A stretch of DNA of 64,000 nucleotides from an uncultured bacterium. Lineage in GTDB: Bacteria; Bacillota; Clostridia; Lachnospirales; Lachnospiraceae. Below the pieces are notes generated by a model. That model was given only the letters and a program-made list of their open reading frames with translations. It had not been told where the DNA came from and made no database searches. A program made the position numbers and the translations under genes. Shown piece by piece: positions 1 to 64,000 of this stretch; position 1 is the first letter of the stretch, and every line of letters begins with the position of its first letter. The stretch spans positions 1 to 64,000 of the forward strand of contig CANSYK010000004.1 of NCBI GenBank assembly GCA_947651225.1. The letters are read 5' to 3'.

Positions 1-1003
1 TTGGTGTCGGGCTTGGCGTCGGTGATACTGTCGGTGTCGGGCTTGGCGTTGGTGACTCTACGTCTGTAGGCCATGGACTGCATGTAATCTTATTATCAGG
101 ATCACTTGGATCATCTGGCATAATTGGCTCTGGTATCACTGGAACCGGCGTTGATTCTGGAACATCCGTCAATTTCACTGTTATTCCATGCTCATTAGCA
201 TAGGTTTCCGCATAAGAACCAGAAGTAGTATAGATTACCAAATTAGAGCATCCCCCGAAAGCATTGTCTCCTATAAACGTTACTTTTTTTGATATTTCAA
301 GATCACTTAAATTGCTGCAACCTACAAACGCCCTTTCTCCTATATATACTAATCCATCAGGCAATACCACATCACTCAAACTACTGCAGCCAGAAAAAGC
401 ATCACTTTCTATTCTGCTTAAACTATCTGGCAATATAATTTCACGTAAATTAGTACATCCAAAAAACGTACCATCTGAAATGCTATTGACATTATCCGGA
501 ATTCTTATATTGCTTAAGCTAAAACATCCAGTAAAAGCTGAATCACCTATCCCCATAACACTATTAGGAAGCACTATATTTCGCAAATTCCAACACTCTC
601 CAAAAGCAAACTGCCCTACATTAACTAAGCCATTTGGAAGCATTACTTCTTCCAAATTACTGCAATCATAAAAAGCATATTGCCCAACATCTGTTACACT
701 AGTCGGAACAATAACACTATTCAAATTAGTATTACAATTAAAAGTCCCCTCCCCTATTCTTATCAAAATCTTATCATCTATCATTTCTGGAATAGCAAGG
801 GCGTTCACCATCCCATAATATCGTATTACTGATATCGTTCCACCACCATTTTCAATGTACTCCCACTCACTATTTGCACTTGTTACCGCCTTTGCTGTTT
901 TTACCCAAACAGGCGTTCCAAAATATACAATACACAACGCAAATACCATCATATATCCTACTATCCTTTGGCGAACCTTTCTTGCTTTTTTTATCCCTTT
1001 CAT
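1..1003 (-). CDS. BspA-like leucine-rich repeat surface protein, C-terminus cut by the window edge
   Basis: The frame opens at an ATG preceded by GGAGAGG and stays open to base 1, so the gene is truncated by the window, not by mutation. The N-terminus has a basic stretch and a hydrophobic signal peptide ending near residue 40. Then come about seven LRR_5 (Treponema/BspA type) repeats with the pattern 'F.gC.nL..v.lP..v..Ig..AF', and a degenerate repeat ending 'YTTSGSYAETYA'. The visible end is a Pro-Thr-Pro/Ser linker. The downstream paralogue has the same order, so an Ig-like or Fn3-like tail probably follows outside the window. It lies 30 bp after the neighbouring paralogue and is probably co-transcribed with it. 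The likely role is cell-surface adhesion or matrix display; this is inferred from the family. Confidence 0.85.
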   Translation of the reverse strand, partial: MKGIKKARKVRQRIVGYMMVFALCIVYFGTPVWVKTAKAVTSANSEWEYIENGGGTISVIRYYGMVNALAIPEMIDDKILIRIGEGTFNCNTNLNSVIVPTSVTDVGQYAFYDCSNLEEVMLPNGLVNVGQFAFGECWNLRNIVLPNSVMGIGDSAFTGCFSLSNIRIPDNVNSISDGTFFGCTNLREIILPDSLSRIESDAFSGCSSLSDVVLPDGLVYIGERAFVGCSNLSDLEISKKVTFIGDNAFGGCSNLVIYTTSGSYAETYANEHGITVKLTDVPESTPVPVIPEPIMPDDPSDPDNKITCSPWPTDVESPTPSPTPTVSPTPSPTP

Positions 1004-1033
1004 ATGTATCCATCCTCTCCATTTCCAAAATCT

Positions 1034-2329
1034 TTACTTTACAGTCACTTTCTTTACCTTACTCCACTTACTGTAATATTTTATTTTCCCCACCTTCTTA
1101 TACGCACGCACCCTTACATAATAAACTTTTTTACTTTTTAGAAGCGGAGGTGTTTTAACACTATTTTTCTGCCCACTAGCCTCGCGTGCAATTGTATTAT
1201 TTTTAAACTTTTTGTCTAATGAGATATGTACCTGATAACCTGTCACACTTTTCCCCTTTGACCACGCACAAGAAAGTTGGCGTTTTACCGGAGAAGTTAC
1301 AGATATCAAAGAAGGTGTTTTGGGAATCACGGTAATTGATACTTTTTTCGTTGCACTTTGATATTGAGCCGTTTTAGCTGCTTTAATTGTTACTGTCGTC
1401 TTTCCATAACCTTTTATTGTCACCTTACCTGACGAATTGACAGTAACTACTTTCTTATTCGCTACAGAATATGTCAGCTTTCCATTTCCACTTGTTGCAG
1501 CGTTTAAAGAAAAATCCTTACTACCATATGTTTTTGTATACGATTTTGCCTGAATCACCTGCGGCTGATTCACTGGCTGCTGTCCAATCGGATTATTAAT
1601 ATCGGGAGTCGGCGTTGGAGTCGGGGTTGGCGTTGGCTTAATTGGTTCTTCTATTATTTGAACCGTAATATTTTTATCTTTTGCATATTTTTCGGCATAA
1701 GAACCTGATGTAGTATAAATCACTACAGAACCTAAGTTCCCCTCAAAAGCAAGTTCCCCAATACTGACCACACTGGCCGGTATCGTAACATCTTGAAGCT
1801 CTTTACATCTGCTAAATGCACGGTTTCCAATACTTGTAACACCATCTGGCAACACAACACTCTGCAAACTGCTACAGCCATAAAATGCACAAACTCCTAT
1901 CTTTGTAACATTACCTGGTATTATAATATCCGTCAGACTGATGCAATCATCAAATAGAAAATCCGCAATCTCCGTTATTGTATCAGGAAGGCTGACATCC
2001 GCAAGACTGGTGCAGTCGTTGAATGCAAAATTTCCAATCTCTTTTATCCCATTTGGAATTACAATGCCAGTCATATCCTTACAACCTTCAAATGTCCTCT
2101 CGCCAATTGCTCTTACTGTCTTCCCGTCAATTTGTAAAGGAACAGAAACCTGCACCTGCTTTCCCAGGTAATCCGTAGTCGTTATTGTTCCATCTTCATT
2201 TGCCAGATATTCCCAGTTACCATCCATACTCTTAATCGGCTTTTCTGCAGCAGCTTCCACTTCAATCGCTTCCCCTACACGCAAAAAAACCAGAATTCCC
2301 AAAAACATACATAAAAGCAACCTGATCAT
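1034..2329 (-). CDS. BspA-like leucine-rich repeat surface protein with Pro-Thr linker and Ig/Fn3-like tail
   Basis: About 431 residues. An upstream in-frame TTG at 2359 would add ten residues, but the ATG at 2329 follows an AGGAG/GAGAG site and gives a clean signal peptide, so I chose it. After the signal peptide there is a short 'WEYLANEDGTITTTDYLG' module, then roughly five LRR_5 repeats, the 'YTTSGSYAEKYA' cap shared with the next gene, and a (PT)n linker. Next is an Ig-like segment with the 'VANKKVVTVNSSGKVTIKG' pattern of bacterial Big_2 domains. The C-terminal Fn3-like segment has 'GYQVHISLDKKFKNN' and a lysine-rich end. No sortase motif is visible. It is probably secreted or non-covalently wall-bound. 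It is the first gene of a two-gene operon with its paralogue. Confidence 0.85.
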   Translation of the reverse strand: MIRLLLCMFLGILVFLRVGEAIEVEAAAEKPIKSMDGNWEYLANEDGTITTTDYLGKQVQVSVPLQIDGKTVRAIGERTFEGCKDMTGIVIPNGIKEIGNFAFNDCTSLADVSLPDTITEIADFLFDDCISLTDIIIPGNVTKIGVCAFYGCSSLQSVVLPDGVTSIGNRAFSRCKELQDVTIPASVVSIGELAFEGNLGSVVIYTTSGSYAEKYAKDKNITVQIIEEPIKPTPTPTPTPTPDINNPIGQQPVNQPQVIQAKSYTKTYGSKDFSLNAATSGNGKLTYSVANKKVVTVNSSGKVTIKGYGKTTVTIKAAKTAQYQSATKKVSITVIPKTPSLISVTSPVKRQLSCAWSKGKSVTGYQVHISLDKKFKNNTIAREASGQKNSVKTPPLLKSKKVYYVRVRAYKKVGKIKYYSKWSKVKKVTVK

Positions 2330-2524
2330 AAAATTCTCTCTTCTCCTGCATTGTTTCAAAACAATTCATCCTTCCTTTTTGATTCATTAATAATTAATCT
2401 AAAATATTCCAAAATGATTATAACTTACTTTCCATTCCCTGTGTGGCTGTTGGACATGAAGTGAGTGATTTCGGTTATGATTTTCGGTAATAATTTTACC
2501 CAAACAGACCTTCCATAATACTAC

Positions 2525-2563
2525 TGGTTATCAACTGTGTTATTTTGGTTATCAACCGTTCAC
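2525..2563 (+). promoter_or_regulatory. Candidate LytTR direct-repeat binding site
   Basis: TGGTTATCAACTGT (2525-2538) and TGGTTATCAACCGT (2546-2559) are 13 of 14 identical and start exactly 21 bp apart. Inside them the 9-mers ACTGTGTTA and ACCGTTCAC occupy the same 21-bp register. LytTR (AgrA-type) regulators bind two direct repeats about two helical turns apart, upstream of the -35 box. The site ends about 20 bp before the -35 of the LytTR regulator gene, so autoregulation is the simplest reading. Confidence 0.55.
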
Positions 2564-2581
2564 ATTTTTGACACAACTATA

Positions 2582-2610
2582 TTGATTTTTATGTGATAAC
2601 CTTTTAAGAT
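2582..2610 (+). promoter_or_regulatory. Sigma-A-type promoter of the two-component operon
   Basis: TTGATT (2582-2587), a 17-bp spacer and TAAGAT (2605-2610) lie about 40 bp before the start of the response regulator gene. The ribosome site GGAGAATACGGGAGAA follows. Confidence 0.5.
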
Positions 2611-2651
2611 ATATTTTAGAAAGTATCATATAGGAGAATACGGGAGAAAAA

Positions 2652-3335
2652 ATGAATAAAAAGATTTTACTATTAGAGGATGACAGAAACCAGGCCAAAA
2701 GCCTGCAAAAAATGATTCAAAATTATTCCAAAAATATAGACATTGCATATGCAGCAACGATGGTACAAGCCAGGGATATATTAAACAGCAGTACTCTCTT
2801 TGATGCATTTTTTCTGGATATTTCTTTAGATGAACAAAAAAGAAATCAAGATGGACTGCAATTAGCAGAGCAGCTTCAGGCAATGCCACGTTATCAACGG
2901 ACGCCTATTCTTTTTATCACAGCCTTTCCACAATATGTATATTCTGCCCTGAACCAGTTACATTGTTTTGCTTACCTTATCAAGCCATATTCTGAAAAAG
3001 CCATCCACCAGCAATTGGCTGCCCTTTTTGAAAACAAACGTACACTGCTTTTAAAGACTTCAGAAAACATCCATATACGACTTTCACTGGATAACTTGCA
3101 ATATATTCAGGCACATGGACGATACATGACTTTCGTTACCACCTCATCCAAATACCTTTCAAGGCAGTATACACTAAAAGAACTTACCAGGCTGCTTCCT
3201 GGTGAATTCCTCCACTGCCACAAATCATATATTATTAACCAATCCTTTGTAAAAAATTTTGATTTCGTAAACCACTTTGCCCATATGCTTATAAATGGTG
3301 AAGTTATTCCTCTCAGCCGCAATTTCCATCCCTGA
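2652..3335 (+). CDS. LytTR family response regulator (AgrA-like)
   Basis: A 227-residue two-domain regulator. Residues 1-120 form a receiver: the acidic pair in 'LLLEDD', the phosphoacceptor Asp in 'FFLDISLD', a Thr in 'ILFITAFP' and Lys in 'YLIKPYSE'. Residues from about 130 form a LytTR DNA-binding domain, with 'LDNLQYIQAHGRYMTF', 'LTRLLPGEFLHCHKSYIIN' and a terminal 'VIPLSRNF'. The C-terminus stops a few residues after this motif, slightly shorter than usual. The partner kinase starts 48 bp downstream. LytTR systems usually control surface, peptide or bacteriocin functions. The divergent LRR genes and the direct repeats upstream are candidate targets, but this is inference. Confidence 0.92.
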   Translation: MNKKILLLEDDRNQAKSLQKMIQNYSKNIDIAYAATMVQARDILNSSTLFDAFFLDISLDEQKRNQDGLQLAEQLQAMPRYQRTPILFITAFPQYVYSALNQLHCFAYLIKPYSEKAIHQQLAALFENKRTLLLKTSENIHIRLSLDNLQYIQAHGRYMTFVTTSSKYLSRQYTLKELTRLLPGEFLHCHKSYIINQSFVKNFDFVNHFAHMLINGEVIPLSRNFHP

Positions 3336-3383
3336 TGGAAATGATAGTGACATTATACAATATATTTTTTCAGGAGGAACCAT

Positions 3384-4715
3384 ATGTTTTCACCAGTCGC
3401 TATTATTACTTCCATTATCCAGAGTCTAACACTTATTGGATTTATGTTATATTTGACTGGGTACTATCTCCCACGCAAAAATATAGTTTATGTTCACTCT
3501 GCCACATTAGTAGTTATATCTATTGTTATAGTATATTTTATACAAGTTTACGATAACGAAAATATCTATTTAGGAGCACTTATTTCATTTATACAATATT
3601 TCATCATTGTAAAGATAATTTCACATGCGCCTGCTAAAAATGTAATGACTGCCATAGTTATGGCTTTTATTGCACAATTCCTGACACAGGCACCTGTACT
3701 TTTCTTCGTCATGTATCTGGATCATGATTTTAGTTTCATTACACCTGGATTATCAACACTCCTAATTATAGTATGCAGTACTTTTTTCATATTATTAAGT
3801 ATTCATTTTCTTCCTATAAAAAGTTTATATAGAAAAATACTTAGTATTCCGGAATTTGTTATATTCAGTATTTTTTTTATTTTCACGTTCATTGGAATCA
3901 TGGCATTCTTTTCCAATGAAATCCAGGCTCCCATCAACGTTACCCTGATTTGCTTTGTTGTTTTTCTTATCCTTACTTTTGCATTGGTCACTTTATTTGC
4001 TGTGCATTCACAAAAAAAGGAACAGGCAATTCATTATTATGAAACCTATCTCCTGATTCTTGATGAGATGATATTAAATATTCGCAAGACACAACATAAC
4101 CACAACAATACTATACAATCAATCGCTTCCCTTCCACAGTCAGCACCAGACTATAACACTCTTGCCAGTGCGTTGGAACGATATAGCAAATATATGGCTC
4201 AAGACACCATACCAACTCAATTTCTGCACTTTGAAAACAAACTGCTGGCGGCACTTCTCTACAATAAATACTGTCTTGCCTTAGAACAGGACATTCTTCT
4301 AGATATTGCAATTCATAACCATTTTTATGATAGCAAATTGACAGAATTTCAGATTGTTGATGTATGTGGAATCCTCCTTGATAACGCTATAGAAGCCTCT
4401 CATGCAGGCGATATCATTTATGTAGAAATTGGATCATTAATACAAGAAATCTCTCCCGAACGGAATTCTGCATTTTCCATTACTGTCAAAAATCCAGGTC
4501 CCGAAGCAACACAGGATTTTATTAAAAAAATTTTCTCTGTTGGATACACCAGCAAAGCAACTTCATCTTTATCCGCAGAACGTGGGTTGGGACTGCCATA
4601 CATTAAATCAGTAATACAAAAACATCATGGATATATTGAGGTATCTAACGAAATGATCGCCCTAGATGATGCAGAAAAACCATTCCGATATTTTATAATC
4701 CATATATCTGTTTAA
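3384..4715 (+). CDS. GHKL-domain sensor histidine kinase (AgrC-like)
   Basis: 443 residues, with AGGAGG eight bases before the ATG. Residues 1-215 are a multi-pass membrane region of about six to seven hydrophobic segments with almost no extracellular domain, as in AgrC-type sensors. A linker with 'RKTQHNHNNTIQSI' carries the likely phospho-acceptor His, as in the HxxxN box of this class. The ATPase domain has an N box 'DVCGILLDNAIEAS' and a G box 'ERGLGLPYIKSVI'. It is the cognate partner of the LytTR regulator just upstream. AgrC relatives often sense peptides, but no agrB or agrD gene is present in the window, so the ligand is unknown. Confidence 0.9.
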   Translation: MFSPVAIITSIIQSLTLIGFMLYLTGYYLPRKNIVYVHSATLVVISIVIVYFIQVYDNENIYLGALISFIQYFIIVKIISHAPAKNVMTAIVMAFIAQFLTQAPVLFFVMYLDHDFSFITPGLSTLLIIVCSTFFILLSIHFLPIKSLYRKILSIPEFVIFSIFFIFTFIGIMAFFSNEIQAPINVTLICFVVFLILTFALVTLFAVHSQKKEQAIHYYETYLLILDEMILNIRKTQHNHNNTIQSIASLPQSAPDYNTLASALERYSKYMAQDTIPTQFLHFENKLLAALLYNKYCLALEQDILLDIAIHNHFYDSKLTEFQIVDVCGILLDNAIEASHAGDIIYVEIGSLIQEISPERNSAFSITVKNPGPEATQDFIKKIFSVGYTSKATSSLSAERGLGLPYIKSVIQKHHGYIEVSNEMIALDDAEKPFRYFIIHISV

Positions 4716-4970
4716 TATATAGGAATATTTTTAGGAGCTTTATACTTGAGGACAAAGAATATATGGGTTGTTGTATTTTTTCATGCCATATATGATATCG
4801 CCTCCGAATTTCCACTAATATTTCACAAGATCCCTGCTGGTGCTGTAACAGATGATTCAGAACCAGCAGAAAAGCTATCACCCCATGTTCAAATTATTGC
4901 ATATATGAGAATAAATTGTGACCAAACCTTTCTTATTTTCGTCATAATAAATATAAGAGAAACTATATGA
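4716..4970 (+). pseudogene. C-terminal remnant of a CPBP-family intramembrane protease
   Basis: Directly after the kinase stop codon, in the same frame, the sequence reads 'YIGIFLGALYLRTKNIWVVV' and continues 'FFHAIYDIASEFP'. This matches the last conserved helix pair of CPBP (Abi/Rce1) proteases, including the FHxxxD catalytic motif. The N-terminal two thirds, including the EExxxR motif, are absent and there is no proper start codon, only a weak TTG at 4746. So this is the tail of a lost gene left by a deletion. CPBP proteins often sit in bacteriocin/quorum loci beside AgrC/AgrA-like pairs, which fits the position. Confidence 0.6.
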
Positions 4971-4987
4971 ATTATTTTCATATAGTT
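4961..4987 (+). terminator. Perfect inverted repeat before the first ECF operon
   Basis: AACTATATGAA (4961-4971), a 5-base loop, and TTCATATAGTT (4977-4987) form a perfect 11-bp stem. It covers the stop codon of the CPBP remnant and precedes the ECF sigma ribosome site. No T run follows, so it may be an old terminator or an operator. Confidence 0.4.
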
Positions 4988-5012
4988 CTCAGTAAACAGA
5001 AAGGAGAGCAAC

Positions 5013-5558
5013 ATGGAGGACCTGCAGATTATTGAACTATTCTGGCAGCGGGACAAAGAAGCAATCAGAGCATTAGAGCATTCCTATGCTTCTTTGCTGA
5101 GGCAGATTGCACAAAATATTACCACTTCCCCAGAGGATGCAGAAGAATGTGTGAATGACACTTATTTCAGATTATGGAATACGATCCCGCCAGAGCGTCC
5201 AAATTCCCTGCGCAACTATGCGGCTAAAATCACACGGAATCTGGCAATTGATAAATTCCGAATGAATCATTCCAAAAGCAGAGATTGTGAAATAACATTA
5301 ATTATGGAAGAACTTGATGACGTATTTGGAACAAACGACAGTCAATATGATTCGGTGGAACTAAAAGAAATTATCAACACTTTTTTGGGGAAATTGGACG
5401 AAAAGAACCGAATACTTTTTATCAGGCGGTATTGGCAGGCAGAAAGCATTAAGGAGTTGGCAGAACAATTTCATATGAAGGAAAGCGCTGTAAAAATGCG
5501 CCTTTCGAGAACTCGTGAAAAATTTCGGAAATATTTAGAAAAGGAGGCAGTATTATGA
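5013..5558 (+). CDS. ECF-type RNA polymerase sigma factor
   Basis: 181 residues with an AAAGGAGAG ribosome site. Region 2 has 'DAEECVNDTYFRLWNTIP' and 'NYAAKITRNLAIDKFRM'. Region 4 has 'RILFIRRYWQAESIKELAEQ' and the recognition helix 'ESAVKMRLSRTREKFRKYL'. No extra C-terminal domain is present. The TGA stop overlaps the ATG of the next gene by four bases, so the two are translationally coupled. The pairing with a DUF4179-like membrane protein is the usual sigma/anti-sigma arrangement in Lachnospiraceae. The signal that releases the sigma factor is unknown. Confidence 0.92.
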   Translation: MEDLQIIELFWQRDKEAIRALEHSYASLLRQIAQNITTSPEDAEECVNDTYFRLWNTIPPERPNSLRNYAAKITRNLAIDKFRMNHSKSRDCEITLIMEELDDVFGTNDSQYDSVELKEIINTFLGKLDEKNRILFIRRYWQAESIKELAEQFHMKESAVKMRLSRTREKFRKYLEKEAVL

Positions 5559-6964
5559 ATGGATTTGAAACAATGGATTTAATAGATGAAAAATTTATAA
5601 ACGAAGCATTGGGAAAGAAATATCGCAAAAAACCTGCTTTTGTATACTGGGGAATCGGCTTTGCAAAAGTAGCAGTGGCAGCGGCTGTTTTTGTATTTGC
5701 TTTTGCAGGAGTAGTGAATTGTTTCCCTGTGACAGCATACGCCATAAGCCATATGGGATTTTTAGGCGATTTGGCAAAGGCAGTTACTCTGGATAAAAGT
5801 ATGCGTGCCTGTCTGGAAAAAGAGTATGCACAATATGTTGGAGAAAAGAAAACAACAAAGGATGGCAATGTTTCAGAGGTTTACTGCATGGTGGTCGATG
5901 CAAGCAGGATTTCTATATTTTTCCAGACAGATATTCCAAAATATGGACACATAGGTTATGCTACGGATGAACAGGCAGAGGATAGAAAAGTTTTTGAAAT
6001 AGAGTCCGGCGAAGAACTTGAGGACTATGAATACACATCTGTAATCGTGAATACAGATGTAGAAAATCTTTATGAATATCGTCTGGATTTCATGGATAAG
6101 AAAATACCAGAAAAGTTAGAATTTTGTTTAAACTACTATGCAGTGGATGAGAATGGCGGGGAACAAGCAGTATCACACTCCAATTATACCCTGTATCCTG
6201 ATACGAAATATACTAAAGTAGTAAAAACATATCAGGTCAATGAAAGTTTTTATGTGGAAGGCCAAAAGGTTACAATAGAAAGTCTGGAGATTTATCCAAC
6301 GCAGGCAAAACTATTCCTTCATTCTGAACAGGAAAATACGGCACGGCTGAACGATATTTCTGTTACGCTTTATGATGATAAAGGAAGGAAATATGAACAA
6401 AATAAAAATGGTACAATTGGAACATATGAAGAAAATGGAAATCTGGCAGCAAAGTGGTATGAAAGCTCTTATTTTGCAGATACGGATTCCATTACTGCAG
6501 TCATTGATGGGGTGGAAATGATACCAGAGGACAAGCGTTATGGTATGATTTCCCTAAAAAATCAAAGCATTGAAAATATGCCAGAGGGCGTTTCCATTAA
6601 AAAAATGAAGCTGAAAAAGGATGGTGAGCTAAAAATTGAACTGAATGTTCCGGCCATGTATAGTAAATGGACTTCCATTATGCAATGGAACTACATTGGA
6701 AAGGAAGAACCAGAAGGCGACAACGATGTAAATTTTGCTATTTCAAGCAGAGGAATCACCAGTGAAGGCACAAAGGTAGGCAGCATTATTTCTGAACATG
6801 AGACAAATGGTGTTACTGTTGGAAAATCACTTTCCATTGGCGAAAACCCAGACTTTGAGGAGACTCATTATATTCCGAATTATACTGAAGGGGATTATCA
6901 GGTAGAATGGCTTTATGCCCCAGAAATGAAGCTTGAGACACCTGTTACTGTAAAAATAAAATAA
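5555..6964 (+). CDS. DUF4179-like membrane anti-sigma factor
   Basis: 469 residues. A short cytoplasmic N-terminus (about 1-25) carries the putative sigma-binding segment. It is followed by one transmembrane helix near 26-50 ('FAKVAVAAAVFVFAFAGVV') and a long extracytoplasmic part. Just after the helix is 'AISHMGFLGDLAKAVTLD', typical of DUF4179 proteins. The outer region is rich in beta-prone sequence with repeated 'VNTDVENLYEYRLDF'-like strands and no enzyme motif. It overlaps the sigma gene by four bases. By family and position it holds the sigma factor at the membrane until an envelope signal arrives. Confidence 0.8.
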   Translation: MNGFETMDLIDEKFINEALGKKYRKKPAFVYWGIGFAKVAVAAAVFVFAFAGVVNCFPVTAYAISHMGFLGDLAKAVTLDKSMRACLEKEYAQYVGEKKTTKDGNVSEVYCMVVDASRISIFFQTDIPKYGHIGYATDEQAEDRKVFEIESGEELEDYEYTSVIVNTDVENLYEYRLDFMDKKIPEKLEFCLNYYAVDENGGEQAVSHSNYTLYPDTKYTKVVKTYQVNESFYVEGQKVTIESLEIYPTQAKLFLHSEQENTARLNDISVTLYDDKGRKYEQNKNGTIGTYEENGNLAAKWYESSYFADTDSITAVIDGVEMIPEDKRYGMISLKNQSIENMPEGVSIKKMKLKKDGELKIELNVPAMYSKWTSIMQWNYIGKEEPEGDNDVNFAISSRGITSEGTKVGSIISEHETNGVTVGKSLSIGENPDFEETHYIPNYTEGDYQVEWLYAPEMKLETPVTVKIK

Positions 6965-7269
6965 ACGGGCAAAACACAGCCTTGCTTACAATTAGCGACT
7001 GTATACGGGTCAAATCCCCTGCCCCTTAGGGGAAACTGCCAGAAAACTCAAATGGATATGAATATAGAACAGGCAGCTTGTGTTGCTACAACATATTGAT
7101 TTATCAACGATAAAGTTAGGTTCATTAAATGACGATAATATTTATATAACAGATCACACTGAACTTAAAACAGATGCAGACTATCTAAGGAACTATTTGG
7201 ACTACGTTGAAGATTTTCGACATATATAACCAAAAAATAAACAAGTAAAATGATAAAGGAGACATTTCT
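6965..7269. other. Intergenic region with small gene scraps
   Basis: This 305-base stretch has no complete gene. A short G/C hairpin (CCCCT...AGGGG near 7017-7033) follows the anti-sigma gene without a T run. An open frame at 7083-7229 (TTG start) encodes about 48 residues including 'LGSLNDDNIYITDHTELK' and 'DYLRNYLDYVEDF', which look like real protein sequence. The preceding ATG frame (MDMNIEQAACVATTY) stops in another register at almost the same place, suggesting a frameshifted remnant. I do not recognise the family. Confidence 0.35.
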
Positions 7270-8087
7270 ATGAAAAAGAAAATAATTTTGGGGATAGCTT
7301 TATCGTGTATCATTGCAAATATCTCATTTGCAAAGGCAGAGATTTATGGGCAGTTCCTATTCACGCCCATGAATCCGGGGAAATGGCAGACTTTAGTAAG
7401 AGTGAATATAAATAATTAGAAAAGCAGATTAATTATTATGCGAAAAAAGAAGTAGAAGATAAATTTGAATCTATGGCTGACTTATTATGGGATGATCCAG
7501 ACATGGATATTTCAGGCAAAAAAGAAGAAGCACAGTTAGGAAGCCCTTTTATTTATTATGACGCCAACCGCAAATCTAATCAAATTATGGATTTTTATTA
7601 TCCTGTCATGATAAAGGGAAACGTCGTCGGAATAATTGAGGCGATTTCAAGCAATGGAAATTGGACATTGTCTATTACAAATGTGGATAATGATTTTAAA
7701 CAATTAAACGAAATAGACTACAACCAGGAACAGCCATTGTTTTATGTAATGGGAAATGAAGTTTTTATGGAAACTGCAAAATCCTGCAAGGAATTCACCT
7801 ATCTATTGGACAATACCGGAGAAACTTCGCTACAAAAGAAATTTTCGCTAAAATCTTATGAAGAAAAGATGGAAGAAATAGTACAGAACACCAAAAGTTT
7901 TAACGAAGATTCCCAGAGTGCAGAGATAACAAAAACAAGCCAGGAAGAAAAGAAAACTACTACAAAACCAAATAAAGATAGTACTCATGACTGGACAAAT
8001 CCCAAATGGTTCTATGCAGGTATTGCTACAGCAATATTGATTGTTGTAGTTGTGCCAGGTATATTGGTATATCGGCGGAAAAGATAA
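7270..8087 (+). pseudogene. Frameshifted secreted/membrane-anchored protein of unknown function
   Basis: The gene opens at 7270 with AAAGGAG and a good signal peptide, 'MKKKIILGIALSCIIANISF' then 'AKAE'. It loses frame at about 7345. In the next frame translation resumes as 'WAVPIHAHESGEMADFSKSE', meets an in-frame TAA at 7413-7415, and then runs open through 'LEKQINYYAKKEVEDKFESM' to the end. The intact distal part (from an internal ATG at 7473, 204 residues) contains 'MIKGNVVGIIEAISSNGNW', a charged linker, one transmembrane helix near its end and a final 'YRRKR'. So there are two lesions, one frameshift and one nonsense codon. The layout suggests an exported domain with a C-terminal anchor. 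I do not recognise the family. Confidence 0.65.
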
Positions 8088-8104
8088 GGAACTATAAAAA
8101 AGAG

Positions 8105-8143
8105 GCTGCGTATCGAAAAAATATTACGATAGGCAGCTTTTTT
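8105..8143 (+). terminator. Rho-independent terminator after the broken gene
   Basis: GCTGC (8105-8109) with GTATCG pairs with CGATA and GCAGC (8133-8137), followed by six T residues. Confidence 0.75.
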
Positions 8144-8195
8144 CTGTTTTTAGTGAACCCTTTACAAAGTTATGACAATATATAGATGTAAGGGT

Positions 8196-8228
8196 AAGAA
8201 ACTGTAAGTTATTTTCCTACAGTTCCTT
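8196..8228. repeat. Short palindromic repeat, AGGAACTGTA family
   Basis: AAGAAACTGTA (8196-8206) and TACAGTTCCTT (8218-8228) are inverted repeats with one mismatch around AGTTATTTTCC. The same core recurs at 19656-19710, 32761-32826, 42584-42608 and 55285-55297. Confidence 0.55.
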
Positions 8229-8260
8229 AATATTTGAAAATGCGCATTTGGAGAATATTT

Positions 8261-8782
8261 ATGAATGTAACAGAATTAGAAAAATGCATTGAGTTGTATG
8301 GAAAAGACATCTATGCATTTTGCAGGCAACTAACCTACAGCCAGCAGGAAGCAGAAGAATTATATCAGGATACTTTTTTAAAGGCAATGGAATTACTGCA
8401 AAAGATTGACGCAGCCCAAAACCCGAAAAGTTACCTTTTATCCATTGCATTGCGCCTTTGGAAGAACCATAAAAAGAAGTATGCAACCAGGAAACGAATT
8501 GCAGATATGGAAAGCCTGACGGAGGAACAGCAGGAGATTGAGGAAAACAGCAGTTGTTCTTTGGAAGAGGAAGTGATTGCCAGAGAACAGGCTGCCAGGG
8601 TGCAAAGGGCAGTGCAACAGTTAGAGGATAAGTACAGGCTGCCAGTTTATCTTCATTATATGGAAGAGCTGCCTTTGCAGGAAATTGCCAGAGTTTTAAA
8701 GATACCAAAAGGAACCGTGAAAAGCCGGCTGTACCAGGCGAGAAAATCATTGAAAAATATGTTAATGGAGGATTTAGTATGA
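8261..8782 (+). CDS. ECF-type RNA polymerase sigma factor (second)
   Basis: 173 residues from the ATG at 8261, which follows TTTGGAG with a seven-base spacer. An upstream in-frame TTG at 8234 lacks a ribosome site. Region 2 carries 'SQQEAEELYQDTFLKAMELL' and 'NPKSYLLSIALRLWKNHKKK'. Region 4 carries 'YLHYMEELPLQEIARVLKIP' and 'KGTVKSRLYQARKSLKNML'. It differs clearly from the ECF gene at 5013. Its stop overlaps the next ATG by four bases, coupling it to its anti-sigma partner. A palindromic repeat lies about 30 bp upstream of the start. Confidence 0.9.
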   Translation: MNVTELEKCIELYGKDIYAFCRQLTYSQQEAEELYQDTFLKAMELLQKIDAAQNPKSYLLSIALRLWKNHKKKYATRKRIADMESLTEEQQEIEENSSCSLEEEVIAREQAARVQRAVQQLEDKYRLPVYLHYMEELPLQEIARVLKIPKGTVKSRLYQARKSLKNMLMEDLV

Positions 8783-9933
8783 GCGATAAATTAGATGATT
8801 TATTAAAAAATGCCCTTACACCGTCTGAGGAACCAGGTGCCTGTCTCAATAAGCGGATTATTCAGATAGCGAAGGGGGATATCACAATGAGAAAACCATT
8901 TTTTAAATCAGCACGTATTGCAATAGCTGCAGTAGCAGCCGTTCTGGCGGCAGGAAGCATTACTACTTATGCAGCATGGAAATATCTTAGTATGGATGAA
9001 GTTGCAAAGGAAGTAAAGAATGATAAGCTGGCGGAAGCTTTTCAGGGGAAAGATGCTATCCGTATCAATGAGAGTCAGACCTATGGTGATTATAAGGTTA
9101 CACTTCTTGGTTCTGCATCCGGGAAAAGCCTGACAAAATTTTATAGTAATGGCATAGAACATGATGACCGCACCTATGTAGTTTCTGCCATTGAGAAAAA
9201 AGATGGTTCCGCAATGCCGAAAGATGTTGGTGCATCTGATTTTCTGGTAACACCGTTTATCAAAGGAGAAAAGCCATGGCAGTGTAATATTTTCTACATG
9301 AATGGCGGTGCTTCTACCTTTGTAAAGGATGGAGTCCTGTATTGCCTGTCGGAATGGGATAATTATGAGGTATTCGCAAAAAGAGGGGTATATCTTGGCG
9401 TACTGGATGAAACATTTTGTGACAACCAGTCATATAACTTTGACGAAAAGACAGGGGAAATTACCCGAAATGAGGATTATAAAGGGTTAAATGCACTCTT
9501 TGTTGTGCCAATGGATGAATCAAAGGCTGATGAAGAGGCTGCGGATGCACTTCTGGAACAATGGCAGAAAGAGGCAGAAGGCGATGATGAAGAGGATGCA
9601 TCTGCGGATGAAAATACAGACAGCAGCAATGAGGAAGCATCCTTTGAAGAAGATGAAAAATGGGATATTGAGAGAATCCAGAAGGAAGCGGTACTTATTA
9701 AAAACAGTGTTAAGACGGTTAAAGCAGATAAGGATGGAATGCTTTATTATAGCTATAATTGGAAAGGGCACGAAGGAAGCTGGAGGGTTTCAGAAGATAA
9801 CCTTTTTAGGGAAGGACAAACCGGACTGAGCGAATGTTTTGAGAGTACATCCGGAAGTGATGTAGAAGTCTTTGTAACATTTTTCCGAAATGAGGATGGG
9901 ACAGTGACAATATCGCTCTATCATACAAAGTAA
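8779..9933 (+). CDS. Membrane anti-sigma factor with acidic linker
   Basis: 384 residues. A cytoplasmic segment of about 45 residues includes 'LDDLLKNALTPSEEPGACLN', the usual start of this family. One transmembrane helix follows at about 46-66 ('IAIAAVAAVLAAGSITTYAA'), then an extracytoplasmic domain. Residues about 255-295 form a very acidic Asp/Glu stretch that probably is a flexible linker between two outer domains. The gene is coupled to the ECF sigma gene by a 4-bp overlap and is followed by a strong terminator. Function as anti-sigma factor is inferred from position and architecture. Confidence 0.75.
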   Translation: MSDKLDDLLKNALTPSEEPGACLNKRIIQIAKGDITMRKPFFKSARIAIAAVAAVLAAGSITTYAAWKYLSMDEVAKEVKNDKLAEAFQGKDAIRINESQTYGDYKVTLLGSASGKSLTKFYSNGIEHDDRTYVVSAIEKKDGSAMPKDVGASDFLVTPFIKGEKPWQCNIFYMNGGASTFVKDGVLYCLSEWDNYEVFAKRGVYLGVLDETFCDNQSYNFDEKTGEITRNEDYKGLNALFVVPMDESKADEEAADALLEQWQKEAEGDDEEDASADENTDSSNEEASFEEDEKWDIERIQKEAVLIKNSVKTVKADKDGMLYYSYNWKGHEGSWRVSEDNLFREGQTGLSECFESTSGSDVEVFVTFFRNEDGTVTISLYHTK

Positions 9934-9983
9934 AAAGGATTATAGTTCCTTTATCACATATTGCATTGTATGAACGGGGATAT

Positions 9984-10037
9984 CTGCGGAATGGATTGCA
10001 GAACAGTATGTTTTGCGGTCTGCTCCGCAGTTTTTTT
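9984..10037 (+). terminator. Terminator of the second ECF operon
   Basis: CTGCGGA (9984-9990) pairs with TCCGCAG (10024-10030), with additional pairing possible inside, followed by seven T residues. It argues against any translation start upstream of 10038 for the next gene. Confidence 0.75.
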
Positions 10038-10115
10038 GTATGCATTTTTTTCTTTAACAGCGCATATGATGAAAGGAACGATAATCGTCAGGACTTCTTA
10101 AGGGGGTTGTATAAG

Positions 10116-11123
10116 ATGGAGGAAAAAATTGAAGAAGTAGTGAAACAATATCCTGTTCAATTAATTGGTAAAAGGAGAATACGTGGTGCAATCCTTTTAG
10201 AAGCAAAAGAAGGACTGTTTACACTGGTTCATTATAAAGAAGGGGACAGGAAGCTGCTGTTTCAGGAAAAAGTAAAACAGGAATTAATCCGGCAGGGATA
10301 TCCATTTATTGACGAGGGAATACGAAACAACAGCCAGGATCTTTTGACAAAAGATTCTATGGGAAACCGATGGCTTTTAAAAAGATGGTATCCTGGCAGG
10401 GAATGTAATCTTCGGGATGAAGCGGATATGATCCAGGCAACAGAACATTTGGCAAAACTACATACACTTATGCGTTGTCCGGCAAATGATACGGAAGAAC
10501 TATTGGAAGATGAGATAACCTCTGACAAGGATTTGCAGGTTTTACTGGAACGTCATATGCGGGAAATGAAGAGAGTATACAATTATATCCGTGGAAAAAA
10601 GAAAAGAAATGAAATGGAAATCTGCATCTTAAATCTTTTCCAGAAATTTTATGACCAGGCAGGTTTTGCCAACATGTATATTGATGAAATTGATTACCAT
10701 TCCCTGTTTTCACAGTGTATCAGAGAACGGAGAGTATACCACGGCAGTTATAATTACCATAACATCATTTTTCAGGAAAAACAGATTATAACGACTAATT
10801 TTGACAAAGCAGATATGGGAATTCAGATTGTAGATTTATATGATTTTATGCGGAAAATCATGGAAAAAAATGGCTGGGATATACGCCAGGGTGTAAAAAT
10901 ATTAGATGCTTATCAAAAAGTCCGCCCATTAGAAAAACGAGAAGCAAAACTTTTATATGTTTTATTATTATTTCCTGAAAAATTCTGGAAACAGATTAAT
11001 TTTTATTATAATGGGAGAAAATCATGGATGTCTGTGAAAAATTATGACAAACTTTTGAAAATTGAAAGCCAGGAGGAAAAGCGAAGAAATTTTCTGACAG
11101 AGGCAAAAAGGCTTTTATTTTAA
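10116..11123 (+). CDS. CotS-like spore coat protein (kinase-fold)
   Basis: 335 residues from the ATG at 10116, which has AAGGGGG nine bases upstream. The longer frame from 9966 crosses a terminator and is rejected. The protein has the CotS/aminoglycoside phosphotransferase-like fold: 'NRWLLKRWYPGRECNLRDEA' in the N-lobe, 'ATEHLAKLHTLM', and 'VYHGSYNYHNIIFQEKQIIT' where the usual HGD.N.HNI catalytic loop would be. The catalytic Asp is replaced by Ser, and 'TTNFDKADMGIQIVDLYDFM' stands for the metal-binding strand. CotS proteins localise to the spore coat, and loss of kinase residues is common. The gene stands alone and suggests the organism sporulates. Confidence 0.75.
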   Translation: MEEKIEEVVKQYPVQLIGKRRIRGAILLEAKEGLFTLVHYKEGDRKLLFQEKVKQELIRQGYPFIDEGIRNNSQDLLTKDSMGNRWLLKRWYPGRECNLRDEADMIQATEHLAKLHTLMRCPANDTEELLEDEITSDKDLQVLLERHMREMKRVYNYIRGKKKRNEMEICILNLFQKFYDQAGFANMYIDEIDYHSLFSQCIRERRVYHGSYNYHNIIFQEKQIITTNFDKADMGIQIVDLYDFMRKIMEKNGWDIRQGVKILDAYQKVRPLEKREAKLLYVLLLFPEKFWKQINFYYNGRKSWMSVKNYDKLLKIESQEEKRRNFLTEAKRLLF

Positions 11124-11160
11124 GGTGTTCTATGATAAAATAACTAAATGTAATGGGAAG

Positions 11161-11219
11161 TTACTTTTCACGGATGGTTTTTCGCATGATTTTCAGAATA
11201 GCCATGGATAGTAACAATA
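11161..11219. repeat. Dispersed ~100-bp palindromic repeat, partial copy
   Basis: GGTTTTTCGCATGAT, AGAATAGCC and GATAGTAACAAT match the right end of the copies at 28966-29074 and 63623-63690. The left half is missing. The copy sits just before the PEGA lipoprotein gene and may include its promoter region. Confidence 0.55.
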
Positions 11220-11255
11220 TGAACGATAAAAGAGGTTTGAGGCAGAAGGGACAAA

Positions 11256-12605
11256 ATGATGTTAAAAAAATACAAAATATACACTGGAGTAATGTACTGC
11301 ATCATTTTTGCGTTATTTGCAGTTACTTTTACTTCCTGCAGCACGATTAGAAAAACAAGAACCGGCGGAAAAAATCTGGCGGCTTCCCCAGAACCAGATA
11401 CAAAAGCAGTTATAGGTGTTGTCGTCCAAAATGACATAGAAACACAACGAATTCAGATTCGGGAACTGGATTCTGATGTTATCTGCACTTTGACGTATGA
11501 CGCTACTTCTCTGATACAGGATAAATATAAAGAGGAACGGTATGGAGAAGATGTTGAAGTGGGGATGATTTTACAGGCAAATTATCGGGAAGAGGACGCT
11601 AAACTGGTATCTGCTGAGGTTCCAAAGGATGTTTGGGAATATCAGGAAGTTCAGAAGTTTTCCTTTTCCAGTGATGAAAATATGATGCGGGTAGCAGGTT
11701 CTAAATATCAGTATTCCAATAACACTTTTTTCTTTGCAGACAATATGGAAATCGCACCAATGGAATTTACCAATCAGGATCTTATAACGGTCCGCGGAAT
11801 CGGAATTCGTGTTTATTCCGTCGTAAGGACTTCTGGTCACGGATATATTCGTCTGGAAAATCATGACAGCTTTGTTGGCGGTATGGCGGAACTGGATGGT
11901 GGAATATTTGTACCTGTTTCAGAAAATACACTAATTACAGCGCCAGAAGGAACCTATCGTCTGACGCTTGTTAAAAAAGGACTTTCTGCTGTCAAAACGG
12001 TCAAAGTAGAAAAAGACAAAGAAGTGACTGCTGATTTCAGTGATTATAAGGAAGTTGTAACCCAAAATATCAGCGAAGTCACATTTACAGTAAAACCAGA
12101 CGGAGCAGAGCTCTATTTGAATGGAACAGCGGTAGATTATTCCACACCAGTGACCTTGCATTATGGAAAATATAATCTTATGGTTTCACTTACCGGATAT
12201 GAAACATACACCGCCGTGTTAGAAATCGCCGGACCAGTGATTCCTGTTCGCATTGAACTGGCTGACAAAAAGTCCTCAAAAGCTACTAACACACCAAAAC
12301 CATCTGCAACACCTTCTTCCAACGACAGTAATGACGATACAGTAACGAAAAAAATCGACAGTGATCATACGATTACGGTATCGGCACCAGAAGGCGCAGA
12401 GGTTTATCTTGATAATGTGTATAAAGGAATGGCGCCTTGCACTTTTACAAAAGTAATTGGTTCACAGACAATCACTCTAAGTGATTCAGGATATGTGACA
12501 AAAAGTTATCCGGTCGACATTCTGGATGATGGTAAAGATGTTAAATTATCTTTTGCCGACCTGGTAAAGGAGAATTCGGGAAGCAATGGAGAAACAGAAC
12601 AATAA
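11256..12605 (+). CDS. Lipoprotein with two PEGA-like domains
   Basis: 449 residues. A signal peptide ends in the lipobox 'VTFTSC', so Cys28 is probably lipid-modified and the protein sits on the outer face of the membrane. The first half is beta-rich and includes 'IGVVVQNDIETQRIQIREL' and 'VRGIGIRVYSVVRTSGHGYI'. Two PEGA-like domains follow, at about 280-345 ('VTFTVKPDGAELYLNG', 'YNLMVSLTGYETY') and about 370-435 ('ITVSAPEGAEVYLDNVYKG', 'GSQTITLSDSGYVTKSYPV'), joined by a Thr/Pro/Ser linker. PEGA domains usually mediate binding at the cell surface. No neighbour points to a specific partner. Start chosen at the first of two adjacent ATGs, after GAAGGG. Confidence 0.8.
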   Translation: MMLKKYKIYTGVMYCIIFALFAVTFTSCSTIRKTRTGGKNLAASPEPDTKAVIGVVVQNDIETQRIQIRELDSDVICTLTYDATSLIQDKYKEERYGEDVEVGMILQANYREEDAKLVSAEVPKDVWEYQEVQKFSFSSDENMMRVAGSKYQYSNNTFFFADNMEIAPMEFTNQDLITVRGIGIRVYSVVRTSGHGYIRLENHDSFVGGMAELDGGIFVPVSENTLITAPEGTYRLTLVKKGLSAVKTVKVEKDKEVTADFSDYKEVVTQNISEVTFTVKPDGAELYLNGTAVDYSTPVTLHYGKYNLMVSLTGYETYTAVLEIAGPVIPVRIELADKKSSKATNTPKPSATPSSNDSNDDTVTKKIDSDHTITVSAPEGAEVYLDNVYKGMAPCTFTKVIGSQTITLSDSGYVTKSYPVDILDDGKDVKLSFADLVKENSGSNGETEQ

Positions 12606-12694
12606 CAGAATCAGTTTTACAGGCTTTGAAACAAAATATACACTGTAACAGTTATTGCTCTAAACTCCCTAAAATATAGAAGGAGGAATTATTT

Positions 12695-14428
12695 ATGGAT
12701 TACAAAGAAATTTATGAGGCATGGTTGGCAAATCCGTATTTTGATGAAAAGACAAAAGAAGAACTTAAATCGATTGCGGACGATGACAATGAAATCAAGG
12801 AGCGTTTCTATACGGATTTGGAGTTCGGAACAGCAGGGCTTCGCGGTGTCATCGGAGCAGGAACAAATCGTATGAATATTTATACGGTTCGCAAAGCTAC
12901 ACAGGGACTTGCAAATTATATTAATAAAGCTGGAAAGGGCAATCAAGGTGTTGCAATTGCTTTTGATTCCAGAAGGATGTCACCAGAATTTGCAGATGAG
13001 GCAGCACTTTGTCTTGCAGCAAATGGCATTAAAGCTTATGTGTTCGAATCTCTCCGCCCAACTCCTGAATTATCTTATGCAGTCAGAGAATTAAAATGCG
13101 TTGCCGGTATTAATATTACAGCAAGCCACAATCCACCAGAATATAATGGATATAAAGTATACTGGGAAGACGGGGCGCAGATTACACCGCCTCACGATAC
13201 CGGAATTATGGATGAAGTAAAAGCGGTAACCGATTATGCGACAGTAAAGACAATGGACAAGTCTGAAGCCACTGAAAAAGGACTTTATGAACAAATCGGT
13301 GCAGCAATTGATGATAAATATATTGAAGAGTTAAAGAAACAGGTTATTCACTGGGACAGCATCAAAGAAGTAGGAAATGATTTAAAAATTGTATACACTC
13401 CTCTTCATGGAACCGGAAATATCCCGGCAAGACGAGTCTTAAAGGAACTCGGTTTCGAAAATGTATATGTTGTACCAGAGCAGGAACTTCCAGATGGCGA
13501 GTTCCCAACCGTAAGCTATCCAAACCCAGAAGCAGCAGAAGCATTTGAGCTGGCATTAAAACTTGCAAAGGAGAAAGATGCAGACCTTGTACTGGCAACC
13601 GATCCAGATGCAGACAGGCTTGGTGTTTATGTCAAGGATACAAAGAGCGGAGAGTACATTACTTTAACAGGAAATATGTCAGGCTGTCTCCTTGCTGATT
13701 ATGAGATTTCTCAGATAAAGGAAACAAAGGGACTTCCAGAAGATGGCAAGCTAATTAAAACCATTGTTACCTCTAACCTTGCAGATGCAATTGCAAAATA
13801 TTATGATGTTGATTTAATCGAAGTGTTGACAGGCTTTAAGTTTATTGGCCAGCAGATTCTTGGATTTGAAACAACAGGAAAAGGAAACTATCTGTTCGGA
13901 TTTGAAGAGAGCTATGGCTGCCTGATTGGTACCCATGCACGGGACAAAGATGCTATCGTTGCTACTATGGCACTTTGCGAAGCTGCTGCATACTATAAGA
14001 CCAAAAATATGACGCTATGGGATGCCATGATTGCAATGTATGAGCGCTATGGTTACTATAAAGATGGCGTACAGTCTGTTACCATGAAGGGAATTGAAGG
14101 ACTTGCTAAGATCCAGGAAATTATGACAACACTCCGCACAAATCCTCCAAAGGAAATCTGCGGTTATAAAGTTACTTCTTTCCGTGATTATCAGGCTGAT
14201 ACCATCACAGATCTTGCTACAGGCGATGTAAAGCCTACCGGACTTCCAAAGTCAAATGTACTTTACTTTGATATGACCGATAACGTATGGATGTGCGTAA
14301 GACCTTCTGGTACAGAGCCAAAAATCAAATTCTATTTTGGCGTTGTAGGTGATTCTCTGGAAGACTCTAATAAAAAGGCAGATGAAATGACAAAAGCTAT
14401 TCAGAAATTAGTAGATGAAATGTCATAA
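12695..14428 (+). CDS. pgcA: Phosphoglucomutase / phosphomannomutase
   Basis: 577 residues, the usual length of the Firmicute alpha-phosphohexomutases. It interconverts glucose-1-phosphate and glucose-6-phosphate, feeding glycogen and cell-wall sugar synthesis. All four active-site segments are visible: the phosphoserine loop 'GINITASHNPPEYNGYKVYW', the metal loop 'DPDADRLGVYV', the sugar-specificity loop 'GFEESYG', and the phosphate loop 'RPSGTEPKIKFYFG'. The ribosome site is AGAAGGAGG. The gene is monocistronic with two hairpins downstream. glgB lies 6 kb away on the other strand and may share the pathway. Confidence 0.95.
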   Translation: MDYKEIYEAWLANPYFDEKTKEELKSIADDDNEIKERFYTDLEFGTAGLRGVIGAGTNRMNIYTVRKATQGLANYINKAGKGNQGVAIAFDSRRMSPEFADEAALCLAANGIKAYVFESLRPTPELSYAVRELKCVAGINITASHNPPEYNGYKVYWEDGAQITPPHDTGIMDEVKAVTDYATVKTMDKSEATEKGLYEQIGAAIDDKYIEELKKQVIHWDSIKEVGNDLKIVYTPLHGTGNIPARRVLKELGFENVYVVPEQELPDGEFPTVSYPNPEAAEAFELALKLAKEKDADLVLATDPDADRLGVYVKDTKSGEYITLTGNMSGCLLADYEISQIKETKGLPEDGKLIKTIVTSNLADAIAKYYDVDLIEVLTGFKFIGQQILGFETTGKGNYLFGFEESYGCLIGTHARDKDAIVATMALCEAAAYYKTKNMTLWDAMIAMYERYGYYKDGVQSVTMKGIEGLAKIQEIMTTLRTNPPKEICGYKVTSFRDYQADTITDLATGDVKPTGLPKSNVLYFDMTDNVWMCVRPSGTEPKIKFYFGVVGDSLEDSNKKADEMTKAIQKLVDEMS

Positions 14429-14456
14429 TATTATAGACAATTATAATAAGCAAAAC

Positions 14457-14505
14457 GAAGCTGCAATTTGGAGCAAGCATAAACCAGTTTGCAGCTTTAA
14501 ATTTA
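14457..14505 (+). terminator. Terminator after pgcA
   Basis: GAAGCTGCAA (14457-14466) pairs with TTGCAGCTT (14489-14497), followed by TAAATTTAT. Confidence 0.6.
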
Positions 14506-14533
14506 TCTTGTCGCATTATTTCCTATGCATAAA

Positions 14534-14571
14534 AGAGCAGTCTGCTCAAAAGCAAACTGCTCTAAATTTTT
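14534..14571. terminator. Bidirectional terminator between convergent pgcA and cotH-like genes
   Basis: AGAGCAGT (14534-14541) pairs with ACTGCTCT (14556-14563), then AAATTTTT. An A-rich run precedes the left arm, so it can serve both strands. Confidence 0.6.
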
Positions 14572-14632
14572 ACCTACAGATGTTTTATTCTGGTTGTCAG
14601 GCTCGCTGCCCATCCTGGCAACCCATATGTTG

Positions 14633-17600
14633 CTACGAGCTGATTCCAAACATTTTCTGATATTTCTGCTTTTTCCCTTTTGGTGTCACCAGAACCAGTT
14701 TTTTCGAAGTTCCCTTTATAGCATTTTTCCCGACCTTTTTCAGATTTTTTGACTGAATGGTAATCTTTTTCAATTTTTCACAGCCATTAAAAGTGTTTTT
14801 ATCAATAGCTGCAATATTTTTACCAAGAGTTACCGCTGTCAGTTTTTTGCAATTTTTAAATCCGCCAACAGCCGTTACATTATACTTAATATTCTGATAC
14901 GTAACAGTCGTTGGAACAATAAGCTTTTTGATATCCTTTTTCGTCGTTCCAACACACTGGACTTCTTTCTTTTTGTCCACTACCGTAACTTTATATTTCA
15001 GATCGCCCACTGTAAAAGTACTTCCCTTTTTTGGTTTTTCAGGCGCTTTCGATTTTCCTTTTACCGTGACTTTGCAGGTTTTCACTCCAAATTCATAGTC
15101 ATAAGTAACCACAATCGCAGTTCCCTCTGAAACACCATATACATAACCACAATCATTTACTTTTACAACAGATTCATCAGAGGAAGCAAAGACACTCGAC
15201 CGGTATGTTACTATATTTGCCGGAGTATAGATTAACTGTACCTGCGCATATTCCCCTTCCTGAATTTTGATTTCTGTCGGGTTTAAATCCAGAGACTTTA
15301 ACTCAATACGGTCAGTATAATCTATAACATGAACGGTACAGCTTGCTGTCACACCATTCTCTGCTGTTACCGTAATTGTAGCATCTCCGGTTTTTTCTGT
15401 TGAAACCAGGTATTTTTCATTTGAAAATTTAACAACTGATTCATCACTGCTTTTCCATGTCAGGTCGCCACTATATGCATCAAATGGTAAAATACAATAT
15501 TGCAGTAACTTATCATCATATTTATACATATAAATTTCCTGTTGTGCAAATGCAATTTTCTGTACCTCCATATCTGGAGTACGTTCCACATATTTTGCAG
15601 TGGCTACCATATCACCATTAATTGCAGTATTTTCCTTTAACTGGATTTCTTCGCCATCTTCTCCCGTACTATACCATCCCCGGAAAATATAACCTTCTTT
15701 TTGCGGCGGCACCGGAAGCCGTCCTTCTTCCACAAGCTGCGTCCCTTTTTCTACCTCCAGCGTAGTAAAATCTGTACCATCTATCTGCAAAGTAACTGTG
15801 CAAAATATTTTCCTTAATTCTCCCAGATGGCCGTCAATCCATTCCACACGCTCTGCAACCCATTTTTTCAGACGTTCTACTTCACTGTCATAGGTAATTT
15901 CCGTCTTCTCCTGCTCTGCGAGTGCATCCACCCACCAATAGTTACCGTTCCTATCACTGTATTTTCCCCATATCTCATAATTATATTTCTGAGAATAATA
16001 CTGCCTTTGAGAATATTTATCAATCTGCCCGCCATCTCTGCATGCCTCTAAAAGCTGTTTTTTAATTGCCGGCCAGCGTTCTGCTACTTCCTGATAAAAT
16101 TCCGGATCTACAAATAAACGCTTGAACCAGGTGCTTCCGTTTTGTGTAAATCCATTACACTGGTTCTCAGAATACTCTGTTGCACCCCATGCTACGTAAT
16201 CAAAATCCCATAAAGGTCCCCAGAATAATTTTCCATCCCTTTTCTTATAAAGGTATGTACTTGTTGAGCCAAAAGCATCTCCATTTTTAGCGATTTCCTG
16301 CATCCAGTAATAGTCAACTGCTGCATCAATATCCAAATAATCTTTATAAGATTTGCCATTTTCATCCTTAAATCCGGAACCATAAATAGCATTTTCTGTA
16401 TCCTGCATATATTTTGTAATATACTTAAGCTGTGTTTCATTCATATAACCGTCAAAAGAAGGACTCTCAATCAGATATTGGTTGCCATGTTCCGTTCGAA
16501 TCACCTGGCCATCTTCATCCCCATATGGAAACATAGACAGCAGATAACCACCCGAAATAGTCTTTTCATCCACAGCATTTTTTGTTGCCTCATCTTTTTC
16601 CAAATCATCAATGTTTACACGGCTCTTCCCTACACGCACCTGCTCACATAAATAGTAGCTTCCCAGATACTCCTGGTTCATCACCACATTGACAAACTCG
16701 CACTGAGGTGTAAACTCCATTCCAAGCGCATCACCCAGCCAATAAGTCATTTTATTTCTCAACATCGAAACATCATAGTAATTTGCCAGAAGAACCCAGT
16801 GCTTATTTGCCCCCATCCCAAGTAAGTCCTCTTTTATTTCCAATTTAAATTTATATGGCTTCTTTGATGGAGACCATGTAGAATTTCCACGCCCACGAAC
16901 ATAATCCAGAGAATATGTCCCAGACTTGCACTTCTCCTTTGTATATTCTGACTGGTATCCCTCTGGGACATTCAGCGTAACATCGCCATAACACTCCGTT
17001 TCATGCCGCATATCACCATTCATTTCAGCAATCGCTCCAAGCGATTCATCCAAATTAAATTCCACCATCGGAATATCACTTTTCATAAACGTAATGGAAC
17101 GCAACGCAAGTTTTAAAAGAGCGCTCTCTTTTGTAATCACCTGAAAACTCAAGGTATGTTTTCCTGTAATGTTTTCTTTGGCAAGATTAATACAACGATT
17201 TTTAACTGTTGACCAGTCTCCCTTTTTCTTCTGCTTTGCAAGCTGGATTATCGTAAAAGGCTCTTTGTCATCGTCCAGATAAAATGCCAGCTTTATATTT
17301 TTTCTGCGCTCTGCTAAAGCATCCACCAAAAAATAATCTGCCTGTTCACTTCCAAAATCATATGTTTCCCCAAACTGGAATCTGGCACTGGAATATGCTG
17401 CTGCATCTCCTGAAATCACAACTCCACTGGAAGCTTCATTTACTTCCAGTTTAATCGCATTACCAGAAACCTTAAACTTGCCTTCCTTCAACAACTCTGC
17501 TGCCTTCTGGCAGTCAAATGCTGCTTTTATTTCTGCCGCATTTCCTATTGTGCCTGACAATAATGGTACAATACAAAAGAGCAGGAACGCCATCGCAGCA

Positions 17601-17635
17601 ATCCTTACGGATAACCGTATTCTGTTTTCCCTCAT
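14633..17635 (-). CDS. CotH kinase family multidomain surface protein
   Basis: 1000 residues with a signal peptide ending near Ala34. Residues about 35-190 form a beta-rich N-terminal region. About 220-620 is a CotH kinase domain: 'DYVRGRGNSTWSPSKKPYKF', 'MLRNKMTYWLGDALGMEFTP', and the metal-site motif 'LFWGPLWDFDYVAWG'. Then comes an InlB-type repeat ('GYIFRGWYSTGEDGEEIQL'), two Big_2-like Ig domains ('SSDESVVKFSNEKYLV', 'SSDESVVKVNDCGYVYG') and a C-terminal LRR_5 unit ('VGGFKNCKKLTAVTLGKNI'). CotH phosphorylates spore coat proteins in Bacillus; here the adhesion modules suggest an exported or wall-associated kinase-like protein. GAGGG precedes the ATG. Confidence 0.88.
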   Translation of the reverse strand: MRENRIRLSVRIAAMAFLLFCIVPLLSGTIGNAAEIKAAFDCQKAAELLKEGKFKVSGNAIKLEVNEASSGVVISGDAAAYSSARFQFGETYDFGSEQADYFLVDALAERRKNIKLAFYLDDDKEPFTIIQLAKQKKKGDWSTVKNRCINLAKENITGKHTLSFQVITKESALLKLALRSITFMKSDIPMVEFNLDESLGAIAEMNGDMRHETECYGDVTLNVPEGYQSEYTKEKCKSGTYSLDYVRGRGNSTWSPSKKPYKFKLEIKEDLLGMGANKHWVLLANYYDVSMLRNKMTYWLGDALGMEFTPQCEFVNVVMNQEYLGSYYLCEQVRVGKSRVNIDDLEKDEATKNAVDEKTISGGYLLSMFPYGDEDGQVIRTEHGNQYLIESPSFDGYMNETQLKYITKYMQDTENAIYGSGFKDENGKSYKDYLDIDAAVDYYWMQEIAKNGDAFGSTSTYLYKKRDGKLFWGPLWDFDYVAWGATEYSENQCNGFTQNGSTWFKRLFVDPEFYQEVAERWPAIKKQLLEACRDGGQIDKYSQRQYYSQKYNYEIWGKYSDRNGNYWWVDALAEQEKTEITYDSEVERLKKWVAERVEWIDGHLGELRKIFCTVTLQIDGTDFTTLEVEKGTQLVEEGRLPVPPQKEGYIFRGWYSTGEDGEEIQLKENTAINGDMVATAKYVERTPDMEVQKIAFAQQEIYMYKYDDKLLQYCILPFDAYSGDLTWKSSDESVVKFSNEKYLVSTEKTGDATITVTAENGVTASCTVHVIDYTDRIELKSLDLNPTEIKIQEGEYAQVQLIYTPANIVTYRSSVFASSDESVVKVNDCGYVYGVSEGTAIVVTYDYEFGVKTCKVTVKGKSKAPEKPKKGSTFTVGDLKYKVTVVDKKKEVQCVGTTKKDIKKLIVPTTVTYQNIKYNVTAVGGFKNCKKLTAVTLGKNIAAIDKNTFNGCEKLKKITIQSKNLKKVGKNAIKGTSKKLVLVTPKGKKQKYQKMFGISS

Positions 17636-17712
17636 AATCCCTCATATCCTTTCTTTTTTTGGCACTTTTTATGCCATATTTTTGCCTTATTGTACCATAT
17701 TCTATCAAAAAT

Positions 17713-18336
17713 TTAAAGCTCTCTTTTCTCATAAATTTTAATAGAAGCCTGCCATGACAATAGAAAAAGCACTATGCACCCAACCAGAATTAAAAGCGAC
17801 AACATATCTGCCGAAATCGGCATATGCAGATCTGGATCAACGGACACAGCAGCAGCACTGCCTCCACAAATTAGGCAAATAACTACCATAAAAGCAAGCC
17901 GCCCTTTTTCTGTACCAAACTTAAATATAACAGGCAGAAGAATACTGGAAGATAAAAATCCACACGATAGCACAAGAAGCAAAAAGAACAGAAGATTACT
18001 TTGAAAGCCTGCTCCATTTACCAACATACCAATAATCTGAACAGCCATCAGTAACAGCCACATACCGCATACAAAAATCAAAGCCATCAAGTACTTTACA
18101 GAAACAAATTGCTTTTTGGAATATGGAAAAATCTGTCCATAAACATCCCAATGGCATTTCTCATCGTAACCTAAAATTGTGACTGGCAATATACTTGCCA
18201 TAACTACAGGATAAAACTGAAAAAACAAATTCGATGGTTCTGCAATCGACACGCCCGCAAACACCACAGTAACCAACAGGATCATTCTACAATATTTTTT
18301 TGCCATATAAAAATCTTTTAATAATAACCCCTTCAT
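17713..18336 (-). CDS. ABC-2 type transporter permease
   Basis: 207 residues with six hydrophobic segments and no large soluble domain. The N-terminus 'MKGLLLKDFYMAKKY' and 'YDEKCHWDVYGQIFPYSKKQ' are typical of the ABC-2 permeases encoded with YtrA-type regulators. It starts one base after the stop of the ATPase gene, with AAAGGGGG overlapping that stop, so the two are coupled. It probably forms an exporter with the ATPase that handles an antimicrobial or cell-envelope stress. It is the last gene of the operon. Confidence 0.85.
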   Translation of the reverse strand: MKGLLLKDFYMAKKYCRMILLVTVVFAGVSIAEPSNLFFQFYPVVMASILPVTILGYDEKCHWDVYGQIFPYSKKQFVSVKYLMALIFVCGMWLLLMAVQIIGMLVNGAGFQSNLLFFLLLVLSCGFLSSSILLPVIFKFGTEKGRLAFMVVICLICGGSAAAVSVDPDLHMPISADMLSLLILVGCIVLFLLSWQASIKIYEKREL

Positions 18337-18337
18337 A

Positions 18338-19180
18338 TTATTTTGCCCCCTTTACCATAGATACAAACAATTCTTCAATACTGACCGGACTGAAATTCAT
18401 CTCTACTGGAATTTTACTACGTTTTACAACAGCCTCTACACCAAATGGTGTTTCTTTTTTCCAAATAATCGCAGAAGAGGAAACTTCCTGAATCCTTTTG
18501 GAATCGCAATGTAGAATGCCATACTCGGTCAGAAGCGCATCTTTTTCTTCGCACAGCAGCAGCTTACCTTTATGCAGAAAGGCAATATAATCACATATTT
18601 TTTCCAAATCTGTTACAATATGGGAAGACATCAACACTGCATGGTTTTCATCCCTTGTAAATTCACAAATCATATCAATCACCTCATCTCTTGCAACCGG
18701 GTCTAACCCATTTGTTGCTTCATCTAAAAGCAAGATTTTGGGGTGATGGGATAATGCAACCGCAATTCCAAGCTTCATTTTCATCCCACTGGAATATTCC
18801 TGAAATAATTTATTTTCTGGTATAGAAAGCTTCTTAAGCAAGTTATTATACTCTGCCTCATCCCAATTCTGGTAAGAACTTTTCATAATTTTCCCAACCT
18901 GAATAGCTGTCAGGCACTCCGGGAATCCCACTTCAGCCAGTACAACTCCAATCTCTTCCTTTGTGCATTTCATATTGTCCTGATTATCTTTCCCCAATAT
19001 GGTAATGCTTCCATTGTCCTTTTTCAATATATCTAAAATCAATTTAATTGTAGTGCTTTTGCCAGCCCCATTTTCGCCAACCAGTCCCATAATACATCCA
19101 CTCGGCAATGTCAGATTCAGATGGGACAATGTAAAACCTGTATATGATTTTGTTAAATCCTTGATTTCTATCGCATTCAT
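18338..19180 (-). CDS. ABC transporter ATP-binding protein (YtrB-like)
   Basis: 280 residues from the ATG at 19180, seven bases after GGTGGAG. A GTG one codon earlier is less likely. Walker A is 'GLVGENGAGKSTTIKLI', the signature is 'YSSGMKMKLGIAVALSHHPK', and Walker B is 'ILLLDEATNGLD'; the H loop His is in 'VLMSSHIVTD'. The YSSGMK signature is typical of ABC-2 export ATPases. It lies between a YtrA-type GntR regulator and the permease. By analogy with Bacillus ytr operons it may respond to wall-active antibiotics. Confidence 0.92.
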   Translation of the reverse strand: MNAIEIKDLTKSYTGFTLSHLNLTLPSGCIMGLVGENGAGKSTTIKLILDILKKDNGSITILGKDNQDNMKCTKEEIGVVLAEVGFPECLTAIQVGKIMKSSYQNWDEAEYNNLLKKLSIPENKLFQEYSSGMKMKLGIAVALSHHPKILLLDEATNGLDPVARDEVIDMICEFTRDENHAVLMSSHIVTDLEKICDYIAFLHKGKLLLCEEKDALLTEYGILHCDSKRIQEVSSSAIIWKKETPFGVEAVVKRSKIPVEMNFSPVSIEELFVSMVKGAK

Positions 19181-19266
19181 CACTATACTCCACCTTTCTT
19201 AATTTTGTAGGCTTTTCTCAAAATTGAGAAAAGATTAATAGGCAGTTTGAAAAAAGCTTTCAAACT

Positions 19267-19638
19267 TTATTCCTCCCAAATAATACAAAACATATCAAGA
19301 ATATCCTGCCTGCTAAGATTGCAAGATACTGCAAGCTGTGCAATTAACTGCATATGTTCTTCTATTTTCTTTAAATTTTCTTCCTGTAGCAGTTCCGCAT
19401 TTTTTGCTGCTACAAAACACCCCTTTGCAGGAATCGTATAAACAAATCCCTCCTTCTCCAATTCATCGTAAGCACGTTTGGTCGTCACCACACTAATCCT
19501 CAGATCCTTTGCTAGTCCTCGAATCGAAGGAAGCGCTTCATCCTCCTTTAATTCACCACTGATAATGTGGTTCTTAATCTGAGTATAAATCTGGTCATAA
19601 ATTGGAATTCCGCTTTTATTATCAATAAAAATATTCAT
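19267..19638 (-). CDS. GntR family (YtrA-type) transcriptional repressor
   Basis: 123 residues, the short YtrA length. The N-terminal winged helix has 'PIYDQIYTQIKNHIISGELK', 'ALPSIRGLAKDLRISVVTTK' and 'RAYDELEKEGFVYTIPAKGC', followed by a small all-helical dimerisation segment and no effector domain. GGGGAATT precedes the ATG. It is the first gene of the regulator/ATPase/permease operon, with 86 bp to the ATPase. A palindrome that overlaps the operon promoter is its likely operator. Confidence 0.92.
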   Translation of the reverse strand: MNIFIDNKSGIPIYDQIYTQIKNHIISGELKEDEALPSIRGLAKDLRISVVTTKRAYDELEKEGFVYTIPAKGCFVAAKNAELLQEENLKKIEEHMQLIAQLAVSCNLSRQDILDMFCIIWEE

Positions 19639-19655
19639 AGTAATTCCCCATTCTT

Positions 19656-19710
19656 AGGAACTGTAGAAAAATAACTGCTCAAGATTGCACAGGATATTTC
19701 TACAGTTCCT
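19656..19710. repeat. Palindromic repeat, AGGAACTGTA family
   Basis: AGGAACTGTAGAAA (19656-19669) and TTTCTACAGTTCCT (19697-19710) are a perfect 14-bp inverted repeat with a 27-base centre. It lies in the 5' leader of the GntR operon transcript, so it would fold in that RNA. Confidence 0.7.
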
Positions 19711-19778
19711 TACTTCGTCTGCGAATTCTGGCGCCAACAAAAATTCGCTTCCGAAAAATGCGCATCTCAATTCCAGCT

Positions 19779-19821
19779 AACTGTATATTAACAGTATATA
19801 CAGTTAGCACAGTTTTGTCAA
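19779..19821 (-). promoter_or_regulatory. GntR/YtrA operon promoter with overlapping operator
   Basis: On the minus strand, TTGACA (19821-19816), a 17-bp spacer and TATACT (19798-19793) form a near-consensus sigma-A promoter. The palindrome AACTGTATAT (19779-19788) / ATATACAGTT (19796-19805) covers the -10 box. This is the geometry expected for autorepression by the encoded GntR protein. Confidence 0.7.
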
Positions 19822-19838
19822 CCACTATTTAAAATTTT

Positions 19839-20156
19839 CTATAACCCTAAAGGCCATTGAAACCGTTCCATATCCACATGGCCGTCAACAAACTCCACAC
19901 CGTCTGCTTCCAGCAATTCAACCTGCCGGTTTGATCCACCAAAGGCAAATGCCTGTGACACTCTCCCCTCCTTTGTTACCACACGATAGCAGGGAATCCC
20001 TTCTGGATCTGGATTTGTATGGAGCGCATAACCAACTACCCGTGCCCACCTTGCATTGCCTGCCAGATATGCCACCTGACCATATGTTGCGACATACCCT
20101 TTCGGAATCTGCCGTACAACGTCATAAATCTTTTGATAGGTATTTTTTTCTTCCAT
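19839..20156 (-). CDS. MGMT-family alkyltransferase-like protein
   Basis: 105 residues from the ATG at 20156 after AAGGGAAG; an earlier GTG at 20186 overlaps the upstream gene and is less likely. It consists only of the C-terminal DNA-binding/active-site domain of O6-alkylguanine alkyltransferases: 'IYDVVRQIPKGYVATYGQVA' then 'ARWARVVGYALHTNPDPEGI'. The active-site box reads PCYRVV rather than the canonical PCHRV, so the Cys is kept but the following His is Tyr. It may be a small transferase or an Atl-like lesion-recognition protein. It probably shares a transcript with the small membrane protein upstream. Confidence 0.8.
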   Translation of the reverse strand: MEEKNTYQKIYDVVRQIPKGYVATYGQVAYLAGNARWARVVGYALHTNPDPEGIPCYRVVTKEGRVSQAFAFGGSNRQVELLEADGVEFVDGHVDMERFQWPLGL

Positions 20157-20172
20157 TCTTCTTCCCTTTCTC

Positions 20173-20442
20173 TTACCAGACAGCACTCATTAAAAATAGT
20201 AATAAATAAAGTCCAAAAGGAAGCATCCCAAGATAGCACAAAATCACCAAAGCGGTACTTCTTACATTATTCCTGTGGCAATAAGTAAGTAAACATAAAG
20301 ATTCCCAAAACAGCAGATGGCTTCCCATAACAATCAGATATAATATATACTTCATCTTGCATCCTGCAAGTTTCCCTGCTGTTCCAAGCAGCAATGGAAC
20401 CAGATATCCCAATATACAAATAGAAAATAACCGTTTCTTCAT
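20173..20442 (-). CDS. Small membrane protein of unknown function
   Basis: 89 residues from the ATG at 20442, which follows GGAGGTG. The longer frame from 20550 runs through the glgB terminator and a dispersed repeat and is rejected. Three to four hydrophobic segments fill nearly the whole sequence ('CILGYLVPLLLGTAGKL', 'YILYLIVMGSHLLFWESLCL', 'LGMLPFGLYLLLFLMSAVW'). The stop lies 17 bp before the start of the alkyltransferase-like gene. I do not recognise a family. Confidence 0.55.
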   Translation of the reverse strand: MKKRLFSICILGYLVPLLLGTAGKLAGCKMKYILYLIVMGSHLLFWESLCLLTYCHRNNVRSTALVILCYLGMLPFGLYLLLFLMSAVW

Positions 20443-20479
20443 GAATGCTCTTACACCTCCAAAGAATCCCTGAAACAGA

Positions 20480-20509
20480 ACAAACCCCACAGCCGTATCC
20501 ACTGTGGGG
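20480..20509 (-). terminator. Terminator after glgB
   Basis: CCCCACAG (20485-20492) and CTGTGGGG (20502-20509) form a perfect 8-bp G/C-rich stem. On the minus strand it is followed by TTTGTTCTGTTT. Confidence 0.65.
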
Positions 20510-20521
20510 TATTCTTTTCCG

Positions 20522-20579
20522 TTGCTATTTACGGGCATTCTAAACATCATGCGAAAAACAATCCGACTATGCCGTCTGC
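20522..20579. repeat. Dispersed palindromic repeat, half copy
   Basis: GCTATTTACGGGCATTCTAA, ACATCATGCGAAAAACA and ATCCGACTATGCCGTCTG match one half of the ~100-bp repeat seen complete at 28966-29074. The other half is absent. It lies between the glgB stop and its terminator. Confidence 0.65.
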
Positions 20580-20585
20580 CACGCT

Positions 20586-22847
20586 TTATTTCGTAGTAAT
20601 CTTCTTTTCCGTTTCCAGTTCTTCCTTATAATCAAAACGATATATTGTAACAGATAAAGGAGGCAGATGCATCTCAATAGAGTACTCTTTTTTCTCACAT
20701 TCTATCTTATCTGCTTTAATATTCTTTTTGTTCTTAACACCAGTACCGCCAAAACGCTCTTCATCAGAAGAAAGCACTTCTGTATAAGTTCCCGGGCAAG
20801 GCACTCCAGTACGGTATTCCTTATTTGGAACCGGCGTAAAGTTACAGATAAACAGGAATTGGTCTTTTGTTCCAGAGCCACGTCTTACAAAGCTTACGGT
20901 ACTCATTTGGGCATTATCGCAGCTCATCCATTCAAATCCCATTGTATCATAATCATTTGTATATAATGCATCATATTTTGTATATAAATGATTCAGTTCT
21001 CTTACAAACGCCTGCATCTGTCGGTTGTAATCTTCATTTAAAAGTTCCCAGTCAAGACTTCTTGCCTCACTCCACTCACGGTACTGAGCAAACTCCTGTC
21101 CCATAAACAAAAGCTTCTTTCCCGGATGCCCATACATAAATCCATAGGCTGTACGGAGATTTGCAAACTTGTCCTCAATCTCGCCTGGCATCTTATTAAT
21201 CATAGAACACTTTCCATGAACCACTTCATCATGTGACAAAACCTGAATGAAATTTTCACTATAAGCATACTGCATACTAAATGTCAGCAGATTATGATTA
21301 CCTGACCTGAAATATGGATCCATCTTCATATATCCCAAAAAGTCATTCATCCAACCCATATTCCACTTAAAGAGGAAACCAAGTCCCTTTAAGGATACTG
21401 GTGAGGTAACGCCTGCCCACGCTGTAGATTCCTCCGCAATAATCATTGTTCCTGGCGCACGGCACTCAAACTCTTCATTCATATGATGGAACAGTTTAAT
21501 TGCATCATAATTTTCCTTACCTCCATCTTCATTTGGCAGCCACTCTCCATCATCCTTGCCATAATCCAGATAAAGCATAGACGCTACTGCATCTACACGG
21601 AGTCCGTCAATGTGGAATTTATTTAACCAAAACAGACCATTTGCCAAAAGGAAATTTTCTACTTCCCGTTTATTATAGTTAAAAATATAAGTTCCCCAGT
21701 GCGGATGCTCTCCTCTGCGGCTGTCTGGATGTTCATAAAGTGGTTGTCCGTCAAACCTTCCCAGACCATGTGCATCCTTTGGAAAATGCGCCGGAACCCA
21801 GTCAAGAATAACGGAAATTCCCTTATTGTGCATATAATCCACAAAATACATAAAATCCCTTGGATCTCCATAACGTCTGGTCGGTGCATAATATCCTGTC
21901 ACCTGATATCCCCAGGAACCATCAAAAGGATGCTCCGCAATTCCCATCAGCTCAATGTGTGTATATCCCATGTCCAAAACATACTCTGCAATCATTGGCG
22001 CCAATTCACGATAAGTATAAAATCCGTCCTCTGTGCCATCATCTTTTTTCTTCCATGACCCAAGATGAACCTCATAAATTGCCATAGGTTTCTTTCTAAG
22101 GGAATTTCTTGTCTCCTTTTCCCTGCCTGCCATCCACTTTTTATCTGTCCAGTCAAAGTCACGCAAATCTGCTACAACAGAAGCATTGTCCGGACGAAGC
22201 TCTGCACAGTTTGCATATGGATCAGCTTTCATTAATATCTCGCCAGTACGTGTCAAAATCTGATATTTATAAATCGCCCCCGGCTCTACACCTGGTATAA
22301 ACAGCTCATACACACCGGAAACCTCTAATGTACGCATCGGATGAAGCCGCCCATCCCACAGATTAAAGCTTCCTACTACACTGACTGCCCTTGCATGAGG
22401 CGCCCAGACTGCAAAATATGTTCCCTTAATTCCATTAATTGTCATTGGGTGGGCACCTAATTTATCATAAATCTGATAATGATTTCCTTCTGCAAAAAGA
22501 TATAAGTCATCACTGCTGATTTGAGGGCTGAAAATATATGGATCGGCCGTCACTACAATATCATTTTCTCCATATTGGATATGCAGCTTATAATCGGCGG
22601 TATATTTTTTGCTTTCTACATAAAGCCCAAAAAATCCACTTCCCGGCTCTACCTCTTCCAGTTCAATCCGGTTATTTCCTTTTGCATCTGTTACAAATAC
22701 CTTCTGTGCTTCCGGACGATATACGGTAAATACCTGTCCTTTTCCAAAGGTATGCAATCCAAGTAAATTGTGAGGCGCATTATGATGACCAGCTAACAGC
22801 TCATCATATTCAACCCAGTTAATCCATTGATCCAGTTTTTCCTGCAT
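20586..22847 (-). CDS. glgB: 1,4-alpha-glucan (glycogen) branching enzyme
   Basis: 753 residues from the ATG at 22847, which follows GGGGGTAA; a TTG five codons earlier is less likely. N-terminal CBM48 modules ('GAHPMTINGIKGTYFAVWAP') precede a GH13 barrel. Catalytic motifs include 'VILDWVPAHFPKDAHGL', the nucleophile Asp in 'GLRVDAVASML', the acid Glu in 'IIAEESTAWAGVT', and 'VLSHDEVVHGKCSM'. A C-terminal beta domain follows. It makes alpha-1,6 branches in glycogen. No other glg gene adjoins it, so it stands alone here. Confidence 0.96.
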   Translation of the reverse strand: MQEKLDQWINWVEYDELLAGHHNAPHNLLGLHTFGKGQVFTVYRPEAQKVFVTDAKGNNRIELEEVEPGSGFFGLYVESKKYTADYKLHIQYGENDIVVTADPYIFSPQISSDDLYLFAEGNHYQIYDKLGAHPMTINGIKGTYFAVWAPHARAVSVVGSFNLWDGRLHPMRTLEVSGVYELFIPGVEPGAIYKYQILTRTGEILMKADPYANCAELRPDNASVVADLRDFDWTDKKWMAGREKETRNSLRKKPMAIYEVHLGSWKKKDDGTEDGFYTYRELAPMIAEYVLDMGYTHIELMGIAEHPFDGSWGYQVTGYYAPTRRYGDPRDFMYFVDYMHNKGISVILDWVPAHFPKDAHGLGRFDGQPLYEHPDSRRGEHPHWGTYIFNYNKREVENFLLANGLFWLNKFHIDGLRVDAVASMLYLDYGKDDGEWLPNEDGGKENYDAIKLFHHMNEEFECRAPGTMIIAEESTAWAGVTSPVSLKGLGFLFKWNMGWMNDFLGYMKMDPYFRSGNHNLLTFSMQYAYSENFIQVLSHDEVVHGKCSMINKMPGEIEDKFANLRTAYGFMYGHPGKKLLFMGQEFAQYREWSEARSLDWELLNEDYNRQMQAFVRELNHLYTKYDALYTNDYDTMGFEWMSCDNAQMSTVSFVRRGSGTKDQFLFICNFTPVPNKEYRTGVPCPGTYTEVLSSDEERFGGTGVKNKKNIKADKIECEKKEYSIEMHLPPLSVTIYRFDYKEELETEKKITTK

Positions 22848-22977
22848 ATCACTTACCCCCAATAATTTTTGTTTAGAAACTCAAAAAATAATTTACCAAG
22901 TCCTGACAAAATTATTTTTATAATTCCTTATGAATTCAACATTATTTCATAGTAAGAACCTTTTCATATAGTATAAA

Positions 22978-23007
22978 CGCCCTCTACATCTGTCGGTATA
23001 GAAGGCG
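22978..23007. other. Hairpin upstream of glgB
   Basis: CGCCCTCTAC (22978-22987) pairs imperfectly with GTATAGAAGGCG (22996-23007). It lies between the tRNA terminator and glgB, about 130 bp upstream of the glgB start. It may be a weak terminator or part of the glgB leader; the rest of 22848-23090 shows no gene. Confidence 0.3.
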
Positions 23008-23090
23008 ATTTGGTTCATCTGAAACAATAAACTCGCATATGTTATCTATTATACGAAAATTCTACTAATAAGTCAATGAATTCATATCAT

Positions 23091-23132
23091 AAAAAATGAG
23101 CAAATCCCATTTTCTAAAGATTTGCTCATTTT
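23091..23132 (-). terminator. Terminator of the tRNA-Leu gene
   Basis: AAAATGAGCAAATC (23093-23106) and GATTTGCTCATTTT (23119-23132) form a perfect 14-bp stem; on the minus strand a T run follows. It lies 15 bp after the tRNA. Confidence 0.8.
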
Positions 23133-23146
23133 AAAACGTAGTCTAA

Positions 23147-23228
23147 TGCGGAATGAGGGATTCGAACCCTCACACCTTGCGGCACAAGAACCTAAATCTT
23201 GCATGTCTGCCAATTCCATCAATTCCGC
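23147..23228 (-). tRNA. tRNA-Leu (anticodon TAG)
   Basis: The reverse complement folds as an 82-base class II tRNA. The acceptor arm is GCGGAAT / ATTCCGC with discriminator A. The D arm contains TTGGCAGAC. The anticodon arm is CAAGA-TTTAGGT-TCTTG with anticodon TAG. A short variable arm (GCCGCAAGGT) and the T arm GGGTTCGAATCCC follow. CCA is not encoded. The anticodon reads CUA-family leucine codons. Confidence 0.95.
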
Positions 23229-23290
23229 ACACAATGCCATAAAGACAACTTTAACATTTTATCATTTAAAACCTTTTATGTCAACTGCCA

Positions 23291-24205
23291 TTATGAATCC
23301 AAAAGCCCTGTACTAAAATAACGTTCCATCCGGTCTGCCATTATGGTCGCAATAATTTTATCTTTTCCATATTTCTCTGCCATCTGCTTTGCTGCCCATA
23401 CATTTGCACCAGAGGATGTTCCACACAAAAGTCCCTGCACTTTGGCGAGCTCACGTGTTGTACTGATAGCATCTTCATCTGTCACTTCCACAATATCATC
23501 AATCATTGAGGTATCTAAAACCTCTGGAATAAAACCATCGCCAATCCCCTGTATGCTGTGAAGCCCTGGTTCATGCCCAAGAAGTGCAGATACATTTTTC
23601 GGCTCTACAGCCACTAACTTTAAGTCAGGATTTTTTTCTTTCAAATATTTTCCAATTCCCTGCAAGGTTCCGCCGCTTCCAAGTCCTGACACAAAAATAT
23701 CCACCTTACCATTAAGCTGTTCATAAATTTCTGGCCCTGTTGTCTTATAATGAACATCAGGATTATTTGGATTGGTAAACTGCTGTGGGATAAACGCTTT
23801 GTCACTTCCTATTTCCGCAAAAAGCTCTTCTGCCTTTTTAACAGAACCATCAATACTCAATTCCTGTGGCGTAAGTACAAGCTCTGCCCCAAGACAGCGA
23901 ATGATTTTTTTCCGCTCTTCACTCATATTTTCCGGCATAACAATAATAACACGATACCCTCTGCGCACGCCTGCAAGTGACAGGCCAATCCCTGTATTAC
24001 CAGAGGTCGGCTCTATAATCGTCATGCCTGGCTTCAGCTTACCTGCCTGTTCCGCACAAAGAATCATATTTTTCGCCACACGGTCTTTAATACTCCCGCC
24101 AGGATTTAAAAATTCTGCTTTTGCATAAATTTTAAGTCCCATCGTTTCCTTTAAACTGATGATAGGCGTATTTCCAATCAGATCAAGCACATTATGTATT
24201 ACCAT
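23291..24205 (-). CDS. cysK: Cysteine synthase A (O-acetylserine sulfhydrylase)
   Basis: 304 residues from the ATG at 24205 after ATGAGGTAA; a TTG two codons earlier is less likely. This PLP enzyme makes cysteine from O-acetylserine and sulfide. The PLP lysine lies in 'NPGGSIKDRVAKNM', the substrate loop is 'EPTSGNTGIGLSLAG', and the phosphate loop is 'SGLGSGGTLQGIGKYLKE'. 'CGTSSGANVWAA' near the end is also conserved. The gene appears monocistronic, between fabV upstream and tRNA-Leu downstream. The 135-bp leader shows no recognisable riboswitch. Confidence 0.95.
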   Translation of the reverse strand: MVIHNVLDLIGNTPIISLKETMGLKIYAKAEFLNPGGSIKDRVAKNMILCAEQAGKLKPGMTIIEPTSGNTGIGLSLAGVRRGYRVIIVMPENMSEERKKIIRCLGAELVLTPQELSIDGSVKKAEELFAEIGSDKAFIPQQFTNPNNPDVHYKTTGPEIYEQLNGKVDIFVSGLGSGGTLQGIGKYLKEKNPDLKLVAVEPKNVSALLGHEPGLHSIQGIGDGFIPEVLDTSMIDDIVEVTDEDAISTTRELAKVQGLLCGTSSGANVWAAKQMAEKYGKDKIIATIMADRMERYFSTGLLDS

Positions 24206-24340
24206 TCCCAATTACCTCATTTCTGTCACTTCTATCTAAATATATCTATATGATACAATCCGTTACTACTTGCAGTCGGGATAGAATTTTTTATGCCATT
24301 TCCCGTTCTCTGCCCAATTGCAAATAGTAACATACAATCG

Positions 24341-25519
24341 CTAATTCAAGCTTGGAATTCTACCTTGAATATCAACATCTGCTTCATAATCCACACCATC
24401 AATACGAAATCCGAAAATCTCATAAAATTCCTGCCAGTATCCTTCAATATCACCAATTTCTGCAATATTGTCTTTTGACACCTGCTTCCAAAGGTCTGCC
24501 ACTGCACTCTGAACCTCTGGCTTCATTTCATAATCATCCAGACGAATCAGACGATTTTCATCCGTTACTACCTCTTCGCAACATAGCCTGTCATGGATTA
24601 GGCGGTACATTTGTTCAATACAGCCCTCATGGATTCCTTTCTCTTTCATCACCCTAAATAAAAGGGAAATATACAGTGGTACAATCGGAATCGCCGCACT
24701 GGACTGTGTAACAACTGCTTTATTTACAGAAACATATGCCCTTAGACCATCAATTTCTTTCTGCAATTCATCTGCTGCCTTATATAAATCCTTCTTTGCC
24801 TGCCCAATTGAACCATCATAATAAATTGGATGGGTCAATTCTGGTCCAATGTAGGAATAAGCAACTGTTACTGCATGATCTGCCAGAACATCTGCTTCCT
24901 TCAACGCCTTCATCCAGAGTTTCCAGTCTTCTCCACCCATTACTTTTACTGTAGCTTCAATTTCCTCTTCATTTGCTGTCGGGATGGTTACTTCTGAAAT
25001 TTCATTTGTAAACAAATCAATCGTCTGATTGGTGTACTCTTTTCCAATTGTCTTTAACACCGAACGGTATGTCTTTCCATCTGGAGCGGTACGCCTAGGA
25101 GCCGCAACACTGTAAATTACCATATCTACCTTGCCCCATTTCTTCTGAATCAGAGCAATTGTTTCTTCCTTGATTTCCTGAGAGTAAGCATCCCCGTTTA
25201 TTGATTTTGCAAAATATCCATCTGCTGCCGCAAATTCCTCAAATGCTGCCGTATTATACCAGCCTGCGCTTGCTGTACGTTTTTCTTTGCCTGCCTTGTC
25301 AAAAATAATTCCGATTGTATCTGCATCGCAGGAATAGGTGACAGCAATTCTGCTCGCCAGTCCATATCCCATAGAAGCACCGATTACAAGAACTTTTTTC
25401 GGCCCTTCTGTTTTTGGCTGTGCCTTTACATATTCAATCTGTGCCTTTACTGCAGCCTTACATCCTTCCGGATGTGCTGTCGTACACATAAAACCTTTTA
25501 CCTTTGGCTGAACTACCAT
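24341..25519 (-). CDS. fabV: Trans-2-enoyl-CoA reductase, FabV family
   Basis: 392 residues from the ATG at 25519, with GGAGGAG just upstream. It reduces trans-2-enoyl-CoA or -ACP with NADH. The nucleotide-binding segment is 'VLVIGASMGYGLASRIAVTY', longer than in short-chain dehydrogenases. The catalytic Tyr-x8-Lys region is 'HPIYYDGSIGQAKKDLY', and 'IYSVAAPRRTAPDGKTYRSV' is a family hallmark. Length and order match the FabV/TER family. It lies after the deoB operon on the same strand but 114 bp away. The role may be fatty-acid synthesis or butyrate-type reduction; sequence alone does not decide. Confidence 0.93.
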   Translation of the reverse strand: MVVQPKVKGFMCTTAHPEGCKAAVKAQIEYVKAQPKTEGPKKVLVIGASMGYGLASRIAVTYSCDADTIGIIFDKAGKEKRTASAGWYNTAAFEEFAAADGYFAKSINGDAYSQEIKEETIALIQKKWGKVDMVIYSVAAPRRTAPDGKTYRSVLKTIGKEYTNQTIDLFTNEISEVTIPTANEEEIEATVKVMGGEDWKLWMKALKEADVLADHAVTVAYSYIGPELTHPIYYDGSIGQAKKDLYKAADELQKEIDGLRAYVSVNKAVVTQSSAAIPIVPLYISLLFRVMKEKGIHEGCIEQMYRLIHDRLCCEEVVTDENRLIRLDDYEMKPEVQSAVADLWKQVSKDNIAEIGDIEGYWQEFYEIFGFRIDGVDYEADVDIQGRIPSLN

Positions 25520-25633
25520 ACCTTTCTCCTCCAAATAAATATTCTATAGCTACATTAGTATAGCATATTCCACTTTTGCTTGTCCACCTCACATTAACAG
25601 TTGCATGCTTCCCTTGCATTTGCAGACAGCCCC

Positions 25634-26824
25634 TTAAATTAACTCTTCCAAAATAGATTTACCAATCGTTCCATCTGGCATATCTATCCCAAAATTATCT
25701 GCTACAGATGCTCCAATTACTGCAAAAGTATCTTCATTTTCCAGCACACCGCCATGTTCCATTTTCTTTGCATATGCTACAAACGGAACATACTCCCTTG
25801 TATGATCCGTACCACTGTAAGTTGGATCATTGCCATGGTCTGCTGTCAAAACCAAAAGGTCATCTTCTTTTAATTCCTCCAACAACACACCCAGATTTTT
25901 ATCGAACTTCTCAATCTCTTTTCCATATCCTTCCACATTCCTGCGATGTCCCCACAGCGCATCAAAATCAACAAGGTTGACGAAACAAAGTCCATGAAAA
26001 TCTTTTTTACAGATTTCAATTGTCTGCTCCATTCCATGAACAGAGCTTTCCGAACGATGTGTTTCTGTAATCCCTTCTCCGCAAAAAATGTCATTGATTT
26101 TTCCTACACCAATTACATCAAAACCTGCATCTTTTAACGCATTTAATACCGTTGGTTTAGAAGGTTTTAAAGCATAATCGTGACGATTGCTTGTTCGCTT
26201 AAATTCCCCTTTCTTTTTTCCGACATACGGTCTTGCAATAACACGTCCTACCTTCCACTCATCTTTCATAGTGATTTTCCTTGCAATCTCGCAGCAACGG
26301 TATAAATTTTCCAAATCAAAGGTTTCCTCATTACCGCAAATCTGCAGCACAGAATCTGCAGATGTATAAACAATCATAGCTCCTGTATTAATTTCTTCTT
26401 CCCCAAGCTCTTCAATAATTGCTGTACCGCTGGCGCTCTTATTTCCAATTACTCTTTTCCCACACTGCTTTTCCAATTCTGCAATAAGCTCTGGCGGAAA
26501 CCCGATATCTGTAAAAGTCTGAAAGGGCGTTTCCGTTTTAATTCCCATCATTTCCCAGTGTCCGGTCATTGTATCCTTACCGTTACTTGCCTCCCCAAGC
26601 CGCATATACCGCCCCATCGGACTTTCTGTCCCTTCCATTTTACCTGCTGGATGAAGATTCAGAAATCCAAGTTTTTTCAGATTGGGAATTTCTAACGTCC
26701 CCATTTTTTCTAAAATATGTCCAAATGTATCTACTCCCATATCACCAAATTCTGGTGCATCCGGCATAGCCCCGATTCCAAGGGAATCAAGAACAACCAC
26801 AAAAATTCGTTTATATCTTTCCAT
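25634..26824 (-). CDS. deoB: Phosphopentomutase
   Basis: 396 residues of the alkaline-phosphatase superfamily. It interconverts (deoxy)ribose-1-phosphate and (deoxy)ribose-5-phosphate. Metal-binding motifs are '[19 protein letters not shown]' with 'DTFGHI' at the N-terminus, and '[20 protein letters not shown]' near the C-terminus. It is the last gene of the nucleoside-salvage operon on this strand. The product of deoB with a deoxyribose substrate feeds the DeoC aldolase encoded upstream. Confidence 0.96.
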
Positions 26825-26852
26825 ATAATCACCTCACTGTCCTGCTTCTATC

Positions 26853-27275
26853 TCATTTAGCCAGATTATCTGGCCCAAACCCAAGCGGAAATAGTTCTTT
26901 CAAGGTAAAGATTTTGAACTGCTCCTTACTGATAGCCAGAATAACCTGAAATGTATCGGGGTTGCAAAATTCAATCATAACCTGTCGGCATACCCCACAA
27001 GGCGCTGTGTAATCTGTTAAAACTCCATTCTTTCCACCAACAATGCAAATTGCCTGAAATGCACGTTCTCCCTCGCTGACCGCCTTAAAAAAAGCCGTTC
27101 TTTCCGCACAGTTTGAAGGAGTATAGGCAGCATTTTCAATATTACAACCTGTATAAATCTTTCCATCCTGTGTCAGCAAGGCAGCACCAACCTTGAACTC
27201 TGAATATGGTGCATAGGAAAAGGAAAGCTGTTCCATTGCAAGTTCTATAAGTTTTTCCACTGTTCGTTTTTCCAT
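26853..27275 (-). CDS. cdd: Cytidine deaminase
   Basis: 140 residues, the usual length of the homotetrameric enzyme. It deaminates cytidine and deoxycytidine to uridine forms. Zinc ligands lie in 'SNCAERTAFFKAV' (Cys and the catalytic Glu) and 'APCGVCRQVMIEF' (two Cys). The N-terminus 'APYSEFKVGAALLT' binds the ribose. It sits between deoC and deoB with short gaps of about 30 bp. Confidence 0.95.
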   Translation of the reverse strand: MEKRTVEKLIELAMEQLSFSYAPYSEFKVGAALLTQDGKIYTGCNIENAAYTPSNCAERTAFFKAVSEGERAFQAICIVGGKNGVLTDYTAPCGVCRQVMIEFCNPDTFQVILAISKEQFKIFTLKELFPLGFGPDNLAK

Positions 27276-27309
27276 CTCCTGCCTCCTTAAAACTTACTTA
27301 AACAACATT

Positions 27310-27975
27310 TTAATATCCAAATGCCTCTTCACTCTTTATTAACTTAATAATTCGGCTTGTTCCAAGTCTGTCTGCCCCTAATGAAAGAAATGTTTCTGCA
27401 TCTTCCAAAGAAGAAATACCACCTGCTGCCTTTATCTTTACTCCTGATGCAACATATTTTGAAAAGAGCTTAATATCACCAAAAACGGCGCCAGCATTGG
27501 AAAACCCTGTAGATGTCTTAATATAATCTGCTCCCGCTTTAGATACAATTTCACACATTTTGATTTTTTCTTCTTCCGTCAAAAGACAGGTTTCAATGAT
27601 AACCTTTAAAATCTTCTCTCCACACGCTTCCTTTAAAATACGAATTTCTTCTTCAATAAACTCATATTTTTTATCTTTCAGCCATCCGATATTAATTACC
27701 ATATCAATTTCAGAAGCACCATTTGCAATTGCATCCTTTGCTTCAAATTCTTTTACCTTTGTCGTCATATATCCATTTGGAAATCCAATCACCGTACAGA
27801 CTGCCATCTTTCCTTGCATATATTCTGCTGCCTGTTTCACATAACTTGGCGGGATACACACAGAAGCTGTCTGATACTTTACAGCATCATCACAAATCTG
27901 CCTGATTTCTTCCCATGTAGCTGTCTGCAATAGCAAGGTATGATCCACGTGTTTTAAAATATCATTTTTATCCAT
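27310..27975 (-). CDS. deoC: Deoxyribose-phosphate aldolase
   Basis: 221 residues. It splits 2-deoxyribose-5-phosphate into glyceraldehyde-3-phosphate and acetaldehyde. The Schiff-base lysine lies in '[20 protein letters not shown]'; the second lysine region is '[20 protein letters not shown]', and '[20 protein letters not shown]' opens the barrel. It is the second gene of the udp-deoC-cdd-deoB operon, 13 bp after udp. Confidence 0.96.
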
Positions 27976-27988
27976 TTTTCTTCTCCTG

Positions 27989-28774
27989 TTATTTTTCTAT
28001 TTTAGAATCCTGCCAAATCAAGGTATGGATAGCCTCAACTGCCGTCTGAATTGCCATATCTGTATTATGTACAACTGGATTTTCCAATCCCAGCTTTTCC
28101 CTTTCCTGATTCGCAACTACAAGAAAACACGCACCCGCCCTGACACGAAGATATCCCGCTACAATAAACATTGCTGCTGATTCCATCTCTGATGCCAGAC
28201 AGCCAAGCTTTTTCCATGCTTCCCACTTATTCATAAGTTCATAGCTCACCGGCTTTGTTTCCGGCTCATGCTGACCATAAAAAGAATCCTTACTCTGTAC
28301 TACACCTGCATGAAATGGATATCCCTCCTTTTTTGCAGCATCGACCAAAGCATTTGTCACCGAAAGGTTTGCTACCGCTGGAAATTCAATTGGTGCATAT
28401 TCCCTGCTTGTACCCTCCATACGGATTGCCCCTGTAGCAATCACAACATCACCGCTTTTTACCTCTGTCTGCATACCACCACAGGTTCCAATACGAATAA
28501 ATGTATCAGAGCCGCAACGGTAAAGTTCTTCCATCGCAATAGCCGCAGAAGGCCCTCCAATACCGGTAGAGGTTACACTAACCTTTACTCCGTCCAATGT
28601 CCCTGTATACGTTATATATTCTCTGTTATCAGCAATCTGTACCGGATTGTCAAAATACTGCGCAATCTTTTCACATCTCTTTGGATCTCCCGGCATAATC
28701 ACATAACGGCCAACCTCTCCTTTAGCCACCTGAATATGATACTGCCTGTCTGCATCTTCCGAATAATTTTTCAT
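27989..28774 (-). CDS. udp: Uridine phosphorylase
   Basis: 261 residues of the NP-I nucleoside phosphorylase family. It cleaves uridine with phosphate into uracil and ribose-1-phosphate. The phosphate-binding Gly-Asp is in '[18 protein letters not shown]'; '[20 protein letters not shown]' and the ribose-binding '[20 protein letters not shown]' are diagnostic. It is the first gene of the operon. Together the four genes turn cytidine, uridine and deoxyribonucleosides into pentose phosphates and glycolytic intermediates. Confidence 0.9.
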
Positions 28775-28965
28775 AAATCCCCTCCATTCTCACTCAACCT
28801 GCAAATACTTCCATAAGCATAAATTACAGGTTATAAAATCCTTTTTTACACTATCTTTCCGTACTTTTTTCTAATCTAAACTTAACATAATTAAATAGTC
28901 AGGTCAACAGGAAAACTTATGCCAGAGCATATTTGAAAATCATTATTTTCTAAAACCAGCATGTA

Positions 28966-29074
28966 GGCTGTTCTAAACATCATAAGAAAAACAAAAGTTG
29001 CTGGTTTTGCAGCGCCAGACGGCATAGCCGGGTGGTTTTTCGCATGATGTTTAGAATAGCCGTGAATAGTAACA
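28966..29074. repeat. Dispersed ~100-bp palindromic repeat, full copy
   Basis: GGCTGTTCTAAACATCAT (from 28966) and ATGATGTTTAGAATAGCC (to 29061) are terminal inverted repeats with one mismatch. The centre holds GCAGCGCCAGACGGCATAGC and the flank continues GTGAATAGTAACAATCATT. No transposase is encoded, so this resembles a MITE or intergenic palindromic unit. It fills most of the 388-bp gap between udp and the ferritin-like gene; the rest holds only the start regions of the two divergent genes. Confidence 0.75.
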
Positions 29075-29162
29075 ATCATTAAGTCTAACAGATTTGGATT
29101 GTAACCATCCCTTTCCAATTCTAATATATTAGCATAAAAAGACGTAGAGAGAAGATTTTATT

Positions 29163-29717
29163 ATGGAAGAAAAATCAAAACCATTAACAAACAATTGCAG
29201 CTTTGCCGGAATCAATCCTATTATGGTGGCTCTTCCCTATCCACCGTTACAGGTAAAGGAACCAAACCCTTCCTATGCCGAGTTGCTTCGCATCGACTAC
29301 TGTGGTGCTGTATCAGAATTATCTGCGATTACCCAGTATATCAACAATGAAAACCGTTTATCCTATGAAAAATGCCCAATTGCCAAAACCCTGTTAGGTA
29401 TCGCCATGGCAGAAATGATGCATTTACAGAAATTAGGAGAATTAATTTGCCTGCTTGGTGGAAAACTTGATTTTTCAGCCCAACACCGTGACGGCAGATT
29501 GCATATGTGGTCGCCAGAATATCTGACAATTCCAGAAAATACCAGAAAAATGCTGTTAGCTGATATTGAGGCAGAGAAAGCAGCCATCAGACAATACCAA
29601 ATGCACATGAAAGCAATACAAGATGGCTACATCAACGCTGTCCTGGCAAGAATTATTAAAGACGAAGAATATCACATTATGCTGCTTCAGTCTTTATTAC
29701 AGGAGATTTCCTGCTAA
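29163..29717 (+). CDS. Ferritin-like di-iron protein
   Basis: 184 residues with a four-helix ferritin-like pattern of metal ligands: 'GAVSELSAITQYINNENRL', 'AMAEMMHLQKLGELICLLGG', 'DIEAEKAAIRQYQMHMKA' and 'IIKDEEYHIMLLQSLLQE'. The two ExxH motifs and paired Glu fit a di-iron or di-manganese centre, similar to small manganese-catalase-like proteins of Clostridia. The substrate is unknown; oxidant detoxification or spore-coat catalase-like roles are possible. The gene is monocistronic with a strong terminator. Confidence 0.8.
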   Translation: MEEKSKPLTNNCSFAGINPIMVALPYPPLQVKEPNPSYAELLRIDYCGAVSELSAITQYINNENRLSYEKCPIAKTLLGIAMAEMMHLQKLGELICLLGGKLDFSAQHRDGRLHMWSPEYLTIPENTRKMLLADIEAEKAAIRQYQMHMKAIQDGYINAVLARIIKDEEYHIMLLQSLLQEISC

Positions 29718-29751
29718 TTATGATTAGCCATTATTCTTGATAGTAAGCATT

Positions 29752-29786
29752 AAGAAGGGCACCTTTCTATCAGTGCCCTTCTTTTA
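29752..29786. terminator. Bidirectional terminator between convergent genes
   Basis: AAGAAGGGCAC (29752-29762) and GTGCCCTTCTT (29773-29783) form a perfect 11-bp stem followed by TT and AAAA. It serves the ferritin-like gene and overlaps the end of the opposing carboxypeptidase gene. Confidence 0.8.
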
Positions 29787-31493
29787 AAAATCAAAGAAAT
29801 TCTTTCCAAAACTTTCTTTTGTCTTTTTATGGTTTTTATGATACGTAAGTCCCTTGCTCCTGCGCTCACGGGCAGACCCCGTATTAACAGGCTTCCTTTC
29901 ATAATACTTACTCATATTCCGCCGTGTCCTGCGTTTACCGGATTTACTGCTGCTCCAATGGCTATGCGACCTTCTGGCATTCCGCCGTCTTGCCCGTTTG
30001 CTTCGGTATCCACCGGAAGAACGCCTGCGTCTTCTTCGAAATCTTGGAAAACGCACATGCCGTAACAAGAAAATCAAAAGAGCAATCACAGCAGCGACAG
30101 CTATCACCAGTAAAACAATCTGCACTGCCTTGATTTTGAAAAATCCCACCATACCATCTGTCACCTTTCTCCACCTCCGCCAGACATTTTCCTTTTCCTT
30201 GTCTTTTTTTGCGGAATCTTTTAGCTGTTGTATTTCTTCATCGACCACTTCACGGGAGGCTGCATCCAGATGTTTATCAGCAGAATCCTCCTTCTTAGTA
30301 TAAATAATGTCCGTGGAACCGACCGTTCTGTTACCATACATATAAGTCACATGGCCAATGACATTATCTCCCATTTTAAGCTTAACATTTTCATGATACG
30401 TAACTTTCTGTTTTGCCTGCGACAGCTTCACTCCCTTTGGCAGCACTACAGAAGATTCGCTTGCAAGATGAATTGGCGATGCATTAGAATCAAAATAACT
30501 GTCATAGTTATTAAACAAATCTTTATTAAGATCGCTTGTCTGTTCATCCACTGTGTATTTATTATACTTTTCAAAACTAAAATTTAAAAGGGAAGTCGTA
30601 TCTGTATATTCATTTGGCTCGCCCTGTTTTGGACCATCTGCACGCATTACGACACATACTAGCTCCATACCATCTTTTTCTGCAAAAGTCACCAGAGTAT
30701 TTCTTGCAGCATCGGTATAACCTGTCTTTCCACCAATGCAGTATTTATATTCATATTTTGGCCACTGATAACCATTAATCATCTGGTGATGGTTATTCCA
30801 AAGACGTTTCTTGTGCTTATTAGTAGCCGGCATCTGATAACTCTTTGCTGCAGTCACCTTACGAAATGTCTGGTTTTTCATTGCCTCGCATGCAATTACT
30901 GCCATATCATATGCCGTTGTATAATGCTTTGGATCAGGCAGGCCATTGGGATTATTAAAATGTGTTCCTTTCAGGCCAAGCTCTTTCACACGGTCATTCA
31001 TTTTATCCACAAACGTATCAACCGAACCGGAAATGTACTCTGCAACACCAAGACATACTTCATTTGCCGACTCCAGCATGATCGCATAAAGACACTGTTC
31101 AATGGTAAGCTTTTCATTAACCTCTGTAAAAACAGTAGAACTTCCCGCTTCAATCCCATAAACTGCCGTTTCAGAAAAATTAACCACTTCATTATTGGAA
31201 CAGTTTTCCGCTGTCAGCATCGCTGTCAGGATTTTTGTAATACTGGCAGGATAACGCTTTTTGTTAATATTTTTTTTATATAAAATCTGTCCAGTAGAAA
31301 GTTCCATAACAATTGCAGACTCGCTAGAAAGACTCTTCTTACCAGGCCCCTCAGGCCACTGTACATTTTTTGTTTCCTTTTTTTGCGAAATCCTTCTGGT
31401 ACCCGCTGCTGACACCTTTGTATATCCCCCTGCAATACTCACCGCAAGGATTATTCCGGTTAAAATAACCGCCAGAACTCTTCTTCGTTTCAT
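29784..31493 (-). CDS. D-alanyl-D-alanine carboxypeptidase with membrane anchor and Arg-rich tail
   Basis: About 569 residues from the second of two adjacent ATGs, seven bases after GGAGG. After a signal peptide comes an S11 peptidase domain with all three penicillin-binding motifs: 'KRYPASITKILTAMLT' (SxxK), 'LESANEVCLG' (SxN) and 'CIGGKTGYTDAARNTL' (KTG). It trims the terminal D-Ala of peptidoglycan stem peptides. Near residue 455-480 there is one transmembrane helix ('IVLLVIAVAAVIALLIFLL'). Past it is a tail of about 90 residues with runs such as 'FRRRRRRSSGGYRSKRARRR', which would be cytoplasmic. S11 enzymes normally end soon after the anchor, so the tail is unusual. Confidence 0.92.
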   Translation of the reverse strand: MKRRRVLAVILTGIILAVSIAGGYTKVSAAGTRRISQKKETKNVQWPEGPGKKSLSSESAIVMELSTGQILYKKNINKKRYPASITKILTAMLTAENCSNNEVVNFSETAVYGIEAGSSTVFTEVNEKLTIEQCLYAIMLESANEVCLGVAEYISGSVDTFVDKMNDRVKELGLKGTHFNNPNGLPDPKHYTTAYDMAVIACEAMKNQTFRKVTAAKSYQMPATNKHKKRLWNNHHQMINGYQWPKYEYKYCIGGKTGYTDAARNTLVTFAEKDGMELVCVVMRADGPKQGEPNEYTDTTSLLNFSFEKYNKYTVDEQTSDLNKDLFNNYDSYFDSNASPIHLASESSVVLPKGVKLSQAKQKVTYHENVKLKMGDNVIGHVTYMYGNRTVGSTDIIYTKKEDSADKHLDAASREVVDEEIQQLKDSAKKDKEKENVWRRWRKVTDGMVGFFKIKAVQIVLLVIAVAAVIALLIFLLRHVRFPRFRRRRRRSSGGYRSKRARRRNARRSHSHWSSSKSGKRRTRRNMSKYYERKPVNTGSARERRSKGLTYHKNHKKTKESFGKNFFDF

Positions 31494-31619
31494 CATTCAG
31501 CCTCCATGTTATAACCTGTACGGAATTGGCAGTCATAACGGCACAGACAAATGTTATCCCGGTTGTTCCTTAACAATTTCCATACAACAGTTATAGTATA
31601 ACATACTTATGAAAGCATG

Positions 31620-32738
31620 TCAGTATACTAATTTATAAAGGTTCGTATCTTGTGCAAAATTACTTATTTCATACAATACCAATACCTGTTCATAATTATT
31701 TTCACGTAAAAGTTCCTGTACTGATTTTTTATAATAACGCAAATCTATCATCGTAATCTGATCGAAACTCTCCATCAAAAATGGTACAAAACAATTTGCA
31801 TAAGAATCTTTTATGACTAACAGCTTTTTTTCTGGCTTTTCTTTCATATTAATTTCCACTTCTCCATAATTTCCCCCAAAAAAATAGCCATATTTATCCT
31901 TCTGTGTAAGTTTCTCCACATCATAAATATTGTTGCGTTCCACGCCATCGTATAACACAGTTGCCTGTGGAACATTTGTCGCAGCATACATTGTATCCTC
32001 TTTAGGATTGGCAGGCATCACTTTTGAATATGTGGTTCCCAAAAAATTTTCCGTTATTTTCTTTTCTGTGAAATAGCTATATGTGTGTTTTAACATCTGG
32101 TTTGCATCACTATAAGCACTGTAGGCAGCGTAAGCCCCCAGCAACGTCCAGTGATGATCTGTATAGTAATACACCTGATTCTGTTTTGCATATTCGTTTA
32201 ATTCAGGGCGGACATCAACACTTTTTGCCTTTTTTAAAACAGTTTCCGCCTCATCATACATTGCATCTGCATCATAATATGGTGCATGATCTGGTACCTT
32301 ATCCTTTAAAATAGTTTCTGGTGATGGAACCAAAATTGTGCTTGCCGTTCCACCGCAGGTTTTTCCTAGATATTCCACATAGCGCAGGTTTTGCAGATAT
32401 TGTTTCTGGTCAATATCTTCTTGTGTCACTTTGGTAATATAATACCCACTTTTCCCAAGATAAACACCAGAAATCTCCTGAAATCCTGCTGCTTTTTTTA
32501 CGGTTGTTGAGGCTTTCATCCACACATCACGTCCCAAAAACTGATCACTGAAAGATTCCTCAAACTCTTCCTGAAAATCTCCTGACAAAATCTTTTTTAT
32601 CTTAACTTTCGGAAACTGCTCCAAATATCTATTCTCATTTTCTGAATATCCTTTTTCTGGAAGCAAAACAGAAAACAACCCAAAAAATGCTATTATCCCA
32701 AAGGCAGCTATAATATAAATCCGATAATAATTCTTCAT
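31620..32738 (-). CDS. DHHW-family protein (AlgJ/AlgX-like), first copy
   Basis: 372 residues with an N-terminal membrane anchor (about 8-28) and an SGNH-like extracytoplasmic domain. 'LLVIKDSYANCFVPFLMESF' holds the catalytic Ser after Asp, and 'YYYTDHHWTLLGAYAAYSAY' is the DHHW motif. The region 'SENENRYLEQFPKVKI' is typical of the family. By analogy with AlgJ/AlgX it transfers acyl groups delivered by the neighbouring MBOAT protein onto an exported polysaccharide. A palindromic repeat separates it from the MBOAT gene. The polymer is unknown. Confidence 0.85.
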   Translation of the reverse strand: MKNYYRIYIIAAFGIIAFFGLFSVLLPEKGYSENENRYLEQFPKVKIKKILSGDFQEEFEESFSDQFLGRDVWMKASTTVKKAAGFQEISGVYLGKSGYYITKVTQEDIDQKQYLQNLRYVEYLGKTCGGTASTILVPSPETILKDKVPDHAPYYDADAMYDEAETVLKKAKSVDVRPELNEYAKQNQVYYYTDHHWTLLGAYAAYSAYSDANQMLKHTYSYFTEKKITENFLGTTYSKVMPANPKEDTMYAATNVPQATVLYDGVERNNIYDVEKLTQKDKYGYFFGGNYGEVEINMKEKPEKKLLVIKDSYANCFVPFLMESFDQITMIDLRYYKKSVQELLRENNYEQVLVLYEISNFAQDTNLYKLVY

Positions 32739-32760
32739 ATCTATACTCCATTAAGTACTA

Positions 32761-32826
32761 AGGAATCGACACGAAATAACTTACCGATTTTGCTTGTCTA
32801 TATCATGTTATTTCGCAACAGTTCCT
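32761..32826. repeat. Palindromic repeat, AGGAACTGTA family
   Basis: AGGAATCGACACGAAATAAC (32761-32780) and GTTATTTCGCAACAGTTCCT (32807-32826) are inverted repeats with a perfect inner nine-base arm (CGAAATAAC). The repeat touches the MBOAT stop codon and may terminate or stabilise that transcript. Confidence 0.65.
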
Positions 32827-34270
32827 AAAAACGAAAATACAAAAACGGATTATAAGAACCACTAATCAGCAGTCCCATACTTACAAGCAGAATAAGAATT
32901 GTATAAATACTGTATAAGACAAATTCCGCTTTCTTTCCCTTTTTAACTGCAAATTCCGTTTCTACCCTAAGCATATGTCTGCGCAGCTTTTGAAGCAGCC
33001 GATAGGGAAGCCTTGAAGCCGCAATTGCTAAAATAACCAGTAAAATCCCATAACTCCGTAAATAATAAATTGCCGTTTCATTTATAATTGGATTTTTCAT
33101 ACCAAACATAATCTGTAGATAAAAACCCATTTTTCCAAAATCTTCCACGGCAAAGAGAACCCATCCTACCACTATAAAAAAAATAGCATAGATGTGACGC
33201 AGAACTTTTGGCCATCGTTCCATCTCTTTGAGCAAAAATGCCTTTTCTGCCAAAAGAATTACAAAGAAATAAATTCCCCACAGAACAAAATTCCAACTTG
33301 CCCCATGCCATAGCCCTGTCAAAAACCATACAATAAATAAATTTACAATCTGCTTTTGCAGTCCCTTACGGTTTCCGCCAAGCGGAATATATAAATATTC
33401 CCGAAACCATGTTCCAAGTGTAATATGCCACCTTCTCCAAAACTCCGTAATACTTTTTGAACAATATGGATGTTTAAAGTTCTCAGGAAGCGTAAACCCA
33501 AGCATCTGCCCCAGCCCAATTGCCATATCTGAATACCCGGAAAAGTCAAAATATATTTGAAAGGTATAGGCAAAAGCCCCAAGCCATGCCCCTGCCACGC
33601 TGAGAGAACGAAAATCTCCCTGTGCAATATTATCCCACAAAAGACCAATCTGATTTGCCAGTATTACCTTCTTTCCAAGACCAATCAGAAAACGCTGCGT
33701 TCCTTTCACCTGGCATTCCGCACTCAGAACTCTCCCAGAAAACTGGTCTTCTATCTGCCGATACCGGACAATCGGCCCTGCAATCAACTGTGGAAACATA
33801 CTGACGTACATTGCAAAATCCACAAAATTACGCTGTGCCTTTACATTTTCCCGATAAACATCTATTGTATAAGACATTGTCTGAAATGTATAAAACGATA
33901 TACCAATTGGAAGCGCAATCTCTAAACTTTTCCAACTTGATTCTGTAAGCTGATTCCATGACTGAATTAACAAATTGCTGTATTTAAAGAAAAAGAGAAT
34001 TCCTAAATTTCCTACAATAGAAAGAAGCAGAATCCATTTTCTTTTCCTCTTTTGATTCTTATTTTCAAAATACTCCATCAGCCTTCCATTAATGTAATCA
34101 AATACCGTTGAAAACAGCATAATCAGAATATAGCACGGCTCCCCCCACGCATAAAATAAGAGGCTTGCCAGCAACAGAAAAAAATTTCGAAATTTTGCCG
34201 GACACACCATATATATCACAATAACCAGTGGTAAAAAAATACATAAAAAAATTAAACTGCTAAAGACCAT
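32825..34270 (-). CDS. MBOAT-family O-acyltransferase (AlgI-like)
   Basis: 481 residues with about ten to twelve membrane segments. The first conserved block is 'FFKYSNLLIQSWNQL' and 'LPIGISFYTFQTMSYTIDVY'; the middle has 'MFPQLIAGPIVRYRQIEDQF' and 'FDFSGYSDMAIGLGQMLGF'; the catalytic His is in 'FLTGLWHGASWNFVLWGIYF'. This fits the AlgI/PatA/DltB family that moves acyl groups across the membrane. It lies between two DHHW genes, and the four-gene block is a standard Lachnospiraceae polymer-acylation locus. Confidence 0.93.
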   Translation of the reverse strand: MVFSSLIFLCIFLPLVIVIYMVCPAKFRNFFLLLASLLFYAWGEPCYILIMLFSTVFDYINGRLMEYFENKNQKRKRKWILLLSIVGNLGILFFFKYSNLLIQSWNQLTESSWKSLEIALPIGISFYTFQTMSYTIDVYRENVKAQRNFVDFAMYVSMFPQLIAGPIVRYRQIEDQFSGRVLSAECQVKGTQRFLIGLGKKVILANQIGLLWDNIAQGDFRSLSVAGAWLGAFAYTFQIYFDFSGYSDMAIGLGQMLGFTLPENFKHPYCSKSITEFWRRWHITLGTWFREYLYIPLGGNRKGLQKQIVNLFIVWFLTGLWHGASWNFVLWGIYFFVILLAEKAFLLKEMERWPKVLRHIYAIFFIVVGWVLFAVEDFGKMGFYLQIMFGMKNPIINETAIYYLRSYGILLVILAIAASRLPYRLLQKLRRHMLRVETEFAVKKGKKAEFVLYSIYTILILLVSMGLLISGSYNPFLYFRF

Positions 34271-34287
34271 GTTTTCCTGCTCCCTAC

Positions 34288-35472
34288 TTAATTCAGACAG
34301 GTCATTAATTTGCCTATTAAATATGAATTTCTTGTCATAGAAATATTGTTAATTAATATAACTTCCCTCGTTTTATTCTTTTTGACAAAATCAACAAGTT
34401 TCCCTTCCCAATAGCGATAATCAATCACATAAATTGTCTGGTAATGATCAGCAAGAAATGGCACAAATACATTTCCATAAGATTCTTTAACCACAACACA
34501 GGAAGAACCATCTGTAATTTCTTCATTTTTGATTACTGTATAAGGATTATCGCCCGCAATATAGATATTGTACTTTGTTCCCGTCCTAAATCGATCAGCA
34601 TCCGCAATAATTGGTGCACTGATTACCCGCCCGTCTGTTGTTGTATATTCCATAGAAATCTTTTCTCCCAATGGATAGAGAGTTTCTAAAGTATCTGCCC
34701 GTAAATTCTTGTCCTGCTTGGTTTCCTGATAAAAAGTCCCGATAAAGTTTTCTGACTTTTTTACTGTATATGCGGAAAGCTGATTTGACGTAATATTTTT
34801 TGCTTCACAAAAAGCTTCATAAGCATAATAAGCTCCAAGAGAAGTCCAATGATGGTCTGTCCTGAAATAAATATATTCTGTCCGATGACGCATCAGCTTA
34901 TCATAAAGCGGCACAAATATTTCTCTGCCAGAAAGTTTATGTTCAATATTTTCTAACGCCTCTTTCTGTGAAGAAGAATTCAGCTTTTTCACTTTGTTAT
35001 CTGGAAAGACAATTCCCACACTGGTCGGAACAACCAGGTCATACACTTTTACACTGGAATCCAAAGTCTTTGTCAGTTTATTGACTGCATTTGCATAACG
35101 ACTCGCCGCATTGTTTACATAGCTGTAAAGTTCATAAGCAGCATCATCCAGAACAATTGTAGCGGTATCACTATAGACCTTTATCGTTCCATCGCTTTTT
35201 ATTTTTTCATACTCTTTTTTTTCTGGCTCGTTGGTCGGGAGAGGAGTTGCCGCATCAGATAAATCATCTGTTTCTTCTTTTGTCTTTGCTGCAGGCTGCA
35301 TTATTGTCTCTGTATGCCCTTCAGAATCAGCAGACACACTTTCTCTGTAGAAAATAATTTCTGAGCCAAGATAACCTTTCTGTTTTGCAAGACTGTTTCC
35401 ATACCCCCGCATTGTCCCTATTACTGCGATAATTCCAACTCCCATTGCCAGATATATCACTTTTCGTCTCAT
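34288..35472 (-). CDS. DHHW-family protein, second copy
   Basis: 394 residues with a membrane anchor at the N-terminus ('VIYLAMGVGIIAVIGTM'). It has 'YIYFRTDHHWTSLGAYYAYE' and a catalytic-Ser segment 'CVVVKESYGNVFVPFLADHY', where the usual Asp before Ser is Glu. It is a divergent paralogue of the first DHHW gene. It lies 17 bp upstream of the MBOAT gene, and its stop codon is distinct, so they are probably one transcript. Two DHHW proteins around one MBOAT may act on different acceptor sites or in sequence; this is inference. Confidence 0.85.
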   Translation of the reverse strand: MRRKVIYLAMGVGIIAVIGTMRGYGNSLAKQKGYLGSEIIFYRESVSADSEGHTETIMQPAAKTKEETDDLSDAATPLPTNEPEKKEYEKIKSDGTIKVYSDTATIVLDDAAYELYSYVNNAASRYANAVNKLTKTLDSSVKVYDLVVPTSVGIVFPDNKVKKLNSSSQKEALENIEHKLSGREIFVPLYDKLMRHRTEYIYFRTDHHWTSLGAYYAYEAFCEAKNITSNQLSAYTVKKSENFIGTFYQETKQDKNLRADTLETLYPLGEKISMEYTTTDGRVISAPIIADADRFRTGTKYNIYIAGDNPYTVIKNEEITDGSSCVVVKESYGNVFVPFLADHYQTIYVIDYRYWEGKLVDFVKKNKTREVILINNISMTRNSYLIGKLMTCLN

Positions 35473-35476
35473 TGTA

Positions 35477-36100
35477 TTATTCCTTTATTATCGAATTAAT
35501 GGTTTTTTCCGCTGTTTCATAATCTGACGTAACGCATACAAAAACATAACTGCCACACCGGATACAGACTGCTTTCTCTACCTTCTTTGCTTCCTCCGGA
35601 AGATAATCCCGAAAGGCTTTTTTTGTTTCCTCAAGATGAGTTTTCGCATTTTCCATATTAATCTTTGCCGCAGTTTCATCTGCCGCTGTCATTACAAGAA
35701 GTTCATCTGCAAATGTACCATTCCCCATATAAATCCGCATATCTGTCCCTACTGCTGTTTCTACCATTCCCTCCGCAACAGAATCCTCCAGCTTGTTTAA
35801 CTCTGCTTCAAAAGCTACATTATCCAATATCTTCTGAATCAGGGTGTCCACATCAATTGTCTTTCCTGCATTTTTAGAATTGTCCTCCACCTTCAGCACA
35901 GATGATTCCAATGTACCAGGTGCTGCATTAATCAAATGAATACTCTGGTAAGCACCCCATATCATAACAAATACAACAAAAACTCCCATTAAAACAATAG
36001 ACATCATATGAAAATCTGGCTTTGTAGCGGCCAACTGGTTCTTTTTTCGCAGTTTCTTTCCTTCCTGCACAGCTTCTATCCGCTCTTTTGTCTTCGACAT
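35477..36100 (-). CDS. DUF4358-like membrane-anchored protein
   Basis: 207 residues. A basic cytoplasmic N-terminus is followed by one transmembrane helix near 33-55 ('MMSIVLMGVFVVFVMIWGAY'), then an outer domain of about 145 residues ending 'CGSYVFVCVTSDYETAEKTI'. The pattern matches DUF4358 proteins encoded with DHHW and MBOAT genes. It is the first gene of this operon, 4 bp before the second DHHW gene. Its role in acylation is unknown. Confidence 0.75.
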   Translation of the reverse strand: MSKTKERIEAVQEGKKLRKKNQLAATKPDFHMMSIVLMGVFVVFVMIWGAYQSIHLINAAPGTLESSVLKVEDNSKNAGKTIDVDTLIQKILDNVAFEAELNKLEDSVAEGMVETAVGTDMRIYMGNGTFADELLVMTAADETAAKINMENAKTHLEETKKAFRDYLPEEAKKVEKAVCIRCGSYVFVCVTSDYETAEKTINSIIKE

Positions 36101-36190
36101 ACTCTCATCACTCCACGATCTAGCTTTTTGTTTACAATTATTATCTTTTTACATTTTAGAGACGAATTACTATTGATAAGCAGTCCTTCT

Positions 36191-36230
36191 ATTATAGTTA
36201 ACGCATGTATTTTATGCGTTTACTATAATT
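36191..36230. repeat. Palindrome, TATAGT-AACGCAT family
   Basis: ATTATAGTTAACGCAT (36191-36206) and ATGCGTTTACTATAAT (36214-36229) are inverted repeats with one mismatch and a seven-base loop. It touches the ydcF-like stop codon. A related palindrome lies at 48473-48512. Confidence 0.6.
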
Positions 36231-36981
36231 AAATCTGCCCGCAAAGCTTATATTTTATAACAGCAACAGCTTCTCTTACATAAGAATTCAGAATGGAATA
36301 TGGATGAATTTTACAACCAAGCCCTTCCACATTTTTATATCCCTGCTTTTTCGCAATTCCTTTTGCCCTGTAAATATGAAAACTATTGCTCGTAATTACC
36401 ACTTTTTTTGACTTATCTCCAATTATCTTAGCACTGTTTTTGATATTTTCTTCTGTGTTTACAGAATCTCCCTCAACCAAAAGTCTTTCTTCTTCAATTC
36501 CAACCTGTACCAGATAGCGGCGCATCGCCTCAGCCTCCGTAATATCTTCTCCCTGTCCTTGTCCGCCTGACAGAACCGCCTTCGTGTCAGGATTCTTTTT
36601 CAAATAATCACCTGCCGCTTCGACACGATATCTCAAGTTGGCGCTCATTTTCTCTCCAAACACATGCGCACCAAGTACAATTACATAATCGGCATTGTCA
36701 GAAGGTGTTTCCTTTCCCTCAGAAACAAGCAGTCCTACAATCCCTAAAATTATTATAAAACATAAAACAACAACTCCCATTACAACCTGTTCAGCCCGCT
36801 TCCACCATATGATTCCCCGCTGCAAAATCATACGATGCACCGCCGCATATGCAATGCAGAATATTCCAAGCAAAGCCCAGAAAAATAAAAATGAGTTGTT
36901 TATGCCATTCCAGAAAACATAACCCGCAAAATAGAGCAGGCTCACAATCCCTATAATCAGACTGATTACACTGATTACCAT
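36229..36981 (-). CDS. YdcF/SanA-family membrane protein (DUF218)
   Basis: 250 residues with three to four N-terminal membrane helices and a C-terminal DUF218 domain. The domain has 'DYVIVLGAHVFGEKMSANLR', 'PDTKAVLSGGQGQGEDITEA', 'GDSVNTEENIKNSAKIIG' and 'VVITSNSFHIYRAKGIAKKQ'. Members such as SanA and ElyC affect envelope integrity and peptidoglycan lipid carriers. It follows the thioesterase gene by about 24 bp and is probably co-transcribed with it. Confidence 0.88.
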   Translation of the reverse strand: MVISVISLIIGIVSLLYFAGYVFWNGINNSFLFFWALLGIFCIAYAAVHRMILQRGIIWWKRAEQVVMGVVVLCFIIILGIVGLLVSEGKETPSDNADYVIVLGAHVFGEKMSANLRYRVEAAGDYLKKNPDTKAVLSGGQGQGEDITEAEAMRRYLVQVGIEEERLLVEGDSVNTEENIKNSAKIIGDKSKKVVITSNSFHIYRAKGIAKKQGYKNVEGLGCKIHPYSILNSYVREAVAVIKYKLCGQI

Positions 36982-37004
36982 CCCAAATCCCCCTCTTTTT
37001 CTCC

Positions 37005-37715
37005 TTATCTAAGGAAAAACTGTACAACTGCAAATGGTTTTCCATCTGCTCCCTTCAGCGACACAATCACTTCCTTCTCGCCTGCCCTGCATACCAGAGG
37101 GTAAATTTCATCTCCAAGTACCGCCTGCTTTTTGTATTCCACTCTCAATTCTTTTACCTTATCTTTCGGATTCAAAAACTCCATCGCCATCTGCACATAC
37201 TGCCGGTTATTCACATGACGGTTTGTATCAAGCTGAAAGCTGCGGACAATAAACTTCTGCTGCCCACTGCCGCCTTCTGGTACTTTAATTTTGCGTGGTG
37301 CATAGTCCATCGGAAGCGGCTCTGCTTTTCCATAGACATCGCCTATTTCCGGCGTAACAACCATCGGACGTCCTCTTTCTAAATCCATCAGTACCCAGAT
37401 TGAATTTGCCTTAGCAACACACTTTCCAGAAGAATCGGTGATTAAAAAATTTCGGTAACCAAACATTTTCTCATAATTATATGCCTGTGTTCCAACCGTA
37501 ATCTTCTCGCCCATAGCAGGATACTGTTCCATCACAATCTGCCAGGAATTTAACACCCACATCAATTTATGTTCCTTGTGGTACACCAGGCCAACACCTA
37601 AATCCTCTGACTGAAAATTCGTACAATCCTGCATATAATCAATTACCGCAGGAAGGGCGAGAAGCCCATCCTCTGCGATTTCACTATATCTTACTCTGCT
37701 TTCAAAGGTATACAT
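37005..37715 (-). CDS. Acyl-ACP thioesterase
   Basis: 236 residues with two hotdog domains, as in the plant/bacterial FatA family. It releases fatty acids from acyl-ACP. The first domain has 'RYSEIAEDGLLALPAVIDYM' and 'WVLNSWQIVMEQYPAMGEKI'; the second has 'FQLDTNRHVNNRQYVQMAME', which holds the catalytic Asp/Asn and His. The start follows GGGAGAG. Confidence 0.9.
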   Translation of the reverse strand: MYTFESRVRYSEIAEDGLLALPAVIDYMQDCTNFQSEDLGVGLVYHKEHKLMWVLNSWQIVMEQYPAMGEKITVGTQAYNYEKMFGYRNFLITDSSGKCVAKANSIWVLMDLERGRPMVVTPEIGDVYGKAEPLPMDYAPRKIKVPEGGSGQQKFIVRSFQLDTNRHVNNRQYVQMAMEFLNPKDKVKELRVEYKKQAVLGDEIYPLVCRAGEKEVIVSLKGADGKPFAVVQFFLR

Positions 37716-37829
37716 ATCTCTCCCATTTCTTTCACTCTTTTTATAAGATAGTTACAATTCACAGCCATACCACACTTGTGCAAAGCAACCCACATATATC
37801 ATAACAAAACTTTCTTGCAGAAACAACCT

Positions 37830-39602
37830 CTATTTCGCCATACATAGCTCAAAATATTTTCCCTTTTTCTCTAAAAGCTCCTTATGCGTCCCCATTTCTG
37901 CAATACCGCCATCGCTGATATACATAATACAATCTGCATTCTGGATTGTTGAAAGCCTGTGGGCAATGATAAACGATGTCCTTCCCTCCAAAAGACGGTC
38001 AAGCCCCTTTTGTAGTACAAGCTCTGTTTCCGTATCAATGCTTGAGGTTGCCTCATCCAAAATCAGAATCGCCGGATCTGCCAGAAGCGCCCTTGCAAAG
38101 GAAATCAACTGTCTCTGTCCAACGGACAGACGGCTCCCCCTCTCATTTACCTCTGTCTGATAGCCATTTTCCATCTGCATAATAAAATCATGCGCACAGA
38201 CTGTTTTCGCTGCGCAAATCACCTCTTCGTCCGTAGCAGTTTTATTTCCATAACGTATATTATCCATAATCGTGCCGCTAAAAATAAAACTGTCCTGCAT
38301 CATAACGCCCATCTGACGGCGCAGAGAGTGTAATGTTACCTGTGAAATATCTGTCCCATCCACCAGAACCCTGCCAGAATCAACATTGTAAAAACGGCTT
38401 ATCAGATTGACAATCGTACTTTTCCCCGCACCAGTCGGGCCTACAAAAGCAATTGTTTCCCCTCTTTTCACATGGAAACTGACATTCTGCAAAATCGGTA
38501 CACCGTCCTCATAGCTGAAATTTACCTTCTCAAACTCCACATCTCCCTGAATTTCCGGCATCTGTTTTGCTCCTATTGCATCCTTGACCTCCACTGGCTC
38601 GTCTATCGTTTCAAAAATCCTTTCCAGATAAGAAACAGCTGTCACAACATTATTATAAAAACCAGCAATTGTATTAATCGGTGCCCAGAACCGGGTGATA
38701 TAAGAAGTAAATGCGATTAGTACGCCTATACTGATACCAAACCGTGCGCCATCTGCAATATATGATACGCCAAGCACATAGATAAATGCCGTTGTAGCAG
38801 TTGAAATCAAATCTACTACTGGCCCTACCGCAAAGCCATAATAAACAGCATTTAACCAGGTATCCCGATATTTTCTGCTAAGCTGATTAAAAATATGCGT
38901 ATTTTCCCGCTCCCTTACAAATGCCTGGGTTACACGGATTCCATTAATGCTTTCAGAGATATAAGCATTCAGATTAGATTGCTTGTTGCTCTGAATCTGC
39001 CACGCCCTGTGCTGTTTTTTCTTAATGATTATAATAAACAGAACAAGCACCGGAAGCCCGCATAGACAAAGCAGTGTCAGCCGTACACTCATACTCAGCA
39101 TAAACCCAATAATAAAAAACAAGTTAAACAAATCTGTAATTGTCTGCAATATTCCATTTGACAGAATGTCACTTAAATTATTTACATAATTAACAACTCT
39201 TACCTGAATCTTCCCATGCGGCCTTTCATCATAATAGCGAAATGGCAGTTCCTGCAAATGCGCAAAAATATCCTCACGAATCTGATGAATCACATCCTGC
39301 CCCACCTGCATTGTCAGATTGATTTTCAGCCGAAGACAAACAACAAGGTAAATACAGATTGCCGCCGTAAATACAGACAGCCTTACTATGCCTCCTATAT
39401 CTCCTGCTGGAATATATACATCCATTTCGAGCTGTACAAATTTTGGGATAAATGTACTCAAAAATGAAGAGGAAAGCATCAAAGCAAGTGCCAGAAGCAT
39501 TTTTTTCTTATATGGGACAATATAATGCGCCAAACGCTTTATCTGGTTTATATCAAATTTTTCCTCTATAATTTCGTCCACATCATAACGGTTTCTTGCC
39601 AT
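37830..39602 (-). CDS. ABC exporter half-transporter, catalytically canonical subunit
   Basis: 590 residues: six membrane helices (about 35-330), then an ATPase domain. Walker A is 'GPTGAGKSTIVNLISRF', the signature is 'RLSVGQRQLISFARALLADP', Walker B is 'ILILDEATSSIDTETE', and the H loop is 'FIIAHRLSTIQ'. The Walker B Glu is intact, but the signature is LSVGQ. It starts one base after the stop of the partner gene, with GGAGG inside the partner's last codons, so a heterodimer is very likely. Multidrug or lipid export is typical; the substrate is unknown. Confidence 0.93.
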   Translation of the reverse strand: MARNRYDVDEIIEEKFDINQIKRLAHYIVPYKKKMLLALALMLSSSFLSTFIPKFVQLEMDVYIPAGDIGGIVRLSVFTAAICIYLVVCLRLKINLTMQVGQDVIHQIREDIFAHLQELPFRYYDERPHGKIQVRVVNYVNNLSDILSNGILQTITDLFNLFFIIGFMLSMSVRLTLLCLCGLPVLVLFIIIIKKKQHRAWQIQSNKQSNLNAYISESINGIRVTQAFVRERENTHIFNQLSRKYRDTWLNAVYYGFAVGPVVDLISTATTAFIYVLGVSYIADGARFGISIGVLIAFTSYITRFWAPINTIAGFYNNVVTAVSYLERIFETIDEPVEVKDAIGAKQMPEIQGDVEFEKVNFSYEDGVPILQNVSFHVKRGETIAFVGPTGAGKSTIVNLISRFYNVDSGRVLVDGTDISQVTLHSLRRQMGVMMQDSFIFSGTIMDNIRYGNKTATDEEVICAAKTVCAHDFIMQMENGYQTEVNERGSRLSVGQRQLISFARALLADPAILILDEATSSIDTETELVLQKGLDRLLEGRTSFIIAHRLSTIQNADCIMYISDGGIAEMGTHKELLEKKGKYFELCMAK

Positions 39603-39603
39603 A

Positions 39604-41331
39604 CTAAGCCTCCTTCATTGGGAACTGATGTTTATAAACTGTCGCATAATAGCCGCCCTGCCTTAAAAGCTCATTATGTGTACCACGTTCTATAATCCTT
39701 CCCTCATCCAATACAAAAATCTGGTCCGCATCCATAATTGATGAAATACGATATGCAATAATAAAAATAGTACAGGAATGGTTAATATTTTCCAGCTGCT
39801 TCTGAATATAACTCTCTGTCTCCATATCAACTGCGGAAGTCGTATCATCTAACACCAGAATTGCCGGTTCCTTTAAAAGCGCCCTTGCCAGTGAAATACG
39901 CTGCTTCTGCCCGCCAGACAATCCAACGCCTCTCTCACCTACCATCGTATCATACCCTTCTGGCATTTCCTGAATAAATAGATTGGCATCTGCCATTTTT
40001 GCCGCCTTTTTCACCTGTTCAAAGCTGCAATCTGGCTTTCCATAGGCAATATTTCCTTCAATCGTATCAGAAAATAAAAAAACATCTTGCATCGCAATGC
40101 CAATATTATCCCGCAAATCATACAAATCCATATCCTTTACATTAATGTTGTCCACTAAGACCTCACCCTCTGTCACATCATAAAAACGACATAAAAGGTT
40201 AATCAGGGTTGACTTTCCAGAACCTGTTGTTCCAATAATGCCAATCGTCTGCCCCTTTTTCACCTCAAAATTAATTCCCTGAAGAATATCCTCATCTTCT
40301 GCACTGTAAGAAACATTACGAAAAGTAACATTTCCCTCCAGATGCTTTCTCTTTACTGCCTGCTTTGGACGTTTTACATCAGGTTCTGCAGAATACGTAT
40401 CATATATTTTTTCTACAGATGTAGTAAATCTTTGTATATCGTTTACCCACCATCCCGCCATGCGCAGAGGTGTTGTAAGCATCCACAAATAACCATTTAC
40501 TGCTACCAGTCCGCCCAGTGTCATTTGTCCTTTTATTACCATAACTCCACCAACCATCATTAAAATAATCGTAAGCAGATGTGACAAAAATTCAAAGATT
40601 GGAACATATTTTTTCCAGATTTCAGAAGCTCCCAGTTCTGCCGCACGGTATTTGTCATTTTCCACCGTAAACTTCTCCATTTCAAAGTCCTCTTTGGCAA
40701 ATGCTTTTACAACACGGTTTCCACTGATATTTTCCTGAACAAATGCGTTCAGGCTGGAAAATGCATCTCTACACCTTTTAAATGCCGGCTTTACCCGTCT
40801 CTCCTGCTTATATACTGTAAAGGCAGACAGCGGCAGCACCAGCACCATACAAAGTGCAAGCGGCACATTGGTTTGGAAAATCATCACAATAGAGAGAATA
40901 AAATAGAGCACATTTTCATAAACCGTATAAATAACATATGCCACAAAGTGACGGATTGCCTCCATATCACCCGTCTGACGGCTCATCAAATCCCCTGTAC
41001 GATTTTTGTTGTAAAAAGCAAAATCCTCCTGCAAAAGTTTCCGGTAAACCTTATCACGCATCATAAACAATACACCCTGCGAGCTAGTTTCAAACAATAC
41101 CTGTGAAGTGACACGACAGACACCTTTTACCACAACAAGCCCAACTAGTAAAGCAATCAATGGACCCATTAATTCATACTGTCCCCCCTGTATTACATCA
41201 TCCACAATAAGCCTTGATATGTATGGGCTTGCTAACGCTGCTGCTGCAAGAATAGTAACAAGCGCCATTCCTGCTGCCATACGCCACCTGTACCTTCTTA
41301 AAAAAGAATAAAACCATTTCATTGGCGTCAC
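39604..41331 (-). CDS. ABC exporter half-transporter, subunit with degenerate ATP site
   Basis: 575 residues from the GTG at 41331, nine bases after GGAAGGGG; an earlier TTG overlaps the ribosome site and a later ATG is 18 bases away. Six membrane helices precede the ATPase. Walker A is 'GTTGSGKSTLINLLCRF', the signature is 'GLSGGQKQRISLARALLKEP', and Walker B reads 'ILVLDDTTSAVD', with Asp in place of the catalytic Glu. That is the usual sign of the degenerate site in heterodimeric exporters such as BmrC/BmrD-type pairs. The divergent AraC-type gene is the likely regulator. Confidence 0.92.
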   Translation of the reverse strand: MTPMKWFYSFLRRYRWRMAAGMALVTILAAAALASPYISRLIVDDVIQGGQYELMGPLIALLVGLVVVKGVCRVTSQVLFETSSQGVLFMMRDKVYRKLLQEDFAFYNKNRTGDLMSRQTGDMEAIRHFVAYVIYTVYENVLYFILSIVMIFQTNVPLALCMVLVLPLSAFTVYKQERRVKPAFKRCRDAFSSLNAFVQENISGNRVVKAFAKEDFEMEKFTVENDKYRAAELGASEIWKKYVPIFEFLSHLLTIILMMVGGVMVIKGQMTLGGLVAVNGYLWMLTTPLRMAGWWVNDIQRFTTSVEKIYDTYSAEPDVKRPKQAVKRKHLEGNVTFRNVSYSAEDEDILQGINFEVKKGQTIGIIGTTGSGKSTLINLLCRFYDVTEGEVLVDNINVKDMDLYDLRDNIGIAMQDVFLFSDTIEGNIAYGKPDCSFEQVKKAAKMADANLFIQEMPEGYDTMVGERGVGLSGGQKQRISLARALLKEPAILVLDDTTSAVDMETESYIQKQLENINHSCTIFIIAYRISSIMDADQIFVLDEGRIIERGTHNELLRQGGYYATVYKHQFPMKEA

Positions 41332-41512
41332 TATTATCAACCCCTTCCTTCTATTTTTTTGTATAAGTCGTTTTATTGTAGAAATATACTGTCATAAATG
41401 ATAGAATAGACTAATAAAAAAATAGAACAAATCTATTTTTAGTGAAAGTCTTTCCCATAGCAGAACAATAAACTTTCCTTTAAAATACTATCTGTAAAGA
41501 AATGAGGTACCT

Positions 41513-42529
41513 ATGAACAATTTATTTGAATACGCAGACAGGCTAAACCATCCTATTGAAGTCTTTCGCCACATTCCAGCGGCTGGCAATTTCCCGGTTC
41601 TTCCACACTGGCACTACTTTATTGAAATAATCTATATCAGAAAAGGCTCTGTTGAAGCTACCTGTGATAATGCTGTCTATGCAATGCATCCAGGTGATTT
41701 GATTATTTTCTGTCCGCAAAAACTGCACTCTATTGACTTGCTTAATGATGCTGGCACTCCCTCTGGACACAATCCTGATAAAACTGCTGCCCAGTGCCGT
41801 CTTTTCTGTCAGCCAAACAGCCCGCTCCCTAATTTAGAGCACCACGCAATTTATCCGGTTCCTGCAACCACAACAAAAATAGAAAAAAATATCAGTTATG
41901 ACGTTGTGAAGTTTGATTTAAATTTTCTTTATGCTAACGAACGTTTCAAAACGCAGTTTTCTAAAATACTGATTCATGCTTTTGAAGAACAGCCGAAAAA
42001 TATCTTCTTTACTACGCAGATGCTTCAGGACTATCCCATCGCTTCACTAATGGCAGATTGTATTATGGAAATGAAACAGCAAGAATATGGTTATGATGTT
42101 GCTATCAGTTCCAGGATTTCCACGCTCCTCACTTTTTTCATGCGAAGCTGGTTAAAACGCAATATTCATCCAAAAGAAAATAGGAAAGATTCTGTCTCTG
42201 GCAGTCAGGCATTTGATGAAATCACACAATACATCAAAAATCATTATAACGAAACCCTTCAAGTGCAAAAATTAGCAGAACACTGTAATATGAGCTATTC
42301 CTATTTCGCAAAATTGTTCCGCAGTACCTACAACCAGTCCTGCAAAGAATATATTGAATTTATCCGTATCCATAAAGTTCTTGACCTGCTTCGTTTTACC
42401 AATCTGGATTTAACTTATATCAGCCAGGAAACAGGATTTGCCGATTGCAGCCATCTGATACGGACTTTTAAAAAGCACACTGGAACCACCCCGAAACAAT
42501 GGCGAAAGGAAAACCTTAACTTTTTCTAA
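41513..42529 (+). CDS. AraC family transcriptional regulator
   Basis: 338 residues. The N-terminal cupin-like sensor domain has 'HWHYFIEIIYIRKGSVEATC' and 'MHPGDLIIFCPQKLHSI'. The C-terminal double helix-turn-helix has 'QKLAEHCNMSYSYFAKLFRS' and 'LTYISQETGFADCSHLIRTF'. An insertion of about 60 residues in the sensor domain includes a Cys-rich stretch. The gene is divergent from the ABC pair across a 181-bp gap that holds both promoters. It probably controls them, and its ligand is unknown. Confidence 0.92.
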   Translation: MNNLFEYADRLNHPIEVFRHIPAAGNFPVLPHWHYFIEIIYIRKGSVEATCDNAVYAMHPGDLIIFCPQKLHSIDLLNDAGTPSGHNPDKTAAQCRLFCQPNSPLPNLEHHAIYPVPATTTKIEKNISYDVVKFDLNFLYANERFKTQFSKILIHAFEEQPKNIFFTTQMLQDYPIASLMADCIMEMKQQEYGYDVAISSRISTLLTFFMRSWLKRNIHPKENRKDSVSGSQAFDEITQYIKNHYNETLQVQKLAEHCNMSYSYFAKLFRSTYNQSCKEYIEFIRIHKVLDLLRFTNLDLTYISQETGFADCSHLIRTFKKHTGTTPKQWRKENLNFF

Positions 42530-42583
42530 ATTACCAGTCATTCTGAAACATTCTCTGGTAATTCTCAATGATATATGCTATAT

Positions 42584-42608
42584 TAAGGAACTGTAAGAAA
42601 TAACTTAA
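42584..42608. repeat. Short repeat, AGGAACTGTA family, half copy
   Basis: TTAAGGAACTGTAAGAAATA followed by ACTTA matches one arm of the family. It runs into the ribosome site of the DUF5662 gene. Confidence 0.5.
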
Positions 42609-42620
42609 AGGAGAAACCTC

Positions 42621-43181
42621 ATGGGGCTTTGGAACAATTTTTGGGGACATCTTGGAACAATTTTACATCACAAAAATCTGGTGCGGCATTATTGTTTTCG
42701 TGCTGGCTTATATAAACAAGGTATCGTACACGACTGGTCAAAATATTCCCCAGTGGAATTTTGGGCAGGTGTTAAAAATTACCAGGGTGGCAAAAAAAGT
42801 CCAAACTTTGGCGAAAAGGCAGTAAAGGGGTATTCTTCCGCATGGCTTCACCACAAAGGAAGGAACCGTCATCATTATGAATACTGGATTGACCTTACAT
42901 TAAATCCTTCCGAAGGACTGCAGGGAATGCCGATGCCGACACGTTACGTTCTGGAAATGTTCTGTGACCGTGTTGCGGCAAGTAAAAATTATAACAGAGA
43001 AAATTATGATGATACTTTTGCCCTCCAGTATTATGAAAAAAATAAAGAACACTACACCCTTCACAAAAATACAAAAGAGCTGCTGGAAAAACTCCTTCAT
43101 ATGCTTGCAGAGCAGGGTGAAGACGCTACTTTTGCTTACATTCGAAAAAATATTGACTGGAAACACTCACCAAAATGGTAG
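42621..43181 (+). CDS. DUF5662-family protein
   Basis: 186 residues with AAAGGAG before the ATG. The family's recurring motifs are seen: 'LHHKNLVRHYCFRAGLYKQG', 'VHDWSKYSPVEFW', 'AWLHHKGRNRHHYEYWID' and 'MPTRYVLEMFCDRVAASK'. Several conserved His and Asp residues suggest a metal-dependent phosphohydrolase-like fold, but no activity is known to me. Its stop overlaps the first possible start of the PAP2 gene, so both are probably co-transcribed. Confidence 0.85.
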   Translation: MGLWNNFWGHLGTILHHKNLVRHYCFRAGLYKQGIVHDWSKYSPVEFWAGVKNYQGGKKSPNFGEKAVKGYSSAWLHHKGRNRHHYEYWIDLTLNPSEGLQGMPMPTRYVLEMFCDRVAASKNYNRENYDDTFALQYYEKNKEHYTLHKNTKELLEKLLHMLAEQGEDATFAYIRKNIDWKHSPKW

Positions 43182-43207
43182 TCCAAATGCAAAAGAAAGG
43201 ATTTATC

Positions 43208-43879
43208 ATGAACTGGAAAGAAATGATTCATCGCAACAAACATATTCTTTTTATTTTATATTGTCCCATTTATCTCTGGTGCTTTAACTGGTTAGAAGCA
43301 AGAAATGATGTTCCCTTCCAGGACATCCACTGTATTATTGATGACTGGATTCCTTTCTGTGATTTTTTTGTGATACCATATATCCTTTGGTTTCTCTATG
43401 TTGCAGTTGTTGTAATCTACCTTTATTTTCAGAGAGAACATTTAGAAGACTATTATCACTGTGTCATTATGCTGATGCTTGGTATGAGTACCTGCCTGCT
43501 GATTTACTATCTGTTCCCAAATGAACAGAACCTGCGTCCTGATACTTTTGCCAGAGAGAATATTTTTACAGATATTATTGGTTTTATCTATGCCAGTGAT
43601 ACCAACACAAATGTACTTCCAAGCATCCATGTATATAATGCGATTGCAATTCATGTGGCATTTTTTACCAGTTACCGTTTTCGAAAGAGGCACGGTTGGC
43701 ACATCGCTTCACTGGTACTCTGCATCCTAATCTGCCTTTCCACCATGTTTTTAAAACAGCATTCTTTTTTAGATGTTCTTACAGGGCTTGGATTATATTT
43801 GATTTATTACGCACTGACCTATCCACTATTACAACGATATCAGCGTGAAAAAAGCGCACCGCCTACATTGGTGCGCTAG
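43208..43879 (+). CDS. PAP2-superfamily membrane phosphatase/transferase
   Basis: 223 residues from the ATG at 43208, which follows AAAGGA; an earlier ATG at 43175 overlaps the previous gene. It has five to six membrane helices. Active-site motifs are 'NEQNLRPDTF', 'NVLPSIHVYNAIAIH' (PSIH in place of the usual PSGH) and 'KQHSFLDVLTGLGLYLI'. The PSIH form is seen in PAP2 relatives that act on inositol-phosphate lipids. The substrate is probably a lipid phosphate or pyrophosphate. A terminator overlaps its end. Confidence 0.85.
   Translation: MNWKEMIHRNKHILFILYCPIYLWCFNWLEARNDVPFQDIHCIIDDWIPFCDFFVIPYILWFLYVAVVVIYLYFQREHLEDYYHCVIMLMLGMSTCLLIYYLFPNEQNLRPDTFARENIFTDIIGFIYASDTNTNVLPSIHVYNAIAIHVAFFTSYRFRKRHGWHIASLVLCILICLSTMFLKQHSFLDVLTGLGLYLIYYALTYPLLQRYQREKSAPPTLVR
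43853..43877. terminator. Terminator at the PAP2 gene end
   Basis: AGCGCACC (43853-43860) and GGTGCGCT (43870-43877) form a perfect 8-bp stem inside the last codons of the gene, preceded by an A run, so it may serve the minus strand too. Confidence 0.5.
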
Positions 43880-43882
43880 AGT

Positions 43883-43945
43883 GTGTTTGAAAATTCATTC
43901 CCACAAAGTGAGAAGCACATCTTGCAAAAAGCAATTTTCAAACAC
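43883..43945. repeat. Palindromic repeat, GTGTTTGAAAATT family
   Basis: GTGTTTGAAAATT (43883-43895) and AATTTTCAAACAC (43933-43945) are perfect 13-bp inverted repeats. The centre holds AAGTGAGAAGCACATCTTGC. A degenerate end of the same family lies at 59991-60016. Confidence 0.65.
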
Positions 43946-43998
43946 GTTCTAATACCTTAACTCTGGCACAGGTCCTAACTCCAAAAATATACGATTCA

Positions 43999-45834
43999 TT
44001 ATAATGGCATGCAGGCGTCTGCAAGCCACTCCCGCTCCTCTACCGATAAAAATGGACTAATGGTTTCAAATACCATCTGATGATACACATTCAACAACTT
44101 CCTTTCTTTCTCATTCATTTGTTCCACATCAATTGCATCCCTTTCAAACGGCACCATTGTAAGAGGTTCGAATCCCATAAACTGTCCGAACTCATTTTTT
44201 TCCCGTTTTACACATAAAATCAGATTTTCCAGACGGATTCCATATTTTCCTTCCAGATAGATTCCTGGTTCATCCGAAGTAATCATTCCTTCCTCTAAAA
44301 TGGCATTTTGCCCTGGCTCATCTAATATTTTGTAGCGGAACGCATTTGGCGCTTCATGAACATTTAGCAAATAACCAACCCCATGCCCTGTTCCATGGTT
44401 GTAATCACAACCTATTTCCCAAAGCGGCTGCCTTGCCGCATAATCCAATGCCACACCAGAACATCCATGCAGAAACTTCGCTGCACAAAGATTCAGATTA
44501 CCACGCAATACAGCCGTATAATATTTCTTCTGCTCCGCAGTAGCCTTTCCACCAAGTAATATTGTACGGGTAATATCCGTCGTTCCTTCCATATATTGTC
44601 CACCGGTATCCAGTAACAGAAAATTTTCCGGCGCCAAATAAGAATCTGTTTCCTCTGTTGCAGAATAATGAACAATTGCCCCATGCTCCGCATATCCAGC
44701 AATTGGCTCAAAACTTGCCCCCAGATAATTTCTTTCCTCCTGCCGGAATTTTTCCAGAATTTCTGCCACACTTCTTTCTGTTAAAGGTATTTTATCTATA
44801 TTATGCTTCAGCCAGCAGATAAAGCGTGTCACAGCCACTCCATCACGGATATGTGCTTCTCTTTCATTTTTTATCTCAACAGGGTTTTTTACTGCCTTCC
44901 ACTGAATGACAGGGCATACTACATCCTCAATCCCGCAATTTTTTGGAATACTTTCCACAATATGGGCATTGACCGTCCTTTTGTCCAAAAGAATATGCTC
45001 TTTTCCGGAAATCCCCTGCAAATAGGGATAAATATCTCCATAGCCATGAAAAGCAATTCCATCTTCTTCCAGCTCCTTTTTATCACAGGAAGAAAAAATA
45101 TTTTCCCCGGCAAATAAATGACATTCCTTTTCCTGCACAATCAGGTAAGAAAATACAACCGGATTGCAGGGAATATCATTTCCCCGGATATTTAACAGCC
45201 ATGCTATCTCATCTAACGACGTTATAACTATCATGCTTCCTTTTTTCTCACTCAGATACCCACGCAGCCGCGCAAGCTTTGATAACCTGCTTTCCCCGGC
45301 AAACTCTTCCTCCAAAATCCACGCTCTTGCATGATATAATTCAGGACGTTTTTCCCAGATTTCCCCTGCCAGATCATACGACAGATCAAGCCTTGCATTC
45401 TTACCCGCAAGCATCTTTTCCATTCCTTCTGCCCAGGCTGCAGACACCATACGCCCATCTGCTCCCAGCATACCACCTTCGGGAATCTCTTCCAGAATCT
45501 TATCATTGATTTTAGGAACTCCCTCTTGGCCTGACTTATATAATGTAATTCCTGTCTGGCTAAGCTGTGCCTCTGCCTGCAAAAAATATCTTCCATCTGT
45601 CCATAGCCCTGTTCCCTTCTGCGTGATAAGCATATTCCCAGCCGAACCATCAAAACCTGAAAGGAACTCCCTTACCTTAAAATAATCACTGATATACTCC
45701 GAACCATGATAATCATTCGTTGGAACAAAATACATATCTATTTTATGCTCTGCCATTTTTTCACGAAACTGCTCTAAACGTTTTTGAATCACCATCTCCT
45801 GCCCGCACTTTTCCTCAAATGGAATTGTTATCAT
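43999..45834 (-). CDS. Aminopeptidase P family (M24B) peptidase
   Basis: 611 residues from the ATG at 45834, nine bases after GGAGG; an ATG six codons earlier is less likely. Two creatinase N-terminal-like domains (about 15-310) precede a pita-bread peptidase domain, the long three-domain form. Metal ligands are in 'NFLLLDTGGQYMEGTTDITR', 'DYNHGTGHGVGYLLNVHEAP', 'MITSDEPGIYLEGKYGIRLE' and near 'ENLILC'. It removes N-terminal residues before proline and acts in the cytoplasm. The final 'YHQMVFETISPFLSVEEREW' matches long-form family members. Confidence 0.93.
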   Translation of the reverse strand: MITIPFEEKCGQEMVIQKRLEQFREKMAEHKIDMYFVPTNDYHGSEYISDYFKVREFLSGFDGSAGNMLITQKGTGLWTDGRYFLQAEAQLSQTGITLYKSGQEGVPKINDKILEEIPEGGMLGADGRMVSAAWAEGMEKMLAGKNARLDLSYDLAGEIWEKRPELYHARAWILEEEFAGESRLSKLARLRGYLSEKKGSMIVITSLDEIAWLLNIRGNDIPCNPVVFSYLIVQEKECHLFAGENIFSSCDKKELEEDGIAFHGYGDIYPYLQGISGKEHILLDKRTVNAHIVESIPKNCGIEDVVCPVIQWKAVKNPVEIKNEREAHIRDGVAVTRFICWLKHNIDKIPLTERSVAEILEKFRQEERNYLGASFEPIAGYAEHGAIVHYSATEETDSYLAPENFLLLDTGGQYMEGTTDITRTILLGGKATAEQKKYYTAVLRGNLNLCAAKFLHGCSGVALDYAARQPLWEIGCDYNHGTGHGVGYLLNVHEAPNAFRYKILDEPGQNAILEEGMITSDEPGIYLEGKYGIRLENLILCVKREKNEFGQFMGFEPLTMVPFERDAIDVEQMNEKERKLLNVYHQMVFETISPFLSVEEREWLADACMPL

Positions 45835-45862
45835 GTTCCGCTTCCTCCTCATTCATTCTTAT

Positions 45863-45960
45863 CGTTACTATTCACGGCCGTTCTAAATATCATGCGAAAA
45901 ACCATCCGGCTATGCCGTCTGTTGCTGCAAAATCAGCAGCTTTTGTTTTTCTTATCACTT
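45863..45960. repeat. Dispersed ~100-bp palindromic repeat, full copy
   Basis: It begins CGTTACTATTCACGGCCGTT, contains CATGCGAAAAACCATCCGGC and TATGCCGTCTGTTGCTGCAA, and ends TTTTGTTTTTCTTATCACTT. This is the opposite orientation to the copy at 28966-29074. Confidence 0.7.
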
Positions 45961-46060
45961 ATTATAACATCCTATATTGAAAAATAAACAATATTTCCTA
46001 AAAATCACTAATAGCTGGCGTCTTGCGGAATCTATATATATTTCGTTCTCCGCAGACCAG

Positions 46061-46090
46061 GAAAAAGAGCCTGATTCAGCATCAGGCTCC
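46061..46090 (-). terminator. Terminator of the RiPP operon
   Basis: GAGCCTGAT (46067-46075) and ATCAGGCTC (46081-46089) form a perfect stem; on the minus strand TTTTTCC follows. It lies 15 bp after the maturase stop codon. Confidence 0.8.
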
Positions 46091-46104
46091 CACAAAAACT
46101 TCAA

Positions 46105-47355
46105 TCATTCAATTTGTAAATTTTTCATCACTTCCTCGAGCCGTCTCCCATATCCTTCTCGGAAAATCAGACACGAAGCGCAGTCCGGTGCCATAATATC
46201 CGTCTTGTCATAGCACAGGGCACTTGCCCGGCATCCTCCGGCACAAATCTTTGCATATTCACAAGCTCCGCATTCCTCTGTATGCTTTAAGAATTCCTCC
46301 ACACGGGTGTCAATCAGCTTCATGTAGGTCGAATCCGTCAGCCCCTGACGCAATCCTTCCTCGGTAATAAGAGGATATTCTTCCTGTATGTCATAAGAGG
46401 ACAAGGACATACACGGAAGCATACGCCCTTCCGCTGACAGGTACATCACCTGCCTCGCATGACCACATGCAGTCTGATTAAGGCAACTGTCCCCGCCATC
46501 ATACTTCTTTAGCGGAATCGACCATCTTACCTTCTCCCCGCCATATGAATCCTTTCCATTACATGAGAAGAACCCGCCAAGCATCAGCGACAATGGCCTT
46601 CCATCCTCAAAGTACGCCGGGATGTATTCCAGATAGGTTTCCAGTGTTTCTTCCATCGAAATCGAATAATCCCCGCCAAGCCGTTCCCACAGCTCTGTTT
46701 CCGATACCGGATTTGTTTTCAAATGCGAACAATGGTGCCTGGCAAGTGTGCGGATGCTCTGGCGCAGCAGATGTTTATTCCCTTGATGGATACAAAGTTC
46801 AGCGCCGGTCGGGAAACCCATTTCATAACATAAATCAAATGCATTAAGCACAGCTTTACCCGCACCCGGAATTCCCCTGAGCCAATCATGCCATCCTTCA
46901 TCCCCATCATAGCTCATATTAAACTCTGGCTTAATCCCCCTTTGGGAAAGTCCCTGAAGCAATGCTTCATTTACCAGAGCGCCATTGGAATAAATAGTCC
47001 GGATGTCAATATGGCGGTCAAGCAAGGCGTCTACAATCTCCCACCAGTCTTTGCGTATCAGCGGCTCCCCTCCGGTAAGTGTTACCGACATCACGCCACA
47101 TTCTTCCAACTGGCCTATGATATCCATAATTGTCTCATGGGACAATTCCCCATACTTTGCCTCCGGCGCGGACATATAACAATGCCTGCACTTATAATTA
47201 CATTTTCCTGTAATAGACCAATGGGCAGTACGGATAAAACGGTTTTGATATTGACGGTATTCCTGGTCCGGCGCCAGCCCTTCCCCATAACTGCAAGGCT
47301 CCACGATATCTCTTTCAACAGCCATACGGATAAGCTCCTTTGTCCGTTCCGGCAC
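46105..47355 (-). CDS. Radical SAM/SPASM peptide maturase (main open frame)
   Basis: 416 residues from a GTG at 47355. The radical SAM cluster is 'SITGKCNYKCRHCYM' (CxxxCxxC, Cys52/56/59), followed by 'SVTLTGGEPLIRKDWWEIVD'. The C-terminal SPASM region is Cys-rich: 'CGHARQVMYLSAEGRMLPCM', 'HTEECGACEYAKICAGGCRA' and 'DIMAPDCASCLIF'. The family modifies cysteine-rich RiPP precursors, for example by thioether or C-C bonds; the exact reaction is not readable. It is the last gene of the cluster, directly after the precursor. The GTG start has no good ribosome site; the true start is probably at 47474 in another frame (see the separate entry). Whether the short form works is unknown. Confidence 0.9.
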   Translation of the reverse strand: MPERTKELIRMAVERDIVEPCSYGEGLAPDQEYRQYQNRFIRTAHWSITGKCNYKCRHCYMSAPEAKYGELSHETIMDIIGQLEECGVMSVTLTGGEPLIRKDWWEIVDALLDRHIDIRTIYSNGALVNEALLQGLSQRGIKPEFNMSYDGDEGWHDWLRGIPGAGKAVLNAFDLCYEMGFPTGAELCIHQGNKHLLRQSIRTLARHHCSHLKTNPVSETELWERLGGDYSISMEETLETYLEYIPAYFEDGRPLSLMLGGFFSCNGKDSYGGEKVRWSIPLKKYDGGDSCLNQTACGHARQVMYLSAEGRMLPCMSLSSYDIQEEYPLITEEGLRQGLTDSTYMKLIDTRVEEFLKHTEECGACEYAKICAGGCRASALCYDKTDIMAPDCASCLIFREGYGRRLEEVMKNLQIE

Positions 47356-47474
47356 TATTTTTAAGTCACAGTCACACTTGCCGTTACAGAGGCTTAATGC
47401 GTCAAATGCCTCCCGGCTTAAAAATTCAACAGTATTCCGGGGGCGCAGGATTCCTTTAAACGATAATATCCCAT
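47356..47474 (-). pseudogene. Frameshifted N-terminus of the radical SAM maturase
   Basis: An ATG at 47474 follows AAAAAGGAG at good spacing and reads 'MGYYRLKESCAP', then runs into a stop after 18 codons. If the five-G tract at 47439-47443 (five C on the coding strand) had one more base, translation would go 'MGYYRLKESCAPRNTVEFLS' and 'REAFDALSLCNGKCDCDLK' straight into the maturase with no stop. This segment resembles the PqqD-like leader-recognition region that opens many peptide maturases. So the real gene is probably 46105-47474 with a one-base deletion. Confidence 0.7.
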
Positions 47475-47477
47475 AGC

Positions 47478-47624
47478 TTACTCCTTTTTGGCAGCTCTAA
47501 ACCAATCTTCATATTTTACCTCTTTTCTGCGCTGCCTTTTGCCTATACTGCAATGTTTGTGCGGGCAGCGCTTAATCACAAACCTGCCATTACAGAAACA
47601 TTCTTTATTATGGTTCTGGGTCAA
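47478..47624 (-). CDS. Small Cys/His-rich ORF between precursor and maturase
   Basis: 48 residues from a TTG that overlaps the precursor stop codon (TTGA), or 62 from an ATG inside the precursor. It contains 'NKECFCNGRFVIKRCPHKHC' and a basic end 'KYEDWFRAAKKE'. The stop is 3 bp before the maturase ATG, and its last codons carry the maturase ribosome site. The tight packing and the CxC and CPHKHC pattern suggest a real small protein or metal-binding peptide, but I do not recognise it and it could be an old maturase or precursor fragment. Confidence 0.4.
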   Translation of the reverse strand: MTQNHNKECFCNGRFVIKRCPHKHCSIGKRQRRKEVKYEDWFRAAKKE

Positions 47625-48013
47625 TACCCCATTCCATCCCCTAGGCCGCCTATTACACATACACAACGTTCCTTGCCATTTTTGTATTCTCCGCCGCCGC
47701 CAAATACACAGGCGCAGGTTTTATTATTTGTCCCAAAGTCATCGTTGATGCCTCCTTCCCCACCGCCGCCAATTGCGCAGAAACATAGGTTCGCATCTGC
47801 CATTGAACCACCGCCTGTCACAGCTTCTAATTCGTCATCTGCGAGCTCTCCCTTGCTTGCCGCTGGTTGAAAATCCGCCTCGGTAAGTTCTAAACCGTAT
47901 TCTGCCGCTGCCTTAATAAAATCTTGCGGCGTACTGTCAGGAGCCTTGTCCAGTTCTTCGATTTTTGCTTTTAGCTCCAGATTTTGTTCAATCTTCTCTA
48001 AAATATCTTTCAT
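47621..48013 (-). CDS. Nif11-like leader RiPP precursor with three CxC-glycine repeats
   Basis: 130 residues, GAAAGGAAAAGACA before the ATG. Residues 1-68 form a Nif11/NHLP-type leader: helical 'MKDILEKIEQNLELKAKIEE', 'PQDFIKAAAEYGLELTEADF', and the cleavage region 'ELADDELEAVTGG'. The C39 peptidase of the upstream exporter would cut after the Gly-Gly. The core (69-130) has three repeats, 'CFCAIGGGGEGG', 'CACVFGGGGEY' and 'CVCVIGGLGDG', with Cys at 77/79, 100/102 and 117/119. It is the likely substrate of the radical SAM maturase. The mature product may be one peptide or several repeat units. Confidence 0.85.
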   Translation of the reverse strand: MKDILEKIEQNLELKAKIEELDKAPDSTPQDFIKAAAEYGLELTEADFQPAASKGELADDELEAVTGGGSMADANLCFCAIGGGGEGGINDDFGTNNKTCACVFGGGGEYKNGKERCVCVIGGLGDGMGY

Positions 48014-48162
48014 TGTCTTTTCCTTTCTTTTAAATCCATTTACAGCCGATACTTCTTTAAAGATTATGCCGTCTTTCCAATTCCATCTGACCCCTTACAA
48101 AATCGGCCATTCGCTCATTCCTCCTCCTTGTCCTAACACAAATATCAAACACTTAGGAGCTG

Positions 48163-48431
48163 TTAAATAAGGTCACTTATGGAAACATAGTGGGCACCAT
48201 CCCCAACGCCGGATATCACACAGGCACATCTGCAGTCGCCATTCGTGTATTCTCCACCTCCTTCAACCATGCACCCACATGGCTCTCCTCCTGCCACGGC
48301 ATCCAGTTCATCGTCCGTAAGCTCTCCCTGCTCAATTGCGGGTTTAAAGCCTTCTTCCTTAATCTCTATCCCGTATTCCGCAGCTACTTGGATATAATCC
48401 TTTGGGGCGCTTTCTAAATTTACTTCTTCAT
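48163..48431 (-). pseudogene. Second cysteine-rich RiPP precursor, N-terminally decayed
   Basis: A minus-strand frame reads 'EEVNLESAPKDYIQVAAEYG', then 'QGELTDDELDAVAGG', then the core 'EPCGCMVEGGGEYTNGDCRC' and 'ACVISGVGDGAHYVSISDLI'. The core aligns with repeats two and three of the intact precursor (CxC, GGGEY.NG, CxCVI.G.GDG). A ribosome site and ATG stand at 48431, but that ATG is in another frame and stops after three codons. About 20 leader residues are missing compared with the first copy. The frame has no normal start codon, so it is probably a decayed duplicate. Confidence 0.7.
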
Positions 48432-48472
48432 GTCTTTCTCTCCTTTCTTTTTCTGCCTGATTGTTCTTATTT

Positions 48473-48512
48473 TATATAGTAAACGCATTTGTTTTTGCGT
48501 TGACTTCGTATA
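48473..48512. repeat. Palindrome, TATAGT-AACGCAT family
   Basis: TATAGTAAACGCATTTG, then TTTTTGCGTTGACTTCGTAT, has a stem AACGCA / TGCGTT with outer imperfect pairing. It resembles the palindrome at 36191-36230 and lies just after the ECF sigma stop codon, where it may end that transcript. Confidence 0.45.
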
Positions 48513-48520
48513 GCAGCCTT

Positions 48521-49024
48521 TTAATCCTGTTCCAGCCATTTTCTCATCCTGCCAAGCGTCTTCTTATGTATCACACGGGTGTTACTGTATGACATTCCCA
48601 TTATCACTGCGATTTCTTTCAGGCTCTTATTTTTGTAATAGTGCAAAAGAACCAGGTCACGCTCTCGCTCTTCCAGGTTTTCCAGTGCATTTGCAAGCGC
48701 ATCCAAAGACTCTTCCCTCAAAATTCTCTCCAGATTTCTGTCCTGTTCCGGCAGCTGTGGCAATTCCCCACATAACTTCATGGGTGATTCCCGTCCCCTT
48801 TTCCTGTAATAGTCGATGACCACATTATGGGTAATTGCATAAATCCAGGTAGAGTGCGCCGCTTTTTCCTCGGAAAAACTATCAATATTCTGGCATACCT
48901 TCAAAAACACCTGCGATACCATATCCTCCACATCCTGAGGAGTTTCCACCCGGCTTCGTATGTAAGTTTCCACCTTACCTGAAAAGCACTGATAAAGTTC
49001 CTGGAGCAATTCATTATTCTTCAT
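48521..49024 (-). CDS. ECF-type sigma factor in the RiPP cluster
   Basis: 167 residues from the ATG at 49024 after GGAGG; the longer frame to 49084 overlaps the upstream gene. Region 2 is 'TPQDVEDMVSQVFLKVCQNI' and 'STWIYAITHNVVIDYYRKRG'. Region 4 is 'LVLLHYYKNKSLKEIAVIMG' and 'MSYSNTRVIHKKTLGRMRKW'. Its start overlaps the leader-like small gene by 11 bp. A sigma factor inside an NHLP cluster probably controls precursor expression, which would explain the separate precursor unit downstream. Confidence 0.88.
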   Translation of the reverse strand: MKNNELLQELYQCFSGKVETYIRSRVETPQDVEDMVSQVFLKVCQNIDSFSEEKAAHSTWIYAITHNVVIDYYRKRGRESPMKLCGELPQLPEQDRNLERILREESLDALANALENLEERERDLVLLHYYKNKSLKEIAVIMGMSYSNTRVIHKKTLGRMRKWLEQD

Positions 49025-49214
49025 GCCATTCCTCCATAAGCTTACATTCCTGTCCTCCCCTATGCCACACCTCACCGGCGGCATTAACCAGTGAGAGGTT
49101 TTCCTCTGTCAGCTCTTCCCCATACTTGCCTTCTAGTTCCTGCAGCATCTCCTCTATTCTGTGGTTTTTCTGGAAACGCTGATAATCTAATAAAAATATG
49201 AGTTTTTCTTCCAT
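49014..49214 (-). CDS. Small leader-like protein overlapping the ECF sigma gene
   Basis: 66 residues: 'MEEKLIFLLDYQRFQKNHRI', 'EEMLQELEGKYGEELTEENL' and 'SLVNAAGEVWHRGG'. The segment 'LTEENLSLVNAAG' is like the LSDDELE.V.GG end of RiPP leaders, followed by only about 18 residues. It overlaps the sigma gene by 11 bp, so they are translationally coupled. It may be a sigma-partner peptide, an anti-sigma-like protein, or a RiPP-like peptide; the short tail lacks Cys repeats (only one Cys). I cannot assign a function. Confidence 0.7.
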   Translation of the reverse strand: MEEKLIFLLDYQRFQKNHRIEEMLQELEGKYGEELTEENLSLVNAAGEVWHRGGQECKLMEEWHEE

Positions 49215-49307
49215 CTGTATCCCCCGCCTTTCCCGGACCTCCCACTGCCTAATCTATTTATTGATACGCTTCACTTCGGACGAGCGCCAAGATTTTTTAA
49301 AAAATTT

Positions 49308-51485
49308 TTACTCCGCCTGTTGTCTCGCCACAAGCTGTGCAAAATAGCCGTTTAACTCTAATAATTCTGTATATTTCCCATCTTCAATAATTTTTCCGTC
49401 CTGCAATACAATAATCCGGTCACACTGCCGTATCGTTGAAAGCCTGTGTGCAATTACAATCCTCGTACATTTTAAGTTATCCAGAGCCTCCGAAACCTGC
49501 TTTTGCGTCAGATTATCAAGCGCACTTGTCGCTTCATCAAACATCAGGATTTTCGGCTTAGGCGCTACCGCACGCGCAACCAACAGTCGCTGACGCTGTC
49601 CGCCTGAAATACCTCCTCCGCCTTCCGAAATTACCGTGTGCATTCCCATTGGCATACGCCGGATGTCTGCGGCAATGCCAGACATTTCCGCCGCCTCCCA
49701 TGCATCATCCAAAGTCAGCCACGGTGCAGAAATCACAATATTTGAGAAAATATCACCAGAAAAAAGCTTGCCATCCTGTAACACCACGCCAATCCTGCGG
49801 CGCAGGGATTTTAAGTCAATCTTAGCCAAATCCTTCCCGTCGTAGTAAACCGCTCCTTTCTTCGGCATTTCAAATCCTAACAACAGGCGCATAAGCGTAG
49901 ATTTTCCGCATCCTGTCGCCCCCACAATTGCCACATACTCCCCCGGCTTTACCTTCAATGACAAATTGTCAATGACATACGGCATGGAATCGTTATACCG
50001 GAATAAAACATTGTTTAGCTCTATGCCGCCGGAAAGCCGTGTCACTACCTGCTTGTCCCCGGATACCTCCGGCGCCTCGTCAAGCACAGGGCGCAGCATT
50101 TCCATCACAGGCTTAATCTGCGCCACTGTCAATGCTGCCGAAGAAAGTGCCTGAAATGCCCCGCTTACCATTCCGTATGCTGTCTGGAACGCATAATAAT
50201 CCGCTGTACTTACACCACTTTTGATTGCCGCCCAGTACATGGCTATCGTGCCAATAGAAGAGATGGCAAGGGTAATTACACTGGTCAATTTCAAAAATAA
50301 TGGGGGATTCCAATTCATGGCCGCTTCCTTCGCATAAATTCCCGCCCATTTGGAAAATGCACGTTTCTCCGCCCCGGAAAGCCGGATTTTCTGCACACCC
50401 GCAATCAGGCCATAACTAACGCCTTTTTCCTTTGCCTGAAACTCCATCTGCTTTCTCAGCACTTTAATCTGCACAAATGAGGATACAACAGATATAAAAA
50501 GGGTAAGCACCATAACCACAACCGCCGGAATACACAATGCCGGGGCATAACGAAAAATCTGCGTAATATATACAAGGGAAAATACAGAAGTCAGCCCTGT
50601 AGAAAGCACTGCGTCCGCAGTAAGCGTACAGAGTACATCCGCTTTCTGTATCCGGCTTGCCAGTTCTCCTGCATTGTAACCCTTAAAAAATGACGCCGGC
50701 AGCGACAGTATGCGCATCATCACTGCCGACTGTACAGACATACCCATTTTTGCCTTTATCCTTGCCATACATAACGCCTTTACCGCCCCTAAGAGTACCA
50801 ACGCCCCAAGCACACATATCATAAACCATGCCATCGCATACAAAAGCCTGATACTGCCTGAAGGAATGACAAGAGAAAATATTATGTAATTCAATTTCGC
50901 CGGAAGAAGCCCCACAAGAGTCACAACAAACACTGCGGCTGCAACAAATGCCACATCCCATGCAGATAAGGTATTCAGGGCATATTTGAAAAAATCCCCA
51001 TAACTTACCTTGCAAAGCGGCAAAGGCTTATAAAAACAAATCGCCTCTTCCTCAAAATATTCTTCGTTCCTGTGATTCACCCGTATCCATTTGCCTGTGT
51101 CCACATCCAAAAAGCGATAACCGAATGCCGTCGGAATCAGGGCTGCAATGCGTTTCGTATCCCGCCACACGGCAAGAAATGGTCCTGTGGCATCTTTGTA
51201 CCATCCCTTTTCCAGCTTGACTGTACGCCGCATAATGCCCGTGGGACGCAGCAGATACTCAAGCTGTTCATTCATTCCCTGCAAATATTCCGGAAATTCA
51301 CGGATTTTAACATGGTAGAATTTCAAGATTTCATCCATGGCGTTCTGGGCTTGCTGCCTGTCATTTTCTAATGCCGCCGTCACCTTTTCTCCCATGACCG
51401 CCCCAGCCATCTTCACAAATGCTTCCTGGAACGCATCATCGTCATATTCCATCCGCTGCTTTATCTGGCCTTCAAACCATCCCAT
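49308..51485 (-). CDS. NHLP-type bacteriocin exporter, permease/ATPase subunit without peptidase
   Basis: 725 residues. The first 150 form a cytoplasmic domain ('LEYLLRPTGIMRRTVKLEKG', 'RIAALIPTAFGYRFLDVDTG') typical of the second ABC subunit of NHLP systems. Then come six membrane helices, and an ATPase with Walker A 'GATGCGKSTLMRLLLGF', signature 'ISGGQRQRLLVARAVAPKPK' and Walker B 'ILMFDEATSALD'. It lacks a C39 domain. It follows the peptidase subunit by 14 bp and probably pairs with it as one exporter. Confidence 0.93.
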   Translation of the reverse strand: MGWFEGQIKQRMEYDDDAFQEAFVKMAGAVMGEKVTAALENDRQQAQNAMDEILKFYHVKIREFPEYLQGMNEQLEYLLRPTGIMRRTVKLEKGWYKDATGPFLAVWRDTKRIAALIPTAFGYRFLDVDTGKWIRVNHRNEEYFEEEAICFYKPLPLCKVSYGDFFKYALNTLSAWDVAFVAAAVFVVTLVGLLPAKLNYIIFSLVIPSGSIRLLYAMAWFMICVLGALVLLGAVKALCMARIKAKMGMSVQSAVMMRILSLPASFFKGYNAGELASRIQKADVLCTLTADAVLSTGLTSVFSLVYITQIFRYAPALCIPAVVVMVLTLFISVVSSFVQIKVLRKQMEFQAKEKGVSYGLIAGVQKIRLSGAEKRAFSKWAGIYAKEAAMNWNPPLFLKLTSVITLAISSIGTIAMYWAAIKSGVSTADYYAFQTAYGMVSGAFQALSSAALTVAQIKPVMEMLRPVLDEAPEVSGDKQVVTRLSGGIELNNVLFRYNDSMPYVIDNLSLKVKPGEYVAIVGATGCGKSTLMRLLLGFEMPKKGAVYYDGKDLAKIDLKSLRRRIGVVLQDGKLFSGDIFSNIVISAPWLTLDDAWEAAEMSGIAADIRRMPMGMHTVISEGGGGISGGQRQRLLVARAVAPKPKILMFDEATSALDNLTQKQVSEALDNLKCTRIVIAHRLSTIRQCDRIIVLQDGKIIEDGKYTELLELNGYFAQLVARQQAE

Positions 51486-51499
51486 AGCTGCTCTGCCTC

Positions 51500-53680
51500 C
51501 TATTCACTGCTGACAAGCTTTGTATAAAGTCCCCCTGCAGCATATAATTGCTCATGTGTGCCGCGTTCTACAACTCTTCCATTGTCCATGACAATAATCT
51601 CGTCGCAATCCCGTATTGTAGAAAGTCTGTGCGCAACGACAATACATGTTATCCCCCGGTTCTTAATCGATTTGACGACCTCATATTCCGTCTTTGCGTC
51701 AAGTGCACTGGTCGCCTCATCCAATATGATAATGGTAGGATCCTGCGCCAGCACCCTCGCAATCTCCATACGCTGTCTCTGACCTCCGGAAAAATCCTTA
51801 CCGCCTTCAATAATTTTGTACTGGTATCCTCCGTCGCGCTGCATGATATCTTCGTGAAGCTGCGCATCCCTTGCCGCCAGAATCATTTCAAAATCCTCAA
51901 TGGAATGGTCCCACATCTTAATATTGTTCGCAATGGTATCCTCAAAAAGAATAATATCCTGGTCAACAACAGCAAGCGAACCTGAAAAAATATATGGCTC
52001 AACCGAATCAAAAGGCTTCCCATCAAATAATATTTCACCCTCCCATGGCTGATAGAGGCCGGAAACCAGCTTTGACAGTGTAGATTTTCCACAACCGGAG
52101 GCGCCCACAAAGGCAACCCGGCTGCCCTGTTCAAGCGTAAGGTTAAAATCCTTGATTAACGGCGGCGCAAACCTTGAGTAACCAAACGTAACGTTCTTCA
52201 TCTCAATTTTTCCCGAAAGCTTCGCATAATTGACGCTTTCCGTATCCGTATTACCGTAGGTATAACGTACATCCTGCGGATATTCCATCACATCTTCTAC
52301 CCGCTCCATCTGCGTACGCATTTCCTGCAAGCTCTGGCCTGCCTGTATCAACTTCATCGCAGGAGTGGTAAAAGAATTCAGAAATCCCTGGAACGCCAAA
52401 ATCATACCCTCCGTAAACTTCCCACCTATTACCAGATAAACACCAAGCAGCGTTACAGCCGTATTCGTCACTACGCTAACAAGCTGTGGAACCAGACCGA
52501 GATAGGCATCTAGCTTTGTATACCGCTTCTGCCCTGCAAAAGCGCCTGCCTGGTAACCCGCCCACTTTTCAAAATATCCGTTTTCCGCGCCGCTGGCCTT
52601 AATGGACTCAACCATCTCAATACCGGATACTGTCATCCCTGAAAGCTTGCCGGAATCCTTTAGCTGCACCCTTGTAATATCAATACGCCTTTTTGATATA
52701 AAATGCGACATTGCCAGATTAATAAATACAGACAACACACCAATAACAGTAAGCGCCGGGCTGTAGCTAAGCATTGCCGTAAGGTACACCACCATCATGG
52801 CCGCATCAAGCACCAGTGGGGCAAACGTATCTATCAGTGTCTTTGCAACCGCTGCATTGTCCTCCTGCCTCTGCTGGATATCTCCCGCCATGCGCTGTGA
52901 AAAAAACTCCATCGGCATATGCAGCACATGCCACAGAAAAGAACTGCTTCCTGTCACAGCAAGCTTTCCGCCAATGCGCAGGGAATATACCGCGCGCATC
53001 CACTCCACTACAATCTGCAAAGCCACAATACCACACATGGCAAGAAAGAATCCTCTGCACCAGTCCAGATTAACCCCTGTCAGCAAACGGTCCAGGAAAA
53101 TCCTGGAAAAAATCGGATTAATTATCCCAATCACCGACACTACCAGAGATGTCAGCACAACAAATATAACTGCCACTTTTGTCCCCTGCAATTTCTTCTT
53201 TGCAAATGACAGCATACTTTTGGGTTTTCCCTCCGGCTCAAAAGTCTCCTCTGGCTCAAACAGCAGGCAAACCCCTGTAAAAGATTCGTCAAAAGTTTCC
53301 ATGGTCACACTGTATGTTCCCTTTGCCGGATCATTCAATATAGCCTTGCCTTTCTTAAACCCATTTAACACGACAAAATGATTGAAATTCCAATGAATGA
53401 TACATGGAAATGTTCCCTGCTGCCGCAGCGTTTCCGGTTCATACCGATATCCCTTTGCATTCAGTCCATAACCTCGTGCCGCACGCAGTATATTCTTTGC
53501 ACTGGAGCCGTCCCTTGATACACCGCAGTCTGCACGTACCCGCTCTAACGGAAGCCATTTTCCATAATAGGCAAGTATCATCGCAAGAGAAGCCGCCCCA
53601 CATTCTAACGCCTCCATCTGCATCACCACCGGAACCTTTGCACAGCTATTCTTCACCGGCTGCCTCTGTACTCTTCCCAT
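51500..53680 (-). CDS. NHLP-type bacteriocin exporter with C39 peptidase domain
   Basis: 726 residues from the ATG at 53680 after TTGAGGTGG; an ATG seven codons earlier overlaps the adaptor gene. The N-terminal C39 peptidase has catalytic Cys in 'QMEALECGAASLAMILAYYG', His in 'IIHWNFNHFVVLNGFKKGKA' and Asp in 'ILNDPAKGTYSVTMETFDES'. Six membrane helices follow, then an ATPase with 'GASGCGKSTLSKLVSGL', 'FSGGQRQRMEIARVLAQDP' and 'IIILDEATSALD'. It cuts leaders after Gly-Gly and exports the core. It forms the export module with the adaptor and the second subunit. Confidence 0.95.
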   Translation of the reverse strand: MGRVQRQPVKNSCAKVPVVMQMEALECGAASLAMILAYYGKWLPLERVRADCGVSRDGSSAKNILRAARGYGLNAKGYRYEPETLRQQGTFPCIIHWNFNHFVVLNGFKKGKAILNDPAKGTYSVTMETFDESFTGVCLLFEPEETFEPEGKPKSMLSFAKKKLQGTKVAVIFVVLTSLVVSVIGIINPIFSRIFLDRLLTGVNLDWCRGFFLAMCGIVALQIVVEWMRAVYSLRIGGKLAVTGSSSFLWHVLHMPMEFFSQRMAGDIQQRQEDNAAVAKTLIDTFAPLVLDAAMMVVYLTAMLSYSPALTVIGVLSVFINLAMSHFISKRRIDITRVQLKDSGKLSGMTVSGIEMVESIKASGAENGYFEKWAGYQAGAFAGQKRYTKLDAYLGLVPQLVSVVTNTAVTLLGVYLVIGGKFTEGMILAFQGFLNSFTTPAMKLIQAGQSLQEMRTQMERVEDVMEYPQDVRYTYGNTDTESVNYAKLSGKIEMKNVTFGYSRFAPPLIKDFNLTLEQGSRVAFVGASGCGKSTLSKLVSGLYQPWEGEILFDGKPFDSVEPYIFSGSLAVVDQDIILFEDTIANNIKMWDHSIEDFEMILAARDAQLHEDIMQRDGGYQYKIIEGGKDFSGGQRQRMEIARVLAQDPTIIILDEATSALDAKTEYEVVKSIKNRGITCIVVAHRLSTIRDCDEIIVMDNGRVVERGTHEQLYAAGGLYTKLVSSE

Positions 53681-53691
53681 ATGCCACCACC

Positions 53692-54174
53692 TCAATTCCA
53701 TAAAAACGACATCGGAGATACGCTTTCCACCACAATCTGCGCCTCATACTGCCCATCCGAAACAGCGTCCCCTGCCGGCTGTGCATCAATGGCGAACACA
53801 AAACTGTCCCCCTCAAAACCACCAAGATATTGGAGGTAAGGTTCTAAGCTGTCCGATACTTTCTCCGGACGTATGCTCTTTTTGCTCACAACGTACTCGA
53901 CGCCGGATACTTCTACGCTCATGCCCTCCTCTATCTCCTGAGCCTGCTCAGACGATACATAACACACCATATTGCCGCCATCTACGACCGCCGCAACAGG
54001 AAGCGTCGTTTTAAGCTCCCCGAAAAATCCCCAGACACAGACACCGGAAAGGAGAAGAAATACAGCTGCTAACACAAGCCACACACCTGTATTTACGACA
54101 CAAAGATACTGGTTAAACTGTTCTGGTGATGAGATTTTATCTAGACTTTTTTTCCGGAATATTCCATTTTCCAT
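53692..54174 (-). CDS. Short HlyD-like adaptor of the NHLP export system
   Basis: 160 residues. A short cytoplasmic N-terminus ('LDKISSPEQFNQYLCVV') precedes one transmembrane helix ('VWLVLAAVFLLLSGVCVWGF') and an extracytoplasmic barrel-like part with 'TLPVAAVVDGGNMVCYVSSE'. NHLP HlyD proteins are normally two to three times longer, with a coiled-coil hairpin that is absent here; short versions are plausible in Firmicutes, which lack an outer membrane. It is the first gene of the operon, 11 bp before the peptidase subunit. AAAGGAGG precedes the start. Confidence 0.75.
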   Translation of the reverse strand: MENGIFRKKSLDKISSPEQFNQYLCVVNTGVWLVLAAVFLLLSGVCVWGFFGELKTTLPVAAVVDGGNMVCYVSSEQAQEIEEGMSVEVSGVEYVVSKKSIRPEKVSDSLEPYLQYLGGFEGDSFVFAIDAQPAGDAVSDGQYEAQIVVESVSPMSFLWN

Positions 54175-54335
54175 TACTACAAACCTCCTTTACTTGGTAC
54201 AACAGTACTGTAGCAAAATGTAAATCACTTTGTATTTTACAGAAATTTGCCTAAATTTCTATAGGCAGAGAATGATTTGTAGTTTTAGGGGAACAATTCG
54301 CAAATGAAAGTATTTGGCACAATTTCCTAACGCAT
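54175..54335 (-). promoter_or_regulatory. Upstream region of the RiPP operon
   Basis: This stretch holds the leader of the export operon (ribosome site AAAGGAGG). An AT-rich tract with TTTACA and TGTACC 17 bases apart (minus strand, near 54199-54228) may be the promoter. It could be sigma-A or the cluster's own ECF type; I cannot decide. No gene is visible. Confidence 0.3.
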
Positions 54336-54361
54336 TAAAAAAACGGCAGCTTTTGCTGCCG
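54336..54361 (-). terminator. Terminator after rsmA
   Basis: CGGCAGC (54344-54350) and GCTGCCG (54355-54361) form a tight stem; on the minus strand seven T residues follow. Confidence 0.85.
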
Positions 54362-54412
54362 AACCGATAAAATAATAGCGAAACAATAACTTTTATACTC
54401 ATAAAATTGTCT

Positions 54413-55270
54413 TTATAGTAACAGATTACTCAACTGTGCAAACTCCTGTAACGACAGCCGCTCGCCCCGGACATCCGGTTGCAGCCCCATCTTCTCCAAT
54501 GCCTGGACTGCCTGCTCTTTTGTTACCCCGAGTGCAGCGTCATTTCCTAAACCATTTACCAATGTCTTTCTCCTCTGGTTAAAAGACGCCCGAACCACAC
54601 GGAATAAAAACGCCTCATCACTTACAGTGACCGGCCTGTCCTTATGGCAGGTTAAACGGATTACCGCCGAACCAACCTTTGGCCGCGGCATAAAACAATT
54701 CGGTGGCACATTCGCTACCACCTCTGCCTTTGCATAATATTGTACCGCAAGGGACAGCGCACCATATTCCTTTGTCCCCGGAGCCGCCTGCATCCGCTCC
54801 GCTACCTCTTTCTGTACCATTACCGTAATACTTTCTAATGGCACATGTGCCTCAAAAAGCCCCATAATAATTGGTGTTGTAATGTAGTATGGCAAATTTG
54901 CGACTACCTTAATCGGCTTCCCTTGATTATATTCCTGAGCCAGCTCTGCAATATCAATTTTTAGAACATCCTCATTTAAAACCGCAACATTATCATAACC
55001 TGACAACGTTTCCTCCAGAACCGGAATCAGCTTCCGGTCAACCTCAACTGCCACAACCCGCCTTGCCTTTTCACATAAATACTGTGTCATTGTCCCGATT
55101 CCCGGGCCAATTTCCAATACAAAATCCTCTGCAGTAATCTCTGCAGCACGAACGATTTTCTCCAGTACATGGGTATCAATCAAAAAATTCTGCCCATATT
55201 TTTTCTGGAAATGAAAATCATATTTTTGTAAAATTTCTATCGTATTCTGTGGTATTCCAAGTGTCGCCAT
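54413..55270 (-). CDS. rsmA: 16S rRNA (adenine1518-N6/1519-N6) dimethyltransferase
   Basis: 285 residues. It dimethylates two adenosines in the 3' hairpin of 16S rRNA. SAM-binding motifs are 'FVLEIGPGIGTMTQYLCEKA' and 'VVAVEVDRKLIPVLEE'; the catalytic motif is 'VVANLPYYITTPIIMGLF'. 'KKYGQNFLIDTHVLEKIVRA' and the C-terminal 'FNQRRKTLVNGLG' are family hallmarks. It stands downstream of tatD, a common pairing in Firmicutes, but separated by 142 bp and a terminator. Confidence 0.96.
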   Translation of the reverse strand: MATLGIPQNTIEILQKYDFHFQKKYGQNFLIDTHVLEKIVRAAEITAEDFVLEIGPGIGTMTQYLCEKARRVVAVEVDRKLIPVLEETLSGYDNVAVLNEDVLKIDIAELAQEYNQGKPIKVVANLPYYITTPIIMGLFEAHVPLESITVMVQKEVAERMQAAPGTKEYGALSLAVQYYAKAEVVANVPPNCFMPRPKVGSAVIRLTCHKDRPVTVSDEAFLFRVVRASFNQRRKTLVNGLGNDAALGVTKEQAVQALEKMGLQPDVRGERLSLQEFAQLSNLLL

Positions 55271-55303
55271 ATATACTCTCTTTCTTAGGAACTGTATATT
55301 ACC

Positions 55304-55332
55304 AAAACAGACGGAACATAAAATTCCGTCTG
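55304..55332 (-). terminator. Terminator after tatD
   Basis: CAGACGGAA (55308-55316) and TTCCGTCTG (55324-55332) form a perfect 9-bp stem; on the minus strand TTTTGG follows. An AGGAACTGTA half-repeat lies beside it at 55285-55297. Confidence 0.65.
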
Positions 55333-55412
55333 TCTGAGTTATTTAAACATGCCCTATCATAGTTTTAAGCCTGAAATATAATTTCTTGCTTTCTCTTTCG
55401 TTTTACTGCCAA

Positions 55413-56180
55413 TCACGCAATCCCGTACATCCGCTTCCCATTTTCCTCTGTAACAAGAATCACTTCTTCCGGTGTCATATTACGCAACGCAGCAATTTCC
55501 TCTGCCACATATTTCAGATAATGAGATGCATTGCGTTTACCACGGTATGGCTCTGGTGCCAGATACGGTGCATCTGTTTCCAGCACCAACCGTTCCATCG
55601 GAGCTTTCTGCACAACTTCTTTTAGCTTCTTAGCATTCTTAAAAGTCACTACGCCACCAATTCCCAGATAAAATCCCATATCCAGATAAATTTTTGCCAT
55701 ATCCCAGCCATAAGAAAAGCAATGAATCACACCGCCGCTTTCTTGCGCATGTTCTGCTTTCATAATATCCAGCGTATCCTGTGCTGCATCTCTGCTGTGA
55801 ATTACAACTGGAAGTTTTGTCTCCTTCGCAAGTTCCAACTGACGGATAAACCACTTTTTCTGAACCTCACGCACCGTATCCTCATAATGATAATCCAGCC
55901 CGATTTCTCCAATTGCAACAACCTTTGGACTCTCTGTGGCTCTACGCAAAAATTCCATATCTGCCTCTTCTAAAGAATACACTTCAGAAGGATGTACCCC
56001 GGCTACAGCATAGATAAAATCATAACTCTCACTGAGCTCTATTGCTCTTTTGGTTGACTCAATATCTGCCCCAATATCCGTTATAATACCGACACCTTCT
56101 GAACGCATCGTCCGAAAAAGCTCTTCTCTGTCTTTATCATAAACCGGATCATCATAATGTGCGTGTGTATCAAAAATCAT
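55413..56180 (-). CDS. tatD: TatD-family metal-dependent deoxyribonuclease
   Basis: 255 residues of the amidohydrolase superfamily. Metal ligands are in 'MIFDTHAHYDDPVYDKDREE' (HxH), 'AIGEIGLDYHYEDTVREVQK', 'PVVIHSRDAAQDTLDIM', 'GVIHCFSYGWDMAKIYLDMG' and 'LVLETDAPYLAPEPYRGKRN'. The protein is a 3'-5' DNA exonuclease or related hydrolase in characterised members. It follows the cytidylate-kinase-like gene by 10 bp. Confidence 0.94.
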   Translation of the reverse strand: MIFDTHAHYDDPVYDKDREELFRTMRSEGVGIITDIGADIESTKRAIELSESYDFIYAVAGVHPSEVYSLEEADMEFLRRATESPKVVAIGEIGLDYHYEDTVREVQKKWFIRQLELAKETKLPVVIHSRDAAQDTLDIMKAEHAQESGGVIHCFSYGWDMAKIYLDMGFYLGIGGVVTFKNAKKLKEVVQKAPMERLVLETDAPYLAPEPYRGKRNASHYLKYVAEEIAALRNMTPEEVILVTEENGKRMYGIA

Positions 56181-56190
56181 GGGTTCTTCC

Positions 56191-56784
56191 TCATTTCATT
56201 CTTTCTTCAATAAAATACATCAATACTTCTGTCGTCTTTTCCACACCAAGTTTACTTTCATTGATACAGATATCATAGTATCTGGAATCTCCCCATTTTC
56301 CTACAGAATGATGGTTATGATACCACTTTCTGTTCTTATCATGACGTTTCATTTTTAAGATTGCTTCTTGCTTACTCAAATGATAAATTTCTTCCACCCT
56401 CTGTACCTTCTGCTCTGCATCTCCAAGAATAAAAATGGAAATCAAACCTTCTCTGTCCCGGAGCACAGTTTCCGCACAGCGCCCTACAATTACAAAAGAT
56501 TCTCCAGAATCTGCCTTTTCCCGCAGATAATCAAACTGCATTTCCGCAACAATTTCTTCCATAGAATTGGTATGTCCGCCAACCCTGCGAGATATAAAAG
56601 GATTCCTTGGTTTTTCATCGTACTTTTCCAAATCTTCTATCTGTAGGTTCTTTTCCCTTGCAAGATCATCTAACATGCTTCTGTCATAAAAATGAAATCC
56701 CAGATTTTTTGCAATCTGCTCTGCAATTTCATGTCCACCGCTTCCAAATTCACGGCTAATTGAAATAATTACCTGTTTCTCCAT
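56191..56784 (-). CDS. Cytidylate kinase-like protein
   Basis: 197 residues. The P-loop is 'SISREFGSGGHEIAEQIAKN', a form found in the cytidylate kinase-like family, not in canonical Cmk. Other conserved parts are 'FHFYDRSMLDDLAREKNLQI', 'SFVIVGRCAETVLRDREGLI' and 'YYDICINESKLGVEKTTEVL'. The substrate is not certain; many genomes also carry a canonical cmk. It is the middle gene of a permease/kinase-like/tatD operon with gaps of about 10 bp. Confidence 0.85.
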   Translation of the reverse strand: MEKQVIISISREFGSGGHEIAEQIAKNLGFHFYDRSMLDDLAREKNLQIEDLEKYDEKPRNPFISRRVGGHTNSMEEIVAEMQFDYLREKADSGESFVIVGRCAETVLRDREGLISIFILGDAEQKVQRVEEIYHLSKQEAILKMKRHDKNRKWYHNHHSVGKWGDSRYYDICINESKLGVEKTTEVLMYFIEERMK

Positions 56785-56796
56785 TCCAATCTCCCC

Positions 56797-58152
56797 TTAA
56801 CAATATCTGATAAAAATAACTACCATAGATACAAATACTACAAGAATCGTTGCTGGGGCAGCTACCTTACAGTATTTTCCCCATCCGATGATATAACCAT
56901 TTTTTGCAGCGACAGAAGTTCCGACAACATTTGCGGAAGCTCCGATTGGTGTAGCGCTTCCTCCAATATCCGTTCCCATGGAAAGCGCCCATGCAAGCGT
57001 ATTCAAATCAACACCAGGCACTGCTGCCAGACTTTTGATAACAGGAACCATTGTTGCCGCAAAAGGAATGTTGTCAACAAAAGCACTTGCAATGGCAGAA
57101 ACCCAGATAATAATTGCAACCATCAGCTTTATATTACCCCCGCTGATTTCGCCAATAAAGGCAGCAATCCTTTCTAAAATCCCTGTCTGCTCCAATCCAC
57201 CAACTACAGCAAATAATCCGATAAAAAATAAAAGTGTCTTATAATCTACTTTTTTCAAAAGCTCTAATGCATATGTTCCCGATGTAATCAGTGTTATAAT
57301 TGCAATCACTGCCCCGATAAACGCCACCGTTAACCCTGTCTGTGCATGAGTTACTAACATTATAACAGCAGCCGCAAAAATAATACAGCTAATTATGAAA
57401 TCTTTTTTATTTTTTATCGCATCCTTTGGCGCTGGTATTTTCGATAAATCAACTGCTCCTGAACTTTCTGAAGCCATCTGCCTGCCACAAACAAAATAAA
57501 AATATACAATCACTAATACTAAGCTTATTCCGGCAATCACACCTGTATTCGTGATAAAGTCTGTAAAAGAATATTCCAAAGAAGTTCCTATAATGATATT
57601 AGGTGGATCTCCACACATTGTTGCCGAACCTCCAAGGTTCGCACAAAATATCTCCGATAAAATCATAGGTACTGGATTGAACTTTAAGAGCTTTGCCAAT
57701 TCAACTGTTACTGCTGCCAAAAACAAAATAACAGTAATACTATCAATAAACATTGCCAAAATTGCCGACATAACCATAAATGTCAAAAACAATGGTATAG
57801 GTTTATAATGCACCAGCTTCGCAAGAAGCATACAAAGCCAACGGAAAAATCCTGCCTTTGCCATCCCTTCTACCATGACCATCATTCCAAAAATAAATAT
57901 AATCGTCGCCCAGTTAATACCAGAGGAAGATTCCTCTGCCTTTGCTCCGGTATACCAGAAGCCTGGTGTAAAAATGTTCCCAAAAGCCAATGTTTCCGTA
58001 ACTGCCGACATACTCTGCATTGCTACCCCAAAAACCAGCACCAATGTCAAAAGACCACATGCTAAAGTAACAATATGCCGCTCAATTTTGTCCATTACAA
58101 TCAGTAAAAACATAGCAACAAAAATTACTACAGCTAATACTTGTGCAACCAT
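56797..58152 (-). CDS. ArsB/NhaD-type (SLC13-like) anion permease
   Basis: 451 residues with about eleven to twelve hydrophobic segments in two repeats. Characteristic parts are 'IFIFGMMVMVEGMAKAGFFR', 'ANLGGSATMCGDPPNIIIGT' and 'SMGTDIGGSATPIGASANVV', the substrate-site repeats of the ion transporter superfamily. Candidates include arsenite, organic anions or Na+/H+ exchange; the sequence does not decide. GGAGAC precedes the ATG. It is the first gene of the operon. Confidence 0.88.
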   Translation of the reverse strand: MVAQVLAVVIFVAMFLLIVMDKIERHIVTLACGLLTLVLVFGVAMQSMSAVTETLAFGNIFTPGFWYTGAKAEESSSGINWATIIFIFGMMVMVEGMAKAGFFRWLCMLLAKLVHYKPIPLFLTFMVMSAILAMFIDSITVILFLAAVTVELAKLLKFNPVPMILSEIFCANLGGSATMCGDPPNIIIGTSLEYSFTDFITNTGVIAGISLVLVIVYFYFVCGRQMASESSGAVDLSKIPAPKDAIKNKKDFIISCIIFAAAVIMLVTHAQTGLTVAFIGAVIAIITLITSGTYALELLKKVDYKTLLFFIGLFAVVGGLEQTGILERIAAFIGEISGGNIKLMVAIIIWVSAIASAFVDNIPFAATMVPVIKSLAAVPGVDLNTLAWALSMGTDIGGSATPIGASANVVGTSVAAKNGYIIGWGKYCKVAAPATILVVFVSMVVIFIRYC

Positions 58153-58287
58153 AACTACATGTCTCCTTTCCCTTTGTATAAGTAGCTATAACTTTCAGCC
58201 ATTCGGATTGTAATACTTTTAAAAATCATTGTCAATATTTTTTTTCAAATCCATATATATAATAGGTAGTATTACAGAATAAAACAC

Positions 58288-58325
58288 AAAAAAACAGGAA
58301 AACAAAAATATCTGTTCTCCTGTTT
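58288..58325 (-). terminator. Terminator after the gerA-like gene
   Basis: AAACAGGA (58292-58299) pairs with TCCTGTTT (58318-58325); on the minus strand the stem is followed by TTTTTTTGTG. The remaining bases between 58153 and 58380 hold only AT-rich leader sequence. Confidence 0.65.
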
Positions 58326-58380
58326 ATGACAAGAATCTTCCAGCCAAATATCCATACAAACATGATTACCTATACAAAAA

Positions 58381-59850
58381 TTAGCAATTTCCTCCATGCT
58401 TCTCACTATAAGGCAGGCTGACACGGAAAAATCTCTTTAATAGCTGTGTTCCATTAAATGGCAGTAACGGATAGAGATACCCTTTTCCTACCAATACCGG
58501 ATTGAACAACAATGCCAGAACAAGAATTACACTTCCAATAATAAATCCGGCAAGATTGAACCATGCTGTCAGGATCAATAAAAGGATTCTGAAAAACTTT
58601 AAGGCGTATCCAAGTTCCATATTGCTCTGTGTATAATTTGCAACCGCAACAAAAGACATATACAACATAATCTCCGCATTAAACCAGCCGGAACTAACCG
58701 TATAATCCCCAAATACAATACCTGCCACAATGCTAAGCGGCGTTGTCAACATATTTGGTGTATTAATTGATGCCATTTTCAATCCATCAATTGCAAATTC
58801 CAAAATCAAAAGTTGTATAATAGGCGGCACATTAATGGGGTCCTTTATTTCTATAAAGCTAAGAGCAGACGGTACCCACTGAGGATTCTGCAGCAAAAGC
58901 AAAAGTATCGGTGTAATATAAAGTGCTACAATACTTGTCATCATTCTTGTCAGTCGCAGGTATGTTCCGGTAATCGGCGGAAAATAATACTCATTAGCAT
59001 CTTCCAGAATACTAAAAAGAGAGGTTGGAAGAATCATAGCAGCAGGAGAATTATCTACCATCACCACAATGCTTCCTTCTAACAGACACGCCGCTGTTGT
59101 ATCAGGCCTCTCTGAATATTTAAACCGTGGAAAAGGATTATACCAGCTTCTTTGGAAAAGTTCCTCTGCCAAACTTTCTTTATTTAGAGTAAGAGAATCC
59201 ACTTTTATGCTTTTAATGCGGTTAAGAACCTCTTTTAACGCTTCTTTCTTTACACGATTCTTCATATAAACTACTGCTACATCTGTTTTTGAGCTTTTTC
59301 CCACCGACAAAATCTGAAATACCAGATTTACATCACGAATTCTGCGCCTCACTAAGGCCGCATTTGGTACCAGTGCTTCGATAAATCCATCTCTGGAACC
59401 ACGCAAAACTTTGTCTTTTTCTGGTTCATCTACACTGCGGCTCGGGTATTTTCGAAAGTCAAAACCAATGATCTGTTGATACCCTTCAATTAAAATACAG
59501 GTAATTCCAGATAACAACTGCTGTACAAATTTATTCTGATCTTCTATCGTTATAATGGACATATATGGCGCATACCTGTCCACAAAACCAGAATACTCCT
59601 TTGGCATTTCCTGTTCCTGGATAGTATAAAAAAATTCTACTACTTTTTCTGAAACATCACCTGTCAAGAAACCATTCACTGCAAACATGCTTGCTCTTTT
59701 CCCGCCAATAATAATCTGACGGTGTATAATATCAAAATTCTCATTCAGATGTAAAAGCGCCTGAATTGCTTCCATACGTTCTTTATAACCGCCATAAAAA
59801 ATATCCGGTTCTTCCTGTAATTCTGTGTTATCATTTACATTTTCTTCCAT
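58381..59850 (-). CDS. GerA-family spore germination protein
   Basis: 489 residues from the ATG at 59850, six bases after GGAG; the frame reaches 59904 but that ATG has no ribosome site. A soluble N-terminal domain (about 1-280) has 'ECF'-free sequence with 'ITCILIEGYQQIIGFDFRKY', 'SVDEPEKDKVLRGSRDGFIE' and 'NAALVRRRIRDVNLVFQIL'. Five or so membrane helices follow, with 'NPQWVPSALSFIEIKDPINV' and 'DGLKMASINTPNMLTTPLSI'. This is the A subunit of a germinant receptor in the spore inner membrane. No B or C subunit gene is adjacent, so it is an orphan here. Confidence 0.93.
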   Translation of the reverse strand: MEENVNDNTELQEEPDIFYGGYKERMEAIQALLHLNENFDIIHRQIIIGGKRASMFAVNGFLTGDVSEKVVEFFYTIQEQEMPKEYSGFVDRYAPYMSIITIEDQNKFVQQLLSGITCILIEGYQQIIGFDFRKYPSRSVDEPEKDKVLRGSRDGFIEALVPNAALVRRRIRDVNLVFQILSVGKSSKTDVAVVYMKNRVKKEALKEVLNRIKSIKVDSLTLNKESLAEELFQRSWYNPFPRFKYSERPDTTAACLLEGSIVVMVDNSPAAMILPTSLFSILEDANEYYFPPITGTYLRLTRMMTSIVALYITPILLLLLQNPQWVPSALSFIEIKDPINVPPIIQLLILEFAIDGLKMASINTPNMLTTPLSIVAGIVFGDYTVSSGWFNAEIMLYMSFVAVANYTQSNMELGYALKFFRILLLILTAWFNLAGFIIGSVILVLALLFNPVLVGKGYLYPLLPFNGTQLLKRFFRVSLPYSEKHGGNC

Positions 59851-59990
59851 ACTGCGCTCCATTTCTGCTTTCTGCCAAAAATTTCCCCTCTGCCATTTTG
59901 GCATTTTTTGCTGATATAAATAGAATCAGCATACAGTATGTACCATTTTTCACATTCTTATTCGTTTTTTACTCAACTGATATATATTTT

Positions 59991-60016
59991 GCATTGCAAT
60001 TTTCAAGCACGCTCTG
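59991..60016. repeat. Degenerate end of the GTGTTTGAAAATT repeat family
   Basis: GCAATTTTCAAGCACGCTCT matches the right end of the repeat at 43883-43945 (GCAATTTTCAAACACGTTCT) at 17 of 20 positions. The left end is missing. Confidence 0.45.
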
Positions 60017-60094
60017 GACAAATAGAAACAATGTAATTATAATACTTTATTATAAAAAGTCCCAGATAGCAGCAAAAACTTCTAAGGAGATATT

Positions 60095-60850
60095 ATGTCT
60101 GTCAGCCCTTTTGATGAAGATTTATTTCAGAAAGCATGTAATGAAATTATCCATAAAGAACGAGAGAAAAATGGTATTGGCACACTCCAGGAAAAAACAG
60201 TCCATGCGGTCTTAAAGCGATTTTACGAACCTGATACTGGACACCAGGAAATACGGATTGGAAACTATGTCGCTGATATTTTTCGTGGAGAAGAAATTAT
60301 TGAAATACAAACTCGAAATTTTAATTCCATGCGGAAAAAATTGGATTTATTTTTAGAAGAATATCCTGTTACCATTGTCTATCCCATTATACATTCCAAA
60401 TGGTTATTATGGATTGATGAAACCACAGGAGAAATTTCCAAAAAACGGAAATCTCCTAGGACGGGGAAAACTTATGATGCCTACTATGAACTGTACAAAA
60501 TCAAACAATATCTGACACATCCAAACCTTCATTTATGTCTGATATTAATAGATGTTGAGGAATACAGGCTTTTAAATGGATGGAGCCGTGACAAAAAGCG
60601 AGGCTCTACCCGCTATGACAGGATTCCGGTCAAACTAGTTGATGAATACTATATTGGCAGTCCAAAAGAATATGGCTGCATGATTCCAGAGAACTTACCT
60701 AAACCCTTTTGCTCCAAAGATTTTGCAAAAAAAGCAAATATTTCGCAAGGCGCAGCACAACTTGCACTAAATATACTAAATTATATTCAGGCAGTCACCC
60801 GTGTTGGTAAAAAAGGAAACTCTTATCTATATGAACTAAAAAACAATTAA
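60095..60850 (+). CDS. Unknown protein with nuclease-like core and C-terminal helical domain
   Basis: 251 residues with AAGGAG before the ATG. Residues about 30-100 have 'TVHAVLKRFYEPDTGHQEIR', 'IGNYVADIFRGEEIIEIQTR' and 'KLDLFLEEYPVTIVYPII'. The spacing of Asp (VADIF), Glu-x-Gln (EIQTR) and a Lys-rich helix is like the PD-(D/E)xK nuclease core, with ExQ in place of ExK. The C-terminus has a winged-helix-like part, 'KKANISQGAAQLALNILNYI', 'RVGKKGNSYLYEL'. I do not recognise the family. It lies 45 bp before the GH51 start on the same strand. Confidence 0.7.
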   Translation: MSVSPFDEDLFQKACNEIIHKEREKNGIGTLQEKTVHAVLKRFYEPDTGHQEIRIGNYVADIFRGEEIIEIQTRNFNSMRKKLDLFLEEYPVTIVYPIIHSKWLLWIDETTGEISKKRKSPRTGKTYDAYYELYKIKQYLTHPNLHLCLILIDVEEYRLLNGWSRDKKRGSTRYDRIPVKLVDEYYIGSPKEYGCMIPENLPKPFCSKDFAKKANISQGAAQLALNILNYIQAVTRVGKKGNSYLYELKNN

Positions 60851-60895
60851 TTACTATTCATGCGCCAACTGAAGGGCGGCAGAAGGGAGACCAGT

Positions 60896-62416
60896 ATGAA
60901 AAAATCAACTTTACATATCAATCCAGACAAAACATTAAGCCATATTGCACCAGAGATCTATGGACAATTTTCTGAACATCTCGGACGATGTATTTATGAT
61001 GGTATCTTTGTCGGCGAATCATCTGATATTCCAAACACGAAAGGAATAAGAAACGATGTTGTAGAGGCACTTCGTTCCCTGAATTTGCCTGTCCTGCGTT
61101 GGCCAGGCGGTTGCTTTGCAGACGAGTACCACTGGAAAGACGGTATTGGTCCAAAAGAAAACAGGCGAAAAATCATCAATACCAACTGGGGTGGTACTGT
61201 CGAAGACAACAGTTTTGGTACACATGAATTTATGGAACTTTGTGAACAAATTGACTGTGAACCTTATATTGCCATCAACCTCGGAAGCGGAACCGTCCAG
61301 GAAGCAGCCGACTGGGTAGAATATATGACTGCAGAAGGCGCCTCTACTCTAGTAGAACTTCGTAAAAAAAATGGACGAGAAAAACCCTGGAAAGTAAAAT
61401 ATATTGGTATTGGCAATGAGAATTGGGGCGGCGGTGGAAGCATGGACGCTGACTATTATGCTAGTGAATATAAGCGATACCAGCAATTTTGTAAAGAATA
61501 TTCTGGAAACACCTTATATAAAATTGCCTGTGGCCCAAATGCAGATGACTATCATTGGACATCAGAGCTAATGAGCCGGATTAACCACTGGCACGCAAAG
61601 GGAATCAGTCTTCACTACTATACTCTGCCAAGTGGCAACTTTGACCAAAAAGGCAGTTCCACTGATTTTACAGAAAAAGAATACTATGCAACGATTTCTC
61701 AGACCCTTAGAATAGAAGAAATTATCAAGGGACATCTAAGAATAATGGATCAATTAGACCCTGACCACAATATTGACTTAGTTGTAGATGAATGGGGAGC
61801 CTGGTATGATGTAGAACCAGGAACAAATCCTGGATTTCTATACCAGCAAAATACTATGCGGGACGCCATTATAGCTGCATTAAACCTGAATATCTTTAAT
61901 AAGCACAGTGACCGGATTTCTATGGCAAATATTGCACAAGTTGTCAATGTACTTCAGGCAATGATATTGACAGAAGATGCAAAAATTATAAAGACACCAA
62001 CTTACGAAGTGTTTTATATGTTTAAAGAACATCAAGATGCTACGCTTGTAGAAAGCAGTATTGATTCGCTTTCTACAGGCTGCGAAGACATCACTGTCCC
62101 AGCATTATCAGAATCCGTTTCGATAGAGAAAGCACAGGAAAACATTGGAAATATCAAAAAAATAACAATTACTCTTGCAAACACTTCGCTGTCAGAAGGC
62201 ACAGAAATAGAAATCTGCCTTCCCAATTCATATCAATTTACCAGTGAAGCTTCCATCTCCCTTCTTCATGAAGAAGTACATGCATATAATACATTTGAAG
62301 AACCAGAGAATGTGAAAAGAACAGAGATAACAAAAATCTGGAATAATAACAAACAAGTTTTGTACCTTCCTGCCTGCAGTGTCTGCCGTATAAAATGCTC
62401 TATTCAACAGGTATAA
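60896..62416 (+). CDS. Alpha-L-arabinofuranosidase, GH51
   Basis: 506 residues from the ATG at 60896 after AGAAGGGAG; an ATG twelve codons earlier lacks such a site. It removes terminal arabinofuranose from arabinan or arabinoxylan side chains. The (beta/alpha)8 barrel has the acid/base Glu in 'YIGIGNENWGGGGSMDADYY' and the nucleophile Glu in 'LVVDEWGAWYDVEPGTNPG'. 'LRWPGGCFADEYHWKDGIGP' and the C-terminal beta domain are typical. No signal peptide, so it acts on imported oligosaccharides. A decayed sugar-type regulator lies convergently downstream. Confidence 0.95.
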   Translation: MKKSTLHINPDKTLSHIAPEIYGQFSEHLGRCIYDGIFVGESSDIPNTKGIRNDVVEALRSLNLPVLRWPGGCFADEYHWKDGIGPKENRRKIINTNWGGTVEDNSFGTHEFMELCEQIDCEPYIAINLGSGTVQEAADWVEYMTAEGASTLVELRKKNGREKPWKVKYIGIGNENWGGGGSMDADYYASEYKRYQQFCKEYSGNTLYKIACGPNADDYHWTSELMSRINHWHAKGISLHYYTLPSGNFDQKGSSTDFTEKEYYATISQTLRIEEIIKGHLRIMDQLDPDHNIDLVVDEWGAWYDVEPGTNPGFLYQQNTMRDAIIAALNLNIFNKHSDRISMANIAQVVNVLQAMILTEDAKIIKTPTYEVFYMFKEHQDATLVESSIDSLSTGCEDITVPALSESVSIEKAQENIGNIKKITITLANTSLSEGTEIEICLPNSYQFTSEASISLLHEEVHAYNTFEEPENVKRTEITKIWNNNKQVLYLPACSVCRIKCSIQQV

Positions 62417-62425
62417 TATAAATAC

Positions 62426-62459
62426 ATCCGCTGCTTCTTTGCGAAAGAACGCAGCGGAT
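62426..62459. terminator. Bidirectional terminator after the GH51 gene
   Basis: ATCCGCTGC (62426-62434) and GCAGCGGAT (62451-62459) form a perfect 9-bp stem between convergent genes. No strong T run on either side. Confidence 0.55.
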
Positions 62460-62483
62460 ATAAAAACAGGACTATTTAATAAT

Positions 62484-63357
62484 TTAATGTGTCATTCTGT
62501 AACCAGCAGAATTATCAAAGCTTCTTAGAAAATATATAATATTATTCATATCAATTTTATGGTTCAAATTAATCCAAAGCCCCATATAGCCTACCACATT
62601 CTCCCCAAAATGAAGTGGCAGCAATATGACTGGCATATCATCAGCAATCCCCACTCCCGCTTCTGGAATAATACTTTCCACAGAACAATCAGCAGTTATT
62701 ATTTTCCCATTCAGCTTCATGATTGATTTCATTTTAAAAGTAAATGTATTGCTTTGATACAGGTGGCGGCTCAGATTGTTCCCCCCGATTTTTAAATCGG
62801 AAGAAAGACAAACAAAACTTCTTTCAGGCATATATTCAAAAAGAATTTTTTGAAAATCTCTTTCCGTTTTGCAATCCAAAAATGCCTCTGACATTTTCGC
62901 ATAATGCCGGATATTCGCATGATAGTTCGCCATATTCCAGTTCAGCCCCATAATCAATCTGGAACAGTCAAACAAGTGGTTTCTCTGACATCCACAGGAT
63001 TGCGATAACTGCATATGATATTCTAAAATTGTCAGCCTTCTAATTCTTTTCCTACAGAAACCACTGGAACTTCATATCCCTTTGCCTTATGAATAATATC
63101 ATCAATAAAGCTTCTCTGTTTAATTGTTTCTGAAAAAATGACAATTCCATCCAGTATTTCATAATTAATCAGTTCAAATACGATGCGTCCCCAAAATCAC
63201 TCTCATTCATCAGATACATATCAGAATCCGTTCCAAAGACAAAAACATAATTTCCAAGTCTAATTAACTCTCTTAATACATACCCCAATAACTTAGTTTG
63301 ATATTTTTCATCTAATTCTACTGTGCAAACCCCAATTGCTTTTTTGCCCTGATACAT
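62484..63357 (-). pseudogene. Decayed LacI-like/periplasmic-binding-type regulator
   Basis: A start at 63357 with GGAGGAGGTG reads 'KAIGVCTVELDEKYQTKLLG' and 'LIRLGNYVFVFGTDSD', the opening of a sugar-binding/LacI-type sensor. It stops at 63169, while the next frame continues 'ELINYEILDGIVIFSETI' and 'GYEVPVVSVGKELEG'. A stop and another frame then lead to 'MQLSQSCGCQRNHLFDCSRL' and the intact 176-residue C-terminal part (62484-63014), which ends 'IIYFLRSFDNSAGYRMTH'. There is thus one frameshift and a large internal deletion. The C-terminal part resembles the sensor/output half of multi-domain Lachnospiraceae regulators. It may once have controlled the GH51 gene. Confidence 0.7.
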
Positions 63358-63442
63358 AGTGTCACCTCCTCCTAATCGTTGAATACTTCTATTGTAACAC
63401 CTTTTCAGAGGAAAAACAGCAATTTATTAATTTTTTTAATAA

Positions 63443-63477
63443 ACACAAAAACCGCTGTAGTATAAAAACCACTGCGG
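63443..63477 (-). terminator. Imperfect terminator for a minus-strand transcript
   Basis: CCGCTGTAG (63452-63460) pairs with CCACTGCGG (63469-63477) with two mismatches; on the minus strand TTTTTGTG follows. Confidence 0.45.
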
Positions 63478-63525
63478 CTCTGTGATAAATGTATGTATGA
63501 AATGAAAGAAAAATGAAACCCAGTT

Positions 63526-63618
63526 TTAATTCATCCCCCTCAATTTCTTTTCAATCTTATCATTGAATTCCTTTTCTGTCAATAACGTTTCTAAAATTTT
63601 TATGATTTTTATGATACA
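63526..63618 (-). pseudogene. C-terminal remnant of an unknown gene
   Basis: A short minus-strand frame ends 'LETLLTEKEFNDKIEKKLRG' then 'MN' and a TAA stop, followed by a terminator. Upstream, the coding sense is lost exactly where the dispersed repeat begins (about 63620). It looks like the tail of a gene removed by the repeat or by a deletion. Too short to assign. Confidence 0.35.
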
Positions 63619-63622
63619 ATGT

Positions 63623-63690
63623 GTTTTGCAGCGCCAGACGGCATAGCCGGATTGTTTTTCGCATGATGTTTAGAATAGCCGTGAATAGGT
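63623..63690. repeat. Dispersed palindromic repeat, part copy
   Basis: TTTTGCAGCGCCAGACGGCA, TAGCCGGATTGTTTTTCGCA and TGATGTTTAGAATAGCCGTG match the right two thirds of the copy at 28966-29074. The tail motif GTGAATAG is followed here by the hairpin block, then reappears at 63843. Confidence 0.7.
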
Positions 63691-63703
63691 TACTGTCCAC
63701 TCC

Positions 63704-63854
63704 GTTACCAGTAACAGCAGCGTTTTCAACGCTGTATGCACACATTTTGCAAAATTCATGCAAAATGGCGCCGCAAAACTCGTACTTTTGGCATAAAACA
63801 TGCCAAAAATCCTCGAATCTGGTCAATGTGTTAATAGTAACGTGAATAGTAACG
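63704..63854. repeat. Block of perfect small hairpins inside or beside a dispersed repeat
   Basis: In order: GTTAC-CA-GTAAC (63704-63715), CAGCGTT-TTC-AACGCTG (63718-63734), CATTTTGCA / TGCAAAATG (63743-63767) and TTTTGGCA / TGCCAAAA (63786-63808). Then AATAGTAACG occurs twice (63833-63842 and 63845-63854). The block is about 150 bp and has no ORF of note. The bases after 63855 hold only an AT-rich stretch to the window end. Confidence 0.6.
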
Positions 63855-64000
63855 ATACAATGCAAAAGTGGAATATTTATTGAATTATATCTTTATTTTT
63901 GGTAAAATAAAACTAATACATTGTTATATTAAAAAAGTAACAGTGAACTGCATGAAAATATTATGTCTAAGCTATTTCCATACAGCTCCTGGGGAAGGAT

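Follow-up and report, generated by a model that had tools for sequence, protein, structure and literature searches.

RiPP systems with a Nif11-type leader and NHLP-type export have been described as combining a double-glycine leader, several variable-core precursors and exporters of the TIGR03796 and TIGR03797 families (PMC2887384). Clusters from anaerobes with a Nif11-type precursor, a peptidase-containing transporter and a radical SAM enzyme have also been reported, the precursors given there for Eggerthella lenta being 121, 122 and 130 aa long (PMC4289311). The combination of Nif11 precursor, NHLP exporter and radical SAM enzyme is, accordingly, already in print in these two papers.

Some characterized products provide a chemical background. 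Ruminococcin C of gut Clostridia is matured by the RRE-SPASM enzyme RumMC2 and is described as having a 19-residue leader and four bridges in two hairpin domains; the first hairpin contains the CxC donor pair Cys22 and Cys24, with the bridge Cys24–Glu31 lying inside Cys22–Asn35, and the acceptors are Glu31, Asn35, Arg53 and Arg61 (PMC8188230). According to the same source, a variant peptide given to the enzyme in vitro acquired a Cys–Gly bridge, and Gly is a rare acceptor in characterized sactipeptides. Streptosactin (maturase GggB/StsB) comprises 14 residues and two bridges; its small rings follow one another without nesting, and one natural bridge is a Cys-to-Gly alpha-thioether, Cys31–Gly34 (PMC8172795). 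SkfB, the sactisynthase of the sporulation killing factor, has an RRE, a radical SAM core and a Twitch domain with one auxiliary cluster (PMC6231123). Known sactipeptides generally have one to four bridges (PMC8326336).

The cluster analyzed here lies in a 64,000-nucleotide stretch of an uncultured Lachnospiraceae genome (hereafter the window). It shares the double-glycine Nif11 leader and both exporter families with the systems of PMC2887384, but differs from those described there in that neither a cyclodehydratase nor a LanM is present among the ORFs tested, their place being taken by a radical SAM/SPASM maturase, and in that the HlyD partner has only about 160 aa. It resembles the anaerobe clusters of PMC4289311 in the general gene recipe, and a CxC motif may or may not occur in the cores of the latter. 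With ruminococcin C it has in common the gut Clostridia, the RRE-SPASM maturase and the CxC pair, whereas the non-glycine acceptors and the longer bridge spacing of ruminococcin C differ; with streptosactin it would share Cys-to-Gly rings in series. What appears to be new is the C-x-C-x-x-x-G-x-G core together with its maturase branch, whose scores stay below the curated models among the matches listed. A literature search gave no description of a CxCxxxGxG Nif11 family in the texts covered; a prior listing elsewhere is possible.

Gene content of the cluster

The ORF list and profile tests gave eight ORFs or ORF remnants at positions 46,105 to 54,174, all on the minus strand (Table 1), in agreement with the positions and strand of the operon in the first-pass annotation. 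Its reading of the operon as an NHLP/Nif11-type RiPP cluster is borne out by three family models that are all above their cutoffs: the leader of the intact precursor scores 36.0 (TIGR03798, cutoff 32.3), the C39-containing ABC ORF 934.9 (TIGR03796, cutoff 853.3), and the second ABC ORF 711.3 (TIGR03797, cutoff 709.4). The ECF sigma factor named there also passes its model (98.4; TIGR02937, cutoff 42.9). The proposed short HlyD adaptor stood as regards its length; the 160-aa ORF reaches only 36.3 against the cutoff of 156.2 for the full-length HlyD partner TIGR03794. A truncated HlyD gene was rejected, because the ORF has 154–185 aa in the seven relatives where it is listed.

Protein family profile searches gave no match for the 66-aa ORF at E 1. 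A stretch upstream of it looks conserved by eye in the window and in two relatives (L005 and L007). A scan for promoters and terminators yielded about as many sites in the window as in shuffled sequences (17 vs 14.5 and 10 vs 8.1), so we make no promoter claim.

Table 1. Features of the cluster and their positions in the window
Feature	Position	Strand	Remarks
Mini HlyD-like protein, 160 aa	53692..54174	-	overlaps next gene; TIGR03794 profile positions 1-46 only, below cutoff
NHLP export ABC transporter with C39 peptidase	51500..53701	-	TIGR03796 above cutoff; Peptidase_C39 E 1.5e-35
NHLP export ABC transporter, no peptidase	49308..51485	-	TIGR03797 above cutoff
66-aa ORF	49014..49214	-	DYQRF..N.RL ... 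VNAAGE; conserved beside ECF sigma gene
ECF sigma factor	48521..49024	-	likely ATG 49024 overlaps end of 66-aa ORF; longest ORF runs to 49084
Disrupted second precursor	48163..48432	-	partial Nif11 leader and two CxCxxxGxG units, 48279-48253 and 48228-48202
Intact precursor, 130 aa	47621..48013	-	68-aa Nif11 leader ending VTGG and 62-aa core
Three CxCxxxGxG units of intact precursor	47785-47759, 47716-47690, 47665-47639	-	
Scar	47444..47587	-	47587-47506 like L005 precursor-upstream DNA; 47486-47444 like L005 maturase-upstream DNA
Original maturase start, MGYYRLKES..	47418..47474	-	ATG 47474; frame closed 18 codons later by 43-bp deletion
Remaining maturase ORF	46105..47355	-	radical SAM core and SPASM cysteines; without first 54 residues of intact relatives

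The repeated core motif

The three units of the intact precursor read CFCAIGGGG, CACVFGGGG and CVCVIGGLG. The unusual three-unit core already noticed in this gene is supported, and the pattern first proposed for it, CxC[AV][IF]GG[GL]G[ED], proves to be one case of the more general C-x-C-x-x-x-G-x-G. The latter has five matches in the six-frame translation of the window, all inside the two precursor genes, compared with a mean of 0.1 and a maximum of one in 20 mononucleotide-shuffled windows; a chance origin was rejected. The precursor had no match in PHROGs.

We counted the units in the window and in the relative loci, using a profile built from seven precursors and leaving out L001–L003 and L028 as duplicates, as well as L031. 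At least one CxC was present in 48 of the 65 leader-like fragments (142 units) and none in the other 17. The glycines at positions 7 and 9 were kept together in 133 of the 142 units, which are not independent observations, since the genes are related and the search profile itself contained the motif. Four of the nine exceptions arise where a CRCxC string is also read, with overlap, as CRC. Taken singly, position 7 is glycine in 97% and position 9 in 96% of the units, while positions 6 (48%) and 8 (47%) are far looser. In 29 aligned precursors the six cysteines and five of the six glycines are invariant, the sixth glycine is present in at least 90%, and the spacers between the units vary in length and sequence. 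Cut behind the double glycine, the core would have 62 residues in the window and 48–58 in L005.

Relatives and distribution

Twenty-four relative loci were found, in Lachnospiraceae, other Clostridia, Candidatus Fimadaptatus, Pullichristensenella, Oscillospiraceae and Synergistaceae MAGs from goats, one of the latter (L021) with a CxC core. The expectation that homologues keep the core repeats beside the maturase holds for 16 of the 24 loci (L004–L011, L013–L016, L019–L021, L027) and fails or cannot be read in the others: five have a Nif11-type leader without a CxC core (L017, L018, L022, L023, L026); two have no leader match (L024, L025); and one contig stops about 100 bases past the maturase, before a precursor would show (L012). 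Two of the 16 paired loci are interrupted, L004 by a frameshift and L015 by a stop, the visible unit of the latter having no G9; the third unit is degenerate in the precursors of L020; and two regulator-like ORFs separate maturase and precursor in L011. The number of precursors per locus ranges from one (L008) through seven (L007) to nine (L027). The cluster is intact in L005, which is bacterium D16-51. Of the 24 loci, ten have both ABC exporters and two have only the second; no exporter was seen in the other 12, which include many short contigs and also L015, whose 10-kb flanks contain none.

The enzyme family is not confined to the CxC core: in L017 and L018 (maturases 58–59% identical) and in L022 (45%) the leader has no such core behind it. 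On a maturase tree of 28 rows (L027, 13 aa in a wrong frame, was dropped from 29; L033 is partial with 283 aa; L015 and L034 were counted as CxC despite degenerate cores; L012 has no visible precursor) the CxC label changes four times, compared with a mean of 7.8 after shuffling. This is consistent with maturase and core having long been associated and the core having been lost in the L017/L018 clade and in L022, on a tree whose deep part, owing to long branches, is unsure.

The precursor search matched, with the window's own genome included, four of 397 genomes of the family, five of 392 of the order and seven of 391 of the class. The distant matches in the order and class samples are mostly other Nif11 precursors with other cores: among ten other genomes inspected from these two samples only two had the motif, one with two three-unit cores and a maturase of 46% identity (G700), the other with one unit and a maturase of 49% (G650). 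A maturase-profile search at E 1e-90 gave 12 loci in ten of the 397 family genomes. Three loci have at least 45% identity, the window and G157 with full cores and G080 with a degenerate one; the nine loci of about 27–36% identity (two of them overlapping) have no C-x-C-x-x-x-G-x-G within about 1.5 kb. Within a larger family of Nif11 maturases, the motif thus accompanies one branch. Plasmid carriage was rejected, a tblastn search of 72,556 plasmid records at 1e-30 being negative, and so was viral carriage, represented by four loci, all of 30% identity or less.

Sequence and predicted structure of the maturase

Full-length maturases of the relatives have 460–482 aa. The radical SAM triad C106, C110 and C113 and six SPASM cysteines are invariant, a seventh SPASM cysteine, C419, is present in 21 of 22 maturases, and C345, six residues before C351, in 16 of 22. 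It is suggestive that C345 may be a cluster ligand and C242 an active-site cysteine.

Searching the family models, as had been advised earlier, gave a divided result: the precursor has its family, while the window maturase reaches no cutoff among the best 25 of 86 matched models, nor does the intact L005 maturase among the best 25 of 76. The best score of the window maturase is 98.1 for TIGR04250 (cutoff 400). Scores for the window and L005, respectively, are 70.6 and 74.3 for the StsB family of streptosactin (NF045574, cutoff 625), 58.6 and 58.8 for PapB-type ranthipeptide maturases (NF047865, cutoff 340), and 87.5 and 87.6 for nif11-class peptide radical SAM maturase 3 (TIGR04103, cutoff 725). 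A model named for SCIFF, which is defined by six Cys in 45 residues (PMC8326336), is absent from both sets of best 25 matches. Among solved proteins, SkfB is closest to the maturase profile (E 7.2e-21); the window's maturase family differs from its Twitch type in having the SPASM cysteines.

The AlphaFold model of the L005 maturase (470 aa) has a mean pLDDT of 88.9. Its top Foldseek matches are CteB, SuiB and SkfB. A second structure aligner placed anSME, ChlB, SuiB and SkfB together at Z 23.3–24.7, the top value belonging to anSME, an enzyme that does not cross-link RiPPs; it aligned SuiB (residues 4–450) and SkfB (8–433) over nearly the whole length, and CteB, with Z 22.4, over residues 92–470 only.

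The first 93 residues, modelled alone (pLDDT 86.7), resemble RREs: TbiB1 (probability 0.97), lasso B1 (Z 7.1), PqqD (5.9), CteB (5.6), and the RRE of LynD, a protein identified via PMC6231123. All Z scores of this domain are below 8, and its best Foldseek match has E 0.061, so that none reaches 0.001. NovN and GdmN, which we take not to be RiPP enzymes, rank above the RREs. Since no single score is strong, the assignment of an RRE-like leader-binding domain rests on the agreement of many RREs and on the N-terminal position, and we regard it as being of middling strength. With that qualification, the intact relatives have a radical SAM/SPASM maturase with a leader-binding domain beside a Cys-bearing precursor.

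Disruption of the cluster in the window

Two of the genes in the window are damaged, which the first-pass annotation had missed: a radical SAM/SPASM ORF does lie beside the precursors, and two genes with Nif11-type leaders do carry the motif, but the former has lost its RRE-like part and the second of the latter is disrupted. Compared with L004, the maturase gene has an out-of-frame deletion of 43 bp at about 47,443, on both sides of which the two sequences are identical over 543 aligned bases. The remainder can start only at the internal GTG 47355, without residues 1–54, and a full-length maturase in the window was therefore rejected. The deletion removes part of the RRE-like domain, including its invariant LRG; the domain is intact in L004 (99% identical) and L005 (96%). 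The region deleted is flanked in L004 by the 7-bp repeat TCCTGCG, one copy of which is kept in the window, and this single copy would fit slippage as the origin of the deletion.

Compared with the first L005 precursor, the second precursor of the window is without 58 aligned bases in the first part of the leader, with a change of frame, and without 51 aligned core bases, about one repeat. A further precursor gene seems to have been lost between 47,506 and 47,486, where the window and L004 have the same junction. With the second precursor broken and another lost, one intact precursor remains. No further precursor was found elsewhere in the window's genome at E 0.001, and no second maturase at E 1e-10.

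Deletion of the RRE in ThnB and RumMC2 is reported to leave SAM cleavage and to stop bridging (PMC8188230). As part of the RRE-like domain is lost here, the pathway is probably inactive in the window's genome unless the assembly is wrong. The latter, with the cluster intact in the living strain and the breaks in maturase and precursor being assembly or sequencing errors, is unlikely, though it keeps an appreciable chance and would be compatible with the product proposed below. The assembly is in 167 contigs, and the nearest relative, L004, likewise has a precursor frameshift, which could be taken in its favor; however, two separate multi-base deletions fall within one cluster, the exporter and sigma ORFs are open, and the repeat left at the maturase deletion is what slippage would leave.

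Proposed product and alternative explanations

From the sequences, a thioether product is a reasonable expectation. If the invariant glycines are the acceptors, the bridges can be only of the sulfur-to-C-alpha (sactipeptide) type, because glycine has no beta carbon, and the earlier suggestion of a sacti- or ranthipeptide would be narrowed accordingly. We consider it fairly probable, as a joint model, that these clusters encode an exported CxCxxxGxG RiPP on which an RRE-SPASM maturase forms two Cys–Gly C-alpha bridges per unit, six per peptide, and that the copy in the window is probably inactive. The RRE-like N-terminal domain would hold the Nif11 leader; the radical enzyme would abstract an alpha hydrogen of glycine, and a cysteine sulfur would close the bridge, the reaction being repeated along the units until each module has its two bridges and the peptide about six (-12 Da). 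For the third and second L005 precursors the calculated core masses are 4691.06 and 5221.28 Da, which six bridges would lower to 4678.97 and 5209.18 Da. The C39 domain, of which double-glycine specificity is expected, would then remove the leader at that site, and secretion would run through the two ABC proteins together with the mini HlyD-like protein. To judge from the gene families and the diversification of the precursor arrays, the product is probably a bacteriocin-like peptide. From its gene position, the ECF sigma factor may control the genes.

The nested CxC bridges of ruminococcin C and the Cys–Gly bridge of streptosactin together favor the register with C3–G7 inside C1–G9; the alternative, C1–G7 with C3–G9, is equally compatible with the spacing. 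Against the joint model, six bridges are more than sactipeptides usually have, and the glycines could simply serve turns or metal binding.

The latter possibility can be extended: the cysteines may be free or in disulfides, the product a metal-binding or redox peptide, and the maturase a catalyst of another reaction. Metal thiolates would suit repeated CxC with glycine-rich loops, and some Nif11 precursors beside more distant maturases do have CxxC zinc-ribbon-like cores. However, chelation should not need a strict GxG spacing, and SkfB, the solved relative closest by profile, is a sactisynthase; we regard this explanation as improbable.

Still less probable, in our view, are thioethers with other acceptors or another register, at a non-glycine C-alpha, a C-beta or a C-gamma as in ranthipeptides, with the glycines forming turns. 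The ranthipeptide maturase CteB shares the RRE-SPASM architecture, the window maturase matches the PapB family, if weakly, and freyrasin has six thioethers at beta carbons (PMC8326336, PMC8188230). But outside the two cysteines and two glycines no unit position is dominated by one residue (at most 48%), and therefore no common side chain offers itself as acceptor.

SuiB, TigE, EpeE and their kin make C–C or C–O crosslinks, cyclopropyl rings or epimers, and although these three enzymes are among the structural matches of the L005 model, such chemistry in place of a thioether is very improbable here, the near-fixed residues of the units being Cys and Gly only, with no Trp, Tyr, Lys or other side chain. 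C345 could also be taken in its favor: with this cysteine the first auxiliary cluster could have its full set of ligands, the situation described for anSME and SuiB (PMC6231123, PMC8188230).

Conclusions

The broken copy in the window warns that gene content alone cannot establish a functional cluster. From the motif a sharply defined expectation follows, namely that each unit carries two bridges and that G7 and G9 accept them, and the intact cluster of L005 makes it testable by co-expression. In a study in which the C39 protease domain LahT150 served to cleave NHLP/Nif11 precursors, none of the clusters of the radical SAM class gave a modified peptide in E. coli (PMC9576775). The 48 CxC-bearing fragments provide more than 40 precursor variants occurring in nature, and one enzyme has as many as nine precursors beside it (L027). 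It is possible, although we hold it as a tentative and rather doubtful proposal, that the family represents a distinct RiPP class, in which repeated C-x-C-x-x-x-G-x-G modules, each a nested double ring closed by two sulfur-to-Gly C-alpha bridges, are arranged like beads on a string, with six bridges made by one Nif11-guided maturase on arrays of one to nine precursors in Bacillota and a Synergistota MAG. If true, six alpha-bridges in one peptide would exceed the one to four usual in sactipeptides (PMC8326336).

Maturase Cys242 and precursor core types

Maturases labelled CxC after the precursor core in their locus (repeat C-x-C-x-x-x-G-x-G) share a cysteine, Cys242 in the numbering of L005 (the intact cluster of bacterium D16-51), which lies in the strand AE[LM]C.H and occurs in all 19 CxC-labelled maturases whose sequence covers this position. 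It is replaced by alanine in the relative loci L017 and L018 and by serine in L022, all three lacking a CxC core, and is also found in the maturases of several relatives without this core. Judged from sequence, Cys242 is a candidate active-site residue.

The maturases of L017 and L018 are 58–59% identical to that of the window; in these loci short tails take the place of the CxC core after the Nif11 leaders. CPxC..C..C cores follow Nif11 leaders in L036, L040 and L041 (genomes G012 and G968), the neighbouring maturases showing approximately 29–35% identity over the part of the sequence compared; these cores are possibly another uncharacterised type.

Additional features of the clusters

Two CxC clusters from MAGs, L006 and L009, carry extra Nif11 precursors with CxxC, zinc-ribbon-like cores, accompanied by a divergent radical SAM protein (28% identical) and placed inside the same cluster, with the exporters on one side and the sigma factor on the other. 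In both, a very large ORF is found 3' of the maturase; that of L009 comprises at least 2362 aa, reaches the end of the DNA examined and, judged by eye, has a beginning like that of a non-ribosomal peptide synthetase.

The palindrome is a possible operator. The small ORF is conserved in eight relative loci, where it again adjoins the sigma factor; the end of the ORF (ELTEENLSLVNAAGE) resembles that of a Nif11 leader.

Features of the window and relative loci
Locus	Coordinates	Feature	Position	Remark
Window	48501-48425	AACGCA...TGCGTT palindrome, then AT-rich stretch	upstream of first precursor	by eye
L005	8430-8505	AACGCA...TGCGTT palindrome, then AT-rich stretch	upstream of first precursor	by eye
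Window	49014-49214	small ORF, no family match		conserved beside sigma factor
L006	6320-8181	second Nif11 precursor set, divergent radical SAM protein
L009	5205-8147	second Nif11 precursor set, divergent radical SAM protein
L006	14228-16936	very large ORF	downstream of maturase
L009	14162-21247	very large ORF	downstream of maturase
L017	4474-4809	Nif11 leader, short tail, no CxC core
L018	1-222	Nif11 leader, short tail, no CxC core		leader cut by contig end

Precursor frameshift in the nearest relative

In L004, the nearest relative, the precursor is also frameshifted, close to the end of the leader (173-228). Either this frameshift and the breaks in the window are both sequencing errors, or cluster decay may be recurrent in the lineage.

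Follow-up and report, generated by a model that had tools for sequence, protein, structure and literature searches.

Three described systems come closest to the locus studied here. The Nif11-like leader RiPP precursors (TIGR03798/PF07862; N11P, Haft et al. 2010, PMC2887384) form paralogous arrays, share a leader family with a double-Gly cleavage motif, and adjoin NHLM/C39 export genes. Cleavage of the leader at Gly-Gly by a C39 transporter, with export of the core, is established for this class (PMC6363468). The lah cluster of Lachnospiraceae C6A11 (LahA1-9/LahT; PMC6363468) combines an array of Nif11-leader precursors with a C39 transporter. The third is the group of RRE-radical SAM-SPASM/Twitch maturases of the SkfB, CteB and SuiB type (sactipeptides, ranthipeptides, streptide). 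RREs bind leader peptides (PMC6231123), and some radical-SAM RiPP enzymes act leader-independently (PMC8326336).

The window, a stretch of 64,000 nucleotides from an uncultured Lachnospiraceae bacterium, carries on one strand, in this order, a HlyD-like gene, two NHLM exporter genes, a small ORF, an ECF sigma factor gene, a second and a first precursor, and a radical-SAM enzyme gene (Table 1). This locus is a Nif11-class RiPP cassette (Nif11/radical-SAM/NHLM). It has all the N11P features named above; however, the described N11P cores are variable after Gly-Gly, whereas the core here is conserved as (CxC-x3-GxG) x3. The host family, the precursor array and the C39 transporter resemble the lah cluster, but lah products are lanthipeptides made via a lanthionine synthetase, and no such gene was seen in the window cassette. 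The maturase is predicted to have the three domains of the SkfB/CteB/SuiB type, with an RRE-like N-terminus and a Cys-rich, SPASM-like C-terminus, but identity in structural alignments is 15-17%. To our knowledge, the precursor cores here are unlike those of known sactipeptides or ranthipeptides.

The second precursor is read here, with a probability of about 85%, as a young pseudogene derived from one of the tandemly arrayed paralogues that encode Nif11-leader RiPP precursors. A net loss of 58 nt in the leader split its start from its frame, and its core is one 17-residue repeat short. The substrate array and the maturase start are decaying together, and the transporters are intact.

Table 1. 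Positions of the cassette features in the window.
Feature	Position	Strand	Remarks
Radical-SAM/SPASM maturase gene	46105..47474	-	Conserved ATG at 47474 is out of frame
Third precursor remnant	47491..47572 (about)	-	Duplicated 5' UTR, ribosome site and ATGAAGA only; then the ribosome site of the maturase
Intact first precursor	47621..48013	-	68-residue Nif11 leader and core with three CxC-x3-GxG repeats; TIGR03798 35.3 bits, over cut-off
Second precursor, open precursor-like frame, stop to stop	48163..48471	-	No standard in-frame start ahead of the cleavage motif
Residual core, second precursor	48166..48285	-	Two CxC-x3-GxG repeats (EPCGCMVEGGGEYTNGDCRCACVISGVGDGAHYVSISDLI)
Residual Nif11-type leader, second precursor	48286..48414	-	TIGR03798 profile positions 28-68; ends in double-Gly motif ELTDDELDAVAGG
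Surviving start codon, second precursor	48420..48431	-	Behind AGGAG; MKK-stop, out of frame with the remainder
ECF-type sigma factor gene	48521..49084	-	Directly upstream of the precursors; intact
NHLM export ABC transporter, permease/ATPase subunit	49308..51485	-	TIGR03797 over cut-off; intact
NHLM export ABC transporter with C39 peptidase (leader-cleaving)	51500..53701	-	TIGR03796 and PF03412; intact
Short HlyD-like NHLM secretion protein	53692..54174	-	TIGR03794 partial match; equal length in relative

The repeat unit of the precursor family

The maturase family was found at 29 loci in public genomes, mostly of Lachnospiraceae and other Clostridia, with two Synergistaceae and one Selenomonadaceae. 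The similar peptides that the sequence-only reading had expected elsewhere do exist: 51 precursor frames in 19 loci adjoin this one radical-SAM family, and 44 of them have the core grammar (C-x-C-x3-G-x-G) x3, with exactly three motif copies. Two copies are present in 6 frames, and four, by overlap, in 1. Nearly all 51 frames have a full leader with an ATG start, and the leaders of all close relatives' precursors are 66-69 residues long. Sixty random 64-kb sequences with the window's first-order composition contained no two CxC-x3-GxG motifs within 60 residues of each other.

An alignment of 30 three-repeat precursors shows both Cys and the first Gly of the motif to be invariant throughout the three repeats. 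Because its rows were picked for CxC pairs, the Cys conservation is partly built in, which does not apply to the Gly positions of repeats 2 and 3. The second Gly is invariant in repeats 1 and 3 and present in 28/30 in repeat 2. A Thr usually stands before repeat 2 and an Arg before repeat 3. No such conservation is seen for the acidic residue that follows the Gly run: repeat 1 mostly has Thr, repeat 2 has Glu in 8/30 and repeat 3 has Asp or Glu in 15/30. The earlier suggestion that the glycine and acid positions surviving in the second precursor show which residues matter is thus not borne out. In each unit it is the two Cys and the two Gly that are conserved, and a young pseudogene keeps whatever was there.

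Ten relatives' precursors pass the TIGR03798 cut-off of 32.3 bits. Within the curated libraries, only the leader of the family precursors was recognised, and other matches were far below their cut-offs. No description of CxC or tri-repeat Nif11 radical-SAM precursors was found in the open-access literature, a scope within which absence is weak evidence. The tri-repeat precursors form a family without its own model in the libraries searched, and this family is a variant within the known Nif11-leader RiPPs.

Two further groups of precursors were observed. An Oscillospiraceae bin (L058, 4830-9900) has at least nine family precursors in one array, with GCGC as repeat 2. Distant maturases of about 30% identity (L010, 12445-13862; L011, 9624-10245) lie beside Nif11 precursors with CPxC...C..C zinc-ribbon-like cores; they were left out of the family set on account of these different cores, and they are a separate, possibly unusual RiPP group.

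Deletions in the second precursor

A frame and core of the kind described in the sequence-only reading are present at 48163-48431, and the frame has no further stop or frameshift in its remainder. Its closest intact homologue was identified in Bacterium D16-51 (L008:11576-11950), directly downstream of the same sigma gene. This homologue, one of the full-length versions sought in related strains, has a 66-residue leader and three core repeats. It is the best match to the second precursor for both the whole frame and the core, and the tail HYVxxSDL is common to both.

Aligned to this homologue, the second precursor lacks a net 58 nt of leader just after ATGAAGAAG, which shifts the frame and agrees with the earlier estimate of about 20 missing residues. 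The ATG whose A lies at 48431 follows a good Shine-Dalgarno sequence (AGGAG), and the precursor frame is another frame. Because of the 58-nt deletion, all that can be read from this surviving ribosome site and ATG is M-K-K-stop. The core lacks 51 nt, exactly one 17-residue repeat, in frame. The core had been matched to repeats 2 and 3 of the first precursor. The similarity holds (61% over 31 residues), but the alignment to the homologue favours a core in which one unit begins as repeat 1 and ends as repeat 2 and the other unit is repeat 3; the exact breakpoint cannot be placed between near-identical repeats.

The motif ELTDDELDAVAGG is followed by EPCGC... and a Cys/Gly-rich core, and a C39 transporter gene is present in the locus; such a double-Gly motif is the site recognised by C39 proteases (PMC6363468). 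The core has two CxC-x3-GxG repeats against three in the first precursor, and the frame is not a translatable ORF with a start codon for a full leader. The match to TIGR03798 (25.8 bits, E = 9.1e-6) covers only profile positions 28-68 of 68 and is below the whole-protein cut-off because the leader is truncated. The second precursor is a truncated relic of the Nif11-leader family and not a full member. In the whole genome, TIGR03798 matches only the first and second precursors; no further Nif11 leader was found.

Divergence from the D16-51 homologue is constraint-like, with dN/dS of 0.16 over 75 codons and 0.04 over the 38 codons of the leader part, where 2 of 12 changes are nonsynonymous. The dS of this pair is 0.7, and that between precursor copies is 0.7-1.2, well above the 0.15-0.25 of the larger neighbouring genes of the locus. 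The high precursor dS is consistent with turnover or gene conversion within the arrays. The second precursor and the D16-51 homologue may be paralogues rather than strict orthologues, and strict orthology is not claimed.

Such constraint indicates that the inactivation is recent, or that translation of the frame may still be possible by some unusual route. By the latter explanation, a non-standard start, a frameshift or re-initiation after MKK-stop would give a short-leader substrate still cleavable by the C39 protease. The frame is stop-free, the 13 leader residues needed by a Nif11-processing C39 protease, including Leu-12, Glu-8 and Leu-7, are intact (PMC6363468), and a distant relative (L050) has apparently intact precursors with two repeats. 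However, as the sequence-only reading had stated, no in-frame ATG, GTG or TTG is present from the upstream stop just past 48471 to the cleavage motif; the sole standard in-frame start is a GTG at 48297, inside that motif. By eye, the first near-cognate start is an ATC within the residual leader, and no obvious slippery site was seen; rescue by an alternative start or frameshifting was rejected on these grounds. The full-length leaders of all close relatives also argue against a short-leader substrate. With sequence constraint and the intact protease-recognition motif as its positive support, continued function is considered unlikely.

Decay of the maturase gene and the third precursor

The decay is wider than the earlier note stated, and extends to the maturase gene and a third precursor. 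Compared with two relatives, the maturase gene lacks 43 nt at about 47444-47450, just after the conserved ATG, which is out of frame because of this loss. Direct repeats of TCCTGCG lie at the deletion junction in the close relative G025. A standard start first occurs in frame at 47355, where a GTG corresponds to family residue 55 and has no evident ribosome site. All family loci covering the gene start begin at residue 1-3, and L12-R13-G14 is invariant. Most of the RRE-like N-terminal domain is lost from the frame in this way, although such a loss need not abolish activity, since leader-independent radical-SAM RiPP enzymes exist. No second maturase was found in the genome at E 1e-40 or better. 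The window maturase differs from that of G025 by four substitutions in 416 codons. These few substitutions, together with the constrained codons of the second precursor, indicate that both inactivations are recent.

Since the N-terminal domain had no Pfam match even at E 10, its fold was predicted from relatives' sequences (pLDDT 87). RREs are among the best structural matches (lasso B1 6jx3 with Z 6.9, TbiB1, PqqD 5sxy and CteB), at Z 5-7, all below 8, and unrelated proteins score as high (Z 7.5, 7.2). The top Foldseek match was TbiB1 (E 0.09), and the full maturase model aligns over SuiB and most of SkfB. The domain is predicted to fold like RREs, with a moderate fold match. The maturase reached no NCBIfam equivalog (best 94 bits against a cut-off of 515), and its match to TIGR04103, nif11-class peptide radical SAM maturase 3, was 87 bits, under the curated cut-off of 725. 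By eye, the cassettes listed showed neither a lanthionine synthetase nor any other modifying enzyme, which leaves the radical-SAM enzyme as the only candidate modifier.

The third precursor has been deleted almost entirely. Its remnant is nearly identical to the 5' UTR, ribosome site and ATGAAGA of the D16-51 second precursor, and its deletion junction is common to the window and G025. The earlier count of at least two substrates with the same repeat grammar therefore holds, with the second defective, and rises to at least three, the third consisting of a 5' UTR and start codon remnant.

The same maturase is present in two genomes of the same genus at 96-99% identity. In Bacterium D16-51 (L008/L030), three intact precursors follow one another. 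G025 has a homologous three-repeat precursor with a 1-nt frameshift in the leader (L009 49-406), and a precursor in L038 has no leader start. The loss of array members therefore recurs.

The deletions could instead have arisen in assembly or sequencing, or represent a single allele in a mixed population, with the gene intact in the living strain. The genome is a draft of 167 contigs, tandem near-identical repeats can be mis-joined, and the relative's assembly breaks inside its own precursor array (L009). Yet deletions of 58 nt and 43 nt with unique flanks are atypical of sequencing errors, and the third-precursor junction is also found in the independently assembled G025. An artefact is regarded as even more improbable than continued function. 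A chance low-complexity match of a short, Cys/Gly-rich core is refuted by the synteny with the intact homologue, the Nif11 HMM match and the local alignment of the second to the first precursor (score 214; 5000 shuffles, mean 31.7, maximum 62), in which the core alone scores 112 against a shuffle maximum of 64 and the leader alone 141 against 50.

The transporters, sigma factor and HlyD-like gene have intact frames, with dN/dS of 0.10-0.16 against D16-51. A 66-residue protein between the exporter and sigma genes (49014-49214, minus strand) carries ELTEENLSLVNAAG, like the cleavage region of a Nif11 leader. A similar protein (LSDDELEWVNAAG) adjoins an ECF sigma gene in L011 (11578-11847). The 66-residue protein is possibly an anti-sigma factor or a leader mimic. 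An inverted repeat, AACGCA-N8-TGCGTT, lies upstream of the second precursor at 48482-48501 and is kept in Bacterium D16-51 (L008 11507), with a similar one at 36200-36220; it is a possible regulatory site. No Rfam RNA family was found in 46000-54500, and the promoter and terminator scan was near background.

Proposed pathway and meaning for the family

In the intact system, the ECF sigma factor would probably drive the precursor array, and the RRE-like N-terminal domain of the radical-SAM/SPASM enzyme would recognise the Nif11 leader. The enzyme would then modify the CxC-x3-GxG repeats, with Cys-based thioether crosslinks as a first guess at the most likely chemistry. The C39 domain of the NHLM transporter would cut after Gly-Gly and export the core, presumably as an active product. 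With the second precursor as a young pseudogene, initiation at its surviving ATG would end after three codons, and no second product is expected in the window strain. The 'intact' first precursor may never undergo modification there. The pathway is probably inactive or close to it.

As a case of pseudogene decay, the relic is ordinary. In the locus around it, the array of substrates and the start of the maturase gene are decaying in parallel, but the exporter genes remain intact. Production of this peptide family has thus probably ended, or is ending, in this gut bacterium, whereas close relatives still have intact genes for it. Those relatives, in Lachnospiraceae, other Clostridia and Synergistaceae, could define a RiPP family nameless in the libraries searched, with a Nif11 leader and three CxC-x3-GxG repeats, each modified by the dedicated RRE-like/radical-SAM/SPASM enzyme with an undescribed chemistry, such as crosslinking of the Cys pair to the Gly run or formation of a product that binds metal; this proposal is tentative, at somewhat less than even odds. 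The 51 frames in 19 loci tie a conserved CxC-x3-GxG unit to one uncharacterised radical-SAM family, which makes the substrate rule of this enzyme directly testable.
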